Shown here piece after piece: positions 1 to 37,955 of a DNA stretch of 37,955 nucleotides. The notes under the pieces were generated by a model. That model was not told where the DNA came from, did no database searches, and was given only the letters and a program-made list of their open reading frames with translations. The stretch comes from Minisyncoccota bacterium. Its GTDB lineage: Bacteria > Patescibacteriota > Minisyncoccia > UBA6257 > 2-01-FULL-56-20. The stretch is from contig JANWIW010000004.1 of NCBI GenBank assembly GCA_025449695.1, forward strand, positions 1 to 37,955, written 5' to 3'. Both the position numbers and the translations under genes were made by a program. Position 1 is the stretch's first letter; each line of letters opens with the position of its first letter.

Positions 1-542
<542 letters not shown>

Positions 543-872
543 ATGGGAATCCCGATCATGTCACGACCCAAAGAAGCCCGGGTAAGTTTTATCACGGTAG
601 TCGCACACAACGCCGAGGAGATGGGCGATCTGCTGAGCCAATCGACCGACGCCGACGTGGCAGTGGTCTTCCAGCAGGACGACGATCTTCTGATCCTGGC
701 GAAAGGCCGCGCAGCGGCCTACTGCGCCAAGATCCCGTACGCTAACGCGAAGTACGGAGGTGGCCTGGTGACCGTCAGAGTCTCGGTCTACCCCGAGAAC
801 GAGCAGTTCCTCGTTCCGCTGGCTGCGCGGACGAGCGTGGAATCTGCGGCTACGACCGCCACCGTGCAGTGA
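543..872 (+). CDS. hypothetical protein, 109 aa (start uncertain)
   Basis: This is a compact soluble protein with alternating hydrophobic segments (SFITVVAHNAEEMGDLL, DVAVVFQQDDDLLILAKG, VTVRVSVYP) that suggest a small alpha/beta fold. No family is recognised. The ATG at 543 has GAGAGG directly abutting it, which is too close for normal use. The ATG at 558 (MSRPKEAR) has the same motif about 15 nt away, so neither start is ideal. A perfect 12-bp hairpin follows the stop at once, which supports a real, monocistronic gene. It resembles the Shine-Dalgarno/terminator class of accessory genes elsewhere in the window more than its housekeeping neighbours. Confidence 0.55.
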   Translation: MGIPIMSRPKEARVSFITVVAHNAEEMGDLLSQSTDADVAVVFQQDDDLLILAKGRAAAYCAKIPYANAKYGGGLVTVRVSVYPENEQFLVPLAARTSVESAATTATVQ

Positions 873-882
873 TCCAGCGACG

Positions 883-922
883 CCACTGGAACGCTTCGCG
901 GCAAGGCGGGGCGTTCCAGTGG
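883..922 (+). terminator. hairpin after the 109-aa gene
   Basis: CCACTGGAACGC and GCGTTCCAGTGG form a perfect 12-bp stem around a 16-nt loop, starting 10 nt after the TGA. There is no long T-run, so it may act as a 3'-end stabiliser as much as an intrinsic terminator. Confidence 0.55.
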
Positions 923-984
923 ATCCAGGTCCCATGAAGGACCCGAATCATGCAAAGCGACCGATTCCGGTCGTCTTTTGCTTT

Positions 985-1545
985 TTATACGCGTTCTACG
1001 TACTCTCCCGTCTCCGTGTTGATGCGGATCACCTGGTCCTGATCCACGAAGAGCGGGACGTTCACCTTCGCGCCGCCCTCGATAGTCACCGTCTTGGTGC
1101 CGCCCTGGGCGGTGTTGCCCTTGATCCCCGGAGGCGCCTCGATCACTTTGAAATCCATCTTGATCGGCATCTTCACCTTGATGACCTTGTCGTTGAAAAT
1201 ATAGGTCTCCACCTCGGTATTGGCCTTCAGGAACTTGGCGGAGTCGACGATCTGGCCTTCGGCAAGCGAGAAACGCGCCTTGGGGTCGCCCTTCTAGTGG
1301 AACCAATACTCGCCGCGATTGGCGTACAGGAAGACCGCGGTTTGGCGCTCCACTTCCGCTTCCTCGAAGCTGTCCGAGGCCTGCCAGTTGCGGTCCAGTA
1401 TCTTGCCAGTCACGAGGTTCCTGATCTTCGTCTGCACAACAGCCTTGCGCTGCTGCATGCGCAAGAAATTGGACTCGATGACCTCATAGGGATCCCCTTC
1501 ATAGACAAAGAGGGCGCCTTTCTTTAATTCGGTATATGCCAGCAT
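985..1545 (-). pseudogene. efp: elongation factor P, reading frame interrupted by one in-frame TAG
   Basis: EF-P binds between the ribosomal P and E sites and relieves stalling on polyproline. The first part (MLAYTELKKGALFVYEGDPY to RGEYWFH) is the KOW-like domain I. After a TAG at 1296-1294 the same frame continues as KGDPKARFSLAEGQIVDS and then the OB-fold domains, ending in the typical TGEYVERV at a TAA. No base is gained or lost, so one substitution (for example GAG to TAG) explains the break. The ORF track reports two pieces because of this stop. The domain I loop reads LRMQQRKA, so the position usually carrying the modified Lys or Arg is Gln. No Shine-Dalgarno precedes the ATG at 1545. 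It could be a pseudogene, a readthrough gene or a consensus error. Confidence 0.85.
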
Positions 1546-1559
1546 GGACTTGGTGATGT

Positions 1560-1628
1560 TCTATACGTTCTAACGAGAAAACGTACCGCGATTAGAACGA
1601 TTACAACGATTTTAGAACGACTAGAACT
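1560..1628. repeat. GTTCTAACG/TTAGAACGATT word repeat upstream of efp
   Basis: The spacer consists of repeated near-identical words (GATTAGAACG, GATTACAACG, TTTTAGAACG) facing an inverted copy (CGTTCTAACG), so the RNA can fold on itself. A related cluster (TTAGAACGATTAGAAC, GTTACAACGGTTACAAC) lies at about 2088-2122 on the other side of khpA. This is one of several simple-word palindromic families in the window. Confidence 0.6.
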
Positions 1629-1682
1629 ATAGATGACGTCCGATATTTTAACGCGAAACCCTCACGCTGTCGAGAAGACGGC

Positions 1683-1710
1683 GCGCCCCGCACCATAGGG
1701 TGCGGGGCGC
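1683..1710 (-). terminator. GC-rich hairpin after khpA
   Basis: GCGCCCCGCACC and GGTGCGGGGCGC form a perfect 12-bp stem with a 4-nt loop, 18 nt downstream of the khpA stop in the minus direction. No T-tract follows. Confidence 0.6.
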
Positions 1711-1727
1711 GGACGCAAAAGTACCTT

Positions 1728-2021
1728 TTATACGGTTCCCTCTTCGGCCGGTTGCTGGCTCCTCAATCCGCCTTCCGGCTCCTCGATCTTCAGATTGACC
1801 CGGGCGTCGTTCTTGATGCCCACGATCCTGAGGAGAGAGCGGATGGCCTTGGCGGTGGAACCCTGCCGGCCCACCACGTGGCCCATGTCCTGGGCGTTCA
1901 CGTGCAGGGTCAAGAGAACGCCGCGCTCGTCTACCTTGCGTTCCACGCGCACATCATCCGGATGGTCCACCAGCGCTTTCACCAAGAATTCCAGGAAGTT
2001 CTTGTCTGGGGTTTCAGCCAT
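1728..2021 (-). CDS. khpA: KH-domain RNA-binding protein KhpA
   Basis: KhpA is a small single-KH RNA-binding protein (YlqC family) that in Gram-positives partners KhpB/Jag. The 97-aa product shows the KH core with the GxxG-type loop: GHVVGRQGSTAKAIRSLLRI at about residues 46-65. It is preceded by the beta strand LLTLHVNAQDM. The C-terminus is Gln/Glu-rich. It lies downstream of rpsP on the same strand, a common rpsP-khpA order in bacteria. There is no Shine-Dalgarno before the ATG. It stops at TAA, followed by a GC-rich hairpin. Confidence 0.88.
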   Translation of the reverse strand: MAETPDKNFLEFLVKALVDHPDDVRVERKVDERGVLLTLHVNAQDMGHVVGRQGSTAKAIRSLLRIVGIKNDARVNLKIEEPEGGLRSQQPAEEGTV

Positions 2022-2158
2022 TTCAGAATGTTCTAGGCGCTGTAAGCGTTCGATCGGCCTGAAGCCTCGTTCTATTCGTGGTTCACGCTTAGAACGATTA
2101 GAACAGTTACAACGGTTACAACTTTATCAGTCGACCTTTCGCGTCGTATCCAAACTTG

Positions 2159-2599
2159 CTAAGCTGCAGGCTCTTCGGCGGGAGCTTCGGCCGCAGGGGC
2201 TTCAGCCTCCTTGTCCGCCGTAGCTTCAGCGGAGACGGGAGCAGCAGCGGGCATATCTTCCTTCTTCACGGGCTCGCCCGCCGCAGCCTTGCCTTGCTCT
2301 TCCGAAGCCTCGGGTGAAGGAGAGGCGGAGGTGGGACGCGCCATCGGGATGGCCTTCTTCGGCGCGTTCACTACCCCAGTCCTTACAAGGAGATTATGGA
2401 CGGTGAGCGAGGGCGCGGCGCCGACGCCGATCCAGTACTGTACGCGCTCGGCCTTCACGTTCGCCTGCTTGGTGCGCGGGTCGTACGAACCGAGATCTTC
2501 GGTCGGAGGAGCCCCCATTTTGGAGCGCGCCGGCGCTACCACCAGGCGGTAGCTCGGCTGATGCTTCTTGCCGATGCGTTGCAAGCGGATGGTCAACAT
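2159..2599 (-). CDS. rpsP: 30S ribosomal protein S16 with an Ala/Glu-rich C-terminal tail
   Basis: S16 is a 30S assembly protein that binds 16S rRNA helices in the body. Residues 1-80 carry the family core: MLTIRLQRIGKKHQPSYRLV, then LGSYDPRT and RVQYWIGVGAAPSLTVHNLL. The remaining roughly 65 residues are low-complexity Ala/Glu/Pro/Lys, longer than the usual S16 of about 80-100 aa. Such tails occur in other reduced bacteria. The frame ends at TAG, so TAG is used as an ordinary stop here. No Shine-Dalgarno is visible. It is first in a probable rpsP-khpA transcription unit. Confidence 0.92.
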   Translation of the reverse strand: MLTIRLQRIGKKHQPSYRLVVAPARSKMGAPPTEDLGSYDPRTKQANVKAERVQYWIGVGAAPSLTVHNLLVRTGVVNAPKKAIPMARPTSASPSPEASEEQGKAAAGEPVKKEDMPAAAPVSAEATADKEAEAPAAEAPAEEPAA

Positions 2600-2952
2600 G
2601 TGGGCTGTATGATAACGCCTCCGGGCAGTTTGGTCAATATTGCCAGCTTTCTTGACCCTTGTCTTCCGAGGTTATAGGGTAATCTCAGTGAGAGGCGGGG
2701 TTGGACGCCCGCCTCGGAATTCACTACTACGTCTACCGTCGAGTAAGCTGCCTAGAGTCGTTCCCATCCCTTCCATGAGGAAGCGGCGCAAGAGCGAAGG
2801 CCGGAGGTCCGAATCCTCCTATAAGATGTCTGCAAAGCTTTGTTGTCTCGGCGGTTAAAATCTATCTCGAACCGGGCGCAGCACATGCTGCGCCTTCGTC
2901 ATTATTCCTCTATAGAAATGCGCTTTGTGTTGGTTATAAATATCAATCTCGC
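2600..2952. other. non-coding spacer with hairpins upstream of rpsP
   Basis: No credible protein gene is seen. Structure includes a stem GAGGCGGG/CCCGCCTC at 2692-2715, a tRNA T-arm-like GGAGGTCCGAATCCTCC near 2804-2820, and a strong palindrome at 2875-2894. I could not build a tRNA, tmRNA, RNase P or SRP RNA from it: no acceptor partner for the T-arm-like stem and no conserved core motifs. A structured RNA remains possible. Confidence 0.35.
2875..2894. terminator. perfect palindromic hairpin
   Basis: GGCGCAGCA and TGCTGCGCC form a 9-bp stem with a 2-nt centre. It would be a tight hairpin on either strand; on the plus strand TTCGTCATT follows. No recognised gene ends here, so it may end a non-coding transcript. 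Confidence 0.35.
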
Positions 2953-3072
2953 TGTCATTCCGGCCTTGCAGTGTCCTTCCATAGCTTCAGCGGAGGAGGA
3001 TCCAGAGGTCTCCTGGATCCCGAATAGCCCAGCCCCAGTTTTCCAAACTGGAGCTGGGCTTCCGGGATGACA
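2953..3072. repeat. nested palindromic REP-like element
   Basis: The outer ends are TGTCATTCCGG and CCGGGATGACA. Inside sit two further hairpins: GGATCCAGAGGTCTCCTGGATCC and an AGCCCAGC...GCTGGGCT stem. Elements with the same TGTCATTC/GATGACA ends but different centres recur at about 6702, 7377 and 8277. Confidence 0.75.
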
Positions 3073-3107
3073 AACGGATAGGGAGATCGATCTTCCGAAC
3101 CGCCTCC

Positions 3108-3839
3108 TCAGCCGCCCGAGATGCTATATCCTCCATCCACGAGGATCGTCTGGCCGGTCATGAAACTGGCGCGGTCGCTGGCCAGGAAAAGTATGGCTTC
3201 GGCGATCTCTTCGGGCCGGGCAATCCGGCCAAGCAACGCCCGCTTGACCTTCGCCCAGGTTTCCTCGTTCCAGGTCTTCGTCATTTCCGTATCGGTGAAG
3301 CCCGGCGAAACCGCGTTCACGGCTATGACAGGGGCGAACTCGCGCGCCAGGGTCGCGGTGAGATTGATGATGGCCGCTTTCGATGCGGAGTACGCCGCCC
3401 GGCTGGAAGTGATGCCATAACCGCGTATAGAGCTTATGTTCACTATGCGACCACCGCCTTTCACCTGCATATGGGGAATGACCGCGCGGCAAAAACGCAC
3501 CGTGCCGAGCACGTTCACGTCGAAGACGTCTTTCCATTCCTCGTCCGTTTGCTTCAGAAACTCGCTCTGCGGGTTGGTGATACCCGCGCAGTTTATCAGA
3601 GCGTCCACCCTGCCCGTCTTGACTATGGCCTCTTCGACCGCCGTGCGGACAGCCGCATCGTCATGAACATCCGCCGTAACGGCGTGAGTCTTCAGCTCCG
3701 CGGCGAGCGCTTTCAGCTCCTCGTTCATGTCCCGCCCGTGGAGCACCACCGTGGCGCCATATTGCGCGGCGAGCCGCGCGGTAGCGCCGCCTATGCCGCG
3801 CGAAGAGCCGGTGATTAAAATGGTCTTTCCTTCGAGCAT
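3108..3839 (-). CDS. short-chain dehydrogenase/reductase (FabG-like)
   Basis: This is an NAD(P)-dependent oxidoreductase of the classical SDR family; the substrate cannot be told from sequence. It shows the cofactor motif TGSSRGIG near the N-terminus, NCAG (classical NNAG), the catalytic SSIRGYG...YSASK with Ser, Tyr and Lys, then the NAVSPGFTDTEM segment and a C-terminal GQTILVDGGYSISGG. FabG is the closest well-known relative, but no other fatty-acid genes are nearby. I place the start at 3839 (MLEGKTIL), not 3857, because TATAAT ends 6 nt before this ATG, which predicts a leaderless mRNA. Length is 243 aa, normal for the family. Confidence 0.88.
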   Translation of the reverse strand: MLEGKTILITGSSRGIGGATARLAAQYGATVVLHGRDMNEELKALAAELKTHAVTADVHDDAAVRTAVEEAIVKTGRVDALINCAGITNPQSEFLKQTDEEWKDVFDVNVLGTVRFCRAVIPHMQVKGGGRIVNISSIRGYGITSSRAAYSASKAAIINLTATLAREFAPVIAVNAVSPGFTDTEMTKTWNEETWAKVKRALLGRIARPEEIAEAILFLASDRASFMTGQTILVDGGYSISGG

Positions 3840-3845
3840 GGCTGG

Positions 3846-3851
3846 ATTATA
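3846..3851 (-). promoter_or_regulatory. -10 box of a leaderless promoter (SDR gene)
   Basis: TGGGTTATAAT on the minus strand contains TATAAT, followed by 6 nt (CCAGCC) and ATG. Transcription should start at or next to the A of the start codon. Confidence 0.65.
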
Positions 3852-3897
3852 ACCCATTCTTTACACACAGGCGACCATTATTAATTAGCTACAGCCG

Positions 3898-3925
3898 TGT
3901 CATTCCCGCGCAGGCGGGAATCAGG
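3898..3925. repeat. 28-bp REP-like inverted repeat, left copy
   Basis: TGTCATTCCCGCGCAGG and the rest of this 28-mer are the exact reverse complement of 4236-4263. Each copy is itself palindromic around GCGCAGGC. Together the two copies frame the GIY-YIG gene, and this copy overlaps its stop codon. Confidence 0.9.
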
Positions 3926-4223
3926 GCGAGCATTCATCAATGAAATTACAGTAGAGATCGCGCCATTCAGGGTTCATGCTCTCGATGAGCCGTATCTTCC
4001 ACTCCCTGTTCCATTTCTTGATCTGCTTTTCTCGTTTAATGGCTGACTCCACATCTGAGGTACTTTCAAAATGCACGAGAATACTCACGCCGTACCACGA
4101 GGTAAAGCCTTTAAAGATATGTAACTTATGCTCGCCTACTCTCTTTAAAAGATCGCTGGTTACGCCCGTGTAAAGCACTCGGTGCGGCTCGTTCGTAAGG
4201 ATATAAACGTAGTAGGTCTTTAT
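3921..4223 (-). CDS. GIY-YIG endonuclease-like protein, start codon apparently ATA
   Basis: This is a small single-domain GIY-YIG nuclease-like protein (UPF0213/YhbQ type, about 100 aa). It shows TYYVYILTNEPHRVLYTGVT at the N-terminus (the GIY-YIG core), then SAIKREKQIKKWNREWKIRL and MNPEWRDLY, as in this family. The track starts at an internal GTG, but the conserved N-terminus extends upstream to IKTYYVYIL, where the family normally has M-K. The codon there is ATA at 4223, with an in-frame TAG further up and no ATG between. The gene therefore uses AUA, starts internally, or has decayed. It lies exactly between perfect 28-bp inverted repeats, which suggests a mobile cassette. Confidence 0.8.
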   Translation of the reverse strand: MKTYYVYILTNEPHRVLYTGVTSDLLKRVGEHKLHIFKGFTSWYGVSILVHFESTSDVESAIKREKQIKKWNREWKIRLIESMNPEWRDLYCNFIDECSP

Positions 4224-4235
4224 TCCTCGACCCTA

Positions 4236-4263
4236 CCTGATTCCCGCCTGCGCGGGAATGACA
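4236..4263. repeat. 28-bp REP-like inverted repeat, right copy
   Basis: CCTGATTCCCGCCTGCG and the rest are the exact reverse complement of 3898-3925. Confidence 0.9.
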
Positions 4264-4287
4264 ACGCTTGGGGATTGCTCAAGCACA

Positions 4288-5988
4288 TCACTCACGAATC
4301 ATCCATTTCAGCGACGCTTGCAGGTTTCCGCCTACCTTCTTCCCGGGGTTGAAGACGCCCTGCGGATCGAAGATGCGCTTCACTTCCTTAAAGAGGCCCG
4401 TAACCTTGCGGCCGTACATCTTTTGGAGATAAGGGGTGCGGATGAGCCCGTCGTTATGCTCGGCAGTGATGGAACCCTTATATTTCAGGACCAGGGCGTA
4501 CACCTCGTCCATGACCTTGGGAACCATGGCGCGCGCCTTGGGGTCCTTGAAATCCATGAGCGGGATCACGTGGAAATTGCCGTCGCCGTTGTGGCCGGCC
4601 AAGGTGGCGGTCATCTTGTCTTTGTATTTTGCGAGGATGGCCTGGAGCTCGGGTAGGAACTTCGGCAGGTGGCGGGGCTGGACGATGACGTCGTCCACGA
4701 CCGGCAGCGTATGCTGCCCATGAACGTGCTGGCGGAGGAGATTGAAGCTTTCCCGCCGGATCGTCCAATACTTCTTTTCCTCCGGCTCGTGGCCGGTCAG
4801 GTGCATTACCACTCCGAACTTCCGCATTGCTTTCTCGAGTGATTGGAGCCGGGGCCGGATCTCCTTTTCGCTCTCGCCGGTCAGCTCGGCCAGGATCACG
4901 AGTTTCGGCATGCCGTGTTCGCGGACAAGCATCTCGAGATCCGGCAGGAAGCTCCATAGGAACTTCAGCCAGCCCGTCTTCACCCGGGCCAGGATGGCCG
5001 GGAAGAAGCGGATGGCAAGCTTCAGGGTCTTGTCGTCGTAGCATTCCAGGCTTTCCGGCTTGAACTTCAGAAGGGCGTTCGTGATCTCCGCTATCATGCC
5101 CATGTCCCTCAGAAAAATCACCGCCATGAGCGAATGCGGGTTCGGACGGACCAGCTTGAAGGTGATCTCGGTCACGAAGCCGAGCGTCCCCTGCGACCCG
5201 ACCAGAAGCCGGGTCAAATCGAACACCTTCTTCTCCTTATCCCATACGTTCCACAGATAATATCCCGCCGAGTTCTTGGATACGTCCGGCCTCGCGGCCA
5301 TGATGATCCTGTAGTTCCGCTCGATGAGGCGGTGAACTTTGCGGTAGATATCTCCCTCCAGGCTCTTCTCCTTCAATTTCTTTCCCAGTTCCGCGCGCCC
5401 GAGCGGGCGGAAGACATGTTCATCTCCGTCCGCGAGTACCATCTTCAGTTCCGCGATATAATCCTCCGTCTTGCCGTACAATAAGGTCTTCTCGCCGCCG
5501 GAGTTATTGGAAACCATGCCTCCCACCGTGCAGATCTCCCGGGAGGCCGGATAGGAAGGCATGATAAGGCGGTGCGCGAGGGTCCGCTTCTCGAACTTGC
5601 GGTAGAACATGCCGGGCTGGACCCGCGCTTCGCCTTCGGTCGGCAGGCCCTTCGCGCTTTTGCCTTTCTTTTCCGTGAGGCCCAGGAACTTGTTCAAATG
5701 GGCGTTCATGTCGACGACGATAGAACGGGTGAGCGGCCCCCCGGTCATGTCCGTGCCGCCGGAGCGGGCAGTGAGGGAAATGCCTTTGTCCTTCTTCTTA
5801 GCCGCGACCGCCCAACGCACCAGGCGCTTCAGGTCCTCGGCGTTCTTGGGCCGCGCCACGAGCCGGGGCCGCACCTCGAAGATGGAAGCGTCCCGGCTGG
5901 CCTTGGCCAGTGCAGCATCATCGTCGCGCAGTTCGCCCTTAAAAAATGTGCGGATGTCCGTGATGATATCCTTTTTCCCCGCGCGCAT
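4288..5988 (-). CDS. FAD-binding oxidase/dehydrogenase, GlcD / D-lactate dehydrogenase type
   Basis: This is a flavoprotein of the 2-hydroxyacid dehydrogenase group, which oxidises substrates such as D-lactate or glycolate; the exact substrate is not known. Domains in order: FAD_binding_4 with RPKNAEDLKRLVRWAV, the SGGTDMTGGPL FAD loop, ICTVGGMVSNNSGGEKTLLYG and GSQGTLGFVTEITF; then the FAD-oxidase C-terminal domain with LAGHNGDGNFHVIPLMD, the conserved GHxGDGNxH motif. The C-terminal IFDPQGVFNPGKKV is typical. The track begins at 6249, but I choose the ATG at 5988 (MRAGKKDI), because TATACT ends 6 nt before it and the upstream frame overlaps another gene. Length is 567 aa. It would be leaderless. 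Confidence 0.88.
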   Translation of the reverse strand: MRAGKKDIITDIRTFFKGELRDDDAALAKASRDASIFEVRPRLVARPKNAEDLKRLVRWAVAAKKKDKGISLTARSGGTDMTGGPLTRSIVVDMNAHLNKFLGLTEKKGKSAKGLPTEGEARVQPGMFYRKFEKRTLAHRLIMPSYPASREICTVGGMVSNNSGGEKTLLYGKTEDYIAELKMVLADGDEHVFRPLGRAELGKKLKEKSLEGDIYRKVHRLIERNYRIIMAARPDVSKNSAGYYLWNVWDKEKKVFDLTRLLVGSQGTLGFVTEITFKLVRPNPHSLMAVIFLRDMGMIAEITNALLKFKPESLECYDDKTLKLAIRFFPAILARVKTGWLKFLWSFLPDLEMLVREHGMPKLVILAELTGESEKEIRPRLQSLEKAMRKFGVVMHLTGHEPEEKKYWTIRRESFNLLRQHVHGQHTLPVVDDVIVQPRHLPKFLPELQAILAKYKDKMTATLAGHNGDGNFHVIPLMDFKDPKARAMVPKVMDEVYALVLKYKGSITAEHNDGLIRTPYLQKMYGRKVTGLFKEVKRIFDPQGVFNPGKKVGGNLQASLKWMIRE

Positions 5989-5994
5989 GGAGAA

Positions 5995-6000
5995 AGTATA
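5995..6000 (-). promoter_or_regulatory. -10 box of a leaderless promoter (oxidase gene)
   Basis: GCTATACT followed by TTCTCC and ATG on the minus strand; the -10 to ATG gap is 6 nt. Confidence 0.6.
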
Positions 6001-6016
6001 GCATTTAAAATTGTTC

Positions 6017-6053
6017 GCCCCGCAGGTTCCGATATCGGAGGTTCCTGCGGGGC
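6017..6053 (-). terminator. hairpin after a small membrane-protein gene
   Basis: GCCCCGCAGG and CCTGCGGGGC form a perfect 10-bp stem, 24 nt past the stop of the 54-aa gene in the minus direction. Confidence 0.65.
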
Positions 6054-6077
6054 TTGGTTGGACTGCGGCGACCGGCG

Positions 6078-6242
6078 CTAGAGAATGCGCGCCAGGCACG
6101 GCCACCGCTCGATCGTGCGCTCCGACCACTGGTCGATCTCGCTCGAATAGTAATCGAGCGCGAGGCGGCCTGCGGCCACTGCGATTCCAGCCGCTGTCAT
6201 CTTCAGGATGACCATCAGCAACTCGATGAATAAGCCTTGCAT
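6078..6242 (-). CDS. 54-aa predicted membrane peptide
   Basis: This gene is below the ORF-track cutoff. A good Shine-Dalgarno (TGAGGAGTGAGAG) precedes the ATG at 6242. The peptide begins MQGLFIELLMVILKMTAAGI and continues with a hydrophobic helix to about residue 29, then a polar helix (DYYSSEIDQWSERTIERW). It ends at TAG and is followed by a strong hairpin. The topology suggests one membrane helix with a short amphipathic tail. No family is recognised. The signals place it in the SD-bearing gene class, between two leaderless or housekeeping genes. Confidence 0.6.
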   Translation of the reverse strand: MQGLFIELLMVILKMTAAGIAVAAGRLALDYYSSEIDQWSERTIERWPCLARIL

Positions 6243-6270
6243 CTCTCACTCCTCATTGGGATTCATGCGA

Positions 6271-6297
6271 AGTCCCGGCGTTCATCGCGCCGGGACT
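6271..6297 (-). terminator. hairpin after the 94-aa membrane protein gene
   Basis: AGTCCCGGCG pairs with CGCCGGGACT around a short loop, between the stop of the 94-aa gene (6324) and the next gene's Shine-Dalgarno. Confidence 0.6.
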
Positions 6298-6323
6298 CCT
6301 AATCGGCCACTGGCCGCGCTTCA

Positions 6324-6608
6324 TCAAACGCCTACCGCATCCGCGAACCGCACGAGGAGCGGCTTACGGGTGGGGTTCTGGGCGTAGTCGGCGCGCGCCC
6401 ACTTGATGGCCTGCGGGATCGTCAACATGAACCCGAGGTAAAAGATGGCAGCGCCGGCGCCGACGATCGTGAACATCCGCTCCGGGTGGTCGGGTCCCAT
6501 CAAAATCACCATGAATCCGATGATCCCCAACACGAAGCCGGTCTCGAGCAGGTTCTCAGCTTCGTTGTAAACGGCGGCAAGCACGCGCTTGATCGTAGCC
6601 TTCTTCAT
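6324..6608 (-). CDS. 94-aa predicted membrane protein
   Basis: The product has two likely transmembrane helices (GFVLGIIGFMVILM and FTIVGAGAAIFYLGFMLTI) joined by a short HPER loop, with basic flanks. No family is recognised. The ATG at 6608 is chosen over the track start at 6755 because CCAGGAGGAA sits 8-9 nt upstream and a full promoter lies before it. The longer ORF reads through a REP-like repeat. The stop is TGA, followed by a hairpin. Each expression signal is present, so the gene looks independently transcribed. Confidence 0.65.
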   Translation of the reverse strand: MKKATIKRVLAAVYNEAENLLETGFVLGIIGFMVILMGPDHPERMFTIVGAGAAIFYLGFMLTIPQAIKWARADYAQNPTRKPLLVRFADAVGV

Positions 6609-6630
6609 AATGTCAATTCCTCCTGGATAT

Positions 6631-6659
6631 ATAATACCACATTGCTTATTAAAAGTCAA
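6631..6659 (-). promoter_or_regulatory. sigma70-type promoter, TTGACT-17-TATTAT
   Basis: The minus-strand -35 TTGACT (6659-6654) and -10 TATTAT (6636-6631) are separated by 17 bp, upstream of the Shine-Dalgarno of the 94-aa gene. Confidence 0.75.
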
Positions 6660-6701
6660 TATCACTACCCCACCGCCCGGAAGGGCCGATATTCCTCGGT
6701 T

Positions 6702-6780
6702 TGTCATTCCGGCTCCCGCCGAAGGCGAGGCCCGCCCTTGGCGAAGTCGTGCCAAAGGGCGGCAAGGCCGGGGTGAGACA
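6702..6780. repeat. REP-like element with TGTCATTCCGG ends
   Basis: The left end is TGTCATTCCGGC and the right end GGCCGGGGTGAGACA. The centre is a GCC-rich stem (CCCGCCCTTGGC facing GCCAAAGGGCGG). Confidence 0.65.
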
Positions 6781-6797
6781 GGTGCCGGACAACAACA

Positions 6798-7382
6798 CTA
6801 GCGCAAACGCTTGATCTCATTGCCTTCGAAGGCCACGAGGCGGGACGGGCGGCCCTGTTTGCGTCCCCCGTCCACGTAAAGGTCTACCCGCGGCCCGAAA
6901 TACTCCTCGGCATCGCGGATGGAGCGGGCGGGCGGGCTCCCTTCCGGATTCGCGGACGGCGCGACGAGCGGGCCCGTCTTCCGAAGGAGGGCGCGCAATA
7001 TTGCCGGCCCCGGCACGCGGAAGGCGAGAGTGCGGGTGCCCCGATGGAGATACTCGAATTTTTGATGCGGTACCGGCAGGATGACGCTCACCGGTCGCCG
7101 TCTACCCTGTTTACCCCGAGTATGGTCGAGGGAAGCTTGTCGAAGGGGCCAACTCCTGCTCAAGAACGCGCGCTCCTTAGGCGCGAGCTTTACCCCGAAC
7201 CGTTCCAGTTCCTTGGGACCGGAGATAAGGATTATAAAAGGCTTTTTCTTGTTCCTGCCCTTCAAGCGGTAAATGCGGGAGACCGTCTTTTCAGACAGGG
7301 CGCTGCCGACCACGCCGTAGATGGTATCCGTGAGGATCACCGCCACGCCGCCCCGGCGTAAGATATCTACAAGATATGTCAT
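6798..7382 (-). CDS. L-threonylcarbamoyladenylate synthase (Sua5/YrdC/YwlC) with an in-frame repeat insertion
   Basis: This enzyme makes threonylcarbamoyl-AMP from threonine, bicarbonate and ATP for the t6A modification of ANN-decoding tRNAs. The product (194 aa from the ATG at 7382, MTYLVDILRR) shows the YrdC core: AVILTDTIYGVVGSAL, RIYRLKGRNKKKPFIILI, PVSVILPVP, and PLVAPSANPEGSPPA. Family members read WPGPVSVIL. Here WP is separated from PVSV by about 16 residues (LRQASLDHTRGKQGRR) encoded by a dispersed repeat carrying CCCTTCGACAAGCTT and CTCGGGGTAAACA. The start ATG lies inside another REP-like element. Stop is TAG. Activity of the expanded protein is untested. Confidence 0.82.
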   Translation of the reverse strand: MTYLVDILRRGGVAVILTDTIYGVVGSALSEKTVSRIYRLKGRNKKKPFIILISGPKELERFGVKLAPKERAFLSRSWPLRQASLDHTRGKQGRRRPVSVILPVPHQKFEYLHRGTRTLAFRVPGPAILRALLRKTGPLVAPSANPEGSPPARSIRDAEEYFGPRVDLYVDGGRKQGRPSRLVAFEGNEIKRLR

Positions 7383-7504
7383 TCCCGCGCCGCGTCCTTC
7401 CGTAGCCTTGCGCGAAGGCGGAGCGGCGGGAATCAGGGAACGCGCCGTTTTACCTGATCCCCGCCGGAGTTTATGCCGCACCCCGATGCGGGACGGGGAT
7501 GACA
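7377..7504. repeat. REP-like element between tpiA and sua5
   Basis: The ends are TGTCATTCCCGC and GGGGATGACA, with internal GC-rich hairpins (GCGGGAATCAGGG, CCTGATCCCCGC). The left end supplies the sua5 start codon. Confidence 0.65.
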
Positions 7505-7515
7505 GGATTTTCCTT

Positions 7516-8265
7516 TTACCCGGCGGCATCGAGTATCTTTTGAAACTCTTCCGCGTCCAGGCTTGCGTGGCCGACCAGGGTACCATCTATTTCGGGACGA
7601 GACAGGAATGCGGCCGCGTTCAGAGCGGTCACCGAGGCGCCGTAAAGCACGGGCGACGAAGGCATGGAAAAACGGGAGGCCAGGAACTCCTTGATAAGCG
7701 TGATGATCCGAGCGGCGTCCTCGGGGGTATCGCTCTCTCCCACCCCCGCTTTAGAGATGGCCCAGACCGGCTCGTAGACCACGTAGAGATCCTTCGTCCA
7801 GGAGCCGTCGGCAACCTCCGCATCCAGGTCGTCCACGGGCAGGGAGCTCTCCAGTTCGCCCAGGACGAACTGCTCTATAGCCTCTTCGCCCTCCGCATGG
7901 ATCTTCGCGGGTTCGCCGACGCAGAGAATTACCTTGAGCCCCGCTTCCAAAGTTTTGATCACTTTTGACCTAATGATCGTATCCGTGTCCCCGGCCGCCC
8001 GGCTGTCGGAATGGCCGAGGATGGCGTAATGGACGCCGAGACCTTTCAGCGCCTCCGGCGAGAACTCGCCCTCCAGCATGATATCCTGCGCACCCACCAC
8101 TACGTCTCCCAGCTTTTCTTTCACCGCCGCCAGGTGCTCGAACCGGGGACAAGCGACCGCCTGCACTCCCGAGGGCACTGCAAGTTGGACGTATCCTTCC
8201 GCGAGCGCGGCCGCCTCCGCTTCCGCGGAGAGATATTTCTTCCAGTTCGCGATGATGAGCTTCAT
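7516..8265 (-). CDS. tpiA: triosephosphate isomerase with Glu-to-Asp change in the GHSE motif
   Basis: TpiA interconverts dihydroxyacetone phosphate and glyceraldehyde 3-phosphate in glycolysis. The 249-aa product has normal family length. It has the catalytic Lys in IIANWKKYL, the catalytic His in YAILGHSDSR, and the catalytic Glu in YVVYEPVWAIS, plus VLYGASVTALN and GTLVGHASLD for phosphate binding. The conserved GHSE reads GHSD, a conservative change at a normally invariant position. No Shine-Dalgarno precedes the ATG at 8265. Neighbours sua5 and the sugar isomerase are on the same strand, separated by REP-like elements. Confidence 0.93.
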   Translation of the reverse strand: MKLIIANWKKYLSAEAEAAALAEGYVQLAVPSGVQAVACPRFEHLAAVKEKLGDVVVGAQDIMLEGEFSPEALKGLGVHYAILGHSDSRAAGDTDTIIRSKVIKTLEAGLKVILCVGEPAKIHAEGEEAIEQFVLGELESSLPVDDLDAEVADGSWTKDLYVVYEPVWAISKAGVGESDTPEDAARIITLIKEFLASRFSMPSSPVLYGASVTALNAAAFLSRPEIDGTLVGHASLDAEEFQKILDAAG

Positions 8266-8276
8266 ATCAAAGGTAG

Positions 8277-8348
8277 GTCATTCTGAGGTAAGGCCGAAGA
8301 ACCTTCTCCTCTCGCGTACAGAAGGTCCTTCGCAAGCTCAGGATGACA
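8277..8348. repeat. REP-like element with GTCATTCTGAGG / CTCAGGATGACA ends
   Basis: Terminal inverted words GTCATTCTGAGG and CTCAGGATGAC flank an internal AGAACCTTCT/AGAAGGTCCTT stem. It lies just before the tpiA start. Confidence 0.7.
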
Positions 8349-8358
8349 GAGTGGGGTT

Positions 8359-9315
8359 TCATATCAATTTTTTGAACTCTTCCACCATGGGCACGGGTTC
8401 CGGCTCGGCACCGTACAGAAGCGCGGTGTGATAAGTGGTCCAGTCGGCGAGAATCAGATTGGAGAACATCCGCTCATAGCGGCTGCCTCCGCCGAGTGTG
8501 ACTACATCCACGGCCATTCCTTTTTTTTCGTAAAGTTTTTTAGTGACCACCATGCGCTTGCGTACCTGAGGATGATCTTCCTCGTCCTCCAGAAAGACGA
8601 AGTGGAAAGCGTGAGCGAGCGGGCGGGCGCTGCCCGTCGCGGCGAAACCGTTTATCTCATTGTGATTCAGCTCGGGAAAGGAGTTCCAATACGCGGGAAT
8701 CTTGCCGTTCTCGTTGAACTTTATCTTCCAATTGCGGGCGAGCCCTTCGTTGCGTGCAGAGGCATATATCACAGGCACTTTGCCCTTCAGCCTCTTGGAA
8801 AGCGCCTTGCCCTGTATTTCGTACGCGGCCGCGTCCAGGTTCGCGAGCGGACGCATAGCCTTGAGCGTCGCCTCGTCCTGCATGAGGGCGGCGATGCCGC
8901 GCGTCATGAAGGCGTTCGATTGGCGCGGCTGGATGCCAGTGTCCGGGATGACCACGTAGGGCATCCCATATTCCCGGGCGAGCGGGATCAAGGCGCCGCC
9001 TATCGAGACGGCAGCGACGTTTAGCCCCTTTTCCCGGGCCATCTCCAGGGACTCGATCGCTTCCTCGGTATTGCCGGAATAAGAGCTCGCGACGATCAGG
9101 CGGTCATCGAGATCCCGGAGCGGCGGCAGGCCGTAGTCGCGCCAGCTTACGATGTCTTGCGCAGGATCGCCGGCCTTCAGGATGTCCACCGGCAGGTGGG
9201 ATCCGCCCATGCCGCACACGAGGAATTTCTGCGCGCGCTTCAGCTTACCTTTGTTCTCGACGAGAGGCTCAAAGGCGAACTGTGAAGGAAAATCCAAGAT
9301 GGCCTGCGGCAGCAT
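8359..9315 (-). CDS. SIS-domain bifunctional phosphoglucose/phosphomannose isomerase-like protein
   Basis: This family interconverts glucose-6-P or mannose-6-P with fructose-6-P and feeds glycolysis and sugar-nucleotide synthesis. It has two SIS domains: FLVCGMGGSHLPVDIL and LIVASSYSGNTEEAIESL in the first, and VPVIYASARNEGLARNWKIKFNENGK with NSFPELNHNEINGF in the second, as in the archaeal/bacterial bifunctional enzymes. I choose the ATG at 9315 (MLPQAILDFP), since TATACT ends 6 nt before it. The track's upstream start at 9372 adds only an unlikely leader. Length is 318 aa. It is probably leaderless. Confidence 0.85.
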   Translation of the reverse strand: MLPQAILDFPSQFAFEPLVENKGKLKRAQKFLVCGMGGSHLPVDILKAGDPAQDIVSWRDYGLPPLRDLDDRLIVASSYSGNTEEAIESLEMAREKGLNVAAVSIGGALIPLAREYGMPYVVIPDTGIQPRQSNAFMTRGIAALMQDEATLKAMRPLANLDAAAYEIQGKALSKRLKGKVPVIYASARNEGLARNWKIKFNENGKIPAYWNSFPELNHNEINGFAATGSARPLAHAFHFVFLEDEEDHPQVRKRMVVTKKLYEKKGMAVDVVTLGGGSRYERMFSNLILADWTTYHTALLYGAEPEPVPMVEEFKKLI

Positions 9316-9321
9316 TGGTTC

Positions 9322-9327
9322 AGTATA
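9322..9327 (-). promoter_or_regulatory. -10 box of a leaderless promoter (sugar isomerase gene)
   Basis: TGCTATACT followed by GAACCA and ATG; the gap is 6 nt, identical in layout to the 16149 gene. Confidence 0.65.
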
Positions 9328-9398
9328 GCAAAAACGAAAACCCGCATTGATATTATGGCTCGGCGGTGGCATAACATAAGCAGATCGGAGGACTTGTC

Positions 9399-9803
9399 AT
9401 GAGGAAATGGATGAGAGAAAACGGCCCGTTCGCCGCGCTCGTACTTATCGCGCCCTTCGTGGGTATCGTGATCGGCATCCGGCGCGAAAGCATCGGTATC
9501 GGCATATTCGCCACTGTCCTCATGTTTATTATCGAGGACATCGGCCTAACGCTCTCCACGCACATGGCACGGGCGGCAACCCGCCTCGTGCTGAAGCTCA
9601 AGGAGTGGTATGCACGGAGGCGCATCCTCAGGGCATTCGTGATGCTTGCCGGAGCTACCCTGGGACTTCTCGCCGAGGTGCTGCTCGCGCCCGAAGAGAG
9701 CGCGGCGGAGATCGGTATCGTCGCCCGCGAGGTCAGGATGGCATTCCGCCGACTCTGCCGCATCCTGCGCCGCACACGACACAAGATCGTCACCCCACGG
9801 TGA
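9399..9803 (+). CDS. 134-aa predicted membrane protein
   Basis: There are two N-terminal hydrophobic segments (AALVLIAPFVGIVIG and GIGIFATVLMFIIEDIGL), a third around RAFVMLAGATLGLLAEVLLA, and a very basic C-terminus (RRLCRILRRTRHK). No family is recognised. CGGAGGA sits 7 nt before the ATG. A weak TTGATA-17-CATAAC pair lies upstream. A hairpin with T-run overlaps the stop codon. It belongs to the SD-bearing gene class. The smc-side neighbour at 9886 is a similar small membrane protein on the same strand. Confidence 0.6.
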   Translation: MRKWMRENGPFAALVLIAPFVGIVIGIRRESIGIGIFATVLMFIIEDIGLTLSTHMARAATRLVLKLKEWYARRRILRAFVMLAGATLGLLAEVLLAPEESAAEIGIVAREVRMAFRRLCRILRRTRHKIVTPR

Positions 9804-9808
9804 CGACT
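9787..9808 (+). terminator. intrinsic terminator overlapping the stop of the 134-aa gene
   Basis: CGTCACC CCA CGGTGACG forms a tight stem followed by ACTTTGTTTT; the TGA stop lies within the 3' arm. Confidence 0.65.
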
Positions 9809-9885
9809 TTGTTTTATACCGCCGCCAATCTCATGAAATTGACAATTATTCCCAGATAAGGCATTGATATATTAGGAGGTATCTC

Positions 9886-10215
9886 GTGCGCTGATACATT
9901 AAATCTCCACTCATTCTCCTGGGCATCGCTCTGCTCGTCTTCGCCGTGGTGATGGGTATCCGTCACGGAGTGGAAAGTCAGAGTGTCTTCGAAGGGATCT
10001 TCGCCGGCATTCTCACGATCCCGCTCACGTTGCTCGCGATCCTGTTCGGCATCGTGGTCCTCATGTTCATGCTGTTTGTCGCCCTTCTCATCTTCGCGGT
10101 GGGCGCCAGTGCAGCACTCCGGGACATCGCGATGCTCACCGAACTGGCCACCGCCATCGTGCAGGTGATCAAGCGGGGCTTCGAGAGAGACCGGATCAAA
10201 CGAAAAAAGACGTGA
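9886..10215 (+). pseudogene. small two-TM membrane protein with TGA at codon 3
   Basis: A strong Shine-Dalgarno (TTAGGAGGTA) is placed ideally for a GTG at 9886, and that frame reads V-R-stop-YIKSPLILLGIALLVFAVVMG, then continues through a second hydrophobic segment (IPLTLLAILFGIVVLMFMLF) to the TGA at 10213-10215. The track begins only at the internal ATG 9946, which would remove the first membrane helix. A single change (TGG to TGA) explains the break. The product is otherwise a plausible 109-aa membrane protein with a basic C-terminus. Function is unknown. This may be a decayed gene, a consensus error, or UGA readthrough. Confidence 0.5.
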
Positions 10216-10250
10216 GAGTCCACCGCAGATCAAGTCTGCAGGCGCAATAA

Positions 10251-10279
10251 GAACCGTCACCCACACCAGGTGACGGTTC
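10251..10279. terminator. bidirectional terminator between the small membrane gene and smc
   Basis: GAACCGTCACC and GGTGACGGTTC form a perfect 11-bp stem followed by CGCATTTTT on the plus strand. It lies 8 nt beyond the smc stop, so it may serve both convergent genes. Confidence 0.75.
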
Positions 10280-10286
10280 CGCATTT

Positions 10287-12626
10287 TTATACCTTAGCCT
10301 CCTCCGCGAATTTCATGGAAAGCACCTTGGAAGTACCGTCTTCGCCTAGAGTGACGCCGTAGAGGACGTCGGCCGCCTCCATAGTGGCGCGGTTATGAGT
10401 CACGATAATGAACTGCGTTTCCTTGGAAAACTCTTTCAACATCTCCGCGAAGCGGCGGGCGTTCCTTTCATCGAGCGGCGCGTCGATCTCGTCCAGCACG
10501 AGAAACGGCGGCGGCGACACGGAGATAAGGGCGAAGAGGGTGGCGATGCCCACCAGGCTCCTCTCGCCTCCGGAGAGCATATCCAGAGAACCAATGCGCT
10601 TGCGGGGCAGGGACACCTTGATCTCGATACCGGGCTCCTTCTCTTCTTTCGGCTCGCCGAGATCCTCCTCCGCAGCGGCCGAGGCGGCCGTTTGGCCCTC
10701 ATCCTCTTCCATATCCTCCTTCTTCTTTTTTACTTCCGGCTTCTCGAGGACCAATTTGCCGGTGCCTCCACCGAACATGAGCTCGAAGAACTTCTGGAAC
10801 TCGCCGTTGATCTTCACGAGCGCGGCGGAAAACTGCACATGGATCTTCTCGTTCAGCTCGCGAATCAGCCGGCGCAGGTCCGCCTCCGCAGCCACCAGGT
10901 CACCCGACTCCCGCTCCAGGAATTGGTACCGCTCCTCGGTGGTGCGGGCCTCGTTCACCACCGTCTCGTCCACCTCGCCCATTGCGGCCAGCTCCCCGCG
11001 CAGGCGGAACATCCTTCTTTCCATATCCGCGGCATCCCCCTCGATTCTCGATTCTCGCGTGTCGGCCGAAGCTTTACCGCGTTCGTCCGAAGCGTTGCGC
11101 GAAGGAGAAGCGAAGGCTGAATTCCCGATTCTTTCCTCTGCAAACTCCTCCGGGCGGCGGCCCGCCTCGCGCACGCGGTGCTCCACCTCCTCCTTGCGCA
11201 TCAAAAGACGCTCGTGTTCCAGGGTCTTGGCCTGCTCGGTCCTGCTCCACTCGTCCAGCGCATCGCGGGCGGACTGCACAGAGGCCATCTCCTCCTTGAA
11301 GGCGCGGTAGAAACTTTCTTGGCTCTTCTCCAGAGACCGCTCGCGGTCGCGAAGCTCCATGATCCGGTTCTCGAGCTCGTGCAGCGACTTCGATACCTTC
11401 TCAAACTCGGCGGAGAGGGCCGGATCCTGCACCACCGGCTTCGCGCCTGCCCGGCCAGGGGGAATGGTCTTGGAGAACGCGGCGTCTATGTCGGCAAGTA
11501 CCCGCTTTACCGCTCCTTCAAGGGAAGAGGGGTCCTGCAAGGCCTCTTGCAGGGCCTGCCTCGCGTTTTTCACGAGCACGGTGAGCTCCGCGGCAGCGAG
11601 GCCAACCTCCGGGACCTTAGCCGAGGCTGCATGCATCTCCATGCGCGCCTCAAGGCGGGCAAGTTCGCGGGAGAGCTCGTTCCGCTTGTCCTCGATCTCC
11701 TTGATCGAGGCCTGGAGCGCCTTCAGCTCTTCGCGCTCCTTCGGCTCGGCGGATTCCAAAGCGACCAAGGCCTGTTCGGCCTTGTCCTTGCGCGCGGCGA
11801 TGTCCTGGCGGCGTCCCTCATGCGCGCGCAGCTCCCCCTCCACCCGCGCCAGGTCGCGGCCAAGACCGCTCAGTTGCGTCCCGAAGAAACGGTCCTCGAT
11901 CTCACGCAGCTCCTTGGCATACTCGTCGCGCCGTTCCCAGCGGCTGGTCTGGCGTTTCAGGGACCGCAGATGCGGCGCGATCTCCTCCATGAGCGCCTTC
12001 ACCTTGTCCAGATTGATCTGGGAGCTCCGCAACCGTCGCTCCGCCTCGTGCTTCTTGATCTGGTATTCCTTGAGGCCCAGCACCTCCTCGATCATTTCGC
12101 GGCGTTCTTCGGGCGAGGCACGGAGGACCATATCGCTGTTGCCTTGCGTGACCACGGTGATGCCCCGGCTGCCGAGGCGCGCGGCGGCGAAGAAATCAAT
12201 GATGTCCTTCAGGCGAACCTCCGACCTGTTCAGAAAATAGGTGCTTTCCCCTCCCCGGCCGATCTCGCGGCTCACGGTCACCTCGCCGAACTCCACGGGG
12301 AAGAAATGCTGTTTACCCTGAGCTTCGTCGAAGGGCTTGCCCCGAGTACCCTCGAGGGGCGGATTATCAAAATGCAGGCTGGCCTGCGCCAGGCCGACCC
12401 GCGGGCGTTTGGGGGTCCCGGCGAAGATGAGGTCTTCGCCTTTACCGCCGCGCAGGTTCTTGGCGTCCCGTTCGCCGAGCAGCCAGCGAATCGCGTCGAT
12501 GACATTGGACTTGCCGGAGCCGTTCGGTCCTACGATGGCGGTGATGCCCGTCGGGAACTCCAGCACGGTCTTGTTGGCAAAGGATTTAAAGCCGTTCAGT
12601 TCGAGGCGCTTGAGAAGATGGGGCAT
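10287..12626 (-). CDS. smc: SMC-like chromosome segregation ATPase, short and without a recognisable hinge
   Basis: SMC proteins compact and segregate chromosomes. The 779-aa product has FKSFANKTVLEFPTGITAIV with Walker A GPNGSGKSN, a long coiled coil (about residues 170-600), and a C-terminal head with LSGGERSLVGIATLFAL, Walker B PFLVLDEIDAPLD and a His switch (FIIVTHNRATM). Typical SMCs have 1,100-1,200 aa with a central hinge of about 150 residues, and I see no hinge here. Two short segments look inserted: GTRGKPFDEAQGKQ in the N-terminal head and the stretch around SRNASDERGKASADTRESRI in the coil. Both are encoded by dispersed-repeat sequence. An acidic linker (KKKKEDMEEDEG) precedes the C-terminal head. 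No Shine-Dalgarno. Confidence 0.88.
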   Translation of the reverse strand: MPHLLKRLELNGFKSFANKTVLEFPTGITAIVGPNGSGKSNVIDAIRWLLGERDAKNLRGGKGEDLIFAGTPKRPRVGLAQASLHFDNPPLEGTRGKPFDEAQGKQHFFPVEFGEVTVSREIGRGGESTYFLNRSEVRLKDIIDFFAAARLGSRGITVVTQGNSDMVLRASPEERREMIEEVLGLKEYQIKKHEAERRLRSSQINLDKVKALMEEIAPHLRSLKRQTSRWERRDEYAKELREIEDRFFGTQLSGLGRDLARVEGELRAHEGRRQDIAARKDKAEQALVALESAEPKEREELKALQASIKEIEDKRNELSRELARLEARMEMHAASAKVPEVGLAAAELTVLVKNARQALQEALQDPSSLEGAVKRVLADIDAAFSKTIPPGRAGAKPVVQDPALSAEFEKVSKSLHELENRIMELRDRERSLEKSQESFYRAFKEEMASVQSARDALDEWSRTEQAKTLEHERLLMRKEEVEHRVREAGRRPEEFAEERIGNSAFASPSRNASDERGKASADTRESRIEGDAADMERRMFRLRGELAAMGEVDETVVNEARTTEERYQFLERESGDLVAAEADLRRLIRELNEKIHVQFSAALVKINGEFQKFFELMFGGGTGKLVLEKPEVKKKKEDMEEDEGQTAASAAAEEDLGEPKEEKEPGIEIKVSLPRKRIGSLDMLSGGERSLVGIATLFALISVSPPPFLVLDEIDAPLDERNARRFAEMLKEFSKETQFIIVTHNRATMEAADVLYGVTLGEDGTSKVLSMKFAEEAKV

Positions 12627-12631
12627 AGAAC

Positions 12632-12733
12632 GAGAATCTGGAATTTAGAATCTGGAATCTGGATGTTTGTAATTCATAGCTACTATGTATTTGCATTCAC
12701 TAGATTCTAGATTCTAGATTCCAGATTCTAGCT
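12632..12733. repeat. GAATCT-word palindromic element, copy A (smc-rnc)
   Basis: Tandem GAATCTGGAAT words on one side face ATTCTAGATTCCAGATTC words on the other, forming a long imperfect hairpin with an AT-rich tip. The rnc TAG stop lies inside it. The same word family occurs at 13427-13492 and twice in the 16S gene. Confidence 0.85.
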
Positions 12734-13417
12734 ACCGTATCTTTCGAGTGCCTTCCGCGCCGCTTCTAGCTCGGCTTCCTGCTTGGAGTTGCCGCTGCCC
12801 GTGGCCGCGATCGCGCCGGCGAACTTCACCCCGATCGTGAACATGCGCTGGTGGGCAGGGCCGGATTCGGACACCACCTCGTAAGTGGGCGTCTCCCGGA
12901 AACGCTCCTGGATCAGCTCCTGCAGCGCGCTCTTCGGGTCCTTGTAGCTCTTGGTACGCACGATCTCTTCCACCCTTCCCATGAGGAATTGATCCACGAA
13001 CTTCGATACCGCCTCGAAGCCCTGGTCGAGATAGATCGCCCCGACGAGGGACTCGAAAGCATTCGCCAGGATGACCTCCTTGGCCCGCTGATTGTCGCCG
13101 CGCTCGCCTTTGGACATGAGCACAAACTCCTCCATGCCGAGCTCCGCGGCGATCTTGCCCAATATCTGATAGTTCACGAGCGCCGCGCGGACCACGGTGA
13201 GCTGGCCTTCCGGGAAATCCGGATAGAGGCGGTAAAGCTTCTCCGAGACCGCGAGCTCAAGCACCGCGTCGCCCAGGTATTCCAGGCGCTCATTGTGCGG
13301 CACCGGCCAGTTCGGCTGCTCGTTCAGATAAGAGCGATGCGTGAGGGCTTCCTTCAAGAGGTTCAGGTCGCGGAAGCGGAAACTGATGGTCGTTTCGAAA
13401 GGAGTGATGTCTTTCAT
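12728..13417 (-). CDS. rnc: ribonuclease III
   Basis: RNase III cleaves double-stranded RNA, including rRNA precursors and long stems. The 229-aa product has the RIIID signature HNERLEYLGDAVLELAVSEK with the metal-binding Glu/Asp residues, a second acidic cluster in VILANAFESLVGAIYLDQG, and a C-terminal dsRNA-binding domain (ALQELIQERFRETPTYEVV to SGNSKQEAELEAARKALERYG). It is a normal-length, apparently intact enzyme, relevant because the 16S insert at 22541-22856 is bounded by a 21-bp stem that RNase III could cut. Stop is TAG within palindrome copy A; no Shine-Dalgarno precedes the ATG. Confidence 0.95.
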   Translation of the reverse strand: MKDITPFETTISFRFRDLNLLKEALTHRSYLNEQPNWPVPHNERLEYLGDAVLELAVSEKLYRLYPDFPEGQLTVVRAALVNYQILGKIAAELGMEEFVLMSKGERGDNQRAKEVILANAFESLVGAIYLDQGFEAVSKFVDQFLMGRVEEIVRTKSYKDPKSALQELIQERFRETPTYEVVSESGPAHQRMFTIGVKFAGAIAATGSGNSKQEAELEAARKALERYGS

Positions 13418-13426
13418 AGGAAGCAG

Positions 13427-13492
13427 AATCTGGAATCTGGTATTTGGAATCTAGGATGCATAAGATTCCAGATTCAAGATTCTAGATTCTTG
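13427..13492. repeat. GAATCT-word palindromic element, copy B (rnc-nusB)
   Basis: CAGAATCTGGAATCTGG words face GATTCCAGATTCAAGATTC words across a short centre. The element runs into the 3' end of nusB and supplies its last codons and stop. Confidence 0.85.
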
Positions 13493-13956
13493 GGCGGAGG
13501 CGGTGAGCTTGGCGAGTTTGCGGCCGGCGGGGGCTCCCCGGCCTTCCGTTCCCGGTAGACGGTGCCCAGCACGCCGTTCACGAAGCGGCTGGAGTTCGGC
13601 CCGCCGTAGTTCTTCGCCATCTCGATGGCTTCGTTGATGGCCACCTTGGGCGGCACCTCCTCGGGATCCGCGTACAAAAGCTCGCAGAGCCCGATGCGCA
13701 GGATGTTGCGGTCGATGGCGGCGATCTTCTCGAGCGGCCACTCCGGCGCGGCCTTGGTGAGGATGTCATCTATCTCCGTGCGGTTGTCTATGATGCCTTT
13801 CAGTATCTTCCAGGCGAACTCCGGTTCGTCGATGCCGGGCGCGAACTCAGCCAGGTTCCGTTCGAGGATCATGGTGATATCCGTTTTCTGATGATAAAAA
13901 TCCCACTCATAGAGGGATTGCAGGAGTACGGTGCGGATGAGATGCCGGGTGGCCAT
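13474..13956 (-). CDS. nusB: transcription antitermination protein NusB
   Basis: NusB with NusE (S10) binds boxA in rRNA leaders and prevents premature termination. The 160-aa product starts [20 protein letters not shown] and contains the family's C-terminal region ([34 protein letters not shown], then [14 protein letters not shown]). The last ~20 residues ([18 protein letters not shown]) are low complexity and partly encoded by palindrome copy B. A boxA-like element is present in the 16S leader of this window, so the target is also visible. It lies in an rpmF-nusB-rnc-smc series on the minus strand. Confidence 0.92.
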
Positions 13957-14013
13957 GCAGATAGTTTTTAGTTTTCAGTTTTTAGTTGGGAAGGAGCGGC
14001 GGACATGAGAGGA

Positions 14014-14202
14014 TTATTCTGATTTAGTGGAGGTTGCCTTTCGGCGCGGCGGGTGGTACCCGCAGTTGGGGCAGGTGGCATGGGAAAGCTTCGGCGCCTT
14101 GCATTTGGGACAAACGAAGAGGCGCTGCTTCTTCAGCGCCATATGGCTGCGGCGGCGGGCGGTCTTGCCGTGACTGTGATGCTTAGTAGGTACGCCTCCC
14201 AT
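14014..14202 (-). CDS. rpmF: 50S ribosomal protein L32 (zinc-ribbon form)
   Basis: The 62-aa product has the basic N-terminus MGGVPTKHHSHGKTARRRSH and a zinc ribbon CPKCKAPKLSHATCPNCGYH (CxxC...CxxC), the C+ form of L32. I keep the start at 14202 because it gives the family's G-V-P N-terminus. No Shine-Dalgarno is seen. TAA stop. It is a standard neighbour of nusB-rnc type clusters in reduced genomes. Confidence 0.9.
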   Translation of the reverse strand: MGGVPTKHHSHGKTARRRSHMALKKQRLFVCPKCKAPKLSHATCPNCGYHPPRRKATSTKSE

Positions 14203-14321
14203 GTGCTTAGTTTTTGTTGATGAATCTATTCATCTACAAAACCTTGCACCCCGCGAAGCTCTTAAGAGCGAAGTGGGGGTCCAGAACTTTGCAGATAAAT
14301 CCCTTAGAGAATAGCCGATTT

Positions 14322-15038
14322 TCAGAGAAAGGTCAATCGATGAATGGGTGTCGGCCCGAGTTTGGCGAGGGCAGCATAATGGCTTTTGGTGGCGTAGCCT
14401 TTGTGCCGCTCAAAGCCGTAACCAGGAAAACGCTTTGCTTCGTTCGCCATGATGCGGTCCCGCTGGGCCTTGGCGAGAATAGAGGCGATCTTCACCGCTA
14501 CGATGCGCTCATCCCCCTTCACCACCGTATGGGCCGTAACGGCGACCTTCGCCGCGAACCTCACCGTCTCCGAGTGGAACGAGGCCCGGGCGCGGGGCGC
14601 CCGAAGCTGCTGGAGGTAAAGGCCGCCGTCCAGATAGACCCCCGCCAGCTCGGCATCGCCTCCCAGGCTGGCCAGGACTTTACGCAAAGCCCGCCGGGCG
14701 GCCTTGTTCGCGGCGCGGGCGATGTTCAGTCGGTCGATGGCGCGGGGGTAGATCTTGGCCGTCGCGAAGACTACCTTATGATGAGCTGTTAGATATCCGG
14801 ACCAGAGTTCCCGCTGGATGGCCGTCAGGCGCTTGGAGTCCCTGAGGCTACCCCTGCCCCCGCCCTCGCGGGGACGCCAGGAGACTGGGATCGCGACCGC
14901 CGCAAGAACAACCGGGCCCGCCAGAGGGCCTCGCCCAACTTCGTCTATACCTATTACGTAGGGAGTTGGCGAAGCTCGCCCGCCCTTTCGGGGCGTGGCG
15001 GCCCCTCCAACCTCATCTATGCCTATGATCACCCTCAT
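14322..15038 (-). CDS. rnhB: ribonuclease HII with a duplicated N-terminus and repeat-derived insertions
   Basis: RNase HII removes RNA from RNA-DNA hybrids and misincorporated ribonucleotides. The core is clear: YVIGIDEVGRGPLAGPVVLA with the catalytic Asp-Glu, SLRDSKRLTAIQRELW, RADKAARRALRK-like helix, GVYLDGG, KGDERIVAVKIASILAKAQRDRIM and YGFERHKGYATKSHYAAL. Upstream, the first ten residues MRVIIGIDEVG repeat the active-site strand and are joined by GAATPRKGGRASPTP, encoded by a GC-rich palindromic repeat. The codons of the two IGIDEVG copies differ mainly by silent third-base changes. A second repeat-derived insertion (SWRPREGGGRG) precedes LRDSK. Start could be at the second copy, but no ATG is there. 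Confidence 0.88.
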   Translation of the reverse strand: MRVIIGIDEVGGAATPRKGGRASPTPYVIGIDEVGRGPLAGPVVLAAVAIPVSWRPREGGGRGSLRDSKRLTAIQRELWSGYLTAHHKVVFATAKIYPRAIDRLNIARAANKAARRALRKVLASLGGDAELAGVYLDGGLYLQQLRAPRARASFHSETVRFAAKVAVTAHTVVKGDERIVAVKIASILAKAQRDRIMANEAKRFPGYGFERHKGYATKSHYAALAKLGPTPIHRLTFL

Positions 15039-15372
15039 AAGGTTACAGGTTATAGGTTATAGGTTCAATAAAAGACCCTTCTGTCACCTAAAACCTGTAA
15101 CCTATCTTGCCCCCTTTTTCTGCACAGGGGGTTCGCTTTAATCTGAAGGTACTACAATGGCTCCTTGAAATCCGGTTCGACGGGTGTGCAGCGACCCCTG
15201 ACCGGTCGCCAGCGGAAGACCGATGCACAGGCCTTTCCCGCATGAGCGTCTGGTAATCCAGGCGTATGCCCATCGCTCCCCCAAGGTCCTCTCGGGGACC
15301 ACCGAGGACCGACGGTCGGAATGATCGATAGGAAGCCATTGGGCGGCGGGTTTTTTCAAGGCCCGCCGCGTT
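15039..15372. other. spacer with a GTTACAGG palindrome and a doubtful ORF
   Basis: A palindrome of GGTTACAGG/ATAGGTT words facing CACCTAAAACCTGTAACC occupies about 15037-15105. The rest contains a minus-strand frame (15138-15359, TTG start, 73 codons, ending TGFQGAIVVPSD) that I do not recognise and that has no ribosome-binding site or ATG. It also has a GC hairpin at the left edge of the next gene. I see no known RNA family. Confidence 0.45.
15341..15370. terminator. GC hairpin with T-run
   Basis: GGGCGGCGGG, a TTTTTTCAAG loop, then CCCGCCGCG followed by TTTTATTTTA on the plus strand. It would terminate a plus-strand transcript across this spacer, or act as a 3' hairpin for the minus-strand gene that ends at 15373. 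Confidence 0.5.
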
Positions 15373-16149
15373 TTATTTTACCGGCGCGGCGGGCGGGGCC
15401 GCGGTGGAGGCATCGGTCAGCTTTTTGTATACGTAGGTGTTGGCAAGCACGAGCGTGGGGATGGTGAGGAATAGGCCCACCAGGAAGGCCAGGGCGCCGA
15501 GGAAGGTAATGCCTATGTAGATGAGGTTCAGAAGCAGGATACGCCCGCGCGATCCCCTGGTGATCTCCTTGCTCGCCTTCAGGGCCTCCAGGGGACCCAT
15601 ATTCCGCTCCACAATGAAGAACGGGAAGAACTGGAAAACGACGAAAGCCAGCAAGATCGGGATTATTACGATGAGAAGCCCGAGAAGGAAGAGCGGCGCC
15701 AAGGTGACCACATACCTGAGGGCTATATCGGGCGCCCAAGCCTGGGCGACAGTCCCGGTTTTAAAGACGAACGCCAGCACGGCGATGAACATGACAAAGA
15801 GCGCCGACACCACGAGGGCGACGGCGACCCAAAGAAGGAGCGACGCGCCGAGCGAGCTCCGGAACCATTTCGGGTTCCAGCGAAAAACCTCTTCCCGCGG
15901 CTTCTCCTTGTTGAAAATCTTTAGACTCGCCGCGACGAGGCCGAGCTGGACCATGATCCCGATCGCGAGCTGCGCCAGGTAGATCAGGAATCCGAGGAAT
16001 GGCGCCCGTTCCGTTAATGCTTTCCCGGTCATCTGAAGGGCGATGTTCAGTGTCCAGCTGACCAGTATCACCACCGCGAAAAAACCGATGTGGTCTATCG
16101 CCTCGTTCCAGCCCCATTTGAGGGCTTCCCGGATGGAGAACTTATGCAT
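15373..16149 (-). CDS. 258-aa polytopic membrane protein
   Basis: This is a multi-pass protein with about five to six hydrophobic segments (GFFAVVILVSWTLNIAL, FLIYLAQLAIGIMVQLGLV, SLLLWVAVALVVSALFVMFIAVLAFVF, LAPLFLLGLLIVIIPILLAFVVF, LIYIGITFLGALAFLVGLFLTI) and a conserved-looking soluble motif NMGPLEALKASKEITRG. That motif and layout resemble the DUF975/YciC-like membrane families, but the assignment is tentative. Start at 16149 (MHKFSIREAL) is fixed by TATACT ending 6 nt upstream. Probably leaderless. Ends in an Ala/Pro-rich tail. Confidence 0.75.
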   Translation of the reverse strand: MHKFSIREALKWGWNEAIDHIGFFAVVILVSWTLNIALQMTGKALTERAPFLGFLIYLAQLAIGIMVQLGLVAASLKIFNKEKPREEVFRWNPKWFRSSLGASLLLWVAVALVVSALFVMFIAVLAFVFKTGTVAQAWAPDIALRYVVTLAPLFLLGLLIVIIPILLAFVVFQFFPFFIVERNMGPLEALKASKEITRGSRGRILLLNLIYIGITFLGALAFLVGLFLTIPTLVLANTYVYKKLTDASTAAPPAAPVK

Positions 16150-16155
16150 TGATTC

Positions 16156-16161
16156 AGTATA
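16156..16161 (-). promoter_or_regulatory. -10 box of a leaderless promoter (258-aa membrane protein)
   Basis: TTGCTATACT followed by GAATCA and ATG; the gap is 6 nt. Confidence 0.65.
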
Positions 16162-16184
16162 GCAATCCCTTTTTAAAAACGAAC

Positions 16185-16220
16185 GACTCCGGCAGGGCGG
16201 AGCCGCCTCGTACCGGAGTC
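16185..16220 (-). terminator. hairpin after the 141-aa gene
   Basis: GACTCCGG and CCGGAGTC arms flank a GC-rich loop; on the minus strand the stem is followed by GTTCGTTTTTAAA, giving a T-run a few bases downstream. Confidence 0.6.
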
Positions 16221-16268
16221 TCATTTGTAATGCAGGATGGTCCCGACGAGACCATTGGGAGTGATCAG

Positions 16269-16694
16269 TCACACGAGTCCGCGGACCGGGACCTCGCGGA
16301 TGACCTTACGGCCGCGATGCGATTCCTTCCAGGCATCCACAACGTCCTCCACCATCCATTGCGACCGGTAGGAGGTGAGTTGCTTGTCCTTGGCGAGGAG
16401 CGTGACGACGAGAAGACCCTTGCCGTCGTCGAGCGCTCGCGGATCGGAGGTCTTCATCTTGCCAAGCATGGCCGCGAGCTTGGCGTCCGATTGCCCGGTC
16501 TCCTTCTTCAGCGCGGCGAAGATCTCTTCCCGCACTCCCCCCTTCATCCTTGCCTCGAACTCGGCCGGCTTTTCGGTTTGTACCGATGCCCTCGCCTGCG
16601 GGGGTTTCTTTCTGGGCTCGTCCGCCAGAAGAGAAATGAGTGCGATGAGAACTGCGGCGATCCCGCCGCCGATCATTCTTGTTGTACTTATCAT
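16269..16694 (-). CDS. 141-aa membrane-anchored hypothetical protein
   Basis: The ATG at 16694 follows CAGGAGGGAGGACT, a strong Shine-Dalgarno, so I prefer it to the track start at 16901. The N-terminus (MISTTRMIGGGIAAVLIALI) is a signal or membrane anchor. The remainder is a soluble alpha-helical domain (AEFEARMKGGVREEIFAALK, QSDAKLAAMLGKMK) followed by a strand-rich end (GLLVVTLLAKDKQLTSYR). No family is recognised. It has its own TTGACA-17-TATTAA promoter and a hairpin terminator, the pattern of the SD-bearing gene class. Confidence 0.6.
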   Translation of the reverse strand: MISTTRMIGGGIAAVLIALISLLADEPRKKPPQARASVQTEKPAEFEARMKGGVREEIFAALKKETGQSDAKLAAMLGKMKTSDPRALDDGKGLLVVTLLAKDKQLTSYRSQWMVEDVVDAWKESHRGRKVIREVPVRGLV

Positions 16695-16815
16695 AGTCCT
16701 CCCTCCTGAATGATGGACTGCCCTGCCAGGCCATCGTGCTGAAATGCGTTCCAGGAAGAGACTTGAGTGCCTGCTCATGGAACGCATCTCCGGGTTATCA
16801 AAAGAGCGTGCTCGA

Positions 16816-16844
16816 TTAATATCATTTGCATGGATATGTGTCAA
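16816..16844 (-). promoter_or_regulatory. sigma70-type promoter, TTGACA-17-TATTAA
   Basis: The minus-strand -35 TTGACA (16844-16839) and -10 TATTAA (16821-16816) are 17 bp apart. About 120 nt of 5' UTR follow, with an ATGCGTTCC/GGAACGCAT stem before the Shine-Dalgarno of the 141-aa gene. Confidence 0.72.
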
Positions 16845-16967
16845 TGTTTTGCCGGAGAGGATACCCGCCTTCGCCAAGGCTTCGGCAGGGCACAATCCCA
16901 CTTCGCTCTTCGAGCTTCGCGGGGCACAACAAAATCTAAGCCTCGATTACTCGGCAAGATTTTCTAG

Positions 16968-17051
16968 TGCGCGGGAGAGGATTCGAACCTCCAAGCCCTT
17001 GCGGGCGCTACCACCTCAAGGTAGTGCGGTTGCCAGTTTCGCCACCCGCGC
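16968..17051 (-). tRNA. tRNA-Leu (anticodon GAG)
   Basis: The 84-nt sequence folds as a class II tRNA. The acceptor GCGCGGG pairs with CCCGCGC and A is the discriminator. The anticodon arm is CTACC-TTGAGGT-GGTAG with GAG at 34-36. The variable arm is long (CGCCCGCAAGGGC) and the T-arm is AGGTTCGAATCCT. It reads CUC leucine codons. CCA is not encoded. A LAGLIDADG gene ends one base upstream of its 5' end, so the tRNA is probably cotranscribed with it or relies on processing. Confidence 0.95.
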
Positions 17052-17052
17052 G

Positions 17053-17721
17053 TTAATCCAAGTGCTTGCCGATTATAGCGAAAGCCCGCTGAACTTTCAA
17101 ACGCTTGCGGCTTAAGCATATAACTGCGGGTGAATATAGGCGCTTGAGTAATGTGATGGATTCTTGTTTCGCATATCTCAACTGGTAATACTGGTAGGTT
17201 TGCGTATTGGATCGCCCATGATTTCGCGAAATATGACCGCGCAAGCCTGAAAGCGCTAAGACTTTTGCCCGCAACCATTCGATATGGGTCAAGCTTGCGG
17301 ACGTAAAACTGGTGTAGAACATGAAACTGGAACGCCAGCGCCAGTCCCAATATGAATAGAATGAGCCATCTCCATCAAAGTGACCGCGCAAGAAATCGAA
17401 GAAATATGGATCCGGCACATGTACAGACCCGATAATTTTAGATTTCGCGGGCATCAGGCCAATATCAAGGAGGAATTTGTAGAAATTCACGTCGCCAAAT
17501 TGAATACGTGTGTGTTGAGTGGCAGTAAATCCGGAGGTTTTATGACCGATTTTCACTTCTATACCCAGACATCGCATAAGATTTCTGAGTTGTTCGATAT
17601 CATCCGAGGTGAAATCGATATGTCTTCTGTCCTTGGAAAGACAACCGTCGGTAGTTAACAATCCTATTGCGTACGCAAACTCAGACGACCATTCTATTTT
17701 GACCTTAGAGAGAGGATGCAT
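17053..17721 (-). CDS. LAGLIDADG homing endonuclease abutting tRNA-Leu
   Basis: The 222-aa protein has two LAGLIDADG helices: FAYAIGLLTTDGCLS near residue 16 and FFDFLRGHFDGDGSF near residue 107. Each ends in the acidic metal-binding residue (TDG, GDG), so it is a monomeric two-motif enzyme. Such proteins cut long DNA targets and spread their own gene. The TAA stop is one base from the 5' end of tRNA-Leu, and no tRNA half or intron core is visible upstream, so it looks free-standing rather than intronic. Codon use is more AT-rich than its neighbours, consistent with recent arrival. No clear Shine-Dalgarno. Confidence 0.85.
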   Translation of the reverse strand: MHPLSKVKIEWSSEFAYAIGLLTTDGCLSKDRRHIDFTSDDIEQLRNLMRCLGIEVKIGHKTSGFTATQHTRIQFGDVNFYKFLLDIGLMPAKSKIIGSVHVPDPYFFDFLRGHFDGDGSFYSYWDWRWRSSFMFYTSFTSASLTHIEWLRAKVLALSGLRGHISRNHGRSNTQTYQYYQLRYAKQESITLLKRLYSPAVICLSRKRLKVQRAFAIIGKHLD

Positions 17722-17772
17722 GACTTTAGACTATAAGAAGAGCCTGCATCAGAAAAACTGTGCACAATCAAA

Positions 17773-17795
17773 AAGGCGGCGCGGAGGCCGCCTTT
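17773..17795 (-). terminator. intrinsic terminator of the TSCPD/small-protein operon
   Basis: AAGGCGGC and GCCGCCTT arms form an 8-bp or longer stem; on the minus strand it is followed by TTTTGATTG. It lies 14 nt past the last gene of the operon. Confidence 0.75.
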
Positions 17796-17808
17796 CAGAT
17801 ATTGCTTG

Positions 17809-17982
17809 TCACTTGGAACTCGCGGGATCAGACGGAACGGACGGCGGATCGTCTTGCCTCCCTTGTTGCTTGGCGGCTCGACGGTCCCGTCTGGCTAATC
17901 GTCGCTCTTCCCGCCGATCATCCTTTTCCAGGCGCTTGCTGGCCGTTCGCTGTTCTTTGCGCATGCCACTATGTCTGACCAT
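17809..17982 (-). CDS. 57-aa highly basic protein
   Basis: ATG at 17982 follows TAGGAGGGTTGCC, whose AGGAGGG overlaps the TAG stop of the upstream gene, so the two are probably translationally coupled. The product is dominated by Arg, Lys and Glu (KRLEKDDRREERRLARRDRR), probably a single charged helix with a proline/serine tail. No family is recognised. It is the last gene of the operon beginning with the TSCPD protein. Confidence 0.6.
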   Translation of the reverse strand: MVRHSGMRKEQRTASKRLEKDDRREERRLARRDRRAAKQQGRQDDPPSVPSDPASSK

Positions 17983-17992
17983 GGCAACCCTC

Positions 17993-18244
17993 CTATTCCT
18001 TCGGGCTGATACCGCCCATGCCGCGGAACTTGCAGTCGCAAGCAAAGCAGCGCAGGCCATCCTCGCCTAGGTTCATGATATCGCCGGTACACTTCACGCC
18101 GTCATGGGTGTGAGGACACGCCACAGAGGCGACGGAAGGCCCGGGACGTTCCGATAGACTGGGCAACGCTCCAAGCGGCGCTCGCGCCAGCTCTTCGCCC
18201 CGGCGGCTCACTTCCTGATCTCTTGTCTTCCAGTAGCCGTTCAT
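17993..18244 (-). CDS. 83-aa Cys/His-rich protein
   Basis: The ATG at 18244 overlaps the previous gene's stop (ATGA), and ACGGGAGGAAAA provides a strong Shine-Dalgarno. The C-terminal half has CPHTHDGVKC and, later, CFACDC, which could bind one zinc. The N-terminal half is charged and unfamiliar. It lies within the operon of the NrdJ-like TSCPD protein and another Cys-rich peptide, suggesting a shared metal or redox role, though this is only contextual. Stop is TAG. Confidence 0.6.
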   Translation of the reverse strand: MNGYWKTRDQEVSRRGEELARAPLGALPSLSERPGPSVASVACPHTHDGVKCTGDIMNLGEDGLRCFACDCKFRGMGGISPKE

Positions 18245-18420
18245 TTTTCCTCCCGTACGACCACTTTCGATGCGCCCTCCGGCCCGATGACCTTGGCCCG
18301 GCCGTCATCGCAGTTACGACAGGGGCCGGACGGCAGCTTCAGGACGCCGCACCGGCAGGACACGCACCCACAGCCTCCTTGACGAGGGTCTATTTCAACC
18401 CTGCACTCCAAGCATCGCAT
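18241..18420 (-). CDS. 59-aa Cys-rich (zinc-ribbon-like) protein
   Basis: I start at the ATG at 18420 (MRCLECRVEI) because AAGGAGGATCCG lies just upstream; the track start at 18435 lies inside that site. Cysteines occur as CLEC, CGCVSCRC and CRNC, enough for one or two zinc sites. The C-terminus is basic. It follows the TSCPD gene by 15 nt and overlaps the next gene by four bases. No specific family is recognised. Confidence 0.6.
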   Translation of the reverse strand: MRCLECRVEIDPRQGGCGCVSCRCGVLKLPSGPCRNCDDGRAKVIGPEGASKVVVREEK

Positions 18421-18435
18421 CGGATCCTCCTTCAC

Positions 18436-19176
18436 TTAACCGCAGCCGGTGGTCGTAAAGCATTCCGGGCAGGAATAGCAGGCCCCGCGCCGGATCATGA
18501 GCGTGCCGCAGTCGCCGCAGGGCGGTCCGTCGCCCTGAAACCGCCTGGGCGCCGTCACAACCTGTCCTGTCATAGGTGATGCCGGCAGGGCGGTCATAGC
18601 AAAACCGATCCGCCGGTCCGCGGCCACCTCGGCAGCGAAGCCTGGCGGAGATTCTGGGACAGGGAGAGCGATGGTCTTGGGCGCGGCTGCCACCGCATCC
18701 GCTGGAAGCGCCAGAGCGTCCGTCGCGGGGAGCATGGTCGCCATCATCGCCGCCTGCTCGGAACCCGGGAGCCCGAATATCTCATCGAACGCGTGCCGGC
18801 GGAACCGCCAGACCAGCCATCGGCAGAGATAATCGGTGATGGAGCTTGCCCAAGGAACATCGGGATTGCGCGTGAAGCCGAATGGCTCGTACCGGGCGCC
18901 GCCGTAAGTGCGGGCGATCTGCTCGATAGGCACGCCGTGCTGGAGCTCCCGGGAAATGGCGATGGAGAACTGGTCCACGATGCCAGAGAGGGTGGAGCCC
19001 TCCTTCGACATGACCATGAACACTTCGCCCAGGTCGCCGTTATTGGGATAGAACCCCACAATGATGTAACCCTCGTGTCCGCCCACCGAGAACTTGTGCG
19101 TCAACGCCGGCCGCTCATGGGGCAGCTTGCGTCGCGCCGGCGGAGAGATGGGACCCTGATTGCGGTCGTCGGTCAT
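18436..19176 (-). CDS. TSCPD-domain protein resembling the C-terminal part of class II ribonucleotide reductase (NrdJb-like)
   Basis: The first ~140 residues match the distal part of adenosylcobalamin-dependent ribonucleotide reductase NrdJ: RRKLPHERPALTHKFSVGGH, EGYIIVGFYPNNGDLGEVFM, VMSKEGSTLSGIVDQFSIAI, and YEPFGFTRNPDVPWASSITD. The C-terminus CGDCGTLMIRRGACYSCPEC-FTTTGCG resembles the zinc/redox tail. The catalytic barrel is absent and no NrdJa is in the window. Split NrdJa/NrdJb enzymes are known, so it may partner a distant subunit or have a separate regulatory role. The middle is an Ala/Pro linker. AAAGGGG precedes the ATG; a TTGACC-18-TATGAC promoter may lie upstream. It heads an operon of small Cys-rich proteins. 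Confidence 0.75.
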   Translation of the reverse strand: MTDDRNQGPISPPARRKLPHERPALTHKFSVGGHEGYIIVGFYPNNGDLGEVFMVMSKEGSTLSGIVDQFSIAISRELQHGVPIEQIARTYGGARYEPFGFTRNPDVPWASSITDYLCRWLVWRFRRHAFDEIFGLPGSEQAAMMATMLPATDALALPADAVAAAPKTIALPVPESPPGFAAEVAADRRIGFAMTALPASPMTGQVVTAPRRFQGDGPPCGDCGTLMIRRGACYSCPECFTTTGCG

Positions 19177-19251
19177 GGCTGACCCCTTTCTTGTGATGTC
19201 GTATTGCTATCCTAGTCATACACCGGGACCGTGGATGCGGTCAACAAAAGA

Positions 19252-19276
19252 CCGCCCCGCCTTCAAGGCGGGGCGG
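19252..19276 (-). terminator. intrinsic terminator after rplS
   Basis: CCGCCCCGCC, a 5-nt loop and GGCGGGGCGG form a perfect 10-bp stem followed by TCTTTTG in the minus direction, 20 nt past the rplS stop. Confidence 0.8.
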
Positions 19277-19296
19277 GTCCCGGAACCTTTTATTTT

Positions 19297-19605
19297 TTAT
19301 ATAGTGACGCCGAGCTTCTTTCTGACCACGCGCGCGGGCTTCGTGCGCACGAAGTAGAGCTTGGACTTGTGCAGCTTCTTCGGCGAGCTGACCACCTCAA
19401 GCTTCGTGATGTTCGGCGAGCCGATCGGGAAGATCTTCTCCACGCCGACGCCGGCAAGGGTCGTCCGGACGGTGAAGGTGGCGCCGGTCTCAGCACCGTG
19501 CTTGCGCGCGAGGACCAGGCCTTCGAAGGGCGCGGCGGTCGAGCCTTCCCAGACGCGCACGCGCGCGCCTGCCTTTATCTGTTTCAAGACTTGGGAATCT
19601 ATCAT
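19297..19605 (-). CDS. rplS: 50S ribosomal protein L19
   Basis: The 102-aa product shows the L19 core: VRVWEGSTAAPFEGLVLARK, GATFTVRTTLAGVGVEKIFP and PNITKLEVV, with a basic C-terminus KSKLYFVRTKPARVVRKKLG. L19 sits at the 30S-50S interface. Its ATG overlaps the stop of the upstream response-regulator gene (ATGA), so it is probably translated by coupling; no independent Shine-Dalgarno is seen. Pairing with a response regulator is unusual; the common neighbour trmD is absent. Confidence 0.92.
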   Translation of the reverse strand: MIDSQVLKQIKAGARVRVWEGSTAAPFEGLVLARKHGAETGATFTVRTTLAGVGVEKIFPIGSPNITKLEVVSSPKKLHKSKLYFVRTKPARVVRKKLGVTI

Positions 19606-19991
19606 TTTTGGGATTGGATGATGCCTTTCAAAACGGTCGCCAGCTGGTCGATAGGGATCTGGGCCTTCACGAAGTAGTCCACTACCCCGAACCGCTTGGC
19701 CTTCTCGATGTCGCTATCCTGACCCAGATTCGAGGCCACCACCACGGGGGTGCGGCCCACCTGCGGGTCCATGGACATCTGCTCTAGGAACTCGAAGCCC
19801 GACATCTTGGGCATAACCAGGTCGAGCACGACGAGCGCGGGCTGCTGCTCCTTCAGGACCTTCATGCCCTCCTCCCCGTCGTAGGCCTGGAGCACAACGA
19901 AACCTTCCCGTTCCAGCCTCACCTTGAGGAGATTAGACAGGAACTTCTCGTCCTCCACCACGAGGACCTTCTTAGGGGTCTCATCTGCCAT
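19602..19991 (-). CDS. CheY-like single-domain response regulator
   Basis: The 129-aa receiver domain has VLVVEDEKFLSNLLKVRL (acidic pair), the phospho-acceptor Asp in ALVVLDLVMPKMSGFEFLEQ, the Ser/Thr-type switch in TPVVVASNLG, and Lys in VVDYFVKAQIP. There is no output domain. Start at 19991 (MADETPKK) is supported by TATACT ending 9 nt upstream. No histidine kinase is nearby, so the partner is unknown. The gene is joined to rplS by a 4-nt overlap. Confidence 0.88.
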   Translation of the reverse strand: MADETPKKVLVVEDEKFLSNLLKVRLEREGFVVLQAYDGEEGMKVLKEQQPALVVLDLVMPKMSGFEFLEQMSMDPQVGRTPVVVASNLGQDSDIEKAKRFGVVDYFVKAQIPIDQLATVLKGIIQSQK

Positions 19992-20000
19992 GTCGCGGGT

Positions 20001-20006
20001 AGTATA
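20001..20006 (-). promoter_or_regulatory. -10 box close to the response-regulator ATG
   Basis: ATGCTATACT followed by ACCCGCGAC and ATG, a 9-nt gap, predicting a 5' UTR of about 2 nt. Confidence 0.55.
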
Positions 20007-20048
20007 GCATGCCTTGCAAAGAGCTTTTTCGCGGTCCCAATGCTTGTC

Positions 20049-20160
20049 CTTCGAAGCCTTGGCGAAGGAGGACGAGCCTCCTTCAAGCTTCGTAGAACCT
20101 GTATCACGCATCAAGTATCAGTTGCCCACAAGTGGGCTGCTGATACCTGACTTACGATAC
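20049..20160. repeat. two palindromes downstream of the 16S gene
   Basis: One is CTTCGAAGCC...GAAGGAGG facing CCTCCTTC...GCTTCG (20049-20094), a family also visible near 16868. The other is a hairpin of TATCAG/CTGATA words with a GCCCAC/GTGGGC inner stem (about 20115-20150). Either could end the rRNA transcript. Confidence 0.6.
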
Positions 20161-20280
20161 ATCGACGATTGCCTGATTCAATCAGACAAAGTTTAATTGA
20201 TCCACGCACAGCTTCCGCTACGCGTGCCTTGTTACGACTTAGCCCATGTCACCGAGCTCGGGCTGACCCCCCACGGAAAC

Positions 20281-20352
20281 GAGAATCTGGAATCTAGTAG
20301 CTGGAATCTAGTATTCCTACCAGATTCAAGATTCAAGATTCAAGATTCCAAT
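20281..20352 (-). repeat. GAATCT-word palindrome, copy C, in the tip of 16S helix 44
   Basis: GAATCTGGAATCTAG words face AGATTCAAGATTCAAGATTC words across a short centre, extending the distal end of helix 44 (V9). The flanking rRNA strands resume conserved pairing near the decoding site. Confidence 0.85.
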
Positions 20353-20400
20353 CTCGGTGGGAGGCTTTACCCGCTCCCGGCTCCCTTGGCTTGACGGGCG

Positions 20401-21283
20401 ATTATCTTCCCTAAAACAGGGAATGGATGTTCCCACCGCACGGACGGATTTCCCGTATGCGGCGAGCTCAATGCATCTGCTGCTTCAGTTGCAGCAATCT
20501 TTCCAAGCCTTCCGGAGTTAGATGTTGGCCTTTCTCGATAGCTTCGAGCAAGCCGCAGAAGATCCGGAAATCCTTCAGCTTTGAAGGGAACCGAAGGTGA
20601 TTTTTCATGAAGAAAGGAATGATTATTTTCAGGAGATCGCGTCGGTTGAAAACCTCGTATCGGTAACAATCTTGATGGTTTCGCCGACTATCTCTCTGGA
20701 AATACACTTCCCCGCATCTGAAATACTCCCTCAAATCTTCCAGTATCTCTTTATCTTTCTCGACAAGCTTGACATAGAACCTAGGTTCTACTCGCGCTCG
20801 CCGAATATATTCCGTGCTTGAGGTCGGGCTGCGAATAAAAGCAGTAAAACTGCCTTCGCCGTCAACCAAACCGACTATATAATCTGCTGTCAACATTGAG
20901 TGAGTGCCTTCCTCTGGCAGTGTGCCAAAGTACTATGACTCAGCTGACTTCTGGTGCTGCGTCAGTTTTAACTATATTATCCTCCAAAGCCGCGTTCCAA
21001 AACGAGGCTTGGGGATAAACAGACACCAGATCTCCATAGGTCAGTTACAAGGCTTTTCCTTGCATCCCGGCGCGGTTCCTTTTTTGATCTTCGCCATGCT
21101 CACCGCCTATCCATGGCTCGATCTCCGCTCCACGCTATCGTGGCATGCCGGGCTGCGGTTTGCGTCCGGATCCTCCACCGCAATTCTCACGAATTGCGGC
21201 TATCCTTCCGCTACGCTCCAGTAGACGCACTGAAGGGGCTGATTTTAACAGCCTAGTCTTGCAACCTGCTACGCGCTTTTATT
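20401..21283 (-). mobile_element. group II-type intron in 16S rRNA carrying a LAGLIDADG gene
   Basis: The 883-nt insertion interrupts GTACTCAC|CGCCCGT between E. coli positions 1399 and 1400. Near its 3' end is a domain V-like hairpin (20466-20432): 10-bp lower stem, 2-nt bulge, 4-bp upper stem ACGG/CCGU, GAAAU loop. A domain VI-like stem (TTCCCT/AGGGAA) follows and the intron ends in AT, matching the group II AY rule. CAGAAGTCAGCTGAGTCATA before the ORF matches a block seen in bacterial group II introns. A GTGCG lies at 21230, 53 nt inside the 5' boundary. A hairpin loop CGTGAG (near 21190) could pair with the exon CTCAC as EBS1-IBS1. The ORF is a LAGLIDADG protein, not a reverse transcriptase. 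Confidence 0.75.
20468..20896 (-). CDS. intron-encoded LAGLIDADG homing endonuclease
   Basis: The 142-aa single-motif protein has YIVGLVDGEGSFTAF near the N-terminus, the LAGLIDADG helix ending in the acidic residue, and the downstream EPRFYVKLVEKDKEILEDLR and NRRDLLKIIIPFF features of this family. One motif implies a homodimer. The ATG at 20896 follows AGAGGAAGG by about 9-12 nt. The TGA stop abuts the intron's domain V-like hairpin, the expected position of a domain IV ORF. It probably promotes homing of the intron into intronless 16S genes; a role in splicing is possible but unsupported. Confidence 0.88.
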   Translation of the reverse strand: MLTADYIVGLVDGEGSFTAFIRSPTSSTEYIRRARVEPRFYVKLVEKDKEILEDLREYFRCGEVYFQRDSRRNHQDCYRYEVFNRRDLLKIIIPFFMKNHLRFPSKLKDFRIFCGLLEAIEKGQHLTPEGLERLLQLKQQMH

Positions 21284-21533
21284 GTGAGTACAGGACTCGA
21301 GAACGTATTCACCGTGGTATAGCTGACCCACGATTACTAGCAATTCCAGCTTCATGGGGGCGAGTTGCAGCCCCCAATCCGAACTAGGACGCGGTTTAAG
21401 GGATTAGCTCCACCTTTCGGTTTGGCAGCCCATTGTCCGCGCCATTGTAACATGAGTGTAGCCCCGGGCATCAGAGGGCCATGCTGATTTGACGTCATCC
21501 CCTCCTTCCTCCCAGCCTGAAGGGCGCGAATAC

Positions 21534-21610
21534 AAGAATCTGGTATCTAGAATCTGGAATCTGGTAGGAACGTGTCCTTGCTAGATTCTAGATTCAAGAT
21601 TCTAGATTCT
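21534..21610 (-). repeat. GAATCT-word palindrome, copy D, in the tip of 16S helix 39
   Basis: The rRNA stem CCCAGCCT/AGGCTGGG (helix 39, V7) is extended by AGAATCTAGAATC words facing GATTCCAGATTCTAG words, with a CACG-containing tip. It is the same family as the smc-rnc and rnc-nusB spacers. Confidence 0.87.
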
Positions 21611-21703
21611 GCTCCCGCTCTTTAGGCTGGGCAGTCCTCCGTGACACTTGTAACACGGAGCAGGGGTTGCGCTCGTTACCCCAATTAAGGGAACGCCTCA
21701 CGG

Positions 21704-21735
<32 letters not shown>

Positions 21736-21862
21736 CTTGGGGTCCCTTGCGGGAAAGGCAATGTTTCCATCGCCGGTCTCCAAGCATTTCAAGCCCGGGT
21801 GAGGTTCTTCGTTCATCGTCGAATTAAACCTCATGTTCCACTGCTTGTGCGAGTCCCCGTCT

Positions 21863-21894
<32 letters not shown>

Positions 21895-22522
21895 TCCCAG
21901 GCGGCCTGCTTAACGCGTTAGCTCCGCCACTCCGAGGGTCGATACTCGAAACAGCAAGCAGGCATCGTTTAGGGCGTGGACTACAAGGGTATCTAATCCT
22001 TTTTGATCCCCACGCTTTCGTGTTTCAGAGTCAGGTACGCGCCAGCGAGTTGCCTTCGCCTTTGGTGTTCCCCACGATATCAACGGATTTCACCCCTACA
22101 CCGTGAGTTCCATGCACCTCTCACCTCCTCCAGTCCGATCGTATCTCCGGCACTTCCACCGTTAGGCAGTGGGCTTTAACCAGAGACGCATCGGACCTCC
22201 TACACGCGCTTTACGCCCAATAAATCCGGATAACGCTTGTGGTCTACGTATTACCGCTGGTGCTGGCACGTAGTTACCAACCACTTTCCGCTAGGTGATC
22301 ACCGAAGTTTCTGCCTAGCTACCGCAGTTTACGACCCGAAGGCCTTCATCCTGCACGCGGCGTCGCTCGATCAGACTTTCGTCCATTGTCGAATATTCTC
22401 GACTGCTGCCTCCCGTAGGAGTACGAGCCGTGTCTCAGTCTCGTCGTTGGGGGTCAGGCTCTCACCTCCCCTACCGGTCATAGCCTTGGTAAGCCGTTAC
22501 CTTACCAACTAGCTGATCGGAC

Positions 22523-22819
22523 CTAAGCCGATCTCAGAGTGCCAGCCTCACTTTTGACCTTCTGCAGTAAGCTTCTGTGGATTCTTTTCATGAGCTCGTG
22601 CTTTGAGCTGCCATGATGCTTAAGTCTCGATTCACGCTTTCGCGCATCACTCTCATTGCGATACGCTTCAGCGTAAACCAATTTCCATTCTCCGGAACTA
22701 CGCCGAGTTGACGGGTTCAGGTTCCGTTTATGAGAATCGAGACGCTTCGCTAAATCCTTCGTGAAACCAATGTAGATTTTGTGATTAACCGAGTGTTGGA
22801 TGATGTAGACCACATACAT
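22523..22819 (-). CDS. GIY-YIG endonuclease encoded inside the 16S V2 insert
   Basis: The protein (98 aa from the ATG at 22819) starts MYVVYIIQHSVNHKIYIGFT, the GIY-YIG core, followed by KDLAKRLDSHKR and EAYRNESDARKRESRLKHHG, like small UPF0213-type nucleases. The track start at 22843 adds eight residues read from the flanking stem. The last ~12 codons also run through the right-hand stem and into mature 16S sequence before the stop. It probably nicks or cuts an intron-less 16S allele and drives spread of the insert. Confidence 0.85.
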   Translation of the reverse strand: MYVVYIIQHSVNHKIYIGFTKDLAKRLDSHKRNLNPSTRRSSGEWKLVYAEAYRNESDARKRESRLKHHGSSKHELMKRIHRSLLQKVKSEAGTLRSA

Positions 22820-22856
22820 TTCATCATCGTAGCACAAGGTCAAAAGTGAAGCTGGC
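22541..22856 (-). mobile_element. stem-flanked intervening sequence in 16S V2 region
   Basis: Arms GCCAGCCTCACTTTTGACCT (22541-) and AAGGTCAAAAGTGAAGCTGG (22836-) pair over 21 positions with one mismatch, enclosing about 275 nt with the GIY-YIG ORF. The site is the variable helix near E. coli 200. The layout matches rRNA intervening sequences that are cut out by RNase III and leave a fragmented rRNA, rather than a self-splicing intron; no group I or II core is seen here. Confidence 0.8.
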
Positions 22857-23076
22857 TTTACCGGTGAAGGACCATCGGGTATTACCCCGCCTTTCGGCGG
22901 ACTATTCCCGGCTCTGAGGTACGTACTAGGGTGTTACTAACTCGTTCGCCGCTAAACTATCCAATCCGCATTCTTGATGTAATCGCAAATCCTTCAAAGA
23001 TAGTTCCGCTCGACTTGCATGCCTTATCCACGCCGCCAGCGTTCATCCTGGACCAGGATCAAATCCTCTAATATAA

Positions 23077-23345
23077 ATCTGTTCCGCCGAAGCGGGTCAC
23101 AGCTCCTTAAGCCTGCCGAAGCTCCTGCAAAGCAGGAAGCCGGGAAGACCGGGAACCATGCAGATAGTGCGCACTTTTTAGTTTAATTCCAAACCGTGCA
23201 CGAAAAAATGAATGCATTGGGACAGCGAAAAAACTCTCTTTCGCATATGCGTAATTTCATAACTGCTCCACCTCGGCACGGCCGGTAAATGGAACCTGTT
23301 TTTCAAAGAAAGCCGCTTCCTCCGTAAGGAGAAAAGCGCTTGTCT
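23077..23345 (-). other. 16S rRNA leader
   Basis: About 265 nt lie between the promoter and the mature 5' end. They contain a TTTCTTTGAAAA boxA-like element, a CTCCTTACGGAGGAAG hairpin near the start, and GC-rich stems (GCTTCCTGCTTTGCAGGAGC) close to the 16S that may form the processing stalk. No ORF is credible. Confidence 0.6.
23298..23312 (-). promoter_or_regulatory. boxA-like antitermination site
   Basis: GGCTTTCTTTGAAAAACAGG on the minus strand resembles boxA (TGYTCTTTRAMAA), placed in the leader as expected. NusB, its binder, is encoded at 13474-13956. Confidence 0.65.
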
Positions 23346-23373
23346 ATTATAGAGGGGAAAGGAATTATGTCAA
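23346..23373 (-). promoter_or_regulatory. rRNA promoter, TTGACA-16-TATAAT
   Basis: Minus-strand -35 TTGACA (23373-23368) and -10 TATAAT (23351-23346) are both consensus, with a 16-bp spacer. Confidence 0.85.
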
Positions 23374-23412
23374 TTCCCGCGGACCGGCCCTGGTTTCCGG
23401 CCTGAAATGCGC

Positions 23413-23438
23413 AGTCCCACGGGGTGAGCCGTGGGACT
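23413..23438 (-). terminator. hairpin after the secreted 237-aa gene
   Basis: AGTCCCACGG and CCGTGGGACT form a perfect 10-bp stem with a 6-nt loop, 25 nt past the stop at 23464 and directly upstream of the rRNA promoter. Confidence 0.7.
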
Positions 23439-23463
23439 TTGCATTGTTGCGTCGTTCGTTCAC

Positions 23464-24177
23464 TCAATCAGACACGGAGCACCGGCAGTCCCGATCGGGC
23501 ATTGTTCCATCGGCGCATAGGTTGGCCGGTGCGACGTAGCCGGGCGCGACCTCGACCATCTCGTGGCACTTGCCGACATTCCGAGGCGTCATGATGAGCG
23601 TGGCACGCTGAATCGCCGGGCGGCGCATGGATGCCGCGATCTGCGCGGTACGCTGAATGCCGAACTGCCGGACCGCTTGGGCGGCCGCCTGGATCGACAT
23701 GGCCTGCAGGGGATCGTCGCTCGAGGCGGACACGTCATCCGGACGGACCGTGACGAGGGCGGCGAAGCTGCCGTCGGAACTGCGCAGGTTGACTTTCAAG
23801 CCGCTCTGCACGCTCTCGCCCGCAGGAGCAACCGTACCCTGCATGACGGGCGCCTCCTCCGCGGCCGGATCGAAGCGCGCGCCCGCGACGAGCAGCACCA
23901 TGTTCAGCGCCGTCTTCATCGTCTCCGCTTCCGGGGCGGCGCCGCTCATTTCAATCCCGCGAACGACTACGCCGTCCATGATCGGGAGTTCGTCCTCTTC
24001 GATGTAGCCGGCGCTCGTGAGATCGAGAGCGGGCCCGATCGGGAGAACCGGCTTCTCGACGCAGATTTCCACGGGAGTGCGCGACAGGACACCGACCGGC
24101 TCGGTCGGGTCGCTCGCGTACGCGAGCACGGATGGAAGGGTAATGCACAACACAAGAATGAGAATTCGGGAACGCAT
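23464..24177 (-). CDS. secreted hypothetical protein, 237 aa
   Basis: A classical signal peptide opens the product (MRSRILILVLCITLPSVLAYA, cleavage likely after AYA). The mature part shows LRSSDGSFAALVTVRPDDVS and RFGIQRTAQIAASMRRPAIQRATLIM-like segments and four or more cysteines near the C-terminus (GKCHEMVEV, NLCADG, DRDCRCSVSD), possibly disulfide-bonded outside the cell. No family is recognised. AAGGAGGCAAATCGC precedes the ATG. Its long 5' leader has two stable hairpins, the first able to pair with the Shine-Dalgarno region. It is the most promoter-distal coordinate of the SD-class array but has its own promoter. Confidence 0.7.
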   Translation of the reverse strand: MRSRILILVLCITLPSVLAYASDPTEPVGVLSRTPVEICVEKPVLPIGPALDLTSAGYIEEDELPIMDGVVVRGIEMSGAAPEAETMKTALNMVLLVAGARFDPAAEEAPVMQGTVAPAGESVQSGLKVNLRSSDGSFAALVTVRPDDVSASSDDPLQAMSIQAAAQAVRQFGIQRTAQIAASMRRPAIQRATLIMTPRNVGKCHEMVEVAPGYVAPANLCADGTMPDRDCRCSVSD

Positions 24178-24300
24178 GCGATTTGCCTCCTTCTTTTGAG
24201 GCCTCGAAGCCGCGACGCGCGGCTCTGAGGACTTTTGTGGTCCCGCGCCAAAGGCAAATGCCTCTCGCGCGGGACCACAAACATTATCAAATTGCGTGGA
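24178..24300 (-). promoter_or_regulatory. structured 5' leader of the secreted 237-aa gene
   Basis: A 15-bp stem (TTTGTGGTCCCGCGC/GCGCGGGACCACAAA) carries a loop containing ATTTGCCT, which is complementary to AGGCAAAT in the Shine-Dalgarno region. A second stem (AGCCGCG/CGCGGCT within CCTC/GAGG) lies between. The leader could switch between open and closed ribosome-binding site states or attenuate transcription. Confidence 0.5.
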
Positions 24301-24304
24301 TTAC

Positions 24305-24333
24305 ATTACACATCACATTTTATTAAAAGTCAA
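24305..24333 (-). promoter_or_regulatory. sigma70-type promoter, TTGACT-17-TGTAAT
   Basis: Minus-strand -35 TTGACT (24333-24328) and -10 TGTAAT (24310-24305), 17 bp apart, upstream of the structured leader. Confidence 0.7.
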
Positions 24334-24357
24334 TTGCACTGCCCCTGAAACAGACGC

Positions 24358-24393
24358 GCCCCGGCACCTTCCGTAAAACGGCAGGTCCGGGGC
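24358..24393 (-). terminator. hairpin after the 256-aa gene
   Basis: GCCCCGG...CCGGGGC arms with an inner TTCCGT/ACGG pairing; located 34 nt past the TGA at 24427. Confidence 0.6.
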
Positions 24394-24426
24394 TCATCAT
24401 TTTTGCGCGCCTCTGAACGCAAGCAT

Positions 24427-25197
24427 TCAGGACGGCGGGGCGGCCGCGCGCGCCGGAAAAGGCGCGGATGGTCGCGTGACGGAGACGGCGGCGGGACGCA
24501 CCATGGGGATCTCGATGATGCGATCACAGGTGACCGCTGCGGCTGCGGCGCCACTCTCGGCCCTTCTGCAGATCGCGAGTCCCCTCTCTTCCTGCACCAC
24601 GCGCAAACTGGCGCCGTGATACACGTTGAGGGACCGGCGGAAGGTACGCAGGCGCAGGAGTGCCAGGGCAACTTCGAGCGGAGCCGCTTGTGCCGCGTCG
24701 TTGCCGCGGAGCGGATCGCCGAAGCGGACATCCATCGCGATCATGAGGCGACGATTCCCAGAAAGCGGCATGACTGATTTCTTCGCGTCGCCATCCAGTC
24801 GGATGCCCATCATGCTCGCTTGCGCCTCGACCGAGTACGCCTCGAACGGGACGGCGAAGACGAAGCTCAGCGCATCCTCCGTGCTCGATGGCAGGCCGCC
24901 AATCGGGAAAAGCATTCCCGCGGGGGCCGCAGGCGGCAGCTCACGAAGCGCCAACTGCCGCTGGACGATGCGGCGCATGCTGGCATAGAAGCTCACGGCA
25001 TCGGGGCCTTCAGTGGGCACGATGCGCATGGCCACGAGCCATTCCCATTGTGCATCAAACTCCGCTTCCCACTGCTGGCGCCCGAGGACGCCTTCTCCCG
25101 CCGCAACCTGCGCGGCGATGCGCTCGCCCGGTACGCCCATGAGGCGGGCGTTTACCATGGTCCTATATACGATGTCTGTCGTCATCATCTCTTTCAC
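24427..25197 (-). CDS. hypothetical protein, 256 aa
   Basis: There is no signal peptide or membrane helix. The product is Ala- and Arg-rich with a helical N-terminal half (RLMGVPGERIAAQVAAGEGV, EFDAQWEWLVAMRIV) and a strand-rich second half (LSFVFAVPFEAYSVEAQASM, RRLMIAMDVRFGDPL). No family is recognised. GAGGTGAAAGAG precedes two adjacent starts (ATGAAGGAGATGATG). A TTGACC-17-TAACTA promoter lies at about 25228-25261. A hairpin follows the stop. Expression signals place it in the SD-class array of envelope-related genes. Confidence 0.55.
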   Translation of the reverse strand: MKEMMTTDIVYRTMVNARLMGVPGERIAAQVAAGEGVLGRQQWEAEFDAQWEWLVAMRIVPTEGPDAVSFYASMRRIVQRQLALRELPPAAPAGMLFPIGGLPSSTEDALSFVFAVPFEAYSVEAQASMMGIRLDGDAKKSVMPLSGNRRLMIAMDVRFGDPLRGNDAAQAAPLEVALALLRLRTFRRSLNVYHGASLRVVQEERGLAICRRAESGAAAAAVTCDRIIEIPMVRPAAVSVTRPSAPFPARAAAPPS

Positions 25198-25277
25198 CTC
25201 GATCGTTTGAAATTGGGGCCTCGTTCTATCAATAGTTAAGCACAGTCCGGACCGGGGTCAAACTCATGAAAAGTCGC

Positions 25278-25301
25278 AGGGCGCCCCGGATGAGGCGCCC
25301 T
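25278..25301 (-). terminator. hairpin after the 305-aa gene
   Basis: AGGGCGCC and GGCGCCCT arms form a perfect 8-bp stem with an 8-nt loop, 30 nt past the TAG at 25332. Confidence 0.6.
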
Positions 25302-25331
25302 ATCGATCATTGGGTTCTACTTCTTCACTCG

Positions 25332-26249
25332 CTACAGGAGGACCTTGTCGATCGCGGTGAGGGCGCGGGCGTACTGGCCGGTCCAGCAGCGTTCCAGCGC
25401 GTCCCTTTCGGCCGACTCGGGAAACTCGCTCCGCCACGGCCCTTCGCAGATCTGCATCGCCTTGCCCTGGCTCGCATGCCAGAGAAAGCCTGACGGTCCC
25501 GGCTCGTCGTTGAACGAGACGCGCCAGTCCTTGCCGGCCATCTCATTGGGACGCATCCAAACCATGAGGCCATTCCTGGTGTCGACCGTATAGCGCCAGC
25601 CGTCACTCACGACGACTACCACCTTGCCGGTGGGATACGGGTCATACTTCAGCATGGCCACGGTCTCGCGCCCCGTCTCGATCTTCCAAACGACGCGGTT
25701 GGCGAGGTCCTGATTCTGCCGGATGGCGAGAGCGGTGCCGGAGACGGCTGGCTGGATGACAGCCCGAACGGTTGGCGCGGACGGATGGGGCGCCGGAACT
25801 GCGGTGCCCGGCGCGGGCCGCGGGGCCAGGAGCAGGCCGAGGACGAAGCCCGCGAGGAGCGTGTAGAACCCGGTCATGATGAGCGCTGCCCAGCTCGGGC
25901 CGCGGCGGCGGGCCGATGCGTCCGGCACATTCACGTTGATGGTGGACGTGTCGGCGATGAAGGTAACCTCGGGCGCCCCGTTCCGGACGTTCACCGTGGT
26001 AACCTCCGCGCTCTCTGAGGCGTTCACGTCAGCCATGAGCTGCGATTCCACCGTCTGCACATTCACCAGGATGTGGTGGTGGCAGGGCGGCCGCGACGCG
26101 GCGAGGGTGAGCTCGGTCAAGGTAAGAGGCGCGCCTGGCCTGCGCCGCGCGAGAGGCTCCAGATCCGGGCGCCTGGGGCTTCCCCCATATATCGCGCGCG
26201 AAGAGCGTCCTATCCTGCCGCGATTGCGGGGGGTGTCAACTTTACGCAT
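25332..26249 (-). CDS. single-pass membrane protein with a C-terminal extracytoplasmic domain
   Basis: I use the ATG at 26249 (MRKVDTPRNRG), preceded by GAAGGAGGGAATATCC, instead of the track start at 26285. It has a basic N-terminal ~60 residues, then a strand-rich region (VTTVNVRNGAPEVTFIADTS), one transmembrane helix (SWAALIMTGFYTLLAGFVLGLLLA), a Pro/Ala linker, and a C-terminal domain with GKVVVVVSDGWRYTVDTRNG, MVWMRPNEMAGKDWRVSF and CEGPWRSEFPESAERDAL. No family is recognised. It has its own TTGACG-17-CATAAT promoter and the 5'-UTR motif shared with the next two genes. Stop is TAG. Confidence 0.6.
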   Translation of the reverse strand: MRKVDTPRNRGRIGRSSRAIYGGSPRRPDLEPLARRRPGAPLTLTELTLAASRPPCHHHILVNVQTVESQLMADVNASESAEVTTVNVRNGAPEVTFIADTSTINVNVPDASARRRGPSWAALIMTGFYTLLAGFVLGLLLAPRPAPGTAVPAPHPSAPTVRAVIQPAVSGTALAIRQNQDLANRVVWKIETGRETVAMLKYDPYPTGKVVVVVSDGWRYTVDTRNGLMVWMRPNEMAGKDWRVSFNDEPGPSGFLWHASQGKAMQICEGPWRSEFPESAERDALERCWTGQYARALTAIDKVLL

Positions 26250-26330
26250 GGATATTCCCTCCTTCAGTTGCGTCGTTGCGATCAATGGTTTCTGCGAGCC
26301 AAGGCTCGTGCCGATGGCTCCTGTTCTTTC

Positions 26331-26359
26331 CCATATTCTCGAATCAAGACTGCGATTCG
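26331..26359 (-). promoter_or_regulatory. shared 5'-UTR motif, copy 1
   Basis: The minus strand reads CGCAGTCTTGATTCGAGAAT. Related sequences occur in the leaders at 27335-27361 (CTGCAGTATTCTTGACTCGA) and 28623-28653 (CGCAGTACTCTTGATTCACG). A common operator, RNA-binding site or inherited leader is possible. Confidence 0.6.
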
Positions 26360-26371
26360 AACGTGAATTTT

Positions 26372-26400
26372 ATTATGCATATTAACATATGAAGCGTCAA
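26372..26400 (-). promoter_or_regulatory. sigma70-type promoter, TTGACG-17-CATAAT
   Basis: Minus-strand -35 TTGACG (26400-26395) and -10 CATAAT (26377-26372), 17 bp apart. Confidence 0.7.
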
Positions 26401-26450
26401 TGAAAGCGGCGCGTGCCGATGCTTTTTATAAATAGCCTGTGTTGAAATGA

Positions 26451-26506
26451 GAAGAGGCGCACATGTAGTGCGCCTTCTTCATTCGCCACCGGCCTCCGCC
26501 GATGGG
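26451..26506 (-). terminator. double-hairpin 3' end, copy 1
   Basis: Downstream of the gene at 26533, the minus strand has CCCATCGG...CCGGTGG, then GAAGGCGCAC...GTGCGCC(TCTTC). The same two-stem design follows the genes ending at 27528, 28825 and 30581. Confidence 0.75.
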
Positions 26507-26532
26507 CTTGCTGTCGTTGCTCTCGCAGGATG

Positions 26533-27312
26533 TCACCGGTAGAACTCGCGGACCGTGATGTGGAACACGGCCTGGTTGTACTCTTCGGTGACCTCGACGA
26601 GGCCACGCCGTTCCAGCTTCAGCAGTTCCGTGCGCAGCCACTTGATCTGCTCCGGGGTATAGCGTGGGACCCGGACCCATGCCCACACCTTTTTCGGCTT
26701 CTGACCCTTCTTCGCCTTGAGGGTCACCTCCTTCAGTACGCGGTCCATCTTGGCGATGTCGATGGTCGCGCCGCGAAGGTGCGCCGAGCTCTCCACGCCG
26801 GTTGCGTTCCGGTTGCCGTTCTGGAGTTGCGCCTGCTTGCGCGGCGTGCGCATGGCGGAGGTTGCCTTGAGAGGCTTGCCGGCGGCCTTGGGTGCGCTGG
26901 CTTTGGCTCCGAAACCATTCAGGAACCGGATGACCTGCGGCGCGGCCCATCTCCACTCGGCATCGAGGCGGGTGTCCACGATCGACGAACCGTTATTCGG
27001 AAGCCGCTGCAGCCATCCCTGTGCTTTTAGTCTGCTAATAGGCACGGCCCGGCTCCAGAGTGCCACGTTCATCTTCGAATCGAAAACCTTGCAGCGATTG
27101 TTCGGCAGAACCTTGATCTTCCCCGCTTTCACCCGTGCGACGAACACGTCGTCGTCGATGATGAAAGGCAGATTATCCTGTCTCGCGATCTCTCCCTGCC
27201 AGGCGAGAGAGTCGTGACTTCCCGCAAGGCTTGTTCGAGGTTTCCTCGGCCTTGCGGAAACATCCGGCCCCAGGACGAGGCAGAGTAGAGTTAACGCGAT
27301 GATCTTTTTCAC
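26533..27312 (-). CDS. secreted M15-like/DUF5715-type peptidase homologue
   Basis: I use the GTG at 27312 (VKKIIALTLLCLVLGPDVSA), preceded by GCAGGAGGGCTTGTCC; the peptide is a signal sequence. The mature protein has RCKVFDSKMNVALWSRAV, a basic linker, then GVESSAHLRGATIDIAKMDR, which matches the SxHxxGxxxDI metal-binding motif of M15 peptidases (VanY-type D-Ala-D-Ala carboxypeptidases), and VTEEYNQAVFHITVREFY, where a second His is expected. DUF5715 proteins share this layout. This suggests cell-wall peptide hydrolysis outside the membrane. It is adjacent to a lysozyme-like gene. Length 259 aa. Promoter, shared 5'-UTR motif and double-hairpin 3' end are present. Confidence 0.62.
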   Translation of the reverse strand: MKKIIALTLLCLVLGPDVSARPRKPRTSLAGSHDSLAWQGEIARQDNLPFIIDDDVFVARVKAGKIKVLPNNRCKVFDSKMNVALWSRAVPISRLKAQGWLQRLPNNGSSIVDTRLDAEWRWAAPQVIRFLNGFGAKASAPKAAGKPLKATSAMRTPRKQAQLQNGNRNATGVESSAHLRGATIDIAKMDRVLKEVTLKAKKGQKPKKVWAWVRVPRYTPEQIKWLRTELLKLERRGLVEVTEEYNQAVFHITVREFYR

Positions 27313-27334
27313 GGACAAGCCCTCCTGCTTGTTG

Positions 27335-27361
27335 TTGTATTTTCGAGTCAAGAATACTGCA
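27335..27361 (-). promoter_or_regulatory. shared 5'-UTR motif, copy 2
   Basis: CTGCAGTATTCTTGACTCGA followed by AAAATACAACAACAAGCAGG leads into the Shine-Dalgarno. Confidence 0.6.
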
Positions 27362-27383
27362 GATACTTACACCAACGTATAAA

Positions 27384-27412
27384 ATTATACATCTAAATCA
27401 TTGAAAAGTCAA
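27384..27412 (-). promoter_or_regulatory. sigma70-type promoter, TTGACT-17-TATAAT
   Basis: Minus-strand -35 TTGACT (27412-27407) and -10 TATAAT (27389-27384), 17 bp apart. Confidence 0.8.
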
Positions 27413-27444
27413 GGCTAGAGCTTGTGGGAAGCCTTGAAATCGGA

Positions 27445-27497
27445 AGGGCGCACTGGTGGGTGCGCCTCTTCATCTTGCCATCGGTCTCCCCGATGGG
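27445..27497 (-). terminator. double-hairpin 3' end, copy 2
   Basis: Minus strand CCCATCGGGGAGACCGATGG, then a GGCGCAC...GTGCGCCC stem, 30 nt past the stop at 27528. Confidence 0.75.
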
Positions 27498-27527
27498 CTT
27501 CTTGTTCATGCTGCACTCGCGAAGCAA

Positions 27528-28571
27528 TCACTCCATTTCCGTCAGGTTGGCGGTGGTCTTCCTGGCATAGGTGGTGAGCCTCTTGGACCAGCACGAACGC
27601 CAATACGGAAGCTGGGCTTTGTTGTCCAACCAGCGCCGTGCCGCGCCCGATGCGCCGGTCTTTCCATCGGGGTCGTGGTGGGCGGTCGCGATCATGGCAA
27701 CGACATCCTTGTGGCGCGAGCGGACGATCCGCTTCAGCACATTGCGTTCCTGCTTGTCCAGCTCCTTCGCGATGTAGCAAAGGTTGTGGATCATGAGCAG
27801 GATGGCCACAGTGTGATGCTGGTCGCCTCGGAGCATCGCGGTACTGCCGTGCGGTACCGGGTCCTTGAGCGCGGAGTTGATCCAACTGCCTCCCCGCTTG
27901 CCACTCGGACCGTCGTACCACGCATACTCCGTCATCTGATAGGGACCAAGCGACGCTTTCCCATCCGATTTGGCCGGAATGCTTTCCACGTAGCGGCGGC
28001 CGGCCTGATGGAGCAGAAAGTCGAGGAACTTCGCGTTCAGGTCACCGTCGAAGCCGGGGAAGAGCTCGGTGAGCGAATAGGCCACCAGGTCATCCCCATG
28101 CAGCGAATCGACGACCTGACGCACCAGTTTCAACTCCTCGTCGCTCAACCGCTCGATCCGCTGGACCTTCTTCCAGTCGATGCCGGCGCGAACACGGTCG
28201 AGGTGGGCTTGCAAGTGACGACAGTAGTCCTGGATAGTCATGTGCTGCGGATCCTTCTCGCGGTACTCGCGGAGGATGGCGCCCGCAAGGGCATTGACCA
28301 CCACGTGCGGACGATAGCCCACGATCTTTTTCTTGCCGTTCCGGATCGGAATGCGGGATCGCTTTTTCTTGGCGGCCCACATCTTCTCCATGTTGCGGTA
28401 GAAGTCGATGCGCGCGGCCGGCGGGACCGTGCCGGAAACACCGAGGTAATCCGCGAACTCACCGCCGAACTTTCTTCCCGTGAGCTTGCCCATGGGGTAC
28501 TGTTTTTCCTTTGCGAAGCCCTCTGCGGCCATGAAGCCCAGAAGGAGAATCGCGATCACACGGTTTCTCAT
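27528..28571 (-). CDS. secreted protein with a lysozyme/transglycosylase-like motif
   Basis: A signal peptide (MRNRVIAILLLGFMAAEGFA) precedes a 325-residue mature protein. Around residues 190-215, RRYVESIPAKSDGKASLGPY followed by QMTEYAWYD resembles the soluble lytic transglycosylase pattern ES...(G/S)xxG-x-x-Q, with Glu as candidate acid catalyst. Upstream motifs include YRPHVVVNALAGAILREYRE and ERLSDEELKLVRQVVDSLHG; downstream RGDQHHTVAILLMIHNLCYI. The family is not firmly identified. Next to an M15-like gene it suggests a peptidoglycan-active module. AGAGAGGAAAGAG precedes the ATG. It has a promoter, the shared leader motif and a double-hairpin 3' end. Confidence 0.55.
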   Translation of the reverse strand: MRNRVIAILLLGFMAAEGFAKEKQYPMGKLTGRKFGGEFADYLGVSGTVPPAARIDFYRNMEKMWAAKKKRSRIPIRNGKKKIVGYRPHVVVNALAGAILREYREKDPQHMTIQDYCRHLQAHLDRVRAGIDWKKVQRIERLSDEELKLVRQVVDSLHGDDLVAYSLTELFPGFDGDLNAKFLDFLLHQAGRRYVESIPAKSDGKASLGPYQMTEYAWYDGPSGKRGGSWINSALKDPVPHGSTAMLRGDQHHTVAILLMIHNLCYIAKELDKQERNVLKRIVRSRHKDVVAMIATAHHDPDGKTGASGAARRWLDNKAQLPYWRSCWSKRLTTYARKTTANLTEME

Positions 28572-28622
28572 CTCTTTCCTCTCTATCTGCGTGAAATGCG
28601 GTCCTCCGAAGAAGGCTGCTTG

Positions 28623-28653
28623 TTATCGTATTCGTGAATCAAGAGTACTGCGG
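28623..28653 (-). promoter_or_regulatory. shared 5'-UTR motif, copy 3
   Basis: CGCAGTACTCTTGATTCACG followed by AATACGATAACAAGCAG, nearly matching copy 2 including the AACAAGCAG end. Confidence 0.6.
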
Positions 28654-28676
28654 ACACGGACGCTAATCTAGAGTTA

Positions 28677-28705
28677 ATTATACACTCTTTTATGTAAAAA
28701 GTCAA
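28677..28705 (-). promoter_or_regulatory. sigma70-type promoter, TTGACT-17-TATAAT
   Basis: Minus-strand -35 TTGACT (28705-28700) and -10 TATAAT (28682-28677), 17 bp apart. Confidence 0.8.
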
Positions 28706-28735
28706 TAAAACACTTGCCGGACCATCAAAATCACA

Positions 28736-28787
28736 AAGGGCGCACTGTACGTGCGCCCTTCGATTCGCCATCGGCCTTCGCCGATGG
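28736..28787 (-). terminator. double-hairpin 3' end, copy 3
   Basis: Minus strand CCCATCGGCGAAGGCCGATGG, then AAGGGCGCACGTACAGTGCG with its CCCTT arm followed by TGTGATTTTG. Confidence 0.78.
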
Positions 28788-28824
28788 GCTTGTGGGTTAA
28801 GAGAGTCGCTCAGATACGCGCGGT

Positions 28825-29931
28825 CTAGTAGGCCGTTTGATTCTGCCGGTGCAGGCGCGAGCTGATCGCCATAGCAAAGAGGAACAGGATGGGGAAGAAG
28901 TCGAGACCCAGAGCGAAGGACCAGGCATAGCTGACCTCGCGCCAGTACCGGAGCACGGCCTGGGGCGCGTCGATCATGCTGAAGGCCTGCTGTTGCTCGA
29001 GGACTTCCTCGTCGTCGCCCACGACCTCGGCGATGATCTGCTGGGAAGTAGCGACGACATCCTTCATGCGCTTCACCGCGGCGATTTGTCCTGGCTGGTT
29101 GCCGGGATCGGACACCATCGCGAGACGCGAGAGATTCTTGTTGATCTGCTTCACGTAACTCCGAGAAGAGATACTGTTCAGGGTCGCGAGGAGCTCGTTG
29201 ATGTCGGCAAGCTCCTTCGTGAACTTGAGGCTGTTCTCTTCCATAAGCCTCGTGTCACCGACCGATCCCCTGTCGCTCTCCGCGGCGATCTTGCGAGCCG
29301 CCGCCAACTTCTTCTTCAGCCCGTCATAGGTGTCTTTGCGGAGCTTGGCGTTGCCCTTGATCTGATCGGCGACGTTGCGGAAGAGGTTGGCCGTCGTCTC
29401 CAGATTCACCACCACCTCGCCACGCCCCTTCAGATTGGAAAGCCCTCCGCCCATATCGGTCCGCGCGTACGAGTCGAACTGCCTGGCCTGGCTCTCGAAG
29501 ACGGGCACGAGGTTGGCCTCGCGTTCGCCCCGCTGCCAGTAACCGCTCGCCAGCCTCTCTGCGGTGTCGATCGTCTTGGTCATGTGGGTAACCTGCGCGC
29601 GGCGGCCGCCGATCGTGATCACCGTCCAGATCGTCGAGAATCCGAAAATCACCGCGACGAACGGAATCGCGAGCAGGCCGTACAGTCCGAGCTGCAGGCC
29701 ACTCGAGTACTCGATGTGCCGGCCGACGAAATACCAGAATCCGGACGCGCAACAGCCGGCGGCCATCGCCACGCCGCACTGGATGAAGAAATCGTCGGTG
29801 ACGGTCATGAGTCCCATGGCCGTGGTGTAGATGCTCGCGATGCCGCAGACGATGGTGAGGAACGTGAAAATGGCGAATGTGGTTTTGGCGGCCTGCTCAC
29901 GGGGTGATAACTGCCGCTGATTCGTGTTCAT
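28825..29931 (-). CDS. four-TM membrane protein with a coiled-coil extracytoplasmic or cytoplasmic domain
   Basis: This 368-aa protein has three N-terminal membrane helices (FAIFTFLTIVCGIASIYTTA, FFIQCGVAMAAGCCASGFWYF, LGLYGLLAIPFVAVIFGFST), a central ~200-residue helical domain (QRGEREANLVPVFESQARQF, LRKDTYDGLKKKLAAARKIA), and one C-terminal helix (WSFALGLDFFPILFLFAMAI). The shape resembles sensor-like or scaffold membrane proteins, but no family is recognised. The ATG overlaps the stop of the 97-aa gene upstream (ATGA) with CAGGAGGGCAGTC before it, so the two form an operon. Stop is TAG, followed by the conserved double hairpin. Confidence 0.65.
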   Translation of the reverse strand: MNTNQRQLSPREQAAKTTFAIFTFLTIVCGIASIYTTAMGLMTVTDDFFIQCGVAMAAGCCASGFWYFVGRHIEYSSGLQLGLYGLLAIPFVAVIFGFSTIWTVITIGGRRAQVTHMTKTIDTAERLASGYWQRGEREANLVPVFESQARQFDSYARTDMGGGLSNLKGRGEVVVNLETTANLFRNVADQIKGNAKLRKDTYDGLKKKLAAARKIAAESDRGSVGDTRLMEENSLKFTKELADINELLATLNSISSRSYVKQINKNLSRLAMVSDPGNQPGQIAAVKRMKDVVATSQQIIAEVVGDDEEVLEQQQAFSMIDAPQAVLRYWREVSYAWSFALGLDFFPILFLFAMAISSRLHRQNQTAY

Positions 29932-30221
29932 GACTGCCCTCCTGGCTTTCCTGTTGTCCCTGTATCCGACATGGTCTCTTGATCTCCGGGGATCTGAAGA
30001 TATACGTCGAACGCCCGCAGACCTCTTCCCTCCGGAGGGCCGACGGTGCCGACCGTAAAGTCGACGTCCAGTCCACGCACTAGTTCCAGTCCGTCGCGGA
30101 CTGAAACCACAACGAGCTTCTTGCCGTTGTGCTGGCTCGTCACCTCACTGACGCGTACCTTCCAGACGGTGCCTCCGGGTGTCGGATCGGACCCTACCAC
30201 AAACCCTTTTACTCGTGGCAT
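29928..30221 (-). CDS. 97-aa hypothetical protein, partner of the four-TM protein
   Basis: A small strand-rich protein (TVWKVRVSEVTSQHNGKKLV, VVSVRDGLELVRGLDVDFTV, LRAFDVYLQIP) that looks like a compact beta-barrel, with a Gly/Thr/Ser-rich tail. No family is recognised. AAAGGAGCGCCACA precedes the ATG. It overlaps the membrane-protein gene by four bases, which implies a shared function. The leader is long (about 200 nt) with a GCACGGTG/CACCCGTGC hairpin. Confidence 0.55.
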   Translation of the reverse strand: MPRVKGFVVGSDPTPGGTVWKVRVSEVTSQHNGKKLVVVSVRDGLELVRGLDVDFTVGTVGPPEGRGLRAFDVYLQIPGDQETMSDTGTTGKPGGQS

Positions 30222-30428
30222 TGTGGCGCTCCTTTCATCCTTTAGTCCTGCTGCCTGTTAACTCTTCTCGCGTTCTACAACCTCCTCTCTATTGTTTGCC
30301 TCGTTCTATGGCTGAAAGTCGCCTGACTCTCTTTTTTGCCAACCACGAATCGAGGGCGCTGCACGGGTGATCTAAGCCACCGTGCAAGGCGCTCGGCTCG
30401 TGGTCGCTTTTCAAAGGCCTTGTATTGA

Positions 30429-30457
30429 TTACAACACAATCCATAGCGAATGGTCAA
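30429..30457 (-). promoter_or_regulatory. sigma70-type promoter, TTGACC-17-TTGTAA
   Basis: Minus-strand -35 TTGACC (30457-30452) and a weaker -10 TTGTAA (30434-30429), 17 bp apart, upstream of the 97-aa/368-aa operon. Confidence 0.55.
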
Positions 30458-30500
30458 TATTAGCGCAATGGCGAAGTTTGTCGGCACATAGAAATCAGAA

Positions 30501-30553
30501 GGAGCGCACCGTGGGTGCGCTCCATTCATCTTGCCACCGGCCTTCTCCGATGG
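30501..30553 (-). terminator. double-hairpin 3' end, copy 4
   Basis: Minus strand CCATCGGAGAAGGCCGGTGG, then GGAGCGCACCCACGGTGCG with its CTCC arm, past the stop at 30581. Confidence 0.75.
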
Positions 30554-30580
30554 ACTTTGTAATCGCTCGAACTGGCGCGC

Positions 30581-31510
30581 TCAGCCTTGCGTCTCCCACA
30601 GCCGGTGAACCTTGCGCATCACCTCGTCGGTGATACCAAGCTCCTTCTGCGTGAAGCCGTAGTCGATCATCGTGCCCATGAGCGCCCGCGCCGCGTTTGC
30701 CCCGTCTTCGCGCACCTTATTGTAGGCGTCGCTGACCTCCTGGCTGGCGCTGGCAGCGGGTTCCGGCGCGCTCGGGTCGTACTTCTGCACGCTCTCGACG
30801 AGCGCGGGCACCGCCTTCTTGAACGTGGTCTTGAAGAAACCGTTGGCCTCTTCGCCGGTCATGCCGAGCTCCTTGCTCGTCGGATCGACGCCGGCGATGT
30901 CCGCGCGCAGGATGGCCTCTTCGACAAGTCCCGTCGGGACAAAAGCGGGGTGGCGACGCCCGACGGTGACGATGTAGGCCAGGTCCTCCGGGATCGGCTT
31001 GCCGGTCTTCACGAGCGCAAGAAGGGCCTTCGCGGACTCGAGGTTTGTGGTTTTGACATACTCGTCCGCCTTCTCACGGGTGACGCCGGCCTCGGTAACC
31101 ACGGCGGCGTAGGACTCGCTGGAGCTGGTCATGCGATTCTTGAGAGCTTCCGCGGCCGCGTACTTCTCCTGCCATTCAAGCGCGGTGCGGATCGTCGAAT
31201 CAACGCCCTTCGCGTGATCGGCAAAGGTCATCGTCGTGCTGACCGGCTTCTCGATGGCCGCGATGCTCTCCTTGACCTCGGCGAGATCGCGGTCATGCTC
31301 CTGCTGCCGGCGCTCACGTGCGAGCTTGGCATCGGCGGCGGTGTCGGTGGTCAGCGTGGTCGCCGTGTTATCAGCATCATCCGTGGGAACGCGGCTGATC
31401 GTCGCGGTGGACGTATCGGTCGCGGAATCCGCGGTGTTTTCGTCGCCACAGGCGGCGATCAAGACAGTGAGAGCGAGCAGTATTGCGAAGATCCAACGGT
31501 TTGCTTTCAA
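30581..31510 (-). CDS. lipoprotein of unknown function, 309 aa
   Basis: The N-terminus MKANRWIFAILLALTVLIAAC has a lipobox (LIAAC), so the mature protein should be lipid-anchored at Cys-21. A Thr/Asp-rich linker (DSATDTSTATISRVPTDDAD) follows, then a helical domain with a repeated pattern: EAGVTREKADEYVKTTNLES and KELGMTGEEANGFFKTTF and QKELGITDEVMRKVHRLW, three related helix-turn units. No family is recognised. The start is a TTG at 31510 after AAGGAGAAGGAAC. A consensus promoter lies upstream and a double hairpin follows the stop. Confidence 0.68.
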   Translation of the reverse strand: MKANRWIFAILLALTVLIAACGDENTADSATDTSTATISRVPTDDADNTATTLTTDTAADAKLARERRQQEHDRDLAEVKESIAAIEKPVSTTMTFADHAKGVDSTIRTALEWQEKYAAAEALKNRMTSSSESYAAVVTEAGVTREKADEYVKTTNLESAKALLALVKTGKPIPEDLAYIVTVGRRHPAFVPTGLVEEAILRADIAGVDPTSKELGMTGEEANGFFKTTFKKAVPALVESVQKYDPSAPEPAASASQEVSDAYNKVREDGANAARALMGTMIDYGFTQKELGITDEVMRKVHRLWETQG

Positions 31511-31600
31511 GTTCCTTCTCCTTCTTTTGCGTCAGTTCGGTTATGCAGTTGTCGAGGTGCTTCCGACGCTGCACAACCCGGTGGTGGTACAGTATTTGAA

Positions 31601-31629
31601 ATTATACTACTATTATGATAAAAAGTCAA
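31601..31629 (-). promoter_or_regulatory. sigma70-type promoter, TTGACT-17-TATAAT
   Basis: Minus-strand -35 TTGACT (31629-31624) and -10 TATAAT (31606-31601), 17 bp apart, driving the lipoprotein gene. Confidence 0.8.
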
Positions 31630-31646
31630 TATGAGCCTGGTTTCGC

Positions 31647-31652
31647 TATAAT
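31647..31652 (+). promoter_or_regulatory. -10 box of a leaderless promoter (glycosyltransferase)
   Basis: TCGCTATAAT followed by GGAACCT and ATG at 31660; the gap is 7 nt. It lies back to back with the lipoprotein promoter. Confidence 0.6.
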
Positions 31653-31659
31653 GGAACCT

Positions 31660-32454
31660 ATGGAAACTGCGAACGACGTGTCCGTGATCATCGCGAACTA
31701 CAACAACGCCCGCTTCCTGGAAGACTGCCTTGCTTCCCTTTTCCGTAATCCCGGCATTCTGGAGGTGATCGTGGTGGACGACGCCTCGACGGACGATTCC
31801 GTGGAGATCGCTTCGAAGTATCCCGTCCGGCTCATAGAGAACGCCATGAACTTCGGGCCGGTGCGGACGAAGAATATCGGCGCCGCGGAGGCGGCCGGAC
31901 GGTATATCCTCTTTTTGGACAGCGATACGACCCTGGATCCCGATTATATAGAGAGGACCGCCGCCTTCCTGGACGAGCGCCCCGAGGCGGGCGTGGTGAG
32001 CGGCAGGATCACAAAACCGGACGGAGAACGCATGTGGCATGGCTTCGGGCACCGCTTCGCGATACTCCGAAGCGCGGGCGCGAGGGCGTTCGGCGCGACC
32101 TATCCCCTCTGGCAGGCCACTGCTTTCGAGCAAGTCCTCCGGCGGCTGTCCCTGCCCTTTACCCTGAACTTCGCCGAGGACAAGGTCATGGAAGTGGGCT
32201 GGGTGTCGGGAATGGCCCTCCTTACCCGCGCCGGCCTCTTTCGCGAGCTCGGCGGTTTCGACGAGCACTTCTGGATGTATCACGAGGAGCCGGACTACTG
32301 CCTGCGCGCCCGCGCGGCGGGATTCAGGACGTTCTACACCCCGTCTACCCGCGCCTATCATTGGAACGGTCAGAGTCATCGCCATCGCCGTGCGCAGTTC
32401 ATGCGGGATTCCAACCGCTATTGGGCCTACAAGCACGGCGTGCGCTGGTGGTAA
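31660..32454 (+). CDS. family 2 glycosyltransferase (GT-A fold)
   Basis: The protein transfers a sugar from a nucleotide donor, probably to envelope polysaccharide or glycolipid. It shows VSVIIANYNNARFLEDCLAS, VIVVDDASTDDSVEIASKY, GRYILFLDSDTTLDPDYIER with the DxD metal motif, and the acceptor-side GGFDEHFWMYHEEPDYCLRA. These are the hallmarks of rhamnosyl-type GT2 enzymes. Start at 31660 (METANDVS) is placed by TATAAT 7 nt upstream. At 264 aa it is slightly short. It is the only plus-strand metabolic gene between the array and rpmE. Confidence 0.88.
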   Translation: METANDVSVIIANYNNARFLEDCLASLFRNPGILEVIVVDDASTDDSVEIASKYPVRLIENAMNFGPVRTKNIGAAEAAGRYILFLDSDTTLDPDYIERTAAFLDERPEAGVVSGRITKPDGERMWHGFGHRFAILRSAGARAFGATYPLWQATAFEQVLRRLSLPFTLNFAEDKVMEVGWVSGMALLTRAGLFRELGGFDEHFWMYHEEPDYCLRARAAGFRTFYTPSTRAYHWNGQSHRHRRAQFMRDSNRYWAYKHGVRWW

Positions 32455-32466
32455 AACCACAGACCT

Positions 32467-32561
32467 TGTCATCCCCGTGCAGGCGGGGATCGGGTGAAGG
32501 CAGGGTCAGTCTTGATTCCCGCTGGACTTTACCCCCGCGGAGGCGGGGGCGGGACTGACAC
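32467..32561. repeat. REP-like element
   Basis: TGTCATCCCCGTGCAGGCGG at the left, then a second GATTCCCGC/GCGGGGGCGGGACTGACA arm. It has the same end words as the other TGTCATTC elements. Confidence 0.55.
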
Positions 32562-32595
32562 GTAAGTGTAACCTTGCTATCTTCCGAATTCTCTG

Positions 32596-32601
32596 TATAA
32601 T
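32596..32601 (+). promoter_or_regulatory. -10 box close to the rpmE ATG
   Basis: TTGCTA-16-TATAAT followed by 9 nt and ATG at 32611, giving a 5' UTR of only about 2-3 nt. Confidence 0.65.
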
Positions 32602-32610
32602 GTTCCCACC

Positions 32611-32856
32611 ATGAAAACCGACCTGCACCCGACATACTATCCCACGGCAAAAGTGAGCTGCGCCTGCGGCAACACATTCACGGTGGGCGCTACCAAGCCC
32701 GAGATCCACGTGGAAATCTGCGCCAAATGCCATCCGTTCTACACCGGCGAGAAGAAACTTGTGGATGTGGCCGGCCGCGTGGAACGCTTCAAGACGCGCG
32801 CATCAAAGAAGACCGAAGTTAAGGCGAAGAAGCCCCGCGTTAAGAAAGAGAAATAA
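32611..32856 (+). CDS. rpmE: 50S ribosomal protein L31
   Basis: The 81-aa product has [20 protein letters not shown], then [20 protein letters not shown], and VAGRVERF, the L31 signatures. Cysteines are at CAC and CAKC, so a zinc-binding form is possible. The C-terminus is an added basic tail ([16 protein letters not shown]). No Shine-Dalgarno. A strong terminator follows. In many bacteria rpmE precedes prfA; here two genes on the other strand lie between them. Confidence 0.93.
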
Positions 32857-32867
32857 TCCGTTACGAA

Positions 32868-32904
32868 ACACCCCCGCCGCGCTGAGCGCGGCGGGGGTGT
32901 TTTT
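32868..32904 (+). terminator. intrinsic terminator after rpmE
   Basis: ACACCCCCGCCGCG, CTGA, then CGCGGCGGGGGTGT form a near-perfect 14-bp stem followed by TTTTT. Confidence 0.9.
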
Positions 32905-32910
32905 GCACGA

Positions 32911-33489
32911 TCAGCCGCGCAGCAGGTAAAAGATGTCTATAGCGAAAAGCAGGATGCTCAACACAAGAAGCATGACGCCCTCTTTGGAACGCCGCATGAT
33001 GACCCCGAGAACCGCGCCGATGAGGCCGAGCGCCCAGGCGATGCCAAGCACGGAGAGGAGCGCCGCGAGGGTGGAGGTCAGATCCGGAGCGAGCGGTCCG
33101 AGGTGCTCGGCGTAGTACGTCACGAAGCCGCCCTGCACCAGGAACGGCGCATTAGTGAGAATGAGAACCACTTCGAGCGCAAGGATCAGGATGCTCACCC
33201 AGTTGAGCCACGGCCGGAGCCAAGGCTCCCGGTCGAGATCCCTGGACACGAGGTAAGTCATGAAGCTCACAAGCAGGGAGAATCCCAGGAGGACCTCCAT
33301 GCCTATAACGGCATTCTCGAACTGCCAAGACGTGCCCGCCGCCGCCATCACGCCGTTGAATATAATGACGATGATGCCGAGACTCCAGATGCATGCGCCC
33401 GTGGTCCAGAGCGATATCCGGGAGATCGCATGAGCTGCAGGATGGCCGGTCCAGTGGTCCCGGCGGGCGGTCGCGTGCTTCTTCTGCAT
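32911..33489 (-). CDS. 192-aa polytopic membrane protein
   Basis: Five likely membrane helices are visible (GACIWSLGIIVIIFNGVMA, VIGMEVLLGFSLLVSFMTYL, WVSILILALEVVLILTNAPF, LTSTLAALLSVLGIAWALGL, VMLLVLSILLFAIDIFYLL), with a basic N-terminus rich in His and Arg. No family is recognised. The ATG at 33489 is 6 nt after TATACT, predicting a leaderless mRNA. It lies 17 nt downstream of the ATP-grasp gene on the same strand, so it may also be read from that gene's transcript. Confidence 0.65.
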   Translation of the reverse strand: MQKKHATARRDHWTGHPAAHAISRISLWTTGACIWSLGIIVIIFNGVMAAAGTSWQFENAVIGMEVLLGFSLLVSFMTYLVSRDLDREPWLRPWLNWVSILILALEVVLILTNAPFLVQGGFVTYYAEHLGPLAPDLTSTLAALLSVLGIAWALGLIGAVLGVIMRRSKEGVMLLVLSILLFAIDIFYLLRG

Positions 33490-33495
33490 ACCTCA

Positions 33496-33501
33496 AGTAT
33501 A
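33496..33501 (-). promoter_or_regulatory. -10 box of a leaderless promoter (192-aa membrane protein)
   Basis: TTGCTATACT followed by TGAGGT and ATG at 33489. Confidence 0.6.
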
Positions 33502-33506
33502 GCAAT

Positions 33507-34502
33507 TCATCCTTTCTGCAGGGCCAAGAGGACTTTGAGGTACATCTCCTCCACGATCCGGGCCTGTTTCGGGCCGCTCGCCGCGTAGTGATCCAGGCCG
33601 GGCGAATCGTTGATCTCGAGGATCCAATAGCGGCGGGGAGGCTTCGCGATATCCCCTTGGACCATAAGATCCACTCCCGCATAGCGGAGCCCCATATCTT
33701 TGGCGAGCCGGACGGCGATCTTTTGAAAGGCGGGGTGGATGATCTCGGTCACGTCCCTGGCCATGCCGCCCGCGGAAAGGTTCGCATTGTCCAGAAGAAC
33801 GAGCTTCTGTCCCTTGGCGGGGCGGGAGGACATGCGCATCCCCTGCCGCCGGAGCTTGGCCCTGATGCGGAAGTCGCCGGGGTCGATGACCGTATCCCGG
33901 CCGGAGCGGACGAAGGATCTCTGGAGAGACCTGAGAAGCTGGAGCACCGTGGAGCGCCCGTTCCCCGTCACGGTGAGCGGTATCCGCTCGTACGCGGAGA
34001 TGACCTCGCGATCCAGGACCACGATGCGGTAGTCCTGGCCCATGAGGGCGCGCTGGACCAGCATGACGCGGTCCTTGGTGAAAATATACTTCGCGGCCCG
34101 GTAGAACTCCTTCTTATCGCGGACCTTGCTCACCCCCACCCCCTGCGTACGGCTGTTGGGCTTCACGATGACCGGCAGGCCGAGCTCTTTCGCGTAGCGC
34201 CAGGCGGCGTGGATGTTCCGCTTCGATTTGATTGCTTTCGCGAACTTCTCCGAGAAAAAGGTCGTTCCAGGCACGGTCGCGTAGCCCATCCGGCCCATGA
34301 AGTAGTTCGCATACCCCTTGTCCGAACAGAGGGCGGATGAGCCGAGCGGGTTCAGGTCCAGGGCCGAGTTCCGGAAATAGCTTTTCCGTCCGTCCTTGAA
34401 GGCGATTTGGCCCACCACCCGCCATTCCGGCTCAAGATGTATCTTCACGCCGGCGCGCTTCGCTATCTTCCGGAGCGTCCTGCTGACCAGTGCTTCTTTC
34501 AT
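33507..34502 (-). CDS. ATP-grasp protein (cyanophycin synthetase/RimK-like ligase)
   Basis: ATP-grasp enzymes join a carboxylate to an amine or thiol through an acyl-phosphate. The 331-aa product has GLPVIVKPNSRTQGVGVSKV, the ATP-binding beta strand and glycine loop; VMLVQRALMGQDYRIVVLDR; and, at the C-terminus, GLRYAGVDLMVQG and YWILEINDSPGLDHY with the metal-binding E-x-N. The middle (VIDPGDFRIRAKLRRQGM) matches cyanophycin synthetase-like ATP-grasp domains. Substrates are unknown; no ligase Mur domain follows. Start at 34502 (MKEALVSR) is set by TATACT 8 nt upstream. Confidence 0.82.
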   Translation of the reverse strand: MKEALVSRTLRKIAKRAGVKIHLEPEWRVVGQIAFKDGRKSYFRNSALDLNPLGSSALCSDKGYANYFMGRMGYATVPGTTFFSEKFAKAIKSKRNIHAAWRYAKELGLPVIVKPNSRTQGVGVSKVRDKKEFYRAAKYIFTKDRVMLVQRALMGQDYRIVVLDREVISAYERIPLTVTGNGRSTVLQLLRSLQRSFVRSGRDTVIDPGDFRIRAKLRRQGMRMSSRPAKGQKLVLLDNANLSAGGMARDVTEIIHPAFQKIAVRLAKDMGLRYAGVDLMVQGDIAKPPRRYWILEINDSPGLDHYAASGPKQARIVEEMYLKVLLALQKG

Positions 34503-34510
34503 GTGAGGGC

Positions 34511-34516
34511 AGTATA
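34511..34516 (-). promoter_or_regulatory. -10 box close to the ATP-grasp ATG
   Basis: GATATACT followed by GCCCTCAC and ATG; the gap is 8 nt. Confidence 0.55.
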
Positions 34517-34621
34517 TCACCTGATAAGCATGGAAAAAACGGCGGGACTTGGTATCATATCTCACATGCAACGCATGACCCTTCCCTTCGACCTCGCTCA
34601 GGGTAAAATCAGTTTATCAAT

Positions 34622-34696
34622 ATGCAAAGGATAATTTTAGAGGTACGCGGCTGCCCTGAACCGAGCTTTGCTCTGGTTCATTCCTCCCCCAAATAA
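34622..34696 (+). CDS. 24-aa leader peptide duplicating the start of prfA
   Basis: The frame ATGCAAAGGATAATTTTAGA encodes [10 protein letters not shown], near-identical to the prfA start [10 protein letters not shown] 76 nt downstream, then [14 protein letters not shown] and a TAA. The stop is separated from the prfA ATG by one base (TAACATG), so translation could be coupled. Between the copies is a GAACCGAGC/GCTCTGGTTC hairpin. The first copy is in a different frame from prfA. It may be a regulatory leader or the scar of an insertion. Confidence 0.4.
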
Positions 34697-34697
34697 C

Positions 34698-35456
34698 ATG
34701 CAGAAGATCATCATCGAAATCAGAGGAGGCACAGGGGGTGACGAGGCCGCGCTTTTCGCGGGCGACCTCGCGCGTATGTACCAGCGCTATGCGACGAAAC
34801 GCGGCTGGGGCTTCGCGATCGTGGATTCCTCGGAGAACGATCTCGGCGGCTACAAGACCTTTGTCGCAGAGATAAGCGATCCCTCAAGCGAGGCCGCCTC
34901 CGGGCAAGGACCCTATGGCGAGCTAAAACAGGAATCCGGCGTACACCGCGTGCAGAGGGTCCCGAAGACCGAGCGCCAGGGCCGCGTCCACACCTCCACC
35001 GCCACCGTGGCGGTCATGAAGATCGTGGAAGCCCGGAATGTGGACCTTAAGGAAAGCGATATGGAGTTCACCTTCTCCCGAGGCGGCGGCCCGGGAGGCC
35101 AGAATGTGAACAAGATCGAATCCGCCGTACGGCTTCTCCACAAGCCGACCGGCATCGTCATCTCCTCCCGCTCGGAGCGGTCTCAGCAGGCCAACCGGCA
35201 GAAGGCGATGTCCATTCTCGCTTCTAAGCTCTAGGAGATGGAACAGGAACGGGTGGCGTCGGAAGCCGGAGGCAACCGCCGCGACCTAATCGGTTCCGCC
35301 GACCGCTCGGAGAAGATACGGACCTATAACTTCCCCGAGGATCGGATTACTGATCACCGTATAGGGAAAAAATTCCACAATATCGAGAAGGTGCTGGACG
35401 GCAATATGGACGCGATCGTTGAGGCATTTAAAAAGTCCCAGGCCCGGGCCTCCTGA
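34698..35456 (+). pseudogene. prfA: peptide chain release factor 1, lacking domain 1 and interrupted by an in-frame TAG
   Basis: RF1 releases peptides at UAA and UAG. The frame shows [42 protein letters not shown] (the RF1-type PxT recognition site, here PKT), and [20 protein letters not shown] with the catalytic GGQ. After SILASKL a TAG (35232-35234) interrupts, and the same frame continues EMEQERVASEAGGNRRDLIG and then KIRTYNFPEDRITDHRIG to a TGA. Relatives commonly have Tyr at that position (KLYE), so TAT/TAC to TAG is one step. The product would be 252 aa if the TAG were read; normal RF1 is about 355 aa, so domain 1 is missing. UAG is one of its own substrates, which allows feedback by readthrough. 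Confidence 0.85.
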
Positions 35457-35458
35457 TC

Positions 35459-36589
35459 CTACCCTTCCAGTACGTAGTAGAACGGCTTCTCTTCCCGATC
35501 CTCCTCGAGATACACCGGCGTATAGGCGCGGGTGTCCCTTTGCACGTCAATGAGGTATTCGATGGAGAACGCGTCCCGCGCGGGATCGTACACAGGAATG
35601 CCGTGGTACGGCAGGCGGATGCAGTCCCTGCCGATAGGGATAATGCCCAAGCGCCCCGGCTTGGGAGCGACAGAGAGATGCAAGGCGCCCGGTACCTCCT
35701 TTTCGATGTAGCCGATATCGTCACGCATGCCGAGGTAGGCATGATACGCGATGATCGCCTCGTGAGCGCGCCGGCGCAGATCCTCCCGAACCTGCCGGGC
35801 ATCGGGCGGGAGGTCTCGATCGATGATCGCCTCGTTGTAGACGTCCATGAGCACCTCAACCGGCACGCCCTTCGTGGAAATGATGCGGTACATGGAAGGA
35901 TACGTGCCCTGGTACTTTTCGAGGAACGCGGCATCTTTGTCCACGTACAGCGTTTCAAGCCGGGCGATTTTCTCCGCATATCTCGCCTCGAAATCCGGCG
36001 CCGTAGCTTCCATGTCCGAGAGGTCCTTGAAGATCATATCCTTCAGCCCGGCCATACGGGCAAGCTCCCCGAGAAAATGCGCATATGCGGTGCATTCCTC
36101 GGCCGGCACCCCTTCCGACTTGCCGAAGGCGCCCTCGGTGAAGTTCGTGAGCACCGCTCCCGGCGGATAGGCTTCGCGTATTGCTTGAAGAAGGTTATCG
36201 AGCCTCCGCAGGATGAGCATCTCGCCCATATCTGGCAGGACCCGGTCGGTCTTCAAGGGCACCGGTATCTTGAACGGGAACCCGAGCAGGACGAACTGAA
36301 GCGGCTCGTCCGCGTCAGTGAATCTGCGGAAACGTCGCAGCCAGTCCTCCTTCATGTCCAGGACGTATTCCGGAGACCCGAAGAGCACTTCGTCGTCGAG
36401 GAACATTGAAAACACCCTCTCGGCCGCCGAGTTCCCCGCCGGCACGGGGGCGGGCAGGCGCCGTCGGGCGAGCAGGGCCGCGACGGCGTCCCAGGTTTCG
36501 TGCCGGGGCGCACGGAAATTGTCACTGAGTTTCTTATCGAAAAGGTCCCGGAAGGGCGTATAGGGGTAAGTGTATTTGTTGGACTGCAT
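35459..36589 (-). CDS. DIT1/PvcA-like (isocyanide synthase family) protein 1
   Basis: The family makes isonitriles from Tyr or Trp (PvcA) or related tyrosine derivatives (DIT1). The 376-aa product has LQFVLLGFPFKIPVPLKTDR, then VLPDMGEMLILRRLDNLLQA and YPPGAVLTNFTEGAFG, matching the family order FPFKSPN-x-PDxGE-xALxxL-x-YPPGA. The C-terminal IRLPYHGIPVYDP resembles the conserved PWHG/N. Start at 36589 (MQSNKYTYP) is chosen because TACAAT ends 7 nt upstream. The ORF stops at TAG. No Fe/2OG partner (PvcB-type) is visible in the window. The family call is by motif only and the product is not predicted. Confidence 0.6.
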   Translation of the reverse strand: MQSNKYTYPYTPFRDLFDKKLSDNFRAPRHETWDAVAALLARRRLPAPVPAGNSAAERVFSMFLDDEVLFGSPEYVLDMKEDWLRRFRRFTDADEPLQFVLLGFPFKIPVPLKTDRVLPDMGEMLILRRLDNLLQAIREAYPPGAVLTNFTEGAFGKSEGVPAEECTAYAHFLGELARMAGLKDMIFKDLSDMEATAPDFEARYAEKIARLETLYVDKDAAFLEKYQGTYPSMYRIISTKGVPVEVLMDVYNEAIIDRDLPPDARQVREDLRRRAHEAIIAYHAYLGMRDDIGYIEKEVPGALHLSVAPKPGRLGIIPIGRDCIRLPYHGIPVYDPARDAFSIEYLIDVQRDTRAYTPVYLEEDREEKPFYYVLEG

Positions 36590-36596
36590 GGTAATC

Positions 36597-36602
36597 ATTG
36601 TA
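36597..36602 (-). promoter_or_regulatory. -10 box of a possible leaderless promoter (PvcA-like 1)
   Basis: GTTTACAAT followed by GATTACC and ATG at 36589; the gap is 7 nt. Confidence 0.45.
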
Positions 36603-36614
36603 AACGAATGTCGT

Positions 36615-36642
36615 GGGGCCCGCCGAACGTGCGGCAGGCCCC
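36615..36642 (-). terminator. hairpin between the two PvcA-like genes
   Basis: GGGGCCTGCCG and CGGCGGGCCCC on the minus strand form an 11-bp stem with one mismatch, 21 nt past the stop of the upstream gene. Confidence 0.65.
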
Positions 36643-36663
36643 TTGATGTGTTTTCCTCCTTGT

Positions 36664-37941
36664 TTATCTGGCCTCTTCATAATAGAAGATGACCTGCTGG
36701 TCGGAATCGAACCCGAGCTCGCGCATGGAGATGCGCACGGGCCGGAGTTCGCTCCGCTTCCTCAGGCGATACTCGGGCGCCACGCTCAGCGTGTAGTACC
36801 CGTTGGACCTTCCGCGCCGCGCCAGAGCCATGCCATGATGCGGCAGGACGTCCGCCGTGAGATCGAAGGCCACGCGATCGTTTTTACGGGTCGCGCAGGC
36901 ATCGATGAACGGTACGCCGAGAAGCCGGTGGATTAGGTGGGTTTGCTTGCGGACGTTCAGATACCTGTTCAGCACGACCGCCTGCTGTTCCGCTTTCTCC
37001 CACAATGCGCCTGCCTGCTCCCGAAGCGCTTTGTAATCGCGGTCCTGGGTCACGTAGAGAGGCGCCATGATGGTCTCGTTGGTCATCTCGGGCAACGAGC
37101 AGAGCAGGGCGTAGACCTTGGCCGGCTCGACGGTGACTACCTGGGCGGCGAGGCTCGCCGGATCGAAGTACTCGGGCAGAAGCTCGCGCACTTCGAGCGG
37201 CGCCTCCATCATCCGATAGATGCGTCTCACGGCGTTCAGGAAGGTCTGGATGGCATCGCGGTTAAGGCCCATGAACTCTTCGCCGATGAGGCTTGCCTCG
37301 TCGTAGAAGATAACCTTGATGCCCGGCTGATAGAGCCTCTTCACCTTCTCGTTGATGAGACGAAAGACGAAGCCGACGTGCATCCATGCCAGCGTGGGCG
37401 CCTGGATCGTCGCCTCGCTGAACTTGAGCGGGTTCGTCACCCGGCCCCCCATGGTCAAGAGAATGACGATGGGGATGGGCTGCTTCTGTCGGACGCAATC
37501 GCCGATCAACCCCGCGAGACGGCTGCGCTCCGACTTCGAGACCTCGACCCTCTTGTCGGTGTGACTGAGGAAGATCTGAAGGATGCTGTCGGGCACGGGA
37601 TCGGAGGGAGGCGCGTAGCCCCGCATACGCAGGTGGAACTGGGACTCGAAGAACGCGAGTTCCGCAGCGAGAGTAGTGAGGCCGCTCCGGGTATCCGGCA
37701 TGACGATCGCCGGACCCTGGGGCTTCGCTTCGATCCCCCGCTCGATGCGCTTCAGAAGGTCGTGGACGAAGCGCGGGCTCGTAGCGGGAAAGCGGATCAT
37801 TTCCGATCCGTCCACCGCCACCACCGCCACTGCATCCTGGAACCTCACCCTGACCACGTGCGCGAAACGGGAAGTGGGCGAAGGCTCGTGGAGGCCGCCG
37901 ATGATCCACTCTTTCGGCGCGACCTTCCGCAACTGCTCCAC
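36664..37941 (-). CDS. DIT1/PvcA-like (isocyanide synthase family) protein 2, 5' end near the window edge
   Basis: This second, more divergent copy (425 aa from the GTG at 37941) has IPIVILLTMGGRVTNPLKFS aligned to FPFKSPN, ...APTLAWMHVGFVFRLINEKV aligned to the PDxGE-xAL helix, RLYQPGIKVIFYDEASLIGE aligned to the YPPGA...SDG segment, and a C-terminal VLPHHGMALARRGRSNGYYT aligned to PWHG. GGGGAGGGC precedes the GTG, but the frame is open to the window end, so the true start may lie outside. It ends at TAA with an AAGGAGGA just after. Two same-strand copies suggest a two-enzyme or duplicated function. Confidence 0.5.
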   Translation of the reverse strand: MEQLRKVAPKEWIIGGLHEPSPTSRFAHVVRVRFQDAVAVVAVDGSEMIRFPATSPRFVHDLLKRIERGIEAKPQGPAIVMPDTRSGLTTLAAELAFFESQFHLRMRGYAPPSDPVPDSILQIFLSHTDKRVEVSKSERSRLAGLIGDCVRQKQPIPIVILLTMGGRVTNPLKFSEATIQAPTLAWMHVGFVFRLINEKVKRLYQPGIKVIFYDEASLIGEEFMGLNRDAIQTFLNAVRRIYRMMEAPLEVRELLPEYFDPASLAAQVVTVEPAKVYALLCSLPEMTNETIMAPLYVTQDRDYKALREQAGALWEKAEQQAVVLNRYLNVRKQTHLIHRLLGVPFIDACATRKNDRVAFDLTADVLPHHGMALARRGRSNGYYTLSVAPEYRLRKRSELRPVRISMRELGFDSDQQVIFYYEEAR

Positions 37942-37955
37942 GCCCTCCCCGTACA

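Follow-up and report, generated by a model that had tools for sequence, protein, structure and literature searches.

Probable inherited loss and replacement of the 16S rRNA anti-Shine-Dalgarno sequence in a class of Patescibacteria with predicted, mainly leaderless gene starts

Introduction

The CCUCC tail of 16S rRNA is among the most conserved of bacterial sequences, and loss of this anti-Shine-Dalgarno (anti-SD) element is already known in endosymbionts, haemotropic mycoplasmas and Flavobacteriia. Genomes of this kind have been described in Flavobacteriia, haemotropic Mycoplasma, Carsonella and Hodgkinia (Lim, Furuta and Kobayashi 2012, PMC3522020; Amin et al. 2018, 128 taxa, PMC6107228), and in these no new SD sequence matches the altered tail, the loss of the tail having come with the loss of the SD. 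In Bacteroidetes such as F. johnsoniae the CCUCC is kept but sequestered (PMC6847099; Jha et al. 2021, cited through PMC9723584). Initiation dominated by leaderless mRNAs is documented in mycobacteria (PMC4633059) and Haloferax volcanii (PMC3986360), and the mammalian mitochondrial small-subunit rRNA has no anti-SD, its mRNAs being largely leaderless (PMC10582724).

The 16S rRNA gene considered here lies in a 37,955-nt stretch of DNA, hereafter the window, from a bacterium whose genome is a metagenome assembly (983 kb, 92.7% complete, 2% estimated contamination). Like the described non-anti-SD genomes, it combines an undamaged helix 45 with the absence of CCUCC from any copy found (at 92.7% completeness), has no variant SD for its new tail, and appears to rely predominantly on SD-independent initiation. 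Unlike them, it belongs to a group in which the change spans much of a Patescibacteria class, the tree requiring at least four changes; its replacement tail is conserved across families, its genes are marked at the start by a -10 box of the leaderless type, and some of them keep strong SDs (41/550 vs about 10). As with the sequestered anti-SD of Bacteroidetes, most genes would dispense with SD:anti-SD pairing, yet there the CCUCC is hidden and here it is gone. Mycobacteria and Haloferax volcanii keep the anti-SD that has been lost here; as in those organisms, the -10 box would place the mRNA start at or near the start codon, which in our case is read from the DNA. Mammalian mitochondria likewise lack an anti-SD and have largely leaderless mRNAs, but are organelles and not a free bacterial lineage.

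Results

The 16S rRNA gene and its 3' end

A single 16S gene was detected in the genome, on the minus strand of the window (20190-23074, of which Rfam aligns 23074-21232), its exon pieces CGCCCGTC...GGATCA-ATTAAACT following a LAGLIDADG intron; no other copy with a normal tail, one of the two findings by which the earlier note would have been overturned, was found at 92.7% completeness. The intron (about 21279-20399), which scores below the gathering score of every Rfam intron family, separates GTACTCAC from CGCCCGTC and holds a LAGLIDADG endonuclease ORF (20468-20896, minus strand), and a GIY-YIG homing endonuclease ORF (22523-22843, minus strand) sits in an insertion of the 5' part of the gene.

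Along the minus strand, GTCGTAACAAGG (20238-20227) stands directly before helix 45, CACGCGTAGCGGAAGCTGTGCGT (20226-20204), whose GGAA loop is undamaged; there follow GGATCA, the conserved beginning of the 3' tail (20203-20198), and ATTAAACT (20197-20190), giving the order ...AAGTCGTAACAAGG-CACGCGTAGCGGAAGCTGTGCGT-GGATCA-ATTAAACT-TTGTC... for the 3' end. The earlier note had described an intact helix 45 followed by GGATCA and a 3' end without CCTCC, and both descriptions are accurate: ATTAAACT occupies the site where CCTCCTTA is expected, CCTCC is absent from the tail, and the relatives carry the same conserved alternative. No CCTCC was found in the 100 nt downstream of the tail; a chance-looking CCTCCTT about 120 nt downstream lies within a palindrome and is not common to relatives. 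Exact matches to GGATCACCTCC occur three times elsewhere in the genome, each time inside a long open frame and away from any rRNA context, and a trans-encoded piece was rejected on these grounds.

Straight after the tail lies a short hairpin (20168-20189, minus strand; z -2.5 for the window) that differs in sequence among relatives and probably belongs to the precursor only. Small variable hairpins of this kind, often with GTCGA next, stand right behind the tail in the relatives as well as in the window, and are probably processing elements. The further suggestion of the earlier note, that a downstream palindrome had displaced the tail, is not supported, since ATTAAACT is kept across families while the hairpin varies freely; moreover, no 3' piece bearing CCTCC lies downstream. 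Complementarity between AATTAAAC and the conserved 16S stretch GGTTTAATTC was also noticed and set aside, as a stretch conserved almost everywhere leaves covariation unable to test the pairing.

Directly downstream of the 16S gene are bL19 and a response regulator (19297-19991), the latter with a -10 box TATACT (20001-20006, minus strand) 9 nt before its ATG at 19991, which predicts a leader of a few nt at most; in one relative (L074) the gene in the same position, just downstream of 16S, is preceded by GGGACA-17-TATAAT-6-ATG. The window contains no 23S gene, and the rRNA genes appear unlinked here. Elsewhere in the window, a LAGLIDADG_3 ORF (17053-17721) adjoins tRNA-Leu(gag) (16967-17051) and is possibly part of a tRNA-associated intron or mobile element.

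Inheritance of the replacement tail

Comparison with relatives, which the earlier note had proposed as a check, placed the absence of CCTCC at the same site in all relatives of the ATTAAACT type. Among family members with a match to the helix-45 pattern, 19 of 20 carry ATTAAACT or a near variant. The lone member with CCTCC (G031, contig L020), reading CCTCCTTT, has a different helix 45, and its sequence recurs as a second copy in the unrelated genome G349; for both reasons we set it aside as a probable contaminant. When 84,980 species genomes were scanned for GGATCAATTAA after helix 45, 48 stretches matched; wherever the record name is informative it points to the Parcubacteria group, several being named Candidatus Liptonbacteria, Harrisonbacteria or Jorgensenbacteria. 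Because dozens of independent assemblies carry the same tail, reads with CCTCC or a normal second copy are unlikely, and as far as assembled sequences can tell the tail without CCTCC is inherited and not an assembly error, the change being clade-wide and not local to this genome.

The extent of conservation is informative as well. With positions numbered from the GG of GGATCA, 52 distinct tails of relatives begin ATTA after GGATCA (positions 7-10, which are fixed by this selection and carry no evidence), positions 11-15 then hold 1.6, 1.25, 0.9, 1.3 and 0.7 bits, and from position 16 on the values are mostly 0.1-0.3 bits; in 21 relatives with CCTCC, conservation extends up to position 16 and then drops. 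In its conserved length the replacement tail thus comes close to a normal mature tail; this hints, without proof, at a mature 16S that ends about where conservation stops. Some relatives show drift of the tail to ATTAATTT or TTTTATTA.

As a separate observation, several families (L022, L023, L030, L035, L036, L039, L088, L103) share a recurrent hairpin, for example GGTCGTGGAGCNNTAAGTCACGACC, some 50-110 nt beyond the 16S tail on its downstream side. Its loop GGAGCYNTAAGT is conserved, and it appears to be an RNA element of the rRNA trailer that has yet to be listed.

Extent of the loss in the class and phylum

In a class sample of 383 genomes, 165 of them with a match, CCTCC is absent from at least 105 and kept in at least 38, as counted by hand-transcription among the matches listed. 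The kinds of loss vary (ATTAAACT, TTTTATTA, ACTACATT); several families have the GGATCA altered too, to GGATTA or GGAACA, and carry small hairpins, for example TTCAATTTGAA or TCCAATTGGA. In six families (f41, f63, f92, f103, f112, f116) the 16S tail terminates in a tiny hairpin (TTCAATTTGAA, TCCAATTGGA, TTCCAACGGAA), both arms of which change together between families. In the phylum sample outside the class, nearly every true 16S end of other Patescibacteria keeps CCTCCTTT.

A 16S tree of 74 rows, built with the tail columns excluded, implies at least four changes of tail state; the exact number of losses is unsettled because the deep branches are weakly supported. The clade of the window comprises 25 rows, all without CCTCC (support 97/99), and the keepers form two clades plus the outgroup. 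Loss of bS21 was rejected as the cause of the tail change, since this platform protein is present in this genome and shows no clear association with the tail in the class (30/38 keepers vs 66/105 non-keepers among the matches listed, transcribed by hand, p=0.11).

Gene starts

Start signals were examined in 550 genes from 674 kb of the genome, called by a simple gene finder based on codon scores without an SD term, so that start calls are approximate; counts of SD or -10 motifs over the whole genome without gene calls were too noisy and were not used. A strict -10 box lies between -15 and -5 in 99/550 genes, against about 10 (6-16) in regions shifted further upstream, and its start position peaks sharply at -12, a box starting at -12 or -13 being the dominant start signal of the genome. 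The earlier note spoke of many leaderless genes, and many genes do look leaderless: a sizeable fraction has a -10 box some 12 nt ahead of the start codon, the arrangement typical of leaderless mRNAs. The enrichment recurs in four relatives (G030, G022, G062, G555) and in G343, which keeps CCTCC and has no SD preference near its starts. Duplex energies near starts reveal no overall preference for the own or the canonical tail in G000, G030, G062, G343 and G555, and words complementary to the new tail are not enriched upstream of starts.

These patterns are best explained if members of this class select their starts chiefly in the leaderless manner. As a keeper of CCTCC already has the leaderless layout and no SD use, leaderless starts seem to have preceded the loss of the tail and to have allowed it.

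Strong SD motifs on lineage-specific genes

A minority of genes departs from this layout. Strong SD hexamers occur at -18 to -3 in 41/550 genes, against about 10 (7-15) in shifted regions, and a stricter count (spacing 3-9, first genes only) gives 35 against a mean of 4.4 expected. A -10 box at the leaderless position is missing from all 41; 39 of them are the first gene of their transcript, their G+C is host-like, and in some cases TTGACA/TATAAT promoters lie further upstream, predicting a leader of roughly 20 nt. Examples on the minus strand of the window are the ORFans at 23464-24177 (AAGGAGG-8-ATG), 25332-26249 (AAGGAGG), 28825-29931 (AGGAGG; homologue in 0/37 other family genomes) and 30581-31510 (SD-like AAGGAG, TTG start), together with a small ORF (6324-6608) that has a TTGACT/TATTAT-type promoter and an AGGAGG leader.

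Nearly all of the strong-SD genes are single-gene, lineage-specific ORFans. By tblastn (E < 1e-5) against 2.16 Mb from other genomes, a homologue was found for 1/41 SD genes, vs 55/85 leaderless first genes and 183/315 other first genes, a deficit (p about 1e-12) that holds for genes under 250 aa (p 2e-5 and 2e-7) and shows the same trend in relatives (1/7 in G030, 0/6 in G062). The earlier note had seen strong SDs on accessory genes, and it is there that they are concentrated. Two genes retain the SD in homologues from genomes without CCTCC, namely a radical-SAM gene (61% identity, G011) and L124:2370-2912 (34% identity, G062); in radical-SAM homologues of lower identity (34-37%) no clear SD is seen. 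Three of 20 SD genes tested exceeded the Pfam cut-off, as radical SAM, exo/endonuclease/phosphatase and ROK, and PHROGs gave only weak matches for ten window or SD-gene proteins. A viral origin of two SD genes is unsupported, as viral contigs contained no relatives of them.

Discussion

Very probably, the single 16S gene of this member of the Parcubacteria group has undergone a true inherited loss and replacement of its anti-SD, in cells whose genes start mainly without leaders and whose SD-bearing genes are most likely incoming. Most genes would be expressed from leaderless or near-leaderless mRNAs, the -10 box making transcription begin on the start codon itself or only a few nt away; the ribosome would choose its start by a 5'-terminal AUG with the initiator tRNA, or by re-initiation within operons. 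With start choice independent of pairing between 16S and mRNA, that pairing would no longer be needed, and the tail would be free to change and CCTCC to drift away. The residual conservation of AUUAAACU would probably reflect 3'-end processing or contacts on the 30S platform and not mRNA pairing.

What speaks against the inherited-loss reading is that strong SDs in 41/550 genes, and their presence in two divergent homologues, are unexpected if SDs are unreadable. These accessory genes might instead be functional, their AGGAGG being recognised not by the 16S tail but by another reader, such as a protein, a different RNA or an accessory ribosome population, with two systems serving two gene classes. 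We consider this unlikely, even though the 35 well-spaced strong SDs against 4.4 expected, the consistent lack of a leaderless-position -10 box, the first place in the transcript of 39/41, the host-like G+C, the TTGACA/TATAAT promoters that in some cases predict a leader of roughly 20 nt, and the SD retained by homologues (61% and 34% protein identity) of other hosts lacking CCTCC would all suit it: no candidate reader was found, retention is known from two gene families, and the ORFan status (1/41 with a homologue) is equally expected under gene influx. The broader proposal that two start-site systems operate without a 16S anti-SD, leaderless for conserved genes and SD-led through another reader for lineage-specific ones, appears to us improbable. 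Most likely, the SD-bearing accessory genes are passing or recently gained and carry a signal unreadable here in the usual way; we favour such influx over a hidden way of reading SDs.

The remaining alternatives concern the tail itself. An intron or split gene might part a CCTCC exon from helix 45, splicing then restoring a normal tail, and this 16S gene does already contain introns with homing endonucleases; across 66 distinct non-CCTCC tails, however, there is no CCTCC within 60 nt and only sporadic occurrence beyond, so that no downstream exon is conserved in relatives, the tail itself is conserved, and the CCTCCTT of the window sits in a palindrome and does not recur in relatives, all of which makes splicing very improbable. 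Nor is it at all likely that the tail is a new anti-SD pairing with a new, AGTTTAAT-like SD, for while its conservation reaches about as far as that of a normal 3' tail, no complementary start motif exists, complementary words being no more frequent and duplex energy no lower near starts, and the tails of relatives drift to ATTAATTT or TTTTATTA. An assembly error, a chimera or a 16S pseudogene might be imagined in a metagenome assembly with 2% estimated contamination; it is extremely improbable given the same tail in dozens of independent assemblies and genera, the undamaged helix 45 and the single 16S.

We found no report of anti-SD loss in Patescibacteria, Parcubacteria or CPR in the open-access literature, preprints excluded, so that an earlier description may exist elsewhere; Patescibacteria are not named in the parts considered of PMC3522020, PMC6107228 and the later survey PMC10783764. 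A class in which so conserved a tail has been lost repeatedly beside sister families that keep CCTCC offers a natural experiment on why bacteria hold on to the anti-SD and on what takes its place. Methods that learn to predict start sites from SD motifs will fail in such genomes. With the SD-bearing ORFans one can test whether SDs can be used without an anti-SD or mark incoming genes.

Follow-up and report, generated by a model that had tools for sequence, protein, structure and literature searches.

What kind of element places a GIY-YIG endonuclease gene inside a 16S rRNA gene is the question raised by a 37,955-nt stretch of DNA (hereinafter, the window) from a bacterium of the phylum Minisyncoccota. 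The interrupted gene scores 1204.6 bits against Rfam RF00177 and is the only 16S copy detected by a search of its own genome (a 984-kb draft in 37 contigs, estimated to be 93% complete); it spans 1843 nt compared with 1533 positions of the model, and the excess of 310 nt consists of a single insert (Table 1). The observations described below lead us to interpret this insert, with a probability of approximately 0.7, as a mobile, non-splicing GIY-YIG hairpin cassette that represents one copy of a family of small cassettes.

Table 1. Features of the interrupted 16S rRNA gene and of the gene for the candidate processing enzyme (positions in the window)
Feature	Position	Strand	Basis or remark
16S rRNA gene	21232..23074	-	Rfam RF00177 and search of own genome
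Inserted cassette, approximately 310 nt, replacing the h10 tetraloop	22544..22853	-	Comparison with uninterrupted loci L012, L013 and L019, and with L039 (element ends in common, located in h9)
5' stem arm	22832..22856	-	Outer 3 nt belong to host h10
3' stem arm	22541..22565	-	Outer 3 nt belong to host h10; also encodes K-S-E-A-G of the ORF tail
GIY-YIG ORF, 98 aa	22523..22819	-	ATG matches family starts; alternative upstream in-frame TTG start at 22843 possible
GIY-YIG catalytic domain	22604..22819	-	PF01541, alignment and model fold
ORF stop codon, within mature 16S sequence	22523..22525	-	
RNase III gene, candidate excision enzyme	12728..13417	-	PF14622, PF00636, dsrm

The two arms of the insert, 25 nt each and separated by 266 nt, are 92% complementary, and in the RNA the outermost 21 base pairs of the stem are unbroken, with one U.G wobble included. 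The insert region folds with z = -6.0 relative to shuffled sequences, none of the 100 shuffles being equally good. In uninterrupted relatives from the same family, h10 has the form AAAG(C/T)C-GCAA-G(G/A)C, compared with AAAGCC[AGC...GCT]GGC in the window; from this comparison it follows that the insert takes the place of the h10 tetraloop, the host helix running on into the cassette arms, and that the outermost three base pairs of the stem are those of host h10. Because the host GCC/GGC pairs with the cassette, the boundary of the element proper is uncertain by about 3 nt. The helix designations (h10 and the like) are presumed, being assigned from general knowledge of 16S rRNA structure. The description of this locus in the first-pass annotation, namely a GIY-YIG gene within a long stem inserted in the 16S gene, is thus borne out, and the gene is intact.

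The encoded protein matches PF01541 with E = 2.2e-16 and 60.3 bits, compared with a curated cut-off of 22.6, and residues Y5, Y16, G18, R26, H30 and E63 are invariant in an alignment with 15 relatives. No clear Shine-Dalgarno sequence is found upstream of the ATG. As had been claimed, the C-terminus is encoded in part by the host: the stop codon lies 16-18 nt beyond the stem, and the last ~11 residues are specified by the stem and the mature rRNA. An AlphaFold model obtained with an 8-row alignment (the single-sequence prediction is poor, pLDDT 49) shows the GIY-YIG topology, E-E-H-E-H-H, whereas residues 87-98, which correspond to the tail encoded by the 3' arm and the mature rRNA, are disordered. 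In sequence, UPF0213 proteins and Slx1 are the nearest relatives of solved structure, and the nearest solved folds are those of UPF0213, Slx1 and I-TevI, with modest Foldseek E-values. The small GIY-YIG proteins of the UPF0213/YhbQ group (PDB 1zg2, 1ywl) are the closest solved relatives by both sequence and fold, although the respective records describe stand-alone proteins.

Purifying selection acts on the GIY-YIG reading frame. The dN/dS value is 0.04 for the L107/L108 pair and likewise for L046/L054, the frames are open in 126 of the 138 related GIY-YIG genes, and the comparison of the window copy with L039 yields a low pN/pS of 0.24 with synonymous sites saturated; purifying selection thus is demonstrated for several copies. 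The proteins most closely related to that of the window derive from widely separated lineages of the Candidate Phyla Radiation (CPR), namely Harrisonbacteria, Peregrinibacteria, Doudnabacteria, Terrybacteria and Wolfebacteria, and are encoded in 16S, 23S and non-rRNA sites, as expected under horizontal spread. Resolution of the protein tree is weak (8 of the 131 inner branches starred), and the tree accordingly serves solely as a hint that insertion sites mix among close relatives. A phage origin was considered and rejected, no relatives being found in IMG/VR by a profile search with the alignment or in a phage collection.

The key question is whether the arms belong to the rRNA site or to the gene. 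Among the relatives from the same order and the genome itself, an inverted repeat with a score of at least 14 hugs 28 of the 35 GIY-YIG genes, compared with 0 of the 331 offset positions in the same loci. In the phylum-wide set, which is a sample of the best-scoring matches to a profile whose seed contained seven RNA-gene copies, such arms are present at 71 of the 138 related genes versus 15 of the 3,106 control positions; the approximately one half of the profile matches that lack arms belong mostly to other subfamilies. Pairwise DNA comparison, in which the 500-nt flanks show no other similarity, delimits the unit of homology. The L107 and L108 cassettes of one genome are 89% identical over 312 bp, with the homology ending exactly at both arm tips (offsets of zero). 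The same pattern, homology up to the arm tips and unrelated sequence beyond, is seen between L158 and L176, both within one genome; between L086, located immediately 3' of a 16S gene, and L088, located in P3 of RNase P RNA; and in L094/L113, L055/L058, L044/L057 and several more pairs. The window element itself has a counterpart in L039, from Ca. Harrisonbacteria, a different family of the same order, with the same 15-nt arm tips (CCAGCTTCACTTTTG and CAAAAGTGAGGCTGG) and a protein core that is 71% identical, but with the cassette in h9 instead of h10. These comparisons establish that the arms are part of the mobile unit. The first-pass annotation had taken the stem to be a peculiarity of an rRNA intervening sequence, a view that is not supported because members of the same family bear arms outside rRNA and these accompany the gene when it moves. 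Of three GIY-YIG genes found on plasmids outside Patescibacteria, all from another subfamily, one has a good arm pair, one a moderate pair and one none.

The insertion sites, determined within RNA genes from the flanking sequence, are recurrent. In the Rfam-based analysis, 28 copies are found inside structured RNA genes. The 16S copies occupy h6 (four), h9/h10 (three, the window included) and h17 (two), with a further 16S case, L050, interrupted by the end of a contig; the 23S copies are located in H63 (four) and elsewhere (three); and the RNase P RNA copies are found in P3 (ten, one of them antisense) and at other positions (two). Given that structured RNA genes comprise well under 1% of such a genome, the 20% of the copies that they harbor represent a large excess, albeit in a sample of top-scoring matches to a profile seeded in part with RNA-gene copies. 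Arms with a score of at least 12 are present in 27 of these 28 copies, and within one genus the L062 cassette sits exactly at the position of a short P3 hairpin in L198. Thus, across many lineages, a small set of peripheral helices in 16S, 23S and RNase P RNA demonstrably hosts cassettes again and again. The copies outside RNA genes adjoin the 5' ends of tRNA genes, promoters or start codons, or lie within pilin genes.

Several of these non-RNA loci merit separate mention. L076 and L083 adjoin tRNA genes; a second copy of the tRNA 5' end (e.g. GGGCCGGTAGC) is present beyond the cassette, and the tRNA is left intact. In L098 and L103, the cassette is inserted in a pilin gene at the point of prepilin cleavage, and the ORF stays in frame across the right arm (K-S-G-A-G in L103) and on into the pilin sequence GFTL(I/L)EV, so that prepilin peptidase might release the pilin from the fusion. 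Subfamilies with the arms CCCCGTAGTAG... or ATCCCGTTAGAG... (L060, L063, L133, L138, L151, L158, L163, L171 and L176) apparently are inserted at the start codons of host genes.

If the stem functions as RNA, it should tolerate G.U pairs on the host strand but not A.C pairs, which are equivalent to G.U on the opposite strand. Among the non-Watson-Crick arm pairs of the 27 sense copies in RNA genes, G.U outnumbers A.C by 28 to 1, whereas the ratio in the 60 other arm-bearing copies is 37 to 23 (Fisher p = 3e-4; binomial p = 1e-7 for the RNA-gene group); the contrast persists when counted by locus (p = 8e-4), all p values being approximate because related copies share ancestry. The strand dependence extends to L123, the cassette inserted in P3 in the antisense orientation relative to RNase P RNA, where the only mismatches in the ORF orientation are A.C, which corresponds to G.U on the strand of the RNase P RNA. 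The two arms of a copy are on average 96% paired, compared with 40% between the arms of different copies, in a set that was selected for pairing. The 28 to 1 ratio indicates that in RNA hosts the stem is maintained as a helix of host-strand RNA; RNA pairing is thereby shown to be under selection in RNA genes, and we conclude that, in these genes, it is selected to preserve the structure of the host RNA.

This result bears directly on the strongest alternative, a DNA transposon or insertion sequence with terminal inverted repeats, for which the GIY-YIG protein would be the transposase and the arms would be DNA termini that pair as RNA only incidentally. The inverted ends move with the gene, which is the behavior of such an element; G.U and A.C pairs are balanced outside RNA genes; and target duplications of 9-12 bp are detectable at some tRNA, pilin and promoter loci, with direct repeats of at least 8 found in 8.3% of the cases compared with 1.0% of control pairings. 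However, no target-site duplication is present at the window insertion or in the other RNA-gene copies, the inner arm sequence is highly variable between copies while the pairing is retained, and the strong G.U bias in RNA hosts reflects selection at the RNA level. We regard this alternative as unlikely, albeit worth keeping in mind.

The next possibility, and in our assessment an improbable one, is a classical rRNA intervening sequence (IVS), that is, a stem-loop excised by RNase III in which the GIY-YIG ORF is present by chance and the stem belongs to the rRNA site. The insertion in a peripheral rRNA helix, the long complementary ends and the lack of an intron core are all typical of such sequences, as in Coxiella and Salmonella (PMC4990558), and the selection for pairing on the RNA strand is also compatible. 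Nevertheless, the same arm architecture is found at non-rRNA loci of the gene family, with homology that ends at the arm tips, and the part that is conserved across sites is the ORF; a full account in these terms fails because the arms travel with the gene outside rRNA. The interpretation of the insert as an IVS excised by RNase III is accordingly plausible but incomplete. The RNase III gene noted previously is indeed present in the window; RNase III genes are found in nearly all bacteria, and therefore its presence carries little weight. By analogy with the known IVSs, among which that of Coxiella is excised by RNase III, excision without ligation can nonetheless be reasonably expected (PMC4990558). 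Since the stop codon is located outside the stem, RNase III cleavage within the stem would leave a non-stop message.

A degenerate group I or group II intron that still splices is very improbable. GIY-YIG is a classic family of intron-encoded nucleases, and CPR rRNA genes are rich in introns according to the main text of a recent survey (Tsurumaki et al., 2024; PMC11270868), but no group I or group II intron is detected in the window at the Rfam threshold, which agrees with the lack of a conserved ribozyme core inferred earlier; the insert is only ~310 nt long, nearly all of it filled by the ORF and the arms; and the same text reports that the GIY-YIG inserts in rRNA are all non-intron. An assembly or binning artefact, which the fragmentation of the draft genome might suggest, is effectively refuted by the homologous cassette in the 16S V2 region of an independent assembly (L039/L068) and by the continuous, normally scoring flanking 16S sequence.

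The preferred reading, a mobile hairpin cassette, thus has to be placed among the known systems. The main text of the CPR survey describes GIY-YIG ORFs, all located in insertions other than group I or group II introns, sparsely distributed over several sites, and judges them to lie outside homing because the respective rRNA sites are poorly conserved (PMC11270868). Given this catalogue, the window element belongs to a known class, being an instance of non-intron insertions in peripheral stem-loops of 16S and 23S rRNA, and an ORF of this type is not unusual for such elements, contrary to the first-pass annotation. In contrast to the cassette family, inverted arms, mobility of the unit and copies in RNase P RNA or other genes are not part of the account given in that main text. 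The IVSs of Coxiella and Leptospira that carry S23p ORFs similarly hold an ORF in the loop of a stem of ~20-28 bp in an rRNA helix (PMC4990558). However, the S23p product is a four-helix protein, these IVSs are described in that source from 23S only, and the ORF is decaying in Coxiella; in the cassette family the ORF class is conserved and copies are found outside rRNA as well. The window ORF gives no match to S23p and matches GIY-YIG type families alone. GIY-YIG homing endonucleases (I-TevI) and the free-standing seg genes of phages share the catalytic fold and residues and probably the role as the driver of spread, but the cassettes have no intron and no DNA-binding extension and bring their own hairpin arms. 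REP/RAYT elements, in which a small nuclease gene is associated with palindromic ends, provide an analogy only: RAYTs are HUH tyrosine nucleases, and identity with these systems was rejected because the nucleases are not homologous. A literature search, covering main texts and a minority of the subscription papers, retrieved no report of a unit with hairpin ends, of its mobility, of its insertion in RNase P RNA or of the strand-specific pairing signal. This widespread family of hairpin cassettes thus appears to be undescribed.

Under the cassette reading, the unit consists of a GIY-YIG endonuclease gene (~85-100 codons) between two inverted arms of ~13-25 nt, and one copy would have inserted into the h10 loop of 16S rRNA. 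With the arms stacked on the host helix, a single long hairpin, with the gene as its loop, would hang at the surface of the ribosome, and the surrounding rRNA would be expected to fold normally. By analogy with known homing nucleases, the encoded enzyme may drive the spread of the cassette by cutting uninterrupted targets, through homing or a related repair-copying process. Host RNase III could then trim the stem without rejoining, yielding a two-piece 16S rRNA; otherwise, the hairpin would be retained. Were RNase III to cut, the RNA released would lack a stop codon, so that the protein would have to be produced from the uncut precursor or via ribosomes rescued from the non-stop message. The broader proposition, on which we consider the odds to be even, is that GIY-YIG hairpin cassettes constitute a class of mobile, non-splicing elements not described before, which enter hairpin loops in structured RNAs that are essential (16S, 23S and RNase P RNA), as well as other conserved sites, and whose own RNA stem leaves the host RNA functional, such that RNA structure accomplishes what splicing does for introns. 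If correct, this proposition would link the origin of rRNA intervening sequences with the role of the numerous tiny GIY-YIG genes of CPR bacteria and would offer a concrete mobile unit whose ends are defined, together with landing sites that recur and a strand-specific signature open to testing at the bench, the presence of a coding cassette in P3 of RNase P RNA being especially unexpected. It would also imply that primers and models for 16S rRNA can fail to recover such lineages, whose rRNA may be in pieces.

The window and its genome contain further features of note. A second GIY-YIG gene (4011-4214), which belongs to a different subfamily, is located in L008 (approximately 3899-4263, minus strand) and is hugged by perfect 28-bp inverted arms (TGTCATTCCCGCGCAGGCGGGAATCAGG); L007 and L009, two copies at other genomic positions, have similar arms on either side. 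On the minus strand, a LAGLIDADG_1 ORF (E 3e-14; 20468-20896) is found ~340 nt downstream of the 3' end of the 16S gene, and a LAGLIDADG_3 ORF (17053-17721) abuts the gene for tRNA-Leu(gag) (16967-17051). No 23S gene is present on the contig of the window; on contig C13 of the same genome (2245-7750; L208/L209), the 23S gene matches in two pieces ~1.4 kb apart, which suggests that it holds further large insertions.
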